From: Gemmatimonadota bacterium
GTDB lineage: Bacteria > Gemmatimonadota > Gemmatimonadetes > Gemmatimonadales > Gemmatimonadaceae
DNA length: 37,260 nucleotides
Direction of reading: 5' to 3'
NCBI GenBank assembly: GCA_026387895.1
Contig: JAPLKT010000062.1
Location: 1-37,260 of the forward strand
Below, piece after piece: positions 1-37,260 of the stretch (position 1 is its first letter; each line of letters begins with the position of its first letter). Position numbers and translations under genes: made by a program. Below the pieces are notes generated by a model. That model did not search any database. It was not told where the DNA came from and saw nothing but the letters and a program-made list of their open reading frames with translations.

Positions 1-212
1 ATGGCCTGGCCGACAAAGTAGCCGCCGAGCCCCGCGATATTGCCGACGACAACCTCGCCCGAGATGCGCAGGGGTTCGAGGGCGGGGCGTTGAGCGGCAA
101 AGGATCCCGTAACGCTCCCCTGCGCCCCCACCGTCGTCGTCACCGACGCGGTCGCCACCCCCAAGCAAGCAATCACTTGCACGCACATCAGGAGGCGGCG
201 GCGCGTGGTCAT
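1..212 (-). CDS. Secreted protein of unknown function, N-terminal part only
   Basis: This gene is cut by the window edge. Reading leftwards from an ATG at 212-210 gives 70 codons without a stop. The first residues form a clear Sec signal peptide: an MTTRRR n-region, a hydrophobic stretch (LLMCVQVIACLGVATASV) and a probable cleavage site at VGA before QG. The mature part visible is rich in Gly, Val and Ala and ends in GNIAGLGGYFVGQA, which could be the beginning of a glycine-rich or outer-membrane segment, but that is speculation. The start codon shares its A with the thrS stop codon (TGATG), so the two are probably co-transcribed and translationally coupled. I do not recognise the family and only a fragment is present. 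Confidence 0.6.
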   Translation of the reverse strand, partial: MTTRRRLLMCVQVIACLGVATASVTTTVGAQGSVTGSFAAQRPALEPLRISGEVVVGNIAGLGGYFVGQA

Positions 213-2149
213 CAGTCGTTGATCCCGCTGGGCTCTAACGCCCGAGTCGCGATCTGGTCCTGCAACTGCGCAATGAACGCGTCCACGGAGAGAATGTCCT
301 GCTTGTTCTTCCCCGCCCCGCGCGCACGCACGGCCACCGTGCCCCCTTCCGCCTCGCGACGCCCAAGCACCGCCATGTACGGCACCTTCATCACTTCAGC
401 TTCTCGGATCCGGTAGTTCAGCGTCTCGCCACGATCATCGAGCTTCGCGCGAATCCCCGCGGCGCGCATCCGTTTCACGACCTGCGCTGCTTCCGGCGCC
501 AGGTCGTCGGCAATCGGCAGCACGCGGACCTGCTCCGGCGCCAGCCAAATCGGAAAGGCGCCCGCGAAATGCTCAATGAGAATCGCAATGAACCGCTCAA
601 ACGATCCGCTCACCGCACGATGGATCACCACCGGACGATGCGCGCTGTTGTCCTCACCGGTATAACTGAGGTCGAAGCGCTCGGGCGCCGCATAGTCGAG
701 CTGAATGGTGCCCAACTGCCAATGACGGCCAATGGAGTCGGTGACGTCGAAGTCGATCTTGGGGCCGTAGAAGGCACCGTCGCCGGGTTTCAGCGTATAC
801 GGGAGCCCCGTGGCGTCGAGTGCGTTCTTGAGCGCGGACTCGGCGTTGTCCCACATCTCGTCGGTCCCAACGCGCGTTTCGGGACGCGTCGCGAACTTGA
901 GGTTCGCGGTGAGCCCAAAGGTTTTGTAATAGGCGAGAATGAAGTCGGTGAGCCGCTTTACTTCGTCGGCAATCTGCGACTCCATCAAGAAGATGTGGCA
1001 GTCGTCTTGCTGGAACTGCCGCACGCGCGTCAGCCCAGAGAGCGCACCACTCACCTCGTTGCGATGCAACACGTCATACGTGTTGTAGCGCAGCGGGAGC
1101 TCCCGGTACGAATGCTTCTTGTGCCCGTACATGAGGTAATGCGACGGGCAGTTCATGGGCTTCAACGAGAAGTCGTGCTCGCCGGACTCGTTGTCGAGCA
1201 CTAGGAACATGTTCTCCTTGTACTTCCCCCAATGCCCCGAGGTCTCCCACAGCCCCTTGTTATACAGCAACGGGGTGCGGATCTCGTGATAGTCGTCAGC
1301 CTGCAACTCGCGCAGGAAATCGTTGAGCGTGTTCACGATCGTCGTGCCACGGTCGGTCCAAAAGGCCGCCCCGGGCGCATACGGATGGAACATGAACAGG
1401 TCGAGCGCCTTCCCCACCACGCGATGGTCACGCTTGCGCGCTTCCTCGATCTGGTGGAGATGCGCATCGAGCTCCTCCTTCTTGAAGAAGGCGGTCGCAT
1501 AAATACGCTGCAACATCTGCCGCTTTTCGTCGCCACGCCAATAGGCGCCGGCGGCGCTCAGCAACTTGAAGTGCTTGAGGCGCGAGGTGTCCGGAATGTG
1601 CGGCCCCTTGCACAAATCGACAAACGGACCGTCAGTGTAGGTCGAGATAATCTCGTCCGAGCCCTCAAAATCTTCTAAGCGCTCGAGCTTCAGCGGATCG
1701 TCCACAAAGCGCACCTTGGCCTCGGCCTGCGAGACCTCCTCGCGCACAAACGGAAACGCCTCGGCGCATACCTTGTGCATCTCGGCCTCAAAGGCCTCGA
1801 GATCTTCTGGGCCAAAGGGCTTCTCGACTTCGAAATCGTAATAGAAGCCGTCCTCAATCGCCGGACCAAACCCGATCTTGGCATCCGGGCGCAGGCGGCG
1901 AACCGCGGTCGCAAGGATATGCGCCCCAGAGTGACGTAGCACCCCGAGCGCGCGGGGGTCCTTTTCCGTGATCACCACAAAGGCCCCGCCCTTCCTCAGC
2001 GGGGTCATAAGATCCTGGATTTCGCCATCCACCGCGACGGCCACGGAGGCCATCAGCAGGCGAGGGCCGATCGACCCTACCACGTCACGCGGCAGGGTGC
2101 CTTCGGGGACCTCTCGGGTCGCGCCGTCGGGAAGAACGAGTGTCAGCAT
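212..2149 (-). CDS. thrS: Threonine--tRNA ligase
   Basis: The protein charges tRNA-Thr in the cytoplasm. It has 645 residues, the normal full length. In order it shows an N-terminal TGS domain (MLTLVLPDGATREVPEG, residues 1-62), the editing domain with its HxxxH (His73/His77) and CKGPH (Cys180-His184) metal-site-like motifs, and a class II catalytic core with MNCPSH at 332-337 (the zinc cysteine) and a RQFQQDD motif. The C-terminal anticodon-binding domain begins near APEQVRVLPI. The ATG is chosen because the TGS domain starts immediately after it. It is divergent from valS across about 100 bases, and its stop codon overlaps the start of a secreted protein. Identification is secure. Confidence 0.98.
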   Translation of the reverse strand: MLTLVLPDGATREVPEGTLPRDVVGSIGPRLLMASVAVAVDGEIQDLMTPLRKGGAFVVITEKDPRALGVLRHSGAHILATAVRRLRPDAKIGFGPAIEDGFYYDFEVEKPFGPEDLEAFEAEMHKVCAEAFPFVREEVSQAEAKVRFVDDPLKLERLEDFEGSDEIISTYTDGPFVDLCKGPHIPDTSRLKHFKLLSAAGAYWRGDEKRQMLQRIYATAFFKKEELDAHLHQIEEARKRDHRVVGKALDLFMFHPYAPGAAFWTDRGTTIVNTLNDFLRELQADDYHEIRTPLLYNKGLWETSGHWGKYKENMFLVLDNESGEHDFSLKPMNCPSHYLMYGHKKHSYRELPLRYNTYDVLHRNEVSGALSGLTRVRQFQQDDCHIFLMESQIADEVKRLTDFILAYYKTFGLTANLKFATRPETRVGTDEMWDNAESALKNALDATGLPYTLKPGDGAFYGPKIDFDVTDSIGRHWQLGTIQLDYAAPERFDLSYTGEDNSAHRPVVIHRAVSGSFERFIAILIEHFAGAFPIWLAPEQVRVLPIADDLAPEAAQVVKRMRAAGIRAKLDDRGETLNYRIREAEVMKVPYMAVLGRREAEGGTVAVRARGAGKNKQDILSVDAFIAQLQDQIATRALEPSGIND

Positions 2150-2251
2150 GTGGAATGCAAATTACCCCGCGGCCTCGCTGGTCGCCACTATAGGGGATTT
2201 TGCCCCCGCCGTAGCCCGTACCCCGTTGTGGTGGCTAACTTTGTACGCGAA
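2150..2251. promoter_or_regulatory. Divergent promoter region between thrS and valS
   Basis: These 102 bases separate the two divergent synthetase genes and must hold the promoter for at least thrS. On the minus strand there is a TATAGT hexamer (reverse complement near 2187-2192) that resembles a sigma-70 -10 box, but no good -35 box lies 17 bases upstream. A short GGGG-attt-tgCCCC inverted repeat lies beside it at about 2193-2206. I see no T-box leader: the space is too short and no specifier stem is visible. The placement of the exact elements is inference. Confidence 0.35.
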
Positions 2252-5011
2252 ATGACGACCCCAATTACTCCCGACGAACTCCCGCCGCAGTACGACGCCG
2301 CGGCGACCGAAAAAGCCCTCTACGCCGAGTGGGAAGCCGCCGGCGTGTTCCGCGCTGATCCGGCGCGTTCCGACCGCAACGGCGGCGACCGCACGCCGTA
2401 CACCATTGTGATTCCCCCGCCGAACGTGACGGGGGTGCTGCACATGGGACACGGGCTCAATAACACGGCGCAAGATGTGCTGATCCGCTGGCGCCGCATG
2501 TCGGGCGACGAGGCCCTTTGGGTCCCGGGGACCGATCACGCGGGCATCGCGACGCAGAACATCGTGGAGAAGCAGATCGCCAAGGAGAACCTCACTCGCG
2601 ACGACCTCGGCCGCGACGCGTTTGTGGAGCGGGTGAAGACGCATGTGGAGAAGACCGGCGGGGTGATCCTTGAGCAGTTGCGCGCGATTGGCGCGAGCGC
2701 CGATTGGACGCGCACTGCCTACACACTGAGCCCCGAGCTGAGTGTGGCGGTCCGCGAGATTTTTGTGCGACTCTACGACGACGGGCTGATCTACCGCGGC
2801 CATCGTGTGATTCACTGGTGCCCGCGCTGCCTCACGTCGCTCTCGGACGAAGAAGCCGAGTTCAACGACGAGACCGGCGCGCTCTGGCACATCCGGTATC
2901 CGTTGTCGGACGATCCCTCGCGCAGCATCGAAGTCGCCACCACGCGCCCCGAGACCATGCTAGGCGACGTCGCCGTGGCCGTGCACCCCGACGACGAGCG
3001 CTACGCCGATCTCGTGGGAAAGACCGTCCGACTGCCCATCAGCAACATCGACATTCCCGTGATTGCCGATACGTATGTGGACCGCGAGTTCGGCACCGGC
3101 GTGGTGAAGATCACCCCGGCGCACGACCCCAACGATTTTGAAGTGGGCAAGCGGCACAATCTCACGATGCCGGTGATCATGACCCCTGAGGCCACCATGG
3201 CCGACGGGATCGATGCCGCCGGTCGTGTGCCGGCCGACCTGATTGGCACGGACCGCTTCGACGCGCGCAAAAAGATTGTGAAGCAGCTCGAGAGCGAAGG
3301 GCTTTTGGTCAAGAAGCAGGTGCACCAGCACGCGGTGCGTCATTGCTACCGGTGCGACACCGTGGTTGAGCCGCGCCTCAGCGATCAGTGGTTTGTGAAG
3401 ATGGCCCCGCTCGCTGCCCCTGCCCTGCAGGCGGTGCGCGAGGGCACCGTCCGTATTCTCCCCGAGCGGTGGAATGCGGTCTATGTGAACTGGCTCGAGA
3501 ATATCCGCGACTGGAATATTTCGCGGCAGATTTGGTGGGGACACCGCGTGCCGGTGTGGCGCTGCGCGGAATGCCACTTCGAGAAAGCGTATCGTGTTGA
3601 CCCCACCACCTGCGAACAGTGCGGTAACGCCACGCTCGTGCAGGACACCGACGTCCTCGACACCTGGTTCTCCTCGCAGCTCTGGCCATTCTCCACCCTC
3701 GGCTGGCCGAACGAGAAGGCTCCAGATCTGCGGGCGTTCTATCCCACCGACGCGCTCGTCACCGCCCCGGAGATTCTCTTCTTCTGGGTCGCTCGCATGA
3801 TCATGAGCGGCTACTACTGCATGGGGCGCTCGCCGTTCCACACGGTGTACCTCACGGGCACGGTGCGCGACATGGAGCATCGCAAGATGTCCAAGTCGCT
3901 CGGCAATGGGATCGACCCGCTCGACGTGGTTGCGCAGTTCGGCGCCGACGCCATGCGCTTCACCCTCCTGCAGGGAATGGGACTCGGCGTCGATGTGATG
4001 CTCGACCCCACCGACCTCGAGAAGTCGTTCGCGCCAGGGCGCAACTTCGCGACCAAGCTGTGGAACATCGGCCGCTTTCTGCTGCTGCAGGTGGGAACCG
4101 ATCCGGTCCGCGACTTCGCGTCGCTCACCGACGCCGAACTCACGAGTGTCGACCGCTGGATTCTCGACCGGCTCGCGAGCGGCATCAGCGATTGCGACGC
4201 CGCGCTCGGTCCGGCACGTCCGACTGGCGCGACTTGGACGGAGCAGGAACGCACCGCCGGCATGCGACTCGACGCCTACGCCGAAGCCGCCCGCCGCTTT
4301 GTCTGGAACGACCTCGCCGACTGGTACGTGGAAGCGTGCAAGGCGCGCCTGCTGCAGCCCGGCGCCGACCGTGAGGTCGCGCGTGCGGTGCTGGTGCATG
4401 TGTTCGATCAGGCGTTGCGCTTGCTGCATCCGGCGATCCCGTTCATCACCGAATCGCTCTGGCGTCGCCTGCCGACCTACACGGCCGGCACCTTTATCGC
4501 GCAGGCGCAGTGGCCGAGTCGCGATGCGTCGCACGCGGGCGGGGGCGCGGCCTTTGATCTCGTGCGCGAGGTCATCACCGGGATTCGTCAGCTCCGCTCC
4601 GATTACGGGCTCGCGCCTGGCAAGGAAGTCACCGCGTACGTGGTTGGCCCCGACGCGCTCGTGCAGCGGGTCCTCGCGGAGTCCACACTGCTCGGCCGCA
4701 TGGCCAAGTGTGCCGTGACCGCTGATGCGGCCCCCGCAGGCCCCGCCGCACATGTGATGCTCGGCGGAACAGGACTCGAGATCGTGCTCCCGCTCGCTGG
4801 GATTGTGGACCTCGGCAAGGAATGTGCGCGCATACAGACCGAGGTTGACGCACTCGACAAGCAACTCACCGCGCTCCGCGGACGACTCGGCAACGAGAAG
4901 TTCACCGGCAAGGCACCGCCGGAGCTCGTGGAGGCGGAACGCGCCAAGGAACGTGAATGGACCGCTCGCAGCGAACAACTGCACGCGAAGGTGCGCTCGC
5001 TGTGCGGGTAA
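2252..5011 (+). CDS. valS: Valine--tRNA ligase
   Basis: This 919-residue class I synthetase charges tRNA-Val. The HIGH-type signature is PPPNVTGVLHMGHG (HMGH at 64-67) and the KMSKS loop is intact at 545-549 (HRKMSKSLGNG). Cysteine pairs CPRC, CYRC and CAEC/CEQC in the insertion regions suggest bound zinc. The C terminus has the coiled-coil tRNA-binding arm typical of ValRS, ending in the usual NEKFTGKAP motif. The frame is open back to 2150, but the residues before MTTPITPDELPPQYD do not look like ValRS, so the ATG at 2252 is used. The gene's last 10 bases overlap the next gene, suggesting coupling. Confidence 0.97.
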   Translation: MTTPITPDELPPQYDAAATEKALYAEWEAAGVFRADPARSDRNGGDRTPYTIVIPPPNVTGVLHMGHGLNNTAQDVLIRWRRMSGDEALWVPGTDHAGIATQNIVEKQIAKENLTRDDLGRDAFVERVKTHVEKTGGVILEQLRAIGASADWTRTAYTLSPELSVAVREIFVRLYDDGLIYRGHRVIHWCPRCLTSLSDEEAEFNDETGALWHIRYPLSDDPSRSIEVATTRPETMLGDVAVAVHPDDERYADLVGKTVRLPISNIDIPVIADTYVDREFGTGVVKITPAHDPNDFEVGKRHNLTMPVIMTPEATMADGIDAAGRVPADLIGTDRFDARKKIVKQLESEGLLVKKQVHQHAVRHCYRCDTVVEPRLSDQWFVKMAPLAAPALQAVREGTVRILPERWNAVYVNWLENIRDWNISRQIWWGHRVPVWRCAECHFEKAYRVDPTTCEQCGNATLVQDTDVLDTWFSSQLWPFSTLGWPNEKAPDLRAFYPTDALVTAPEILFFWVARMIMSGYYCMGRSPFHTVYLTGTVRDMEHRKMSKSLGNGIDPLDVVAQFGADAMRFTLLQGMGLGVDVMLDPTDLEKSFAPGRNFATKLWNIGRFLLLQVGTDPVRDFASLTDAELTSVDRWILDRLASGISDCDAALGPARPTGATWTEQERTAGMRLDAYAEAARRFVWNDLADWYVEACKARLLQPGADREVARAVLVHVFDQALRLLHPAIPFITESLWRRLPTYTAGTFIAQAQWPSRDASHAGGGAAFDLVREVITGIRQLRSDYGLAPGKEVTAYVVGPDALVQRVLAESTLLGRMAKCAVTADAAPAGPAAHVMLGGTGLEIVLPLAGIVDLGKECARIQTEVDALDKQLTALRGRLGNEKFTGKAPPELVEAERAKEREWTARSEQLHAKVRSLCG

Positions 5012-6279
5012 AGCACCGCTCGCTCGCAGGGTTCGCACTCGCCAGCGTTGCGCTGTGGGGGTTTGTTGCCGGGTGCGCGTCGTCCGGCATGCCCCCCGGT
5101 GGACCGACCGACAAGTTTGCGCCGGAGCTCGTCAAGGTGTCGCCTGACAGCGACGCGCTGAACTTGGCGAAGCTGCGTGAGGTGGTGTTCACCTTTGATG
5201 AAGTCGTGAGCGAACGCCCGAAAGGTGCAGCGAGTCTCGACGCACTGATCACCATTTCCCCTAGCGATGGGTTTATCAACGTCGACTGGCGCCGCGAATC
5301 GATCGCCGTGCGGCCACGAAAAGGCTGGCGCCCCAATACCGCCTACACGGTGACAATCGCGCCCGGACTGTCGGATCTCGGGACGAGCGCGACTACCGAG
5401 CCTATCGAGATTCGGTTCTCCACCGGCCCCACTATTCCCTCTCGCGCGATCCAGGGCGTTGCCTTCGATTGGGTCGCGCAGAAGGTTGCCGTCGGTGGGC
5501 GTATTGAAGCGACCGCCGGCTCCGACACGACGCTGCGCTGGGTCGCGCGCGTTGACTCAACCGGTGCGTTCAAGCTCACAAGCCTCCCCGACGGGCCGTT
5601 GCGCCTGCGGGCATTTATCGACGCCAACAACAACCGCACGCTTGATCGTACCGAAAAGTGGGACACGGCAACGGTCAATCCTGCCGACACCGTGCGCCGC
5701 GAGATCTATGTGTTCGAACATGACTCGCTCGGCCCCGGTATCAGCGAGATTACCCGCATTGATTCGAGTGCAATCAAGATCAAGTTCACGCGTCCGCTGC
5801 TCCCGGGCGCGGTGCTCGACTCGAGCAGCTTTCGGGTCATGCGTGCCAAGGATTCGTCGCTGATCGCGGTGCGACGCATCGTCAGCGCCGGCGCTTTCGA
5901 CACTCTGCTCCAAGCGCGCAAGAAATTTTCGGCGGACTCGCTCGTGAAAAACGACACCACCGCCGCGGGAAAACGCGCGCGCGTTCGTGCGGACTCGGTG
6001 AGCCTCGCGCAGCGTGAAGATTCCGTCAAACGGGCGCAAAACGCCGAGATTGCGAAGGCGCGCGACACGACGCGCACGATGACGACGGCCAAGATCACAC
6101 GCGCCGCGCCGTTGTCGGAACTCGTCCTAGAACTGCGCGATCCGGTGCTCGGTAATGTCCCGCTGCAGATCTCGGTGAAGGACGCGGTCGGCCTGACGGG
6201 GGCCAAGCGATCGTCGTCGCGGCAGTTCACGTATCGTCCGCCCGTGCCCGTAGACACCCTCGCCAAGAAGCGCCCGTGA
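5002..6279 (+). CDS. Ig-like-fold (SbsA/Big_5-type) envelope lipoprotein
   Basis: This is a predicted lipoprotein of 425 residues. From the GTG at 5002 it begins VRVKHRSLAGFALASVALWG and continues to a lipobox (FVAGC, Cys25), giving a standard-length type II signal peptide. A GAAGG ribosome-binding site lies 10 bases upstream. An ATG at 4957, with AAGGA 6 bases upstream, would add 15 residues and overlap valS by 55 bases, so it is a real alternative. The mature part starts SSGMPPGGPTDKFAPELVKVSPDSDA and runs into a FTFDEVVS...NTAYTVTIAPGLSD region, typical of bacterial Ig-like domain 5. A later segment (FKLTSLPDGPLRLRAFIDAN) resembles the DUF2141/carboxypeptidase-regulatory fold. The function is unknown. 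Its stop overlaps the selA start (GTGA). Confidence 0.85.
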   Translation: MRVKHRSLAGFALASVALWGFVAGCASSGMPPGGPTDKFAPELVKVSPDSDALNLAKLREVVFTFDEVVSERPKGAASLDALITISPSDGFINVDWRRESIAVRPRKGWRPNTAYTVTIAPGLSDLGTSATTEPIEIRFSTGPTIPSRAIQGVAFDWVAQKVAVGGRIEATAGSDTTLRWVARVDSTGAFKLTSLPDGPLRLRAFIDANNNRTLDRTEKWDTATVNPADTVRREIYVFEHDSLGPGISEITRIDSSAIKIKFTRPLLPGAVLDSSSFRVMRAKDSSLIAVRRIVSAGAFDTLLQARKKFSADSLVKNDTTAAGKRARVRADSVSLAQREDSVKRAQNAEIAKARDTTRTMTTAKITRAAPLSELVLELRDPVLGNVPLQISVKDAVGLTGAKRSSSRQFTYRPPVPVDTLAKKRP

Positions 6280-7637
6280 CCGGCGACCGGCGTCGTGCGC
6301 TGCCCGCCGTGGGCACACTGCTCGAGCTCGATGCCGTGCGTGCCTTACTCACGCAGGCGCCGCGAGAGCTCGTGACCGATGTCGTGCGGAGCGTGGTTGA
6401 TGACGCGCGTCACCGACTCGTGGGCACCCCGGATAACGTCGATTGGGCAACGCTCATCACCGAGCGGCTCGCGCAACGCCGTACCTCGTCGCTACGTCCG
6501 GTCATCAACGCCACGGGCGTGGTGCTCCACACGAATCTCGGGCGCGCTCCCCTCGCGCGCGCGGCACTCGACGCCATGCGCGACGTCGCGAGCGGCTTCT
6601 CGAACCTCGAGTACGACATCGACTCGGGCGAGCGCGGCTCACGGCATCGGCACTGCGCCGATCTCCTCTGTGAACTGACCGGCGCGGACGACGCGATGGT
6701 CGTGAACAACTGTGCCGCCGCGCTCGTGCTCGCACTCAACACCGTCGCGGATGGACGCGATGCCGTGATCTCGCGCGGCGAACTCGTCGAAATCGGCGGC
6801 AGCTTCCGTGTTCCCGACATCATGAGCAAGAGTGGTGCTCGACTGGTTGAGGTGGGAACCACGAATCGGACATATCTCGACGACTACCGTCGTGCACTGA
6901 CCCCTGAGACGGGGGCGATTGTCTCGGTGCACCGCAGCAACTTCGCGCTCGAAGGGTTTGTCGCCTCAGTGAGCGCGAGCGCACTCGCCCCGCTCGCAAA
7001 CGAAACGGGCGTCCCCCTGCTGCACAATTTCGGCAGCGGTCTGATGCTCGACCTCTCCGCCTGGGGACTCACCGGCGAACCCACCGCGCGTGACGCCGTG
7101 CGCGGTGGCGCAGCGCTCGTGATGATGAGCGGTGACAAACTCCTCGGTGGCCCGCAAGCGGGAATCCTCGTCGGGCGCGCGGCGATGATCGACGCAATGC
7201 GCCGCAATCCGCTCGCGCGCGCCCTCCGCGTGGACAAGCTGACGCTCTCCGCACTTGAAGCCACACTCATGCTCTACCGCGAGCCCGAACGCGCCGTTCG
7301 GGAGATTCCCGCGCTCGCCATGCTCACGGCAACAGCGGAATCGCTCGTGGCGCGCGCAGAAGTGCTCCTGACCGAACTCCAGTCGCGTGGCATCAAGGCC
7401 GCCATCGTCGAGACCGAAGCCTCAGTGGGCGGCGGCGCATTCCCGACCGCACGCATTCCATCGGTCGCGCTCGCACTCAATGGCGCATCCGCCTCAAAGA
7501 TCGAGGCGCGCCTGCGCGAGGCTCCTGTACCTGTGGTGGGGCGCATCACGAACGGCCGTGTACTCCTCGACCTGCGCGGCATCCTTCCCGACACTGAACC
7601 GCTCGTGATCTCCGCGATTGCGAGTGCACTCACATGA
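6276..7637 (+). CDS. selA: L-seryl-tRNA(Sec) selenium transferase
   Basis: SelA is a PLP enzyme that converts Ser-tRNA(Sec) to Sec-tRNA(Sec) using selenophosphate. The protein has 453 residues, the family's normal size. Visible signatures are INATGVVLHTNLGRAPL (residues 77-93), a fold-type I core with NNCAAALVLAL, and the PLP lysine Lys288 in MMSGDKLLGGPQAGIL. The GTG at 6276 overlaps the upstream stop by 4 bases, and the stop overlaps gmhB by 4 bases (ATGA). No selB, selD or selenocysteine tRNA is in this window, so whether the whole pathway exists cannot be judged here. A divergent SelA-like PLP enzyme is conceivable, but the motifs fit SelA well. Confidence 0.92.
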   Translation: MTGDRRRALPAVGTLLELDAVRALLTQAPRELVTDVVRSVVDDARHRLVGTPDNVDWATLITERLAQRRTSSLRPVINATGVVLHTNLGRAPLARAALDAMRDVASGFSNLEYDIDSGERGSRHRHCADLLCELTGADDAMVVNNCAAALVLALNTVADGRDAVISRGELVEIGGSFRVPDIMSKSGARLVEVGTTNRTYLDDYRRALTPETGAIVSVHRSNFALEGFVASVSASALAPLANETGVPLLHNFGSGLMLDLSAWGLTGEPTARDAVRGGAALVMMSGDKLLGGPQAGILVGRAAMIDAMRRNPLARALRVDKLTLSALEATLMLYREPERAVREIPALAMLTATAESLVARAEVLLTELQSRGIKAAIVETEASVGGGAFPTARIPSVALALNGASASKIEARLREAPVPVVGRITNGRVLLDLRGILPDTEPLVISAIASALT

Positions 7638-8194
7638 CCATTCTGCAAACTGGACGTCCTGCCCTGTTCATCGACCGCGACGGTACGCTGATTCAGGATG
7701 TTGGCTACATCAAAGATCCCAATGACGTCGCGCTCCTCCCCGACGCCGCGAGCGCCATTCGCCAAATGAATCGCGCGCGGTGGCCGGTGATTGTCGTCAC
7801 CAATCAGTCGGGGATTGCACGCGGCGTGTGCACCGAATCCGATTACGCTGCGGTGAAGACGCGCCTCGACGAGCAGCTCCGGGAGGGTGGCGCCCATATC
7901 GACGCACACTATTACTGCCCGCACCATCCGGAATTCGGCGGCAACTGCACCTGCCGCAAGCCGGGCACCGCGCTCTTCGATCGCGCCATCGCGGATCACA
8001 TCATTGACGCGTCGCGCTCCGTGTTCGTCGGCGATCGCTGGCGCGACGTGGCCCCCGCGTTGCATTACGCGGCGCTCGGCATCCTCGTGCCGGGGCCGAA
8101 TACGCCCGCCGAGGATATTGCGATGGCGCGCTCGAAGGCAGAAGTCGTGTCGACGCTGACTGAAGCCGTGCATCGCATCCTTCCCGACTTATGA
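7634..8194 (+). CDS. gmhB: D-glycero-D-manno-heptose 1,7-bisphosphate 7-phosphatase (HAD-IIIA)
   Basis: This 186-residue HAD-superfamily phosphatase removes the 7-phosphate from heptose bisphosphate on the way to ADP-heptose for lipopolysaccharide core. The nucleophile motif is FIDRDGTL (Asp14, Asp16), motif II is VVTNQSGIARG, and the last motif is FVGDRWRD. The zinc loop characteristic of GmhB is complete: CPHH followed by CTCRKPG. Length and motif spacing match the family. It is joined by 4-base overlaps to selA upstream and purN downstream. A histidinol-phosphatase role is less likely, given the zinc loop and the lack of his genes nearby. Confidence 0.92.
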   Translation: MTILQTGRPALFIDRDGTLIQDVGYIKDPNDVALLPDAASAIRQMNRARWPVIVVTNQSGIARGVCTESDYAAVKTRLDEQLREGGAHIDAHYYCPHHPEFGGNCTCRKPGTALFDRAIADHIIDASRSVFVGDRWRDVAPALHYAALGILVPGPNTPAEDIAMARSKAEVVSTLTEAVHRILPDL

Positions 8195-8880
8195 TGCATC
8201 GCCTCGCCCTGTTCGCATCGGGAAGCGGCTCGAATGTTCAGGCCATCCTCGACTATCACGCCGCACTCGGCGCGAGCGCGCCCTTTGTGCCTGCGCTCGT
8301 GGTCACGGACCGGGCCAAGGCTGGCGTGCTCGCACGCGCGGCCGCGGCGAGCGTTCCGGCCGTGGTGTTGGATGCTCCTGCTGATGGCCCAGCGATGCGT
8401 GCGCTTCTTGAAGCGCATGGCATCACGATGATCGCCCTCGCAGGCTATCTCAAGTTTGTCCCCACTGAGGTGACGGCGCAGTGGCGCGGCGCACTGCTGA
8501 ATGTGCATCCCTCGTTGCTCCCGAAGTTCGGCGGCCCGGGGATGTACGGCCATCGGGTGCATAAAGCCGTCCTCGCCGCAGGTGAGCGAGAGAGCGGCGC
8601 GACCGTGCACTTTGTGGACGCCGTCTACGACGGAGGCGCGGTGATTGGCCGTGCACGCGTGGCCGTGCACAGCGACGACTCCACGGATGCCCTCGCGGCC
8701 CGCGTGCTGCGCGCAGAACATGCGCTCTACCCGCGGACAGTGCACGCGGTGGCGCTCGGACTTGTCACGCTCACGAGCGACGGGCGCGCGCATGTCGTGC
8801 CCAATCTCGCGCATCATGCCGCGCTGCTTCCATCGCCAGTCGTCCTTGAGTTCGCGCCTGAGACTCCCTCGCATTTTTGA
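8191..8880 (+). CDS. purN: Phosphoribosylglycinamide formyltransferase
   Basis: PurN transfers a formyl group from 10-formyltetrahydrofolate to GAR in purine synthesis. The 229-residue protein has the GSGSN phosphate-binding loop (residues 11-15), the catalytic NVHPSLLPKF segment (Asn104, His106) and the GATVHFVDAVYDGGAVI motif carrying the catalytic aspartate. It starts either at ATG 8191, which overlaps the gmhB stop, or three bases later at 8194. The tail after about residue 195 is longer than in E. coli PurN and has a few extra residues of unknown role. It is followed closely by purH, so two purine steps sit together. Confidence 0.95.
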   Translation: MMHRLALFASGSGSNVQAILDYHAALGASAPFVPALVVTDRAKAGVLARAAAASVPAVVLDAPADGPAMRALLEAHGITMIALAGYLKFVPTEVTAQWRGALLNVHPSLLPKFGGPGMYGHRVHKAVLAAGERESGATVHFVDAVYDGGAVIGRARVAVHSDDSTDALAARVLRAEHALYPRTVHAVALGLVTLTSDGRAHVVPNLAHHAALLPSPVVLEFAPETPSHF

Positions 8881-8907
8881 TTGTCTCCACACCCTACACC
8901 GCCCCGC

Positions 8908-10443
8908 ATGCCTCGCGCTCTGCTTTCTGTCTCTGATAAATCCGGCCTCGCCGATTTTGCAGCTGGCCTCCACGCCCTCGGATGGGAGCTGCTCTCGACC
9001 GGCGGCACCGCCAAGGCGTTGCGTGACGCGGGACTCCCGGTGCGTGACGTCAGTGACGTCACCGCATTTCCCGAGATGCTCGACGGCCGCGTCAAGACGC
9101 TGCACCCCGCGGTGCACGGCGGCTTGCTCGCGCGCCGCGATCTTGCCGAACACATGGCCGCGATTGCTGAACATGGGATCGCGCCGATCGATTTGGTCTG
9201 CGTGAATCTGTATCCGTTCAAGGCGACCACGCGGAAACCGAATGTGTCGCCTGAGGATGTGATCGAACAGATTGACATCGGCGGCCCGTCCATGATCCGC
9301 TCCGCGGCCAAGAACTTTGCCTCGGTGACCTGTGTCGTGGATCCCGCGGATTACGCAGAGGTGCTCGCCACGCTGCGCGACGGACGTGACGACCTCGAAC
9401 AGCGTGGCCTGCTCGCCGCCAAAGTCTTTGAGCACACCGCTGCCTACGATGCTGCGATCGCCGCCTGGTTCGCCGCGCAGCGTGGCGACAAGTTCCCCGC
9501 GCGCGTCACCGTAGCGCTCGAACGGCAGCAGTCGCTGCGCTACGGGGAAAATCCGGGGCAGCGGGCGGCCTTTTACGTAGAAGAGCCGGGCGCAGGACTC
9601 TCGGGTCTCGTACAGCACGGTGGCAAGGAACTCTCGTTCAACAACTTCCTTGATCTCGAAGGGGCGTTACTCGCCTCCGACCCATACGTGGGAGAGATCT
9701 GCTGCGCCATCGTGAAGCACACCACCCCCTGCGGGCTCGCCGTTGGCACCTCGGCGCTCGACGCCTACAAGAAAGCCCTCGCCTGCGACCCCGTGAGCGC
9801 GTTCGGCTCAGTGATTGCCTTCACCGTCGAGGTCGATGCCGCTGCGGCTGCGGCCGTGGCGTCGCTCTTTGTGGAATGCGTGGTCGCGCCAGCGTTCACG
9901 CCGGAGGCGCTGCAGCTCTTGGGCGAGAAGAAGAACCTCCGCGTCCTTGTGGGGAGCGCCCGCCCCAAGGCCGGAGCGATGGACCTCAAGACCGTGCGCG
10001 GCGGCTTCCTGATGCAGGAACGCGCCACCCCGGTGCTCGACGACGACAGCAGCTGGACCGTCGTATCCGAGCGTCAGCCCACGGCCGCCGAACGGGCGGA
10101 CCTACTGTTCGCGTGGCGCGCCGTGGCGAGTGTGAAGAGCAATGCCATCGTGCTGGCCCGCAACGGCGCCACGATTGGGATCGGCGCGGGGCAGATGTCC
10201 CGGGTCGACGCGGCCTTCTTGGCGGTGCACAAGGCACGCAGCGCTGGGCACACGACCGACGGATCGGCGCTGGGCTCCGACGCCTTCTTCCCCTTCCGCG
10301 ACGGCATTGATCAGGCCGCCACGGCCGGGGTTCGTGCCATTGTGCAGCCCGGCGGGTCGGTGCGCGACGCCGAGGTGATTGCGGCCGCGAACGAGCACGG
10401 CATCGCGATGATTTTCACCGGCCGGCGGACCTTCCGCCACTAA
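8908..10443 (+). CDS. purH: Bifunctional AICAR transformylase / IMP cyclohydrolase
   Basis: PurH performs the last two steps of IMP synthesis. The protein has 511 residues. The N-terminal MGS-like cyclohydrolase domain opens with [13 protein letters not shown] and contains [15 protein letters not shown] and [16 protein letters not shown]. The C-terminal transformylase domain carries [25 protein letters not shown], the [11 protein letters not shown] catalytic segment and the terminal [17 protein letters not shown]. The frame is open from a TTG at 8881, but the family N terminus matches the ATG at 8908, so that start is used; neither start has a convincing Shine-Dalgarno sequence. It lies 27 bases after purN, so the two are probably one operon. 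Confidence 0.96.
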
Positions 10444-10566
10444 GTCACGTCATTTGGGGGGCTCCATGCTCCCCGCCCCCGCTTCCCCTTGCTACCCCGG
10501 GGAGGCGACATTTCACGGTTGTTCCGCATGCATTACCAAAAGCATTATCAAACACAGCCAGGTCCC

Positions 10567-12861
10567 ATGGCGTCTTCGACCGCCTCGCACGATCTCGATT
10601 ATCGCCCGTCCTACCTCGCCGCTGGCATCGCCGCGGCGCTGGTGTTCGGGCTCTATGTGCTCACCCTCTCGCCCGACACGGCGATGTGGGATACCTCCGA
10701 GTACATCACCGCCGCCTACACACTCGGCATCCCGCACCCGCCGGGCAACCCGTTTTTCGTGCTCATGGGGCGCGTCTTTGCGATGCTCCCGATCGCGCCG
10801 AACGTTGCGATGCGCATCAACCTCATGGCCGCACTCTCGAGCGCCGTCAGCGCCGGGATGTGGTTCTTGATCACCGAACGTGTCTTGGTCGGGTGGTTCT
10901 CCGAGCGTTGGCAGCGCATTATTGGCGGCGCACTCGCCGTGCTAATCGGCGCCACCGCGTTCACGGTGTGGTCGCAGTCGGTCGTGAATGAAAAGGTGTA
11001 CACGATCTCGCTCGCGGGGCTCGCGGTGGCCGCGTGGCTCACCGTGCGCTGGTGCGATGAGCCCGATGGAAAGTACGCGGACAAAACGCTCGTGCTGATT
11101 GCCTACACCATCGGCTTGGGCTACGCCGTGCACATGGCCGGTATGTTGGTTGCCCCCGCGGTTGGACTCGCGGTGCTGATTCGTCGGCCCAAGACGCTCA
11201 TCCGCTGGAAGCTCCTGCTCGCCTGCGCCGCCGCCGTCTTCATCGGTGGTTCGTCGTTCGCCACGCAACCAATCCGCGCCGCGCACTTCCCTGCGATCAA
11301 CGAAGGCGAGCCCACCGCGTGCCGCGATGGACTCAAGGTGTCCTGCACCTTCTCCTCCGGGACGAAGGACGCCTTCATGTACAACTTCAATCGCGGCCAG
11401 TACGGCAAGCCCGAGCTCGGCGAGCGTCAGGCCCCGCTCTCCGCGCAGATGGGGATGTGGTGGCTCTACTTCAAGTGGCAGTGGGTTCGTGATGCGCACG
11501 GCCAACGCCCAGGGCTCCAGAGCGCGTTAGCAGCCGTCTTCCTCGTGCTCGGCCTGCTGGGTGGCTTCGTTCACTGGAAGCGCGACCCTCGAAGCTTTGC
11601 ATTCTTCGGGCCGCTGATGTTCACGCTCACGCTCTTGCTGATCTACTATTTGAACTTCAAGTACGGCGCGAGCCAAGACCCCGAGCTCGGCGACACGGTC
11701 AATCGAGAGGTGCGTGACCGAGACTACTTCTATCTCTGGAGTTTCTCGGCGTGGAGCGTGTGGGCTGCGCTCGGTCTCGTCTACGTATGGGAATCCATCG
11801 CCGCCGTGATTGGTCGCGAGGAAGTCCTGCTCGGCAAGGAGCGTATCGAACTGCCGACCCGGAACGCGTGGATTGCCGCGAGCCCCGTGCTCCTGCTCGC
11901 GTTCGTACCCCTCTTTGGCAACTGGGAAGCGTCGTCGCGCCGCGGCCAGACCGACACCGGCGACTTTGCCGTCGATATGCTCAACTCCGTGGAGCCCTAC
12001 GGCATCCTCGTGACCGTCGGCGACAACGACACCTTCCCGCTCTGGTACGCGCAGGAAGTGCTCGGCGTCCGGAAGGACGTGCTCGTCGCCAACACCTCGC
12101 TGCTCAACACCGATTGGTACACGCGCCAGATGATCCGGCGCCCCGTCTTTGATTACGACGAAGCCAAAGGCCCTGCCGCGTACAAGGGTCGCGTGTGGAA
12201 GAAGCCGCCCAAACCGGTGCTCGCGAGGACCATGAACGAAGCGGATGCGGTCCCTCTCGGTACGGAACTCCGTGAACCGCAGCTGTTTGTGAAGGACAAG
12301 ATTCGCGCCGTCGTTGCGCCGCGTTTCCTGCAGCGCGCAGACATGTTTGTGCTGCGCATGATTCAGGATTCGGATCGTCCGATGTACTTCAGCCGCACCT
12401 CAGGGGGCTACGGCTCCGAGCTTGGCTTCTCGCCGTATCTCCTCACGCAGGGCATGGCGCGCAAGCTGATGCAGGATTCGCTCAAGGCCGCCAAGGACAC
12501 CGTGAAGGTGCCGGGCGAAGGCTTCGTGGATGTCACGACGACGGCCGCACTCTGGAAGGATTTCAAGGCGCCGGAAGCCCTGATCCGTAAGGGCGACTGG
12601 GTCGACCGTCCCTCCGTCGGGATTCCGTACCTGTACGTCTCCACCGGCGTGGTGCTCGGCGAGGCACTGAGTGCGCAGGGTGATGCAAAGGGAGCTGCCG
12701 AGGCAATGAAACGCGCACGGCTCGTGGCGCGCGCCACCCAGCTCGCTGAGCAGCCATCAGCGCCGGTCATCATACCCCAGGGCGATACAGCGCTGGGCCC
12801 TAAGGCTCCGGCGAAGGGGCCTGTAAAGGGGCCTGTAAAGGCGCCGGCGAAGAAGCCGTAG
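10567..12861 (+). CDS. DUF2723-family GT-C-type integral membrane protein (putative protein O-mannosyltransferase-like)
   Basis: A polytopic inner-membrane protein of about 764 residues with roughly ten or more hydrophobic segments in its first 480 residues, then a soluble, probably periplasmic, domain. The first extracytoplasmic loop has the family signature SPDTAMWDTSEYITAAYTLG followed by IPHPPGNP (Asp42, Glu45). That acidic pair fits the catalytic loop of GT-C glycosyltransferases. DUF2723 is related to eukaryotic TMEM260, an O-mannosyltransferase, so lipid-linked sugar transfer to proteins is a fair guess but unproven here. The soluble part contains GDNDTFPLWYAQEVLGVRKD. The start is uncertain: 10567 is chosen, with 10528 (ATG) and 10489 (TTG) in frame. 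The C terminus is an Ala-Pro-Lys repeat tail overlapping the convergent Hpt gene. Confidence 0.85.
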   Translation: MASSTASHDLDYRPSYLAAGIAAALVFGLYVLTLSPDTAMWDTSEYITAAYTLGIPHPPGNPFFVLMGRVFAMLPIAPNVAMRINLMAALSSAVSAGMWFLITERVLVGWFSERWQRIIGGALAVLIGATAFTVWSQSVVNEKVYTISLAGLAVAAWLTVRWCDEPDGKYADKTLVLIAYTIGLGYAVHMAGMLVAPAVGLAVLIRRPKTLIRWKLLLACAAAVFIGGSSFATQPIRAAHFPAINEGEPTACRDGLKVSCTFSSGTKDAFMYNFNRGQYGKPELGERQAPLSAQMGMWWLYFKWQWVRDAHGQRPGLQSALAAVFLVLGLLGGFVHWKRDPRSFAFFGPLMFTLTLLLIYYLNFKYGASQDPELGDTVNREVRDRDYFYLWSFSAWSVWAALGLVYVWESIAAVIGREEVLLGKERIELPTRNAWIAASPVLLLAFVPLFGNWEASSRRGQTDTGDFAVDMLNSVEPYGILVTVGDNDTFPLWYAQEVLGVRKDVLVANTSLLNTDWYTRQMIRRPVFDYDEAKGPAAYKGRVWKKPPKPVLARTMNEADAVPLGTELREPQLFVKDKIRAVVAPRFLQRADMFVLRMIQDSDRPMYFSRTSGGYGSELGFSPYLLTQGMARKLMQDSLKAAKDTVKVPGEGFVDVTTTAALWKDFKAPEALIRKGDWVDRPSVGIPYLYVSTGVVLGEALSAQGDAKGAAEAMKRARLVARATQLAEQPSAPVIIPQGDTALGPKAPAKGPVKGPVKAPAKKP

Positions 12862-13201
12862 CGCTCACGTTCATCCAGTCGCGCGCGACGCGATATCGAT
12901 CTTGGACCACGAGAACGCCGTCGGCAACTGCCGCGGCGTTCTCGGCTTTTCCGGCCTCTTCGACCAGCTGACAGGCATCGCCGAGTGCGAGGGCACCAAG
13001 CTGCCGAGCACTGGCTTTGAGGGCGTGGGCGCCCGCCGCAACCTCGCGAAGCCGGCCCGCTGTCACGTCGTCAGCCATGGCCCGCGTGCGCTCGTCCGCG
13101 AACTGGACGAACGTCTGGAACATGAGGGCCAGCATCTCGTCGCCCCCCACGCTACGGAGCAGTTCGAGCGCCGGTTTGGCGTCGTCGGGAATCTGAGACA
13201 T
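12800..13201 (-). CDS. Orphan histidine phosphotransfer (Hpt) domain protein
   Basis: A single-domain protein of 133 residues. The Hpt signature is AAGAHALKASARQLGA, with the phospho-accepting histidine at His59 followed by the family's LK; the surrounding sequence is predicted helical, as expected for the four-helix bundle. It would relay phosphate between response-regulator receiver domains or from a hybrid kinase. No kinase or regulator is encoded nearby, so its partners are elsewhere. The start is uncertain: ATG at 13201 fits the domain boundary, while an in-frame ATG at 13339 has a better ribosome-binding site (AAGG, 7 bases) but adds 46 residues of non-domain sequence. The last 62 bases overlap the convergent DUF2723 gene and encode a Pro-rich tail. 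Confidence 0.75.
   Translation of the reverse strand: MSQIPDDAKPALELLRSVGGDEMLALMFQTFVQFADERTRAMADDVTAGRLREVAAGAHALKASARQLGALALGDACQLVEEAGKAENAAAVADGVLVVQDRYRVARDWMNVSATASSPAPLQAPLQAPSPEP
12803..12850 (+). repeat. 12-base tandem repeat, about four units, in the 3' end of the DUF2723 gene
   Basis: Four consecutive 12-base units are visible. The two middle ones (aggggcctgtaa) are identical; the flanking ones (aggctccggcga, aggcgccggcga) are variants. On the plus strand they encode a KAPA/KGPV/KGPV/KAPA tail. On the minus strand the same bases encode Pro-Leu-Gln-Ala repeats at the end of the Hpt protein, because the two genes overlap here. A 12-base unit keeps both frames open when the copy number changes. 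Confidence 0.8.
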
Positions 13202-13351
13202 CTTAAGGGCTCGGGAGTGGAGGTCGGGAAGCGAGAGGCGCGCCCGAGACGAAGCATACCCGCTTTGAGCGGCTTTGCGCCACGCGCACGCGACAAATGC
13301 CTCGTATGAGGTTGCGTCCGAGCGCTCCTCCGGCGACATTACGTGACCTTG

Positions 13352-13437
13352 GGAGGGCTGCGCCGAATTGGTAAGGCAGCGGTCTTGAAAACCGCCGCGG
13401 TGAAAGCCGCTTACAGGTTCGAGTCCTGTGCCCTCCG
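13352..13437 (+). tRNA. tRNA-Ser (anticodon TGA)
   Basis: An 86-base class II tRNA. The acceptor stem GGAGGGC pairs perfectly with GCCCTCC, with G as discriminator. The anticodon stem is gcggt/accgc with loop cttgaaa, anticodon TGA at 13386-13388. A long variable arm (about cgcggtgaaagccgc) and a T arm acagg-ttcgagt-cctgt follow. The long variable arm and anticodon identify serine. The 3' CCA is not encoded. Confidence 0.95.
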
Positions 13438-13509
13438 CTCCGCCGCCAGGTCATCGACGGCGGCGCTACAGAGGCACTACAGAAGCATTGGAGCACTAGC
13501 AGGTGTTGG

Positions 13510-13600
13510 GGAGCGATGGCCGAGAGGCTGAAGGCACCGGTTTGCTAAACCGACATACGGGTTTACGCCTGTATCGAGGGTTCGAATCCCTCTCGCTCCG
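13510..13600 (+). tRNA. tRNA-Ser (anticodon GCT)
   Basis: A 91-base class II tRNA. The acceptor stem GGAGCGA pairs with TCGCTCC, with G as discriminator. The anticodon loop ttgctaa carries GCT at 13544-13546; the outermost pair of the anticodon stem is a C-A mismatch. A long variable arm (atacgggtttacgcctgtat) and a canonical T arm (gaggg-ttcgaat-ccctc) are present. It reads AGC/AGU serine codons. It lies 72 bases after the other tRNA-Ser, probably in one transcript. CCA is not encoded. Confidence 0.95.
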
Positions 13601-13603
13601 TGG

Positions 13604-13635
13604 CGCGGGTCCGCCGGATATCGGTTGGACCCGCG
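13604..13635 (+). terminator. Strong hairpin downstream of the tRNA-Ser pair
   Basis: A perfect 9-base inverted repeat, cgcgggtcc ... ggacccgcg, with a 14-base loop starts 4 bases after the second tRNA-Ser. No run of T follows, so it is not a classical intrinsic terminator. It could be a 3' processing or protecting hairpin of the tRNA precursor, or a terminator working without a U tract. The role is inferred from position only. Confidence 0.4.
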
Positions 13636-13669
13636 TCGTGCATTGCGGCTGAAGGTAAACACCCGTTTC

Positions 13670-13686
13670 CCGGTCACGGTGACCGG
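13670..13686 (+). promoter_or_regulatory. 17-base perfect palindrome upstream of gltX
   Basis: The sequence ccggtcac-g-gtgaccgg is a perfect palindrome with 8-base arms around one central base, ending 35 bases before the gltX ATG. The size and symmetry suit a dimeric repressor operator. With a one-base centre it is unlikely to work as an RNA hairpin. Since the downstream operon encodes a LexA-like HTH protein, autoregulation is one possibility, but no binding evidence exists. Confidence 0.35.
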
Positions 13687-13721
13687 AACGATCCTCACGT
13701 TCCAGCGGTCTCGCATCTGCC

Positions 13722-15206
13722 ATGAGTGCCTCACACAGCGTTGCCTCCGGTTCTCCTGTTCGCGTCCGATTTGCCCCGTCACCGACGGGCTACCTGCATG
13801 TCGGCGGCGCGCGGACCGCGCTCTTCAACTGGCTCTTTGCGCGCAAACTCGGCGGCAAGTTTCTGCTCCGCATTGAGGATACCGACAAGGCGCGGAGCAC
13901 GGACGAAAGCACGGCTGCAATCTTCGAAGGGCTCACCTGGCTCGGCCTTCAGTGGGACGAAGAGGTGGTGTATCAGGGCGGGAACCTTGAGCGCCATCGC
14001 CGCGACGCCAACGCGATGCTCGAGCGCGGACTCGCGTATCGCTGCTTCTGCACGCCGGCTGAACTCGACGAACGCCGCAAATCCGCCGAACGCGCCAAGA
14101 CCGCATTCAAGTACGACCGCCGCTGCGATCGGCTCGACAAGGACGACCTCGCGCGCCGTATAGCGGCCGGCGAGCCCTCGGTGGTGCGCTTTCGCGTTGC
14201 TGACGGGGCCACGGCGTGGCATGATCTCGTGCACGAGACGATCAGCTTTCCGAATAAGGACATCGAGGATTTCGTCATCCTCCGCTCGGACGGCACGCCA
14301 ATCTACAACATGGCGGTGGTGTCAGACGACATCGCGATGGGGATCACCCACGTGATGCGCGGCGACGATCATATCTCCAACACCCCCAAGCAGATTCTGC
14401 TGTACCAAGCCCTTGGTGCGTCGCTCCCCGTGTTCGCGCACTTCCCCATGATCCACGGACTCGACGGCAAGAAGCTCTCGAAGCGCCATGGCGCGACTGC
14501 GGTCGCAGACTATCAGCACCTCGGGATTCTCCCCGAAGCGATGAACAACTTCCTCGCGCTGATGGGCTGGAGCCCGGGCGGAGATCTCGAGGTGATGACG
14601 CGCGACGACATGATCGAGCGCTTCTCCACAGACCACCTGCTTCGCAAAGCGAGCGTCTTCGACACCAAGAAGCTCGAGTGGATGAACGGCCAGCATTTGT
14701 CGCGTCTCACGGGCGATGCACTCGTCGCAGCCATGACGCCGTCGTTTATCGCCGCCGGTCTCTTTGCCGACGCCGCCGCCGTACAGGCGGTGCACGACTG
14801 GTTCGCCACCGTGCTGGAAGACTGCAAGGAGCGCGCGCGCACTACCGATCAGCTGGTGGAGCTCGCACGCCCGTTCTTCCCAGGCCAGCCGCTCGTCATC
14901 GACACGGCTGCAGCAGCGAAGCATTGGGCCGATCCCGCTCAAGCGATGGAGTGGCTGCAGGCCGTACGTGCACACCTCGCTGCGTTGACCGATTGGACTG
15001 ATGCCAGCATCGAAGCCGACCTCAAGGCGCTCGCCACCGAACTCGGCGTTGGCGCCTCCCCGCTCTTCCAGGCCACTCGCATTGCCGTCACTGGGCGCGG
15101 CGTCGGCATCAGCATCACCAAGACGATCTTCCGCGTGGGACGTGAGGTCTCGCTCGCCAACATCGACAGTGCACTGACGCACCTTGCGGAGCAATCGGCC
15201 GCGTGA
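13722..15206 (+). CDS. gltX: Glutamate--tRNA ligase
   Basis: This 494-residue class I synthetase charges tRNA-Glu, and in bacteria lacking GlnRS also tRNA-Gln. The N-terminal motif is RFAPSPTGYLHVGGARTALFNW, with the HIGH-equivalent at 24-28. The KMSKS-equivalent is KLSKR at 251-255 in GKKLSKRHGATAV. The anticodon-binding region follows and ends with ATRIAVTGRGVGISI, typical of GltX. The start at 13722 leaves a 10-residue lead before the conserved core. The stop overlaps the next gene's GTG by 4 bases. A 17-base palindrome lies upstream. Discriminating versus non-discriminating type cannot be told by eye. Confidence 0.96.
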   Translation: MSASHSVASGSPVRVRFAPSPTGYLHVGGARTALFNWLFARKLGGKFLLRIEDTDKARSTDESTAAIFEGLTWLGLQWDEEVVYQGGNLERHRRDANAMLERGLAYRCFCTPAELDERRKSAERAKTAFKYDRRCDRLDKDDLARRIAAGEPSVVRFRVADGATAWHDLVHETISFPNKDIEDFVILRSDGTPIYNMAVVSDDIAMGITHVMRGDDHISNTPKQILLYQALGASLPVFAHFPMIHGLDGKKLSKRHGATAVADYQHLGILPEAMNNFLALMGWSPGGDLEVMTRDDMIERFSTDHLLRKASVFDTKKLEWMNGQHLSRLTGDALVAAMTPSFIAAGLFADAAAVQAVHDWFATVLEDCKERARTTDQLVELARPFFPGQPLVIDTAAAAKHWADPAQAMEWLQAVRAHLAALTDWTDASIEADLKALATELGVGASPLFQATRIAVTGRGVGISITKTIFRVGREVSLANIDSALTHLAEQSAA

Positions 15207-15874
15207 TCCGCACTCCGCTCACCCTAATCGAGGAGCAGGTCTACCATTTCCTCCTCGATTTCCTCGCCGAACGCACCTTTCAGCCGAGTGTGCGAGAGAT
15301 CGCCGAACGGTTCAAGATTGCGAGCACCAAATCGGTGGCGGACCTGCTCGCGTCGCTCGAGCGAAAGGGGTATATCGAGCGCGAGCCGGGGCATTCGCGC
15401 GGAGTGACGTTGCTGGGCTTTGCCGGTGGCGCAGGGACGGTGCCCGTTCCCGTGATGCGCCCTGACGGTGAACAGCGCGCGATGATCGACGACGGGTTCC
15501 TGACCATCGACCGCACGCTGTTGCGCGCAAGCGATGCCTTCATCACCCGCGCCTTTCCCGAGGGAACGGCAGAGGCCGGCGTGCTCGAAGGTGACTTGTT
15601 GATTGTGCATCCGTCCGAACGTGCCCGTGACGGCGACGCACTCGTGGTGCGCATTGGCGGCGCGATTCTCGTGCGCGGCATGCAGCGAATGGGAAGCAAT
15701 ATTCGACTGATGCCCTCGGGCTATCGCGAGGCGATCGAACTCGGACCGAACGACGACTACGCGGTGCTCGGCGTACTCGGCGGGGTCATCCGGAGCAACA
15801 CGCGCAGCGAGTTCAGCGGCGAGTTCAGCGGCGAGTTCAGCGGCGAGTTCAGCGGCGAGTTTAGCGGCGAGTAG
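15203..15874 (+). CDS. LexA-like transcriptional regulator lacking the self-cleavage residues
   Basis: A 223-residue protein with the LexA layout. The N-terminal winged helix covers residues 1-68 (LTLIEEQVYHFLLDFLAER ... SVREIAERFKIASTKSVADL). A peptidase-S24-like domain follows at about 78-198, ending DDYAVLGVLGGVIR. Aligned by eye to LexA, the three hallmarks are replaced: the Ala-Gly cleavage bond becomes Asp-Gly in MRPDGE, the catalytic Ser becomes Gly121 in FPEGTAEAGVLEGDLLIV, and the catalytic Lys becomes Arg158 in ILVRGM. It is therefore probably not inactivated by RecA-stimulated self-cleavage. The last 21 residues are five GEFS-type repeats from a 12-base tandem repeat. It overlaps gltX by 4 bases (GTGA), an unusual partner. 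The genome's true SOS repressor may lie elsewhere. Confidence 0.8.
   Translation: MIRTPLTLIEEQVYHFLLDFLAERTFQPSVREIAERFKIASTKSVADLLASLERKGYIEREPGHSRGVTLLGFAGGAGTVPVPVMRPDGEQRAMIDDGFLTIDRTLLRASDAFITRAFPEGTAEAGVLEGDLLIVHPSERARDGDALVVRIGGAILVRGMQRMGSNIRLMPSGYREAIELGPNDDYAVLGVLGGVIRSNTRSEFSGEFSGEFSGEFSGEFSGE
15809..15868 (+). repeat. 12-base tandem repeat, five units, at the 3' end of the LexA-like gene
   Basis: Five adjacent copies of gagttcagcggc are present; the fifth differs by one base (gagtttagcggc). They encode Glu-Phe-Ser-Gly repeated to the C terminus, just before the stop codon. The near-identity of the units implies recent expansion by slippage or unequal exchange, and copy-number change would keep the frame. 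Confidence 0.95.
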
Positions 15875-15907
15875 GACCGCGACCGCGCGCGTCGTACGTG
15901 CGCGAAC

Positions 15908-16798
15908 TCAGGGCGTGCCGGGCACCTTGGTGTCGCCCGCGTCCTTCTTGGCTGCCGCTCGCTCTTTGTCTTTACGCTCGCGCAGCGCCTTAACGGCAGC
16001 GCGGAAGTCGTCGTCGCGCGCGCCGCGCGCGGCCTGATCGAGAATCTCGCTGCGGATCTGCGTGAGCACCCTGGCCCGTTCTGTCTGACCAGGGTTCGCG
16101 GTCTGATTCAGGGGGAGCAGTGCGAGCGCGGCCGTCGGGAGTTGGAACTTCCCGAGGCGAATGTACTTGCCGTCGATCCCGTACTTCTTGCCATCGCGCT
16201 CGAAGGTCCAGTCGCCGGGCTCGCGCTCTTTGGGAATCAGCGCGAGCGAATCGTTCAGCGCGCCGAGGCGCGTGGCTAGCGTGCTGTCGAGTTTCCGAGT
16301 GCCCGTGAGCGGCATTTGCACCACGGTCGCTCCCGGTGCCCAAACTCGCGGATCCGTAAACTGCGGCCGGATGCCACGCGCCGGACCACCGGTGCCCACA
16401 ATCGGACCGCTCCCCTGCTCTTCATCGCCGGGCCGGAAAGGCCGCGGAAGATCGGGGAGCCCATTGGGAACAATCGTCGGAGCCACGAGCGGCGGGAGCG
16501 ACGGTGTGGGATTGTTGGTCTGCACGATCGGACGGCCATTTCCTCCGGAGCGCGCCGGCTCGGTCTCGTTGGGATCGCCCTTCGGCAGCGCGAGAAACCC
16601 AATGCGCTCAGCCACCGGCGGAGTGTTCCCCACACCCATCATCCGTGCCCAGTCTACGGGAAACACCAGAATCCGGACCAACACCGTGATGCCGAGCACG
16701 TGCGCCAGCAATGACACCAACACGGCACCGGGGCCGCGTCGCGACGGATCGCGATGCGTCCCGGGCGTGCTAATGAGCTGCCGGCGCGGCGTGGTCAT
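15908..16798 (-). CDS. Single-span membrane protein with TonB-like architecture, unknown function
   Basis: A 296-residue protein that I cannot assign to a named family. A basic, Pro-containing N terminus is followed by one transmembrane segment at about 24-46 (GAVLVSLLAHVLGITVLVRI). Residues 85-125 are rich in Pro, Gly and Asn (PTPSLPPLVAPTIVPNGLPD), suggesting an extended periplasmic linker as in TonB. The C-terminal half has FERDGKKYGIDGKYIRLGKFQLP and ends in a charged Lys/Arg/Ala helix. The TonB likeness is in layout only; no TonB C-terminal box was recognised. It is the last gene of the long minus-strand operon, 16 bases after the FAH-family gene, and converges on the LexA-like gene with 33 bases between the stops. 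Confidence 0.7.
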   Translation of the reverse strand: MTTPRRQLISTPGTHRDPSRRGPGAVLVSLLAHVLGITVLVRILVFPVDWARMMGVGNTPPVAERIGFLALPKGDPNETEPARSGGNGRPIVQTNNPTPSLPPLVAPTIVPNGLPDLPRPFRPGDEEQGSGPIVGTGGPARGIRPQFTDPRVWAPGATVVQMPLTGTRKLDSTLATRLGALNDSLALIPKEREPGDWTFERDGKKYGIDGKYIRLGKFQLPTAALALLPLNQTANPGQTERARVLTQIRSEILDQAARGARDDDFRAAVKALRERKDKERAAAKKDAGDTKVPGTP

Positions 16799-16814
16799 CG
16801 GGCGTTCAACGGCA

Positions 16815-17426
16815 TTAGAGCGCGGTCACCGTGCTACGCACGATCGAGTGCCCGAGGATCTCGACTTCCACCATGTCGCCCTGAAAGATCTGCGCGACGC
16901 CGGCGGGGGTGCCCGTCAGCACGAGATCGCCCGGCTCCAGCGTGATGTAGCGCGTGATGTATTCGAGCAGTACCGGAATCGAGAACGCCATGTCGGCGCT
17001 ACGGCCACGCTGCTTCTCCACACCGTTGTGGCGAGTGACGACCGTCAGATTCGCCAAGTCGAAAGGCTTGTTGGATTCGTCGCCTAGGGGAAGGAAGGTG
17101 TCAGAGCCCTTGGCGCGCGCCCACTGCCCGTCGTTCTTCTGCCACTCACGCGCCGACACGTCATTGGCGGCGACGATACCACGGACGCCGGCAGCACATT
17201 CCGCGGCGGTTGCTTTGCGCAGGCGCGTGCCAATCACCACGCCGATCTCACCTTCAAAATCGATACGGCCAGCGTCAGCAGGGAGCTCGATCGCGTCGCC
17301 CGAGGCGATCACGGTGGACGGCGGCTTTAGAAAGAGCAGCGGCTCCTTCGGCACGTCGTTCCCCATCTCTTTGGCGTGCTCGAGGTAGTTCCGGCCAACA
17401 CAGATAATCTTCCCTGGCGTTTTCAT
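16815..17426 (-). CDS. Fumarylacetoacetate hydrolase (FAH) family protein
   Basis: This 203-residue protein has the short FAH fold seen in acylpyruvate hydrolases and oxaloacetate decarboxylases such as YcgM/FAHD1. It opens IICVGRNYLEHAKEMGNDVP, then has the metal-binding pattern DFEGEIGVVIG (Glu58, Glu60) and the Asp89 of AANDVSARE, followed by the conserved KGSDTFLPLGD and LTGTPAGVA segments. These bind Mg or Mn and support hydrolysis or decarboxylation of a 2-oxo acid. The exact substrate cannot be read from sequence. It lies 8 bases downstream of the JAB-helicase gene and 16 bases upstream of the TonB-like gene, so it is co-transcribed. Confidence 0.9.
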   Translation of the reverse strand: MKTPGKIICVGRNYLEHAKEMGNDVPKEPLLFLKPPSTVIASGDAIELPADAGRIDFEGEIGVVIGTRLRKATAAECAAGVRGIVAANDVSAREWQKNDGQWARAKGSDTFLPLGDESNKPFDLANLTVVTRHNGVEKQRGRSADMAFSIPVLLEYITRYITLEPGDLVLTGTPAGVAQIFQGDMVEVEILGHSIVRSTVTAL

Positions 17427-17434
17427 GTCCTAAT

Positions 17435-19999
17435 TTACCCTGAAGTGGTTGAAAGGGTCGTCCCGTAAAATACGCGCAACTGCTCAAGTATGATGGCCCA
17501 CCCTCCCTCGATGCGGCGAGCCGGTGGCAACCCGGCTAGTAGCGCTCTGCCATACGACTTGCGCACGACTCGAGGGTCACAGATCACCACCACCCCGTGG
17601 TCGGTCGCTGTGCGGATGAGTCGACCAAACCCTTGCTTGAGCCGCAACGCGGCGTGCGGCACCATATACTCGCCAAACGAATCGCCCCCCGCGCCATCGA
17701 TTGCTTCGCACTGCGCAGCTGTGACAGGCTCCGAGGGCACACGAAAGGGGATTTTGCCAAGGACGAGCCCGCGAAGCGCGCGCCCTGGCACATCGACCCC
17801 TTCCCAGAACGAGGCGGTGCCAATGAGCACCGCGTCGCCGTGCTCGCGGAATCGGCGGAGCAACGCATCGCGCGTGTCCTCGCCGTGCACCAGCAAGGGG
17901 TGCTGCGACTCAATCCCCAAGGCACGCATTGCCTGCGCCGCCTCGCGCACATCGCGATGGCTCGTGAACAGCACAAAGACCCCGCCGCCCGACACCTCCA
18001 CGAGATCCGCTGCCACTTGAACGGTCCGCCGGAAGTGAACCTTTGCGTCTTCGTTCGGCGCCGGAAAATCCGTCGGAATCGCAAGAATCGCCTGGGTCGC
18101 GTAATCAAAGGGCGACGGCAGCGACGCGGTCACAGGCTCGACGTCCTCTTGATCCAGGCCGAGGCGTCGACTCACAAAATCAAAGGCCTCACCCACAGCA
18201 AGCGTCGCACTGGTCACCACGCATGTTTCGAGCCGACGGAACAGGTCCTCTCGCAACAGCGGCGCCATGTCGAGCGGGACACTCGCGAGCGCAACGTTGC
18301 GATCGAGACGATCTCCTTCCTCCGCCGTATTCTCACTTTGCCGGCGACGCGAATCCGTCCGCGCTTCGATCCACCGCACCAGCTTGTCGGCGTCCTTCCC
18401 GGGCCGCAGCGCCATCCGCATTCCGTCGGCGGCATTGCCAAGCCGGCGCGTCACCCCGCGAATCTCATTCAGCAGTGGCGCAAGCTCCTCGGCGCGGCGT
18501 TCATCGGTCTCCAAACGCTCGCGAACCATCACGAGTCCTTCCGCAAGCAGTTCGATCTCGCGAAGCACATCGTCGAGCGACGCACTGAGCCCAGCGCGCC
18601 ACACGGGTTCGTCGTCGAACGCCGGCGTAAGGCGCACCTGTTGCTCGCTCCGCGCATGCATCCATTCGTCGAGAATGTCGAAAAGGCGCATCCCCAACTC
18701 CCGCGCGGTGGCTGCAGCAGGTACGAGACGCGCCCGCACGAGATCTAAGCTTGCCACGCTCAGGAGGTCGTCCGCCGCGACAAGCTTGCGCTCGAGCGAA
18801 TGGAGCAGCCCCTTGCCATTGCGATCCAGACGCGCGAAGAGTCGCTGCACGCCGCGGCGCGTGACCGTTTGCCCGAGATGCGAACTCGCCGCGTCCTCGA
18901 GATGATGCCCTTCGTCAATCACGAGTCGCGTGTAGGCAGGGAGTACGGCGGACTCAGCCCAGTTCCCCGAGGCGCGCCGCACGGCGACATCCGCCATAAG
19001 CAGGTGATGGTTCACCACGACGATGTCTGCCTGCGCGGCGAGTTTCCGTGCAGTGAACACAAAACACTTCTCGAAATACGGACACCGAAGTCGTGTGCAC
19101 AGGTCCGGCTCTGCGGCGACTTCGTCCCAGACATCCGTACGCGGTGCGACTAAGAGGTCCGCAGTCGAGCCATCGCGCGTTTTGTCGGCCCATGATGCGA
19201 GCGCGTCGAGCTCCGCGGCCGCTCCGGTATCGAACAACGAAGCACCTGCTGCTCGCGCCTGCTCGAGCCGCTGCAGGCATAAATAGTTCCGCCACCCCTT
19301 GAGCAGCGCGAAACGCACGGGCTGATCGCTCAGCGCTTCGGCGAGGAAGGGCAAGTCTTTTCCCACCAACTGCTCCTGCAGCGTGATGGTCGCCGTTGAG
19401 ACGATCGTGCGCTCCCCGTTCGCCGCTGCCCAGCGCAACGCGGGCACGAGATAGCCGAGCGATTTTCCAACACCGGTGCCGGCTTCAATCAACCCGATGC
19501 CGCCGCGCGAGTACAGCTTGCTCACGCGACGCGCCATCTCGCGCTGACTCGGCCGGTCTTCGTAACGTCCGAGCGCTGCCGCAATGGGTCCGTCAGGGCC
19601 AAGCAAATCCGCGACGTCATCGGGATTGATCTCGATTACCGGCTGCTCGCGCGGGACCTCGACCACGACGTACAGGTCAGTGGCCGCGTTGTCAATAATC
19701 CCGAAGCCGATGCCGTCGCCGTGCACGCGCACCGCGATTTCGAGATCTGGCCCGGAGGGCTGCAGGATTCCCGACGGATGATTGTGCACCAGCATTTCGC
19801 CGCGCTGCGCAAAGCCGGGGAGTGCGAGAACGCTCGAGATATCACCACGCGCAACGGGGCGCGCGCCGGTAATGATGCCCTGTTCGTTTACCGTACAGGC
19901 AAAGCAGACCTCATTCCCGCCTGCGAGCGAAATAGCGGCCCGCATGGCGCGCGCCGGTCCCTGGGCAATCCGTGCGACAGGAGTGACCGTATCGCTCAC
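17435..19999 (-). CDS. DinG-family FeS helicase with N-terminal RadC/JAB (JAMM) domain
   Basis: An 854-residue fusion. Residues about 15-115 form a RadC-like JAB domain with a complete JAMM signature: HNHPSGILQPSGPD gives HxH (72-74), seven residues, Ser82 and Asp85. Residues about 140-854 are an XPD/DinG superfamily 2 helicase: Walker A EAGTGVGKSLGYL (174-180), four FeS-type cysteines (one in NYLCLQRL, three in CTRLRCPYFEKC), the VNHHLL motif, a DEGH box (VIDEGHHLEDAA) and the C-terminal QGFGRLIRT motif VI. It likely unwinds DNA 5' to 3', as DinG does. The start is the GTG at 19999, which overlaps the upstream stop (GTGA). The open frame to 20152 lies inside the previous gene and is not used. 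Many DinG proteins carry an exonuclease or nothing at this place; here a JAMM domain sits there. Confidence 0.9.
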   Translation of the reverse strand: MSDTVTPVARIAQGPARAMRAAISLAGGNEVCFACTVNEQGIITGARPVARGDISSVLALPGFAQRGEMLVHNHPSGILQPSGPDLEIAVRVHGDGIGFGIIDNAATDLYVVVEVPREQPVIEINPDDVADLLGPDGPIAAALGRYEDRPSQREMARRVSKLYSRGGIGLIEAGTGVGKSLGYLVPALRWAAANGERTIVSTATITLQEQLVGKDLPFLAEALSDQPVRFALLKGWRNYLCLQRLEQARAAGASLFDTGAAAELDALASWADKTRDGSTADLLVAPRTDVWDEVAAEPDLCTRLRCPYFEKCFVFTARKLAAQADIVVVNHHLLMADVAVRRASGNWAESAVLPAYTRLVIDEGHHLEDAASSHLGQTVTRRGVQRLFARLDRNGKGLLHSLERKLVAADDLLSVASLDLVRARLVPAAATARELGMRLFDILDEWMHARSEQQVRLTPAFDDEPVWRAGLSASLDDVLREIELLAEGLVMVRERLETDERRAEELAPLLNEIRGVTRRLGNAADGMRMALRPGKDADKLVRWIEARTDSRRRQSENTAEEGDRLDRNVALASVPLDMAPLLREDLFRRLETCVVTSATLAVGEAFDFVSRRLGLDQEDVEPVTASLPSPFDYATQAILAIPTDFPAPNEDAKVHFRRTVQVAADLVEVSGGGVFVLFTSHRDVREAAQAMRALGIESQHPLLVHGEDTRDALLRRFREHGDAVLIGTASFWEGVDVPGRALRGLVLGKIPFRVPSEPVTAAQCEAIDGAGGDSFGEYMVPHAALRLKQGFGRLIRTATDHGVVVICDPRVVRKSYGRALLAGLPPARRIEGGWAIILEQLRVFYGTTLSTTSG

Positions 20000-21276
20000 G
20001 TCTTGAGCGGCTTCTTTTTGGCGGCCGGGAACAACACGTTGTTCAGAATCAACCGGTAGCCGGGCGAGTTGGGATGCAGGGCAAGGTCGGTCGGCGCCGC
20101 ACCGATGTTGTGTTGCGGATCTTCGGGGTCGTGACCGCCCAGGTAGGTCCAAGAACCCTTGCCATAGTCACCGTGGATGTACTTCACCCATGGTGCACCC
20201 TCCTCTGTGGCGAGAATGGTCACCCCCGGCTTGAGCACGGCTTTTGCAAACGAGGTCGTGACCCCGTAATAGTCGGGGATGATCTTGCGGTGGTCTTGCA
20301 ACAGCATGGTCGCAACCGGATCGAACTTTGCCGAGAAGCCGAACAGGGTGAACTGTCCCAACGGCTGCCGACGGGCGGGCACGTTGACTTGGTGCCCGTC
20401 GATGTCGCTCATGGCGTTCACGCCGGGCGACATCTCGAGGTGCACATTCTGAAACGCGAAGGTGTGGATCCAATCCATCTTGGAATCCGCATCGGCGTCC
20501 ATGGGCGTGCCATCCGAGTAGGGGCCCGCGATATCGACGTTCTGCGCGCCCATCGCGAGTTCAATGGTCTCGGTTGCGCCGCACATCGCAAAGAGAAAAC
20601 CGCCCTTCTCCACAAACTCCCGTAGCTTCCCTGCGACCGCCTTCTTGACCGCGGGAACATTGGGGAGACCGTTCCGCTGCGCGGTTCCCATATCGCGGTC
20701 GCGCTGTTCAATGAACCACGGCGTGTCGCGGAAGCCGAGGTACAGCTTGTTCATCTGCCCCGTGAAGTCTTCGTGGTGCAGATGGATCCAGTCGTACTTG
20801 GTGAGGTCGCTCTTGAGCACCTCGTCGTCCCAAATCTGGGTGGACTCGATGCCGGCATAGTTCAACGCGAGCGTCACCGCATCATCCCAGGGGGGCGACT
20901 TCGGCGGGGAGTAAATCGCAATGCGTGGCGCCTTCTCGAGCGCCACGGCGTCCATGTTACCGGCAGCGATTTCCTTACGGATTCCGGCGAGGGTCGCGTC
21001 GGACATCGACTCCACGGTGATTCCGTCGAGTGCGGCTTTGCGCCGCAATGCGGGATCCTCAGGAAGCAGGAAGGCTCCACCACGGTAGTTCAGAAACCAC
21101 TCCGTCTTGGTTCCCGTTTTCAACGCGGTGAACGCGAGTCCATACGCCTTCAGATGGTTTGCTTGGATGTCATCCATTGGCACGAGCATGTGCTGCGCGC
21201 CAACAGTCGCGGTCGCACTACCAAGGAGTAGAACGGCGACGGCGAGGCGGTGGAGGATTGAACGACGACGGGTCAT
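19996..21276 (-). CDS. Secreted amidotransferase-like protein ('asparagine synthetase B-like' family)
   Basis: A 426-residue exported protein: signal peptide MTRRRSILHRLAVAVLLLGS with probable cleavage at VGA before QHM. The mature N terminus HMLVPMDDIQANHLKAYG followed by WFLNYRGGAFLL is the signature of a family I recall from Bacteroidota and Gemmatimonadota, often annotated 'asparagine synthetase B'. I see no AsnB synthetase domain. The middle looks like a class I glutamine-amidotransferase/ThuA-like fold: YDWIHLHHEDFTG (167-173) and a candidate nucleophile elbow FAMCGATET with Cys232. The C terminus has YIHGDYGKGSWTYLGGHDPED. The activity is unknown. It overlaps the TPR gene upstream (ATGA) and the JAB-helicase downstream (GTGA). 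Confidence 0.8.
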   Translation of the reverse strand: MTRRRSILHRLAVAVLLLGSATATVGAQHMLVPMDDIQANHLKAYGLAFTALKTGTKTEWFLNYRGGAFLLPEDPALRRKAALDGITVESMSDATLAGIRKEIAAGNMDAVALEKAPRIAIYSPPKSPPWDDAVTLALNYAGIESTQIWDDEVLKSDLTKYDWIHLHHEDFTGQMNKLYLGFRDTPWFIEQRDRDMGTAQRNGLPNVPAVKKAVAGKLREFVEKGGFLFAMCGATETIELAMGAQNVDIAGPYSDGTPMDADADSKMDWIHTFAFQNVHLEMSPGVNAMSDIDGHQVNVPARRQPLGQFTLFGFSAKFDPVATMLLQDHRKIIPDYYGVTTSFAKAVLKPGVTILATEEGAPWVKYIHGDYGKGSWTYLGGHDPEDPQHNIGAAPTDLALHPNSPGYRLILNNVLFPAAKKKPLKT

Positions 21277-22979
21277 ACCGTGGCTCCAGGGCGAGCGAGA
21301 TCGAGTTCACGTCGTGCCTGTGGCACGAGTGCGCTCTGCGGATACGTGAGAATCAAATGTTCGAGTCGGTCCACTGCGCCTGCCGCGTCGCCTTTGCGAC
21401 GCAACGCGCGCGCCCATTCCAAATCTGACTCCGCCGCTTCCGGCGCAGTCGCGTGGTGCTGCACAATCCGCTGCCACAGTGCGATTGCCAGTGCGTCCCC
21501 TCGACGCGCGGCGTGGATACGGGCCGCGAGGGCGAGCAGCAGGGGAGCGGCATCGACGACCTCGTCGGCGGCGCGTTCGAAGCGCTGCGCCGCTTGCGCG
21601 GAGTCGTTGCGGGCGAGTGCCATGAACGCGGCGCCAATCGCACGCGAGCTATCGGCCTTCGTGCGCCCCAGCAACGCCATGGCATTCAGGACCTCGGGTG
21701 TGACGTCCGCTGGGTGCCGCAGTCCATTGCGCGCTTTCACGAGATCACCGTCGTACAGCGCAATCCAGGCGGTCACTTCATCCTCATCTTCGCCGGTGGC
21801 TTGGGTGAGGGCAACGCGGGCCTTGTCGATCTGGCCGTTCCGAATCCAGGCCCACGCGACCACACGGGCATAGCTCTTGACGACGGCAGGATCGAGTTGT
21901 GGGGCGTTGGCCGCGAGGCGCGCCTCAACGTCGCGCGCACGACCGAGCTGACTCAGCGCCTTCAACTCGAGCGGGAGCAGCTGAGCGCGCGCGGCGATGG
22001 CAGGAAGGAGCGTGCCCCCTGTGGCGATGAACGCGAGCGCCGCGTTCGGCTCACCGGCATTGAGTGCGGCAGTCGCGGCGCGCACGGCAACTGGACCAGA
22101 TGGACGCGCAGCAAGCATGGCGGCGAGTGCGTCGCGCGCCGGCGCCCAGGCGGTTGCACGCTCGGCGTCTGACGCGAAGTCGCTCCAGGTATCGAACGCA
22201 GAATCGGCCGGAGCGAGCGTGGCGAAAGCGCGCCATGCCTCACGCGGCTGCCCCCACCCCATCTCGAGGAGGCCCAAGGTCTTGCGCACCGGCATCGGGG
22301 CCGGACTGACACGCAGAATGGCACGAATCGAGTCCCGCTTGTCTGTTGGCGCGGGCTGGAGCGAGTACTGCGCCGCCTGCTCGAGATAACCCTCATTGGC
22401 CAACGCCTCGCGCCAGGCAAAGGCGGCTTCGGTCCAAAGGCCAAGCCCTGCGCGCAACTGCGCGACTTCGATGCGCAGTTCCTTCGTGCTTCCGAGAGAC
22501 TTCGTAGCCTCTTGAAGAATCGTATCCGCCAGCGCCGCGCGCCCATCCATGAGCAGCTGGCCCGCGAACTCCCGATACGGTGTCGGGTCGTGCGGTTGTG
22601 CACGCACCCACTCGTTGAACGCGTCACGCGCGTCCTTGTCGCGGGCGACGGCGCGCAACACGCGGAGCTGCGAGCCCCGCAGCATGCGATCCGTGGGACG
22701 CTGCCGGACGAGCGTATCGAGCGCCACCAACACGCTGTCGTCTTGCGCGAGCTGTGAGAACACGCGCTCAAGCCCGAGCACGCCCTGCCCCGGTTGCCCC
22801 GCACTAATGACTGCGCGCCAGGCCGTCACGGCGTCGCGCCATTTCCCGGCGTTCTCAAAATCGATGGCGCGTTGAATCAGCTGATCCTGCGCCTGCGCAC
22901 AGCCCACGGCGGGATGCGCCGCGATCGCCACGCACGCACTCATCGCCAGCGCGCGCACGAAGCTCCCCACAGTGATCAC
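21273..22979 (-). CDS. Exported tetratricopeptide-repeat-like protein
   Basis: A 568-residue protein made almost entirely of Ala-rich helical hairpins in TPR style. Examples are LIQRAIDFENAGKWRDAVTAWRAV near the N terminus and RALRRKGDAAGAVDRLEHLILTYPQSALVPQARRELDLA at the C terminus. The N terminus VITVGSFVRALAMSACVAIAAH is a signal peptide. Cleavage could be after AQA, or the protein could be a lipoprotein through PAVGC. The GTG start overlaps the DUF4175 stop by 4 bases and the stop overlaps the next ATG by 4 bases. By context it is probably a periplasmic scaffold working with the DUF4175 and amidotransferase-like proteins, which is inference. Confidence 0.8.
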   Translation of the reverse strand: MITVGSFVRALAMSACVAIAAHPAVGCAQAQDQLIQRAIDFENAGKWRDAVTAWRAVISAGQPGQGVLGLERVFSQLAQDDSVLVALDTLVRQRPTDRMLRGSQLRVLRAVARDKDARDAFNEWVRAQPHDPTPYREFAGQLLMDGRAALADTILQEATKSLGSTKELRIEVAQLRAGLGLWTEAAFAWREALANEGYLEQAAQYSLQPAPTDKRDSIRAILRVSPAPMPVRKTLGLLEMGWGQPREAWRAFATLAPADSAFDTWSDFASDAERATAWAPARDALAAMLAARPSGPVAVRAATAALNAGEPNAALAFIATGGTLLPAIAARAQLLPLELKALSQLGRARDVEARLAANAPQLDPAVVKSYARVVAWAWIRNGQIDKARVALTQATGEDEDEVTAWIALYDGDLVKARNGLRHPADVTPEVLNAMALLGRTKADSSRAIGAAFMALARNDSAQAAQRFERAADEVVDAAPLLLALAARIHAARRGDALAIALWQRIVQHHATAPEAAESDLEWARALRRKGDAAGAVDRLEHLILTYPQSALVPQARRELDLARPGATV

Positions 22980-25900
22980 GGCTTGTCGCCGTTCAGTCGG
23001 CGGAAGTACTCAATCACTAATCGACGCTCTTCGTTGCTCAAACCACGCAACTCGTTCCACTCAGGCACGCGATACTTGAGCGCGGCCTTCCCGGCGGCGT
23101 TCGCCGTGGGCGGGACAAACGGATTGTTCTGATCTCCAGGCTTCGACTCGCGCCGCGAAGACTCGTCCTTCTGGTCGTTTTCGAGCGTCCGGCCAGCGTC
23201 CAGCATCCGCTTGAACAAGCGCTGCTGCCGTTCCAGAACTGTTGGGTCTGCCGCTCCCTGCTCCAGCGACTGCGCGAGCTGTCGTGCTTCGCGCGCCAAC
23301 TCAGAGGCCTTGCCCGACGCATCCGCGTCACCCACGTCGTCGAGCTTACGCGCTACGTCGCGCTGCGTGCGCGCGAGGTCCTTGGCCAGCGCTTGTCCTT
23401 CGGGGGACATCTGCTGCCCCTGTTTCTGCTGCTGAATCGCGTTCTGCAGGAAACTCTGCATCTGTCCGTTCAATGATCCCTGCTGCCGCGCCAGCTGCTG
23501 CAGCTGCGCCAGCAACTCCGGGAGCCCGCTCGCTGACTGCGAGTTTCCAGCGCGCTCGCGATCACGCGTGAGCGACGCAGCCGCTTGGCGCAACGCGTCG
23601 GCGGCGTCAGACATCGTGCCACTGGCCTGTGAGGCGCTCCGCTGGTCTGAGGCGTCCTTTGTCGCCTGCTCCACCTTTTGTTCGGCGTCACTCACGGCCT
23701 TCTGCGATTTCGGCGACACCAGCGCCGAGCGTTTGGATTGGCTATTGAGCCGTTCCGAGGCCTTCTGCACGCCTTGGGCAAGTGCACTTTGTTCGGAGCG
23801 TAACGAAGGATCGGTGGGATTCTGTTTGGCTTTATTCGCCAGCGCATCCTGCTGACGCGCGAGCTGCAGCATCTCCTGCACCGAGCGATCGAGCTCGCCT
23901 GTCACTTCCTGCTTCCACTCTTCGACCTGCGCCTTGCGCCCATCGGAGAGCGCCTGCGCGGCAGCGTCCATAGCATCGGCGGCTTCGCGAGCCGCATCCG
24001 AGCCCTGCCCCTTCTGCCCCGGTTGTCCTTGCTGACCTTTCTGCCCCTGTTGTCCTTGTTGCCCCTTCTGTCCTTGCTGGCCTTGCTGGCCTTGCTGGCC
24101 CTGTTGCCCCTGCTGGCCCTGCTGGCCCTGCTGGCCCTTTTGCCCACTCTGGTTCTGCTGTTGTCCTTGGGGCGATCCCTTGCTGTCCTTGGGCTGCGCC
24201 TTGTCGTCGCCGGGCTGACCTTTCTCGCCAGACTTCTCGCCAGACTTTTCCCCAGCTTGCTCACGCTCCATCGCGCTCTGGGCCTTCATCGCTTCCTCAA
24301 GCGCGCGCTGCGCGTCCTTGGCCGCGGTGTCAGCATTCTCCTTCTTCAAACGATCCTTGAGCGCCTCGATGTCCTTGGCAAGCTGCGCAGTCCGATCCTG
24401 CATGCGCTTGTTGGCATCGGGGCCGTCCTTGGCGCCGGAGTCCGCGAGCGCACGCTGCTGCTTCGCCAGCTCCTTCGCTTCGTCACGCAACGTTTGCATG
24501 GCGCCTTCAAGCGCTGCACGCTTCAGAATCTCGGCGCTCTTCTCCAATGCCTCGCGCATCTTTTTCTGCTGATCCGCCATCTGTTGCAACGACGCCTTCG
24601 ACTGATCTTGCGACAGATTCTGCGTGGCGTTGTCGAGCTTCTTGAGCGCCTCCATCATCTCGGGCGTCAGTGCCTCGCGCAACAATCGCTGGGCCTCACG
24701 CAGCTGCCCCGCCATCGCGGTATCGAGCACGCCAGCGGCGCGCATCCGATCCTCGAGGGCCTTGGACGTTTGCTGCAACTGTTGCACGCGCTCGGCCATC
24801 GCCTTCTGTTCCGCGGCGAGCGCTTTCGCCTGCTGCGCCCCCTCGTACTTCATCGCATTTGGCTGCCCGGCCTTTGAGGCATCCTCCGGCTTTGCTGTGC
24901 GCTGATTGGCCGCGTCAGACGTGCGCTGTTGCAACTGCTGCATGGCTTTTGCGGCTGCCGCTGCACGGGCCGCCGCCGAGTCAGCAGCGGAACGCGCAGC
25001 CGAGCGCTGCTCTTCGGTCGCGGGAATGCGAAGCACGAGTTCGCGGCTTACTCCTTCTTGCCCGCCAGGCGACTCGTCGCGCGCCACGAGCTGGACGTGC
25101 ACCCCGTCGCCGGCCCCAAGGCCGAACGGGGTCAAGTCCATCATCAGCGTGCCGCTCCAATCCGGATTCCCACCACCCCCGACCTTCTGCACGTTCGGCG
25201 TGTTCGCACGGCCATCACGCGTCACGCGCCAAACTTTGAGCGACACCGACGCCAAGGCGTGGTCATCGCTCGCCACGAGTTCCAGTTCAATCTTGTCGGT
25301 CGCTTGCACCAGGCTATCGCTCCCAGGGGAGAGAATCTCTGCCACCGGCGCCGAGTCGGGTAGCACCTCGAGCACGAGTGGGGCCGGCACATCCGCGATC
25401 ACAGTGGTGCGGCCGCGCGCGCTCCAGCTCCACGTGCCACTCGTCATCGGCGTCATACGACCACTGAATCGCCGGTCCTCACTTGCGAGCGCCACGGTCT
25501 CGGTGCCGTTCGACAGAGCCACGGCCGCCAAGGGTTCCGACGCATGTCCCTCGATCGTCAGCAAAGTGCCGCGCGGGAGCCGCAACGGCGCATCGGCCAC
25601 CAACGTCTCCGGCGCGCGGCGCAGGTAGGCGGGATACGTCGCACGAATGGCCACATCGCCCACGAACGGACGGTCCACCACGCGCACCACCACCGTATCA
25701 CTGAGCGCACGCCCGTCCGTCGCCACCAGCGTCAGGTCCGCGTCGAGCGGCCCGAACTCGACCTTGGCCTCGCCGTGCTCCACCGCAATCGGCGTCTCCG
25801 ACCAGGCATTGCCTGTCGTCCGACGGCGCAGCACTAGCGCGCTGCGCCCGACGGCACGAATCGTGAAACGCACGGTACTCCCGCGCTGCGCTCGACTCGG

Positions 25901-26476
25901 CGCGCCAGGAATCTCGATCCGCGACAACAACGTCCCGCGCCACGCGTCCACGGGATGCACGAGTGCGGCCCATCCGTCGCGCCGCGACGTCGCTCCTATC
26001 ACAAGCGCGAGCAACACGGGAACAAGCATCGCACCCGCACGGAACGCCCGGGTGCGCAACTGCCGCTCGAGCGCCGGCGCAAGCACCGCTCCGCCCCGAT
26101 TCAACCGCTCCGCCAACTTGTGCTCAGCCACGCGCACAAAAATGCTGCGATCCTCGGCCAGCTCCACGACGCCGCGCACCGCACCGTCGCGCAAGGACTG
26201 TTCCCGCTCCACTGCCGCCGCGACCGCGGGAAGCGACGACATCGCGCGAGCCGTGCGCGCTCCAAAACGCGCCACCAGCCACGCCGCAATCACCACAACG
26301 GTCCACACCGCAAAGGGGACGAACCTCGGCAGTGCAATCCACCGCGCGCCCCCGAGTACCTGAACACCCAGCACAAGAATCGCCGCTGCCGCAGTGAGGA
26401 CCGCCACGGAGGTGCCCGCATGCGCCAACCGGAGCACGCGCGCACGTTCGCGGATCAGAATATCGATCAAGCTCAT
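22976..26476 (-). CDS. DUF4175-family giant membrane-anchored coiled-coil protein
   Basis: A protein of 1166 residues. Hydrophobic segments lie at about 24-42, 52-70 and 147-161. Residues about 185-480 look like beta-rich periplasmic Ig/cadherin-like domains (for example IEIPGAPSRAQRGSTVRF, AIRATYPAYLRRAPE and IELELVASDDHALASVSLKV). From about 490 to 750 and 830 to 1090 it is long Gln/Ala/Lys/Glu coiled coil. Between them sits a Gly-Gln-Gln repeat (778-824). The C terminus KYRVPEWNELRG ... RRLVIEYFRRL resembles a terminal motif common in related envelope proteins. The whole layout matches DUF4175. The biochemical role is unknown. It is coupled by 4-base overlaps to DUF4159 upstream and the TPR gene downstream. 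Confidence 0.88.
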   Translation of the reverse strand: MSLIDILIRERARVLRLAHAGTSVAVLTAAAAILVLGVQVLGGARWIALPRFVPFAVWTVVVIAAWLVARFGARTARAMSSLPAVAAAVEREQSLRDGAVRGVVELAEDRSIFVRVAEHKLAERLNRGGAVLAPALERQLRTRAFRAGAMLVPVLLALVIGATSRRDGWAALVHPVDAWRGTLLSRIEIPGAPSRAQRGSTVRFTIRAVGRSALVLRRRTTGNAWSETPIAVEHGEAKVEFGPLDADLTLVATDGRALSDTVVVRVVDRPFVGDVAIRATYPAYLRRAPETLVADAPLRLPRGTLLTIEGHASEPLAAVALSNGTETVALASEDRRFSGRMTPMTSGTWSWSARGRTTVIADVPAPLVLEVLPDSAPVAEILSPGSDSLVQATDKIELELVASDDHALASVSLKVWRVTRDGRANTPNVQKVGGGGNPDWSGTLMMDLTPFGLGAGDGVHVQLVARDESPGGQEGVSRELVLRIPATEEQRSAARSAADSAAARAAAAAKAMQQLQQRTSDAANQRTAKPEDASKAGQPNAMKYEGAQQAKALAAEQKAMAERVQQLQQTSKALEDRMRAAGVLDTAMAGQLREAQRLLREALTPEMMEALKKLDNATQNLSQDQSKASLQQMADQQKKMREALEKSAEILKRAALEGAMQTLRDEAKELAKQQRALADSGAKDGPDANKRMQDRTAQLAKDIEALKDRLKKENADTAAKDAQRALEEAMKAQSAMEREQAGEKSGEKSGEKGQPGDDKAQPKDSKGSPQGQQQNQSGQKGQQGQQGQQGQQGQQGQQGQQGQKGQQGQQGQKGQQGQPGQKGQGSDAAREAADAMDAAAQALSDGRKAQVEEWKQEVTGELDRSVQEMLQLARQQDALANKAKQNPTDPSLRSEQSALAQGVQKASERLNSQSKRSALVSPKSQKAVSDAEQKVEQATKDASDQRSASQASGTMSDAADALRQAAASLTRDRERAGNSQSASGLPELLAQLQQLARQQGSLNGQMQSFLQNAIQQQKQGQQMSPEGQALAKDLARTQRDVARKLDDVGDADASGKASELAREARQLAQSLEQGAADPTVLERQQRLFKRMLDAGRTLENDQKDESSRRESKPGDQNNPFVPPTANAAGKAALKYRVPEWNELRGLSNEERRLVIEYFRRLNGDKP
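24005..24145 (-). repeat. 9-base Gly-Gln-Gln/Lys coding repeat inside the DUF4175 gene
   Basis: About 15 near-identical 9-base units, seen on the plus strand as variants of ctggccctg, ctggccttg and ttgtccttg. Read on the minus strand they encode GQQ or GQK repeated through residues 778-824. Synonymous variation between units shows the array is older than the 12-base repeats elsewhere in the window. It gives a flexible or collagen-like polar linker between two coiled-coil blocks. The opposite strand reads as poly-Leu, which is only a shadow. Confidence 0.9.
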
Positions 26477-27144
26477 AACGCAGGCCGCCCGGTGATCGCG
26501 TAGACGAACAGATTTACTCCCATGCGCAGTGCCGCCTCGTGCAACTCCGGCGGATCACTGTACGTGCCGATGTCCTCCCAGCCGTTTCCGAGATCGCTCT
26601 CGGAGCTGTAGTACACCGCCAACCGATTCCCCAAAAAGATCCCGAAACCGCGCGCGGGCTTCCCGTCGTGCTCATGGATCTTCGGAATCCCGCGCGGCAA
26701 GTCGTACATCACGTGATAGATCGGGTGCGACAACGGCACGTCCACCAGATCGCGATCGGGGAACACCCGCTTGATCTCGCGCCGAAAACTCTCATCGAGC
26801 CCGTAGTTGTCATCCACGTGCAGAAAGCCACCGCGCGTGAGGTACTCGCGAAGCCGCACGACTTCGGCATCGCTCAGCTTGAGGTTCCCATGCCCGGTCA
26901 GGTGCAGAAACGGATAGTCCCAGAGGCGGTCGTCCATCAACGTCACCCGTGCTTCCGTTGCCTCAACGGCGAACGTCGTGCGCTCCTTTATGGCGCGCAA
27001 CAGATTCGGAAGGCTTGACGGATTCGCGTACCAGTCGCCGCCGCCATCGTACTGTAGGCGTGCGACAGTGAGCCGCGGCACGCGTGCCGAAGCGGCCAAG
27101 GGCACAAGGAGCAACAGGACGGCAAAACGACGGAAACGGTTCAC
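26473..27144 (-). CDS. DUF4159-family exported protein
   Basis: A 223-residue protein with an N-terminal signal peptide (VNRFRRFAVLLLLVPLAASA). The mature part starts VPRLTVARLQYDGGGDWYANPSSLPNLLRAI, the hallmark of DUF4159, and continues with a Rossmann/ThuA-like pattern: YPFLHLTGHGNLKLSDAEV, LREYLTRGGFLHVDDNYG and HPIYHVMYDLP. The likely fold is related to class I amidotransferase-like domains, as in the other exported protein of this operon. Family members usually accompany envelope proteins of unknown function. The start is a GTG overlapping the rsmI stop (GTGA); the stop overlaps the DUF4175 ATG. Confidence 0.88.
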   Translation of the reverse strand: MNRFRRFAVLLLLVPLAASARVPRLTVARLQYDGGGDWYANPSSLPNLLRAIKERTTFAVEATEARVTLMDDRLWDYPFLHLTGHGNLKLSDAEVVRLREYLTRGGFLHVDDNYGLDESFRREIKRVFPDRDLVDVPLSHPIYHVMYDLPRGIPKIHEHDGKPARGFGIFLGNRLAVYYSSESDLGNGWEDIGTYSDPPELHEAALRMGVNLFVYAITGRPAL

Positions 27145-27962
27145 TCGTGGGCCAGGCGGTACGCCAAGTTTCGGGGGGCTGCAGTCTCTTCCATCAATAC
27201 GCGGACGACGTCGCGTGCGCTCAAGCCCTGCCCGCGTAACGTACCCGCGCGCACGCGGAGCGCCTCCTCGTCGAGCGCCACCGCAACCGCGCCTGAGACG
27301 AGCAACACCACCTCCCCACGCGGCGCCGTCTCCTCATACGACAACGCCAGCTCGGAGACCGTGCCCCGTCGGAACTCCTCAAACTGCTTGGTCAGCTCAC
27401 GCGCCACCACAGCCTGCCGGTCCCCTGCTCCTGCCTCTCCCAAATCGGCAAGCGTGTCACCCACGCGCCCCGGGGCCTCATACAGCACCGACGTGTGCCG
27501 CGACTCCACGACCTCGCGGACCACAGCACTCCGCTCCTTCCCCTTCCGCGCCAGAAAGCCGTAAAAGGTGAAGCTCGTCGCATCTAAGCCCGACCCCACC
27601 AGCGCAGCAAGCAACGCCGAGGCGCCGGGCACAGGGACAATCGACACGCCCGCGTCAATGGCCGCGCGCACGAGTCGCGCCCCAGGGTCGGAGAGCAACG
27701 GCGTCCCGGCATCACTGATCAGCGCCAGTCGTGCCCCGCCTGCGAGCCGCGCCACCAGCGCTGGCGTGCTTTTGGCCTCGTTGTGCTCGTGATGCGCCAG
27801 CAGCGGCGTCTGCACGGCAAACCGGTCCAGCATCGGACGCGAGTGACGCGTGTCCTCCGCAAGGATCGTCTCCACCGACTGGAGGACCTCGATCGCCCGC
27901 GGACTCAGGTCGCCGAGATTCCCAATCGGCGTACTGACGAGGTACAGCGTCCCCGCGCTCAC
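27141..27962 (-). CDS. rsmI: 16S rRNA (cytidine-1402 2'-O)-methyltransferase
   Basis: RsmI methylates the ribose of C1402 of 16S rRNA, in the P site. From the GTG at 27962 the protein has 273 residues, the family norm. It begins SAGTLYLVSTPIGNLGDLSPRA and shows AEDTRHSRPMLDRF, HNEA, ISDAGTPLLSDPGARLV and PVPGASALLAALVGSGL, followed by FYGFLARKGKER; together these form the SAM-dependent tetrapyrrole-methylase-type fold. The open frame extends to 28103, but the extra residues lie within the upstream gene, and the GTG overlaps that gene's stop (GTGA). Its place at the head of an envelope/helicase operon looks incidental. Confidence 0.95.
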   Translation of the reverse strand: MSAGTLYLVSTPIGNLGDLSPRAIEVLQSVETILAEDTRHSRPMLDRFAVQTPLLAHHEHNEAKSTPALVARLAGGARLALISDAGTPLLSDPGARLVRAAIDAGVSIVPVPGASALLAALVGSGLDATSFTFYGFLARKGKERSAVVREVVESRHTSVLYEAPGRVGDTLADLGEAGAGDRQAVVARELTKQFEEFRRGTVSELALSYEETAPRGEVVLLVSGAVAVALDEEALRVRAGTLRGQGLSARDVVRVLMEETAAPRNLAYRLAHE

Positions 27963-28960
27963 CAGCGCACCGGCCACGGCAACGTCTCGAAAAAACCTGC
28001 CGAGTGGAATGAATGGCGCCGTTCCCGCGTGAGCGAGGCGATAACCGCCGGCGCCTGCAGTCCGTGCGTAGGAGCCGCATCGCCGAGCAGCGACGTCAGC
28101 CACGCGCCGATCGCGGCCGTGACGTCACGCGCGTCCTGCACCGGATCCGCACGCTCGGCGGGCGCACTGGCGAGATGGTCCCGTCCGAGCTGGGCGAGCC
28201 CGAACTGCGCAAGCGCCGGGTGCTCCTGCACCAACGCGAGACGGACACGTTCGGCAATCGCAGGCGCATCGGCGCAGCCGGATGCCTCAAGGCGCGCCAC
28301 CGCCGTCTGGACCAGGTCGCGGTACGCCTGCACCAACGACGGCGCCGCCTGACTCGGCAGTGGTCGCGCGACGGGAAACAGGCGGATCTCCCGCACCGCA
28401 TGGCTCGACGCGAGCTGCCTGCGCAGGTTCGCCTCCGCGTCGGTTGACTCCGCGTTCGTAAAGTACCCGCGGACCAACCGACCGAATCGCACACTCGCGT
28501 AGCTCGCGTCGTCGCCGACCCGCACCTCAAGAGTCCCGTCATGCATGGTCGCATGCAGATAGGCCAGCACCGCGTCGGCATCGAGCGTCGAGAGCTCGGC
28601 AGGCCACGAAAGCGGAGGCAGCAGCTGCGCCTGGAACATCATCGCGAGTTGCTCGTCATCCGCTTCGTGAAAGCAGATGTCCCCGAACTCCGCCTGCATC
28701 GGCACGCGCGCGACAGCGTCGGCCAACGCGATCTGCTGGAACCGCACCCCATCCGAGGAGCGGGTCGCATTGACGAGTTCGCCTTCCTGCAGGTACAGCA
28801 ACAGGAACTCTTCCGGCAACCACACGCCGACGTACCCGAACACGCGCGCCGCACGGTCGCGCTTGGCGTCCGTGAGGAGATGGCGCACATGCACGTAGGC
28901 GAGGCGCGTGCGATGCAGGAGCACGCGATCCACCGGGAAACGAAGGCCGGACGCAGGCAA
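27959..28960 (-). CDS. Hypothetical protein with a possible DUF4388-like segment
   Basis: A 333-residue soluble protein with no signal peptide or membrane segment. I do not recognise it with confidence. Residues about 128-170 (VLAYLHATMHDGTLEVRVGDDASYASVRFG) resemble the DUF4388 pattern of 'a short helix, then GxLxV, then a polar strand, then GxLVxG' seen in gliding and regulatory proteins. The N-terminal half has a beta-rich stretch (GYVGVWLPEEFLLLYLQEGELVN). The start is uncertain: TTG at 28960 is the longest, GTG at 28933 is an alternative. It is the first gene of the coupled minus-strand series and lies downstream of trxA behind two hairpins, so it probably has its own promoter or is reached by read-through. 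Confidence 0.65.
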   Translation of the reverse strand: MPASGLRFPVDRVLLHRTRLAYVHVRHLLTDAKRDRAARVFGYVGVWLPEEFLLLYLQEGELVNATRSSDGVRFQQIALADAVARVPMQAEFGDICFHEADDEQLAMMFQAQLLPPLSWPAELSTLDADAVLAYLHATMHDGTLEVRVGDDASYASVRFGRLVRGYFTNAESTDAEANLRRQLASSHAVREIRLFPVARPLPSQAAPSLVQAYRDLVQTAVARLEASGCADAPAIAERVRLALVQEHPALAQFGLAQLGRDHLASAPAERADPVQDARDVTAAIGAWLTSLLGDAAPTHGLQAPAVIASLTRERRHSFHSAGFFETLPWPVRW

Positions 28961-28987
28961 GGGCTGGGCGGTGGAAGGAACAGCGAC

Positions 28988-29037
28988 GGGAGACGGGCAG
29001 ACGATCCGCCCGATGGGCGGCGCCTCCGCCGTCTCCC
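28988..29037. repeat. Branched inverted repeat between trxA and the hypothetical gene
   Basis: Outer arms gggagacgg (28988-28996) and ccgtctccc (29029-29037) pair perfectly. Inside them lies a second perfect hairpin, ccgccc-gat-gggcgg (29006-29020). The structure can form on either strand. On the minus strand it falls after the trxA terminator and about 28 bases before the next start codon, so it could be a second terminator or a leader structure for the downstream operon. No T run follows it. Confidence 0.5.
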
Positions 29038-29040
29038 GCT

Positions 29041-29078
29041 AAAAGTTCGCGAGCGGGCGCGTCGCCCGCAACGCGAAC
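29041..29078 (-). terminator. Intrinsic terminator of trxA
   Basis: On the minus strand, one base after the trxA TAA, the RNA can fold as GTTCGCG-tt-GCGGGCG-acg-CGCCCGC-t-CGCGAAC followed by TTTT. That is 14 GC-rich base pairs with a small asymmetric internal bulge, a 3-base loop and a short U tract. This is a good Rho-independent terminator and separates trxA from the long operon that follows. Confidence 0.8.
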
Positions 29079-29079
29079 G

Positions 29080-29406
29080 TTAGGCCAAATGCTTGTCGAA
29101 CTTTTCGGCCAAGGCCGCCTTCGGCACCGCCCCGACCACCTGATCAATGAGCTTGCCATCCTTGAAAAACAGCAACGTCGGGATCGACCGCACGTTGAAC
29201 TTCATCGAGGTCTTCTGATTGGAGTCCACGTCGAGCTTGGTCACCTTGACCTTGCCCGCGTACTCCACCGACAGCTGGTCGAGAATCGGCGCGATCATGC
29301 GGCACGGGCCGCACCAGGTCGCCCAGAAGTCCACCACCGTCAGCCCGTCGGCCTTCTCAACGGTCGCTTCGAAGTCAGCGTCCGTCACCACGATTGCGTT
29401 CGACAT
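29080..29406 (-). CDS. trxA: Thioredoxin
   Basis: A 108-residue cytoplasmic dithiol-disulfide reductant. The active site is canonical WCGPC (31-35) within VVDFWATWCGPCRMIAPILDQL, and the conserved cis-proline loop is RSIPTLLFF. No signal peptide is present. Length and every core motif match TrxA. It is divergent from the methylmalonyl-CoA epimerase gene with 136 bases between the starts, and it is followed directly by a strong terminator, so it is most likely a single-gene transcript. Confidence 0.98.
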   Translation of the reverse strand: MSNAIVVTDADFEATVEKADGLTVVDFWATWCGPCRMIAPILDQLSVEYAGKVKVTKLDVDSNQKTSMKFNVRSIPTLLFFKDGKLIDQVVGAVPKAALAEKFDKHLA

Positions 29407-29542
29407 TGCCCCTAATTCTCCCCACGTCTGACTGTTCCGTGCGCGCCACAGGTGCCGAGTGCCCCCGGGTCGCGCTAACCTTCACGGTGCAGCTGCCGCT
29501 CACGTCCGGGCGCATCGCCCTTTCCTTTGCTCATACTCACCG

Positions 29543-29953
29543 ATGACTTCCCCCATCCGTCGCGGTACCCGCATCGCCCATATCGGCATCGCCGTGCGGT
29601 CCCTCGACGCCCTACTCCCTCTCTACCGCGATGTTCTCGGCCTTCCCGAAGTGCCGCTTGATGACGCCGACGGCGCCCGGATTGCGGGGCTCGCCGCTGG
29701 CGAATCACTCGTGGAACTTCTCGAACCCGAAGCGGCCGGTTCCCCGATCGACAAGTTCATCGAGAAACGGGGACCGGGAATCCATCACCTCTGCCTAGCG
29801 GTAGACGACCTCGACAGCACACTGGAAAAGTGCCGCGCGGCGGGCATCGCCCTCATCGATTCCGTACCGCGGATTGGAGCGGAGGGCAAACGCATCGCCT
29901 TCCTGCACCCCAAATCCACGGGCGGTGTGCTGATCGAACTCTCTGAATACTAA
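29543..29953 (+). CDS. mce: Methylmalonyl-CoA epimerase (VOC superfamily)
   Basis: A 136-residue metalloenzyme of the glyoxalase/VOC fold that interconverts (R)- and (S)-methylmalonyl-CoA in propionate and odd-chain metabolism. The pattern is typical: RIAHIGIAVRSLDALLPLYRD with the first metal His, LVELLEP with the Glu, GPGIHHLCLAVDDLD with the second His, and GGVLIELSEY with the last Glu at the C terminus. The ATG at 29543 is used because the 28 residues upstream in the open frame are not part of the fold. No mutase gene is in the window. The stop overlaps the stop of the convergent lipoprotein gene by 3 bases. Confidence 0.93.
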   Translation: MTSPIRRGTRIAHIGIAVRSLDALLPLYRDVLGLPEVPLDDADGARIAGLAAGESLVELLEPEAAGSPIDKFIEKRGPGIHHLCLAVDDLDSTLEKCRAAGIALIDSVPRIGAEGKRIAFLHPKSTGGVLIELSEY

Positions 29954-30456
29954 AACAGCGCTTCCGCGTCTGGCGTCTTCCCCATCCCCGCGCTGCGGCA
30001 AAAACCCTTGTTCTGCAGCGTCACAATGTCGAACTCCGACACGAACCATCGGCCCGCAGGTCCTCGGACAGCCGTAAACTTCGTGGTGGCCTTCAGCGAG
30101 CCCTGCACAAGATCGACATTGAACAGCACTTTTCCACCGACACTCGCGGCGCCTTCCGTCACTTTGGCCTGATCGTGGCGGAGGGCGCACACCATGATAA
30201 CTTCGCGCTGCTCAAATGCGCGCCGATCATCCCGATCGCGCGCGGGGCCGGTTTCATCGCCGAACAGTTGGCCGAGCGTGACCAAGTCCTGCTCGCGTGC
30301 CGCCGCGAGGAATCGGTCCACCGCAAGGCGCGAAGATGGCGCGCCGGCGGTGGCGCCGGCGGTGGCGCCGGCGGTGACAGCTGAGCCGCCGTTGTCGTTT
30401 GCCGGAACGGTCCGGCACGCGACCACGACGAGGAGCACCAGTGCGACTCGCTTCAC
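29950..30456 (-). CDS. Small predicted lipoprotein, unknown function
   Basis: A 168-residue protein starting at a GTG. It begins VKRVALVLLVVVACRTVPAND, a short but plausible lipoprotein signal with lipobox VVAC (Cys14). A flexible Gly/Ala/Thr linker encoded by a 12-base tandem repeat follows. The domain after it (LAVDRFLAAAREQDLVTLGQLFGD ... GRWFVSEFDIVTLQNKGFC) has the helix-then-sheet layout of NTF2/SnoaL-like proteins, a tentative fold guess. The frame is open to 30486, but the GTG at 30456 places the signal peptide correctly. It converges on mce. The function cannot be assigned. Confidence 0.7.
   Translation of the reverse strand: MKRVALVLLVVVACRTVPANDNGGSAVTAGATAGATAGAPSSRLAVDRFLAAAREQDLVTLGQLFGDETGPARDRDDRRAFEQREVIMVCALRHDQAKVTEGAASVGGKVLFNVDLVQGSLKATTKFTAVRGPAGRWFVSEFDIVTLQNKGFCRSAGMGKTPDAEALF
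30341..30376 (-). repeat. 12-base tandem repeat, three perfect units, in the lipoprotein gene
   Basis: Three identical copies of gcgccggcggtg (plus-strand reading) lie head to tail. On the minus strand they encode Thr-Ala-Gly-Ala repeats just after the lipid-anchor cysteine, forming a tether of variable length between the membrane and the folded domain. Perfect identity suggests a recent and unstable expansion. Confidence 0.9.
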
Positions 30457-30584
30457 GCGCGACTCCAGTTCGAGGGGATACCGCAACCTAAGCAGGGCAC
30501 GTGAATGCCAGCAAGCGTGACAGTTGTTAACATTCTCTGCGGTCCGCCGCCCAGGCCCTGTCGTCCCCCCGCTCCCTTTCGCCG

Positions 30585-31307
30585 ATGCTGCCCCTTCGTC
30601 TCTGCATCAACGTTGACCACATCGCCACTGTGCGACAGGCGCGACACACCGATGAGCCCGACCCCCTCGCCGCCGCCTTGGCGTGCGAAGCGGCTGGGGC
30701 GGATGGCATTACGGCGCACCTGCGGGAAGACCGTCGGCATATGCAGGACGCCGACATCGAACAGCTCGCGGTCCAGTGCCGCACCCCGTTCAATCTCGAG
30801 ATGGCGTGCACCGAGGAGATGCTCCTCATTGCCGAACGCCTCCGGCCGGCACAGGTGACCCTCGTACCCGAGAAGCGCGCCGAGGTTACCACCGAGGGAG
30901 GGCTCGATGTCGCGAAAGCCAGCGATATTCTACAGCCCGCGATCGCTCGACTGAGCGCCGCGGGAATCCGCACCGCGCTCTTCATCGATCCGGTGCCAAT
31001 GATCATCGAGCGCTCCGCGTGGCTAGGCGCGCATGCGATTGAACTGCACACGGGCACCTACGCGCACCACCCGCACGACGAGCGCCCGCTCGCCGCGCTG
31101 CAAACCGGCGCGCGCCAGGCCACGGCGCTGGGACTCAACGTGCACGCGGGCCACGGGCTCACCGTGCGCAATGTCGCGGCGATCGCAGCCATCCCCGAGA
31201 TCGAGGAGCTCAACATCGGACACACGATCGTGAGCATGGCGCTGTTCTCTGGCATTGCGCAGGCCGTCCGCGACATGCGCCGCGTCATGGATGCCGCGCG
31301 TGGCTGA
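30585..31307 (+). CDS. pdxJ: Pyridoxine 5'-phosphate synthase
   Basis: PdxJ condenses 3-amino-2-oxopropyl phosphate (from the PdxA reaction) with deoxyxylulose 5-phosphate to give PNP, the last ring-forming step of DXP-dependent vitamin B6 synthesis. The 240-residue TIM barrel opens LRLCINVDHIATVRQARHTDEPDP, then has ITAHLREDRRHMQDADI, FNLEMACTEEML, TLVPEKRAEVTTEGGLD, IELHTGTYA, NVHAGHGLTVRN and EELNIGHTIVSMALF, all family signatures. The ATG at 30585 is the family start. DXP is also the isoprenoid precursor used upstream of IspE, encoded nearby. The product PLP is the cofactor of SelA in this window. Confidence 0.97.
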   Translation: MLPLRLCINVDHIATVRQARHTDEPDPLAAALACEAAGADGITAHLREDRRHMQDADIEQLAVQCRTPFNLEMACTEEMLLIAERLRPAQVTLVPEKRAEVTTEGGLDVAKASDILQPAIARLSAAGIRTALFIDPVPMIIERSAWLGAHAIELHTGTYAHHPHDERPLAALQTGARQATALGLNVHAGHGLTVRNVAAIAAIPEIEELNIGHTIVSMALFSGIAQAVRDMRRVMDAARG

Positions 31308-31348
31308 CCGGTTGCCTGAGGCGGGGGGTATGCGTTCTCTTCGTCGGA

Positions 31349-31362
31349 GGGGCGCACGCCCC
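31349..31362 (+). terminator. Possible weak terminator hairpin after pdxJ
   Basis: ggggcg-ca-cgcccc can form a compact GC-rich stem 41 bases after the pdxJ stop, followed by gttctt, a poor T tract. It lies just before the ribosome-binding site of the next small gene. It might attenuate read-through rather than terminate fully. Confidence 0.3.
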
Positions 31363-31382
31363 GTTCTTGAACAGGATCCCAC

Positions 31383-31646
31383 ATGAGCGCCGATACGCCG
31401 ATGCCCTCCGGACACGACCTGAACACCCTGCTTGGCTCTGGCATTGAGGGGCTCTCTGGGATGGCCCCAGACATCGACGCCACCGAGGAGGAGCTCGTGC
31501 CGATCGAGTCGCTGTTGTACCGCGGTCACACGGCGCTCGCGCGCGCGATTGCTATCGCCGATCAAGCCGAGGCGTACGGCACGGTGCCCGACCGTGGCCG
31601 CTTCGGCGAACTGCGCGACCTGCTCCATCTCGCCACCACGGAGTAG
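31383..31646 (+). CDS. Small hypothetical protein (87 residues)
   Basis: An acidic, soluble 87-residue protein with no cysteine, signal peptide or membrane segment. I do not recognise it. Its second half (ESLLYRGHTALARAIAIADQAEAYG ... RFGELRDLLHLATT) is predicted to be helical. An AGGA ribosome-binding site lies 6 bases before the ATG, which supports it being a real gene, and codon usage looks like the neighbours. It stands 3 bases before the start of the flippase-like membrane protein, so the two are probably co-translated. Confidence 0.6.
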   Translation: MSADTPMPSGHDLNTLLGSGIEGLSGMAPDIDATEEELVPIESLLYRGHTALARAIAIADQAEAYGTVPDRGRFGELRDLLHLATTE

Positions 31647-31649
31647 GAC

Positions 31650-32657
31650 GTGAAATTCGGCTGGCGCGGCGCGCTGGGCCTTGCCCTAAGCGCCGGGGCA
31701 CTCTGGTGGACATTGCACGGGGTCGACCTCGCAAAGGTGTGGTCCGTGCTCGCGGCCTCGAACGCGGTGCTGTGGATCGCCTGCACCATCACGGCGACCG
31801 CCATCTTTCCGCTGCGCGCGCGCCGCTGGGCGGCCCTGCTCGAACCCGTCGCGGGACGCCTCCCCTTCACCTCCCTCTGGCAGGCCACCGCCGTCGGGAT
31901 GATGATGAACAACGTGGCCCCAGGACGTGCCGGAGAGTTCGCGCGCCCGTTCGTCCTCTCACGCTCCGAGCCAACGGTCAAGTTCACCGCCGCCTTCGCC
32001 TCGCTCGCCGTCGACCGCCTCTTTGATGGCGTGATCGTACTGCTCCTCATGATCGTCGCGACCTTCGACCCACGCTTCCCGCACGATTCGCCGGCCGCCA
32101 CGGGGGTCGCCCACTCGATGCGCTACGCCGCCCTCTTTCTCACGGCAGTCCTCGTGGTGCTGGCAACGATGGTCTTTGCGCCGCAGACCCTCTTCGCCGC
32201 CTACGACGCCACCGCGGGGCGCCTCACGCCGAAACTTGCCGCGCGGATTCGCCCCCTCCTCGAGGGCTTCGCCTCCGGGCTCGGCGTGCTGCGCAGCCCA
32301 CGACTGGTCGCTGAAGTCTTCTTCTGGGCCCTCCTCCACTGGCTCTGCAACGCCTTCGCCTTCTGGCTCGGCTTCCGCGCCCTCGGGATCGAAGCACCGC
32401 TGACCGCCGCGCTCTTCCTGCAAGGGATCATCGCGATTGGCGTGGCGATTCCCTCGTCGCCAGGGTTCTTCGGCTTCTTTGAGGCGGCCGCCAAGGTCGG
32501 GCTCGGACTCTACGGCGTGAGCGAGACGCAGGCCGTGAGCTTCGGGTTGGGCTTTCACATCCTTTCATACATTCCAATCACAGTGATCGGTGCGTGGTAC
32601 CTCACGCGACTGAATCTGCGACTGTCCGACTTTAGCGGCGGAGCCAAAGCCACGTGA
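31650..32657 (+). CDS. Flippase-like/UPF0104 (LPG-synthase TM-region type) integral membrane protein
   Basis: A 335-residue inner-membrane protein with about seven or eight hydrophobic helices. The family pattern is visible: an N-terminal helix GALGLALSAGALWWTLHGVD, the loop ATAVGMMMNNVAPGRAGEFARP (family signature 'N..lP.r.Ge'), SLAVDRLFDGVIVLLL, and the C-terminal IAIGVAIPSSPGFFGFFEAA, which matches the 'P..pGg.G..E' motif. Relatives include the membrane half of MprF and proteins such as AglD. They are thought to move or modify lipid-linked substrates; the substrate here is unknown. The start is a GTG 3 bases after the previous stop. The stop overlaps ispE (GTGA). Confidence 0.85.
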   Translation: MKFGWRGALGLALSAGALWWTLHGVDLAKVWSVLAASNAVLWIACTITATAIFPLRARRWAALLEPVAGRLPFTSLWQATAVGMMMNNVAPGRAGEFARPFVLSRSEPTVKFTAAFASLAVDRLFDGVIVLLLMIVATFDPRFPHDSPAATGVAHSMRYAALFLTAVLVVLATMVFAPQTLFAAYDATAGRLTPKLAARIRPLLEGFASGLGVLRSPRLVAEVFFWALLHWLCNAFAFWLGFRALGIEAPLTAALFLQGIIAIGVAIPSSPGFFGFFEAAAKVGLGLYGVSETQAVSFGLGFHILSYIPITVIGAWYLTRLNLRLSDFSGGAKAT

Positions 32658-33547
32658 GCGATCGCGGGACTGTCGCACGTATCGCGGCGCAGGCCAAGCT
32701 GAATCTGCTCCTGCGCATCACCGGCCGAACCGACAACGGCTCCCAGGCGCTCCACACGCTCCACACGCTCTTCCAGCTGGTCGCGCTCTCAGACACCGTC
32801 ACAGTGCGTGTGGGTGCCCAGGGCCGCACACTCGACTGCGATGCCACTGCAGCCGGCCCCGTTGAGCAGAACCTCGGATGGCGCGCCGCCCTCGCTTTTT
32901 GTGACGCCACCGCCTGGGCCACGGGATTCGAGATTGCGATCGAAAAGCGTATTCCAATCGGCGGCGGAATGGGGGGAGGGAGCGCCGATGCAGCCGCCGT
33001 ACTCCGCGCCCTCAACACGCTCGCGCCCACACCACTCACGTCGAGTGCCCTTATGACGCTCGGCGGTCACCTCGGCGCGGATGTCCCCTTTCTCCTGATG
33101 GGAGGTGCCACGGCGCTCGGCACCGGCACAGGCGCCATCCTGACCCCGCTCCTTCCGCTTCCGGCTCGCGCGGTGGTGCTCGAGCTCCCAGGCTTTGCCG
33201 TCTCGAGCAAGGACGCGTTCGGGTGGTTCGCCGCGGATCGTGATGGGCGTCCATACACCGGAACCCCGGCCCTGCTCCCCTCACCACCGACCTGGGACGC
33301 ACTCCGCGCTCACGCGCAGAACGACCTTGAGGCCCCCGTGTTTACGCGACACCCGTCGCTCGTACAGCGCCGCGAGGCCATGGAGCAGGCCGGTGCCGAG
33401 ATTGCGCGGATGACCGGTTCCGGATCCACCGTGTTTGGCGTCTTCGCCGACGATTCCGCTGCCGAAAGGGCCGTTGCGGCAGCCCCAGGGTCACGAGTTC
33501 TCACGAAAACGGTCGGAGAAGTAGCCCCAATCGAGGTGATTGCCTAA
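32654..33547 (+). CDS. ispE: 4-diphosphocytidyl-2-C-methyl-D-erythritol kinase
   Basis: IspE is the GHMP kinase that phosphorylates CDP-methylerythritol in the non-mevalonate isoprenoid pathway. The 297-residue protein begins with AAQAKLNLLLRITGR (catalytic-site Lys15), has the glycine-rich ATP loop PIGGGMGGGSADAAAVL (101-117), LGADVPFLLMGGATALGTG with the catalytic Asp143, and the C-terminal MTGSGSTVFGVF. One oddity: where the family usually has DGYH before the TLFQ motif, this protein reads DNGSQALHTLHTLFQ, a three-residue insertion with a 9-base direct repeat at 32749-32766. The His is kept, but the Tyr position is Leu. The GTG start overlaps the upstream stop. Confidence 0.92.
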   Translation: MSDRGTVARIAAQAKLNLLLRITGRTDNGSQALHTLHTLFQLVALSDTVTVRVGAQGRTLDCDATAAGPVEQNLGWRAALAFCDATAWATGFEIAIEKRIPIGGGMGGGSADAAAVLRALNTLAPTPLTSSALMTLGGHLGADVPFLLMGGATALGTGTGAILTPLLPLPARAVVLELPGFAVSSKDAFGWFAADRDGRPYTGTPALLPSPPTWDALRAHAQNDLEAPVFTRHPSLVQRREAMEQAGAEIARMTGSGSTVFGVFADDSAAERAVAAAPGSRVLTKTVGEVAPIEVIA

Positions 33548-33568
33548 GTTTGAAGGGCTGTCACTCAG

Positions 33569-33639
33569 TGCCCTCTCGTCCAATGGCAGGACAGCGGCCT
33601 TTGGAGCCGCGAATGGTGGTTCGAATCCACCGGGGGCAA
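33569..33639 (+). tRNA. tRNA-Gln (anticodon TTG)
   Basis: A 71-base tRNA. The acceptor stem TGCCCTC pairs with GGGGGCA (one T-G pair), with A as discriminator. The D arm is gtcc/ggac, the anticodon stem gcggc/gccgc with loop ctttgga and anticodon TTG at 33601-33603, and the T arm ggtgg-ttcgaat-ccacc. CCA is not encoded. It lies 21 bases after ispE and 81 bases before prs. Confidence 0.95.
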
Positions 33640-33673
33640 TTAGCGATTTTGGTCTGCAGGAAGCCCGTCGGCG

Positions 33674-33702
33674 TTGACCGATGGACTGAACTCTTCTAGC
33701 TT
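33674..33702 (+). promoter_or_regulatory. Candidate sigma-70-type promoter for prs
   Basis: TTGACC (33674-33679) resembles a -35 box and TAGCTT (33697-33702) a weak -10 box, with the ideal 17-base spacer. Transcription would start around 33709, only about 12 bases before the prs ATG, leaving little room for a ribosome-binding site. That makes the call tentative. Confidence 0.3.
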
Positions 33703-33720
33703 TCAAGGCTACGGCAAATC

Positions 33721-34677
33721 ATGGACGGCTTGTCGGTACCAATGCATGGGTTTCGGGTCCTTACGGGGACCGGAAACCGGGCGCTCGCGGAATCCATCGC
33801 AACCAGCTTGGGTGTAGATCTCTGCAAGTGCACCGTCAACCGTTTTGCCGATGGTGAGGTGTTCGTCCGCATCGACGAAAACATCCGCGGTGCGGACGTT
33901 TTTATCGTGCAGCCGACGAACCCGCCGGCCGAGAACATGTTGGAGCTCTTGCTCCTCGTGGATGCGGTGCGACGGGCTTCGGCGGCGAGAATCACAGTCG
34001 TACTGCCCTACTACGGCTATGCCCGACAGGACCGCAAGGACCAGCCGCGTGTAGCTATCGGCGCCAAGCTCATGGCCAACATGATCATGCGCGCGGGGGC
34101 AGACCGGGTGCTGGGTCTCGATTTCCACCAGCATCAGTTGCAAGGATTCTTTGATATTCCGGTCGATCACCTCTACGCCGCACCGGTGTTCACCGCGCAC
34201 TACCGCAAGAAGAATCTGACGAACTTGGTGGTGGTCGCACCGGACGTCGGAAGCGCCAAGATGGCGCGTGGATTTGCCAAGCGTCTCAATGGCAGCCTCG
34301 CGATCATCGACAAGCGCCGCCCGACAGCGAATGTGGCCGAAGTCGTGAACGTGGTTGGAGAGGTCGAGGGGATGGATGTGCTGATCCCTGATGACATGAT
34401 CGATACGGCGGGCACCGTGAGCGAAGCGGCGCGCGCCCTGAAGAAGTTGGGAGCCAAGGACATCTATGTGTGTGCGACGCACGCATTGCTGTCTGGGCCG
34501 GCGAAGCAGCGGTTGTCCGATGCGCCAATCACGGAAGTGGCGGTCACGAACAGCATCTACATCCCGGAAGAACGGCAGTTCTCGACACTCAAGATCCTCT
34601 CGGTCGGCGAGCTGCTGGCCAAGGCGATTCGTTTCACCCACGCGGACCAGAGCGTGAGTGCATTGTTCGAGCAGTAA
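33721..34677 (+). CDS. prs: Ribose-phosphate pyrophosphokinase (PRPP synthetase)
   Basis: Prs makes PRPP from ribose 5-phosphate and ATP, feeding purine (purN/purH here), pyrimidine, His and Trp synthesis. The 318-residue class I enzyme has VNRFADGEVFVRIDENIRG, the flexible-loop sequence YYGYARQDRKDQPRVAIGAK, the metal site LDFHQHQLQGFFDIPVDH (His136) and the PRPP loop DDMIDTAGT (224-232). The ATG at 33721 is used; ATG 33742 is a possible shorter start. It is followed after 138 bases by rplY and then pth, the conserved prs-ctc-pth gene order of many bacteria. Confidence 0.97.
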   Translation: MDGLSVPMHGFRVLTGTGNRALAESIATSLGVDLCKCTVNRFADGEVFVRIDENIRGADVFIVQPTNPPAENMLELLLLVDAVRRASAARITVVLPYYGYARQDRKDQPRVAIGAKLMANMIMRAGADRVLGLDFHQHQLQGFFDIPVDHLYAAPVFTAHYRKKNLTNLVVVAPDVGSAKMARGFAKRLNGSLAIIDKRRPTANVAEVVNVVGEVEGMDVLIPDDMIDTAGTVSEAARALKKLGAKDIYVCATHALLSGPAKQRLSDAPITEVAVTNSIYIPEERQFSTLKILSVGELLAKAIRFTHADQSVSALFEQ

Positions 34678-34815
34678 GTCCCACCGCACCACCCGCACGA
34701 CCGTACCACCGCAGGACCTTTGGAGCTCCCGTGCGACGCCGGGCCGAACTTTGTTGATCGGGCACCCCCGTAGCGCACACTCCCTCATTCACGTTTTCGC
34801 AGGATTCGGTTTCGT

Positions 34816-35478
34816 ATGGCTACAACAAATGTCAGCGCCAAGTTTCGCTCCACGGTCGGCAAGGGCGCCGCTCGCAAGCTCCGCGCGGGTGGTGAGATTC
34901 CCGCCGTGATCTACGGCCATGGCCGTGAGCCGCAGTCGCTCACGCTCCATAACCACACCTTCGAGCGTCTCCTCGAGAAGGTCGCCTACAAGACGACCGT
35001 GTTCGAGCTCACCTTCGACAACGGCACGTCCGCCAAGACGCTGATTCGCGAGATCCAGCGCCATTCATACAAGCGCTTCATCCAGCACGTGGACTTCCAG
35101 GAACTGGTGGCCGGCGAGACGGTGACCATGAAGGTGCCGCTCACCTTCGTTGGCACCGCCACTGGCGTGCGTGAAGGCGGCGGCATCCTCGAAGAAGTGA
35201 TGCGCGAAGTCATGGTTGCCTGCGACCCGTCGAACATCCCGAACCACCTCGAGATGAACGTCGCGAACCTCACCGTCGGTCACTCGTACCATGTGCGCGA
35301 CATTCCGGTCCCCGCCGGCGTCGAAATGATCACCCACGGTGACGAGACGATCTGCTTGGTCGCAATCCCGAAGGCCTCGGCCGAGCCCACGCCCGCCGAA
35401 GCTGCTGCCGCCGCCGAACCGGAGCTCATCCGCAAGGCCAAGGCAGACGAGGAAGCAGCCGCCGCGGAGAAGAAGTAA
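34816..35478 (+). CDS. rplY: 50S ribosomal protein L25 / general stress protein Ctc
   Basis: This 220-residue long form (TL5/Ctc type) binds 5S rRNA in the large subunit. The N-terminal L25 domain is SAKFRSTVGKGAARKLRAGGEIPAVIYG. A C-terminal beta domain follows (VPLTFVGTATGVREGGGILEEVMREVMVACDPSNIP), then DIPVPAGVEMITHGDETICLV. The last 35 residues are an Ala/Glu/Lys tail common in long L25 proteins. An AGGA-like site lies upstream of the ATG. The order prs-rplY-pth is conserved in many bacteria and supports the call. Confidence 0.95.
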   Translation: MATTNVSAKFRSTVGKGAARKLRAGGEIPAVIYGHGREPQSLTLHNHTFERLLEKVAYKTTVFELTFDNGTSAKTLIREIQRHSYKRFIQHVDFQELVAGETVTMKVPLTFVGTATGVREGGGILEEVMREVMVACDPSNIPNHLEMNVANLTVGHSYHVRDIPVPAGVEMITHGDETICLVAIPKASAEPTPAEAAAAAEPELIRKAKADEEAAAAEKK

Positions 35479-35519
35479 TCTCCCGTGCGCTGCGCGCCAC
35501 GTCACGCGCTGCCTAATCG

Positions 35520-36113
35520 GTGAAGGTCATCGTCGGCCTCGGAAACCCGGGGCGCGAATATGCCGGCACCCGGCACAACGTCGGCTGGTGGGTCATCGAC
35601 CTACTCGCCGACGTTTGGCGTTTCGATGGGTGGAAGAAGGACGGCCAAGCCCACGTTGCGAGTGGGCTGGTCGGCACCACCAAAGTGCGGCTCGTCAAGC
35701 CGCAGACGTTCATGAACTTGAGCGGCGAAGCGTTGCATCACTACCGCCGCCGCCCCTTCTGGTCGGCCAGTGCCGACCTGCTTGTCGTCGTCGATGAAGT
35801 CGCGCTCCCCGTCGGGCGCTACCGCTTTCGCGCCAAAGGCTCGGCGGGTGGCCACAACGGGCTCAAAAGCATCGAGCAGCATCTGCAGACGCAGGAGTAC
35901 GGCCGACTGCGGATTGGCGTCGGCCCCGCCGAAGCTGAGCGCCAGATTGGCGTGCTCCGCGACTACGTACTCGGCACGTTCGGCAAGCGCGAAGCCGAGG
36001 AGATTCGCGCGCTCTTCCCCACACTCGTGGAAGCAACTGAGCTGTGGTTGCATGAGGGAATGCAGGTCACGATGAACCGGTTCCCGGGAAAAGGGCCGGA
36101 CGCATCGCCGTGA
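35520..36113 (+). CDS. pth: Peptidyl-tRNA hydrolase
   Basis: Pth releases peptides from prematurely dropped peptidyl-tRNA. The 197-residue protein begins at GTG 35520 with KVIVGLGNPGREYAGTRHNVGW, which includes the catalytic His19 and Asn9 regions. It has KPQTFMNLSGEAL and the DEVALPVGRYRFRAKGSAGGHNGLKSI motif. Length and motifs fit the bacterial family. It lies 41 bases after rplY and is presumably in the same transcript as prs and rplY. Confidence 0.96.
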   Translation: MKVIVGLGNPGREYAGTRHNVGWWVIDLLADVWRFDGWKKDGQAHVASGLVGTTKVRLVKPQTFMNLSGEALHHYRRRPFWSASADLLVVVDEVALPVGRYRFRAKGSAGGHNGLKSIEQHLQTQEYGRLRIGVGPAEAERQIGVLRDYVLGTFGKREAEEIRALFPTLVEATELWLHEGMQVTMNRFPGKGPDASP

Positions 36114-36205
36114 CCGACGAGCCGCAATCCGTTTAGATTCCTCACGTTCCCCCCTGCGCCGTCGTCGTCGCGGGTCGACCCGCCCCACCTCTTGATCCCT
36201 ACGCA

Positions 36206-37260
36206 ATGCTGAAGCTCGGCATCGTTGGTCTGCCGAATGTCGGCAAGTCCACGCTGTTCAATGCCCTGACGGCCGCCAAGGCCGATGCGGCGAACTATCC
36301 GTTCTGCACCGTCGAACCGAACGTCGGCATGGTGAACGTCCCGGACCATCGCCTCGACACGCTCGCCGCGATTGTGCAGCCCGAGCGGACGCTGCCCGCG
36401 GCGGTGCAGTTCGTCGACATCGCCGGTCTCGTGAAGGGCGCCGCCGATGGCGAAGGACTCGGCAACAAGTTCTTGGCGAATATCCGCGAGTGCGATGCCA
36501 TCGTGCATGTCGTGCGCTGCTTTGACGACCCGGATGTCACGCACGTGATGGGTGGCGTCGATCCGGTGCGCGATCGCGAAGTGATTGAGTTCGAACTCGC
36601 ATTGGCCGACCTCGGTGCGGTCGAGAAGCGCCTCGATAAATCGAAGCGGGCCGCTCGCACCGGCGACAAAGAAGCGACGAGCGAACTTCCGACGCTCGAG
36701 AAGGCGCACGCCGCGCTCGCCGAAGGCAAGGCGCTCTGGCACGTCGAGCTCTCCGCCGAGGACAAGGCGCTGCTGCAGCCGCTGCAGTTGCTCACGGTGA
36801 AGCCGGTGCTCTACGCCGCGAATGTGACCGACGCTGAGCTCGCCGGCGAGGAAGGGAAATACCTGACCGCGCTCCGTGCCGCGATTGCGGGCTCGAACGA
36901 ACAGGCTGAGGTGGTGCCATTCTCCGCGCGTATTGAGGCGGAACTTGCAGAACTGGCCCCTGAGGATCGGGCGGACTTTCTGGCATCCATCGGCCTCGAG
37001 TCGGCTGGCCTCGACCGCCTGATTCGCGCGGGGTATCACCTCCTCGGGTTGCAGACCTACTTCACCGCCGGTGAGAAAGAGGTGCGCGCTTGGACCATTC
37101 ATCGGGGCGACACCGGCCCGAAGGCGGCGGGAGTGATTCACACCGACTTTGAGCGTGGCTTCATTCGCGCGGAGACGGTCCCGTATCTGGATTTTGTGGC
37201 ACACGAAGGGTGGAAGGGCGCGCGAGAGAAGGGCGCCGGCGAGGAAGGGAAATACCTGAC
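36206..37260 (+). CDS. ychF: Redox-regulated ATPase YchF (Obg/OLA1 family), 3' end cut by window
   Basis: An open frame of 351 codons that runs off the window. YchF/OLA1 is a ribosome-associated ATPase. The P-loop is GIVGLPNVGKSTLFNALTAA, the switch region NYPFCTVEPNVGMV, the G3 motif FVDIAGLVKGAADGEGLGN, and a coiled-coil insertion and TGS-like C-terminal domain follow (LQTYFTAGEKEVRAWTIHRG, FERGFIRAETVPYLDFVAHEG). The final nine codons (GAGEEGKYL) depart from the usual family ending and repeat, base for base, a segment 393 bases upstream within the same gene, so the terminal 27 bases may not be genuine. Otherwise the identification is secure. Confidence 0.93.
   Translation, partial: MLKLGIVGLPNVGKSTLFNALTAAKADAANYPFCTVEPNVGMVNVPDHRLDTLAAIVQPERTLPAAVQFVDIAGLVKGAADGEGLGNKFLANIRECDAIVHVVRCFDDPDVTHVMGGVDPVRDREVIEFELALADLGAVEKRLDKSKRAARTGDKEATSELPTLEKAHAALAEGKALWHVELSAEDKALLQPLQLLTVKPVLYAANVTDAELAGEEGKYLTALRAAIAGSNEQAEVVPFSARIEAELAELAPEDRADFLASIGLESAGLDRLIRAGYHLLGLQTYFTAGEKEVRAWTIHRGDTGPKAAGVIHTDFERGFIRAETVPYLDFVAHEGWKGAREKGAGEEGKYL
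36841..36867 (+). repeat. Internal copy of a 27-base exact direct repeat in ychF
   Basis: This segment, encoding AGEEGKYLT in the correct frame of YchF, is identical over 27 bases to the last 27 bases of the window (37234-37260). The bases before the two copies differ (t versus g). This copy sits in a normal YchF context and is the likely original. Confidence 0.95.
37234..37260 (+). repeat. Terminal copy of the 27-base direct repeat at the window end
   Basis: The window ends exactly at the end of this repeat. It keeps the ychF reading frame but replaces the expected conserved YchF C terminus (normally an EGKDYxVxDGDV-type ending). A match of this length at a sequence end is typical of an unresolved k-mer branch in an assembly graph. 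A true gene-internal duplication is the alternative. Confidence 0.9.

Follow-up and report, generated by a model that had tools for sequence, protein, structure and literature searches.

The window, as the whole 37,260-nucleotide stretch of Gemmatimonadota DNA analysed here is called, encodes on its minus strand a protein of 854 residues (17435..19999, GTG start) that joins a JAB domain to an XPD/DinG-type FeS helicase and is almost certainly a RadC-like DinG. Judged from genome sequences, this fusion is conserved in most of the Gemmatimonadota as a core gene passed on vertically, with its metal site kept almost everywhere. The architecture itself is not new, since it was named by Cheng (PMC11981726) and noted earlier by Iyer and colleagues (PMC5512222). 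New here are its status as a core gene in the phylum, at least three losses of the JAB domain in place, and one genus with a destroyed metal site. The first-pass annotation had proposed the fusion for study as a distinct repair or defence enzyme; the fusion is real and its metal site is intact, but the claim of distinctness gives way to these earlier descriptions.

The gene starts with a GTG at 19999, which overlaps the stop codon of the upstream gene (GTGA), and ends with its own stop at 17435. A 905-residue version of the frame opens with a TTG at 20152; because the GTG start overlaps the upstream stop codon, this TTG is probably not the true start. The upstream neighbour (19996..21276, minus strand), conserved and linked by the translational overlap, encodes a protein that appears to be secreted and matches no Pfam family; it is given as context only.

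The N-terminal RadC-like JAB domain (19655..19972, minus strand; residues ~10-115) contains the JAMM signature HNHPSGILQPSGPD (19743..19786 to within a codon, minus strand) at residues 72-85, where the first-pass annotation had placed a complete JAMM motif. The catalytic Glu, which had been left unnamed, is E30, within the stretch GGNEVCF. Together with H72, H74, S82, and D85, it completes the pentad E...HxH-x7-S-x2-D within a predicted JAB fold, which is the JAMM/MPN+ pattern. Thus, the Glu and metal ligands whose absence would have spoken against the domain are in place, and the predicted fold is indeed that of a JAB domain. Characterised JAMM peptidases use the complete pentad, Ser included. 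On its own the bare pattern HxH-x7-S-x2-D is weak: a six-frame translation of the window contains it 2 more times by chance. Conservation and the predicted fold carry the case. The Pfam RadC model (PF04002; gathering cut-off 22.1 bits) gives 20.3 bits on the whole 905-residue frame and 26.4 bits on the isolated domain, and it matches all 15 members of set A1 at E <= 0.1. The N-terminal domain matches no exonuclease family; it is predicted to have a JAB fold instead of the 3'-5' exonuclease fold found in ExoDinG.

Structure prediction points the same way. An AlphaFold2 model of residues 1-146 alone (pLDDT 91.0) has the following order of elements: helix-strand-strand-(helix)-strand(HNH)-helix-strand-strand. 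A Foldseek search of the PDB with this model returns RadC of Chlorobium tepidum (2qlc) as the top match (E 1.3e-4), followed by JAB1/MPN proteins; all five matches with E < 0.001 are RadC chains of 2qlc. With VIA-align, Rpn11 is best (Z 9.5, 3.1 Å over 106 residues), CSN5, PfJAMM1, and BRCC36 follow at Z ~8-9, and RadC 2qlc aligns at Z 7.8 (3.4 Å over 101 residues). Taken singly these Z values are middling, and their weight lies in the consistency of the family. The predicted fold thus matches JAB/MPN+ metalloproteases and RadC. Like RadC, the domain has the HNHPSG...PS..D signature, although it scores only 20-26 bits on the RadC model; a stand-alone RadC is encoded elsewhere in the same genome as a separate frame of 234 residues (C132:2935-3294). 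Like the JAMM/MPN+ peptidases, it has the full E/HxH/S/D set. Unlike them, it is more compact, and because ~110 residues of the model align to a span of ~136 residues in Rpn11, insertions the size of the eukaryotic Ins-1 and Ins-2 appear to be absent from this domain.

The remainder of the protein (17435..19654, minus strand; residues ~116-854) is a linker and a YoaA/DinG-type helicase. Walker A (EAGTGVGKS) lies at residues 172-180, the four FeS cysteines are intact at residues 241, 301, 306, and 312, and motif VI (QGFGRLIR) is found at residues ~789-796, so that the XPD/DinG helicase is complete in these motifs, as had been proposed. The DEGH box that was also proposed is present as DEGHH (residues 362-366), though it varies between DEGHH and DEAHH among homologues. 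Pfam Helicase_C_2 scores 146.7 bits; NCBIfam YoaA (NF053712) scores 563 bits over residues 182-882 of the 905-residue frame, below its equivalog cut-off of 680. The AlphaFold2 model of the whole protein (pLDDT 85.5) contains the elements of a YoaA-like core: FeS, Arch, MD1, MD2, and a C-terminal helix (834-852). The helicase part of the model aligns to DinG, ExoDinG, CasDinG, and XPD from residue ~123-128 onward, with E. coli DinG (6fwr) as the best Foldseek match. Because the alignment begins there, the JAB domain sits in the slot taken by the exonuclease in S. aureus DinG. FeS cysteine 1 (C241) is replaced by serine (SCCC versus CCCC) in L145-L149, L153, and L155-L157, which come from Gemmatimonadota sampled outside the order of the window and include proteins with and without an intact JAB domain.

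Several relatives share parts of this architecture. E. coli YoaA and DinG have the FeS helicase core and lack the N-terminal JAB domain. ExoDinG (S. aureus DinG, 8zef/9ii8) likewise has an extra domain before MD1, but there it is a 3'-5' exonuclease accompanied by a pseudo-FeS domain, in contrast to the JAB domain and four intact cysteines of the window protein. The closest description is that of Cheng (2025, PMC11981726), who divided DinG into ten subgroups, one of them RadC-like DinG. In section 3.8 of that paper, a model of the Desulfuromonas soudanensis protein places zinc at E/H/H/D, and a DALI comparison is described as giving metalloproteases, not nucleases. Its text also states that RadC-like DinG had been the subject of no research, gives a host without HolC as a trait of the subgroup, and calls the subgroup highly conserved on the basis of one representative strain per order (PMC11981726). 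The window protein has the same plan: an N-terminal RadC-like JAB domain with E, H, H, and D, followed by MD1/FeS/Arch/MD2 of the YoaA type. The main text of that paper does not name Gemmatimonadota, and the loss and pseudo-JAB forms are described here. Iyer and colleagues argue that the JAB domains of RadC lack the groove for a ubiquitin tail and may process nucleic acids (PMC5512222).

Across the window and 20 genomes of its order, E30, H72, H74, S82, D85, K179, and C241/C301/C306/C312 are invariant. H72, H74, S82, D85, and the four cysteines are present in all 64 full-length homologues (the window protein and 63 from public assemblies), and E30 in 63 of 63, the remaining row having been trimmed short by the choice of start. 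The JAB domain has not evolved faster than the helicase: its mean distance is 0.283, against 0.343 for the helicase. Distances in the two parts are correlated (Mantel r 0.65, 0 of 999 permutations), as expected for a fusion that is inherited as a unit.

Of 395 genomes in the phylum sample, 345 match a profile of the fused JAB domain at E <= 0.001, 47 of them weakly (E between about 1e-6 and 1e-3) and presumably through plain RadC. Strong matches (E <= 7e-12) make up the remaining 298, about three quarters of the sample, a count that includes two degenerate JAB copies and some frames cut by contig ends. Helicase_C_2 is matched in 36 of 41 close genomes and never more than once per genome, and the window protein is the sole member of this XPD/DinG family detected in its host genome. 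Strong matches in three quarters of the sample, with at most one helicase locus, argue that the fusion is vertically inherited, class-wide, and chromosomal. In the tested genomes of families f7 and f9, the helicase is absent as well. A search of public genome contigs gave 279 matches, of which the best 80 are titled Gemmatimonadota except for two with other or unspecific labels (L087 and L108); the distribution beyond the phylum rests on Cheng 2025 (PMC11981726). L108 is titled Phycisphaerales, and its fusion gene is nested within Gemmatimonadota sequences in the tree. It is probably a contig or genome under the wrong phylum label rather than a case of transfer.

The JAB domain has been lost or has decayed in some lineages. 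In genera g5, g22, and g24 of the window's own family, and in G063 and G093 of family f5, the helicase is found at the corresponding locus and the JAB domain is gone. On the helicase tree, the loss label needs 4 changes, of which at least 3 are required by branches with good support. The exact placement of G063 and G093, both of them long branches, is unsure. Because intact or decayed JAB domains lie deep on both sides, the direction appears to be loss rather than gain. Since the helicase is retained in all of these lineages, the JAB domain is not needed for helicase function, and the repeated losses indicate that whatever it does is dispensable in some lineages. In one further genus (G131 and G143; proteins L153 and L156), the JAB domain is recognisable and its metal ligands are gone: the HNHPSG stretch has become LSQESG or ISHQSE, and E30 has become R or S. 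Persistence of the domain without its ligands suggests a structural role there at least, and this degenerate form can be likened to the pseudo-exonuclease of pExoDinG. In L157 (G093), the frame upstream of the helicase codes for a long charged stretch of unassigned nature instead of the JAB domain, possibly a replacement N-terminal module.

These features suggest a chromosomal housekeeping helicase in which a small metal-dependent hydrolase domain would fill the N-terminal slot that holds an exonuclease in other DinG proteins. To judge from DinG and SaDinG (PMC12345164), the helicase part would load on single-stranded DNA and move 5' to 3'; family knowledge suggests that it would work at gaps, stalled forks, or R-loops. 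The JAB domain may bind one zinc, with E30 as a possible general base and S82 as a possible oxyanion residue, and might then act as an amide hydrolase, cutting a peptide or isopeptide bond of a protein that the helicase meets or unfolds on DNA. The parts of this proposal differ in strength. A catalytic role as a hydrolase is likely for the JAB domain, in preference to a structural one; that its substrate is a protein is a tentative assignment; and the proposal as a whole, a RadC-like DinG with a zinc-hydrolase JAB domain that acts on protein, is plausible though somewhat short of probable. Literature searches for a biochemical activity of RadC or of a RadC-type JAB domain found none. Amide hydrolysis of a protein on DNA is preferred because the peptidase pentad is kept, Ser included, and because of an analogy with vertebrate FANCJ and SPRTN. 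An editorial reports that the 5'-3' FeS helicase FANCJ unfolds DNA-protein crosslinks before the protease SPRTN acts (PMC10175854). The likeness, an XPD-family FeS helicase with 5'-3' polarity that works ahead of a protease, is an analogy only: FANCJ and SPRTN are two separate proteins, and the SPRTN protease is of the SprT type, not JAB.

The main rival, which we consider unlikely, is that the JAB domain is a nuclease or a nucleotide-processing enzyme, trimming the strand exposed by the helicase as the ExoDinG exonuclease would. The position of the domain equals that of this exonuclease (PMC12345164), and the argument of Iyer and colleagues, built on RadC fusions and the missing ubiquitin groove, favours the same reading (PMC5512222). 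So does the compactness of a domain from which the eukaryotic-type insertions are apparently absent, but the kept Ser belongs to an amidase pentad. To our knowledge, no JAB-fold protein has a known nuclease activity, which also counts against this rival. The DALI comparison, as Cheng's text presents it, found no similarity to nucleases (PMC11981726).

Rather unlikely as well is a second rival, in which the JAB domain tunes the helicase as a module that binds DNA, a nucleotide, or a partner protein, with little or no catalysis of its own. The genus of G131 and G143, where the domain is recognisable without its metal site, and the repeated loss of the whole domain are in keeping with such a role, for which pExoDinG, as described in Cheng's text, offers a precedent (PMC11981726). 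A module of this kind is hard to square with catalytic residues that do not vary among the aligned full-length homologues (64, with E30 in 63 of 63) and with a JAB domain under no less constraint than the helicase.

An extension of the preferred reading, amide hydrolysis of a protein on DNA, would be a DNA-protein crosslink machine in one polypeptide, in which the 5'-3' FeS helicase would pull on or unfold the protein and the N-terminal JAMM protease would cut it, in convergence with FANCJ plus SPRTN. This is a doubtful possibility; if true, it would provide the first activity for the RadC family. RadC is widespread and takes its name from DNA repair. We know of no agreed function for it, and what activity RadC-type JAB domains have is an old question. 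Here one such domain is physically tethered to single-stranded DNA through the helicase to which it is fused, whose polarity is known, and the question becomes testable in one purified protein. The locus occurs in three natural forms (intact, metal-dead, and without the JAB domain) that can be compared with one another.

Gene order marks the locus as housekeeping DNA with conserved synteny. Across the order, and with some gaps, the neighbours are constant: genes for DUF4175 and TPR proteins, the apparently secreted protein, and the RadC-like DinG gene, with an FAH-family enzyme, a TonB-like protein, lexA, and gltX in the same run; a DUF4159 gene is also among the neighbours in the window. Type IV CRISPR DinG and phage RadC proteins are precedents for a role in defence or on mobile elements, and the typeIV_DinG models of PADLOC do match the helicase (431 bits). 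The match spans the shared helicase only, and a protein of defence or of a mobile element, a role that the first-pass annotation had entertained, is highly improbable given the order-wide synteny and neighbours such as gltX, lexA, and the genes for the FAH-family enzyme and DUF4175/DUF4159 proteins. No cas family match, and so no type IV-A cas gene, was seen among the scanned neighbour proteins. A search of the plasmid collection gave no match, a phage search gave one weak match (28% identity) without a detected helicase fusion, and matches in viral contigs were stand-alone RadC-like or polyvalent proteins in which no helicase fusion was detected. An origin from a phage or plasmid was rejected on these grounds. 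A scan of the host genome for a ubiquitin-like system gave one strong ThiF match and no Prok-JAB match above the cut-off.

An assembly or frameshift artefact fusing two genes, for which one could cite the 154 contigs of the 2.85 Mb host assembly and the weak, partial Pfam RadC match, has virtually no chance of being right, because relatives carry the same unbroken fused frame, both in most sampled genomes of the phylum and in independent public assemblies. The frame of 854 residues runs uninterrupted through JAB domain and helicase, which form one polypeptide as first described, and the search for a separate JAB gene in close relatives, the sign of a frameshift in the window, turned up no split gene.

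Some smaller features of the neighbourhood were also recorded. The end of lexA (15203-15874, plus strand) contains a 12-base tandem repeat in 5.5 copies (15807-15872) that encodes a C-terminal (EFSG)n tail; the length of this tail varies, since in L033, a near relative, it is shorter and made of slightly different (EFSS) repeats. The gene for the DUF4175 protein (22976-26476, minus strand) has 9/27-base tandem repeats at 24005-24160, a stretch that Pfam scores as collagen-like. Two adjacent tRNA-Ser genes with TGA and GCT anticodons (13352-13600, plus strand) lie upstream of gltX-lexA, and gltX shares a few bases with lexA.
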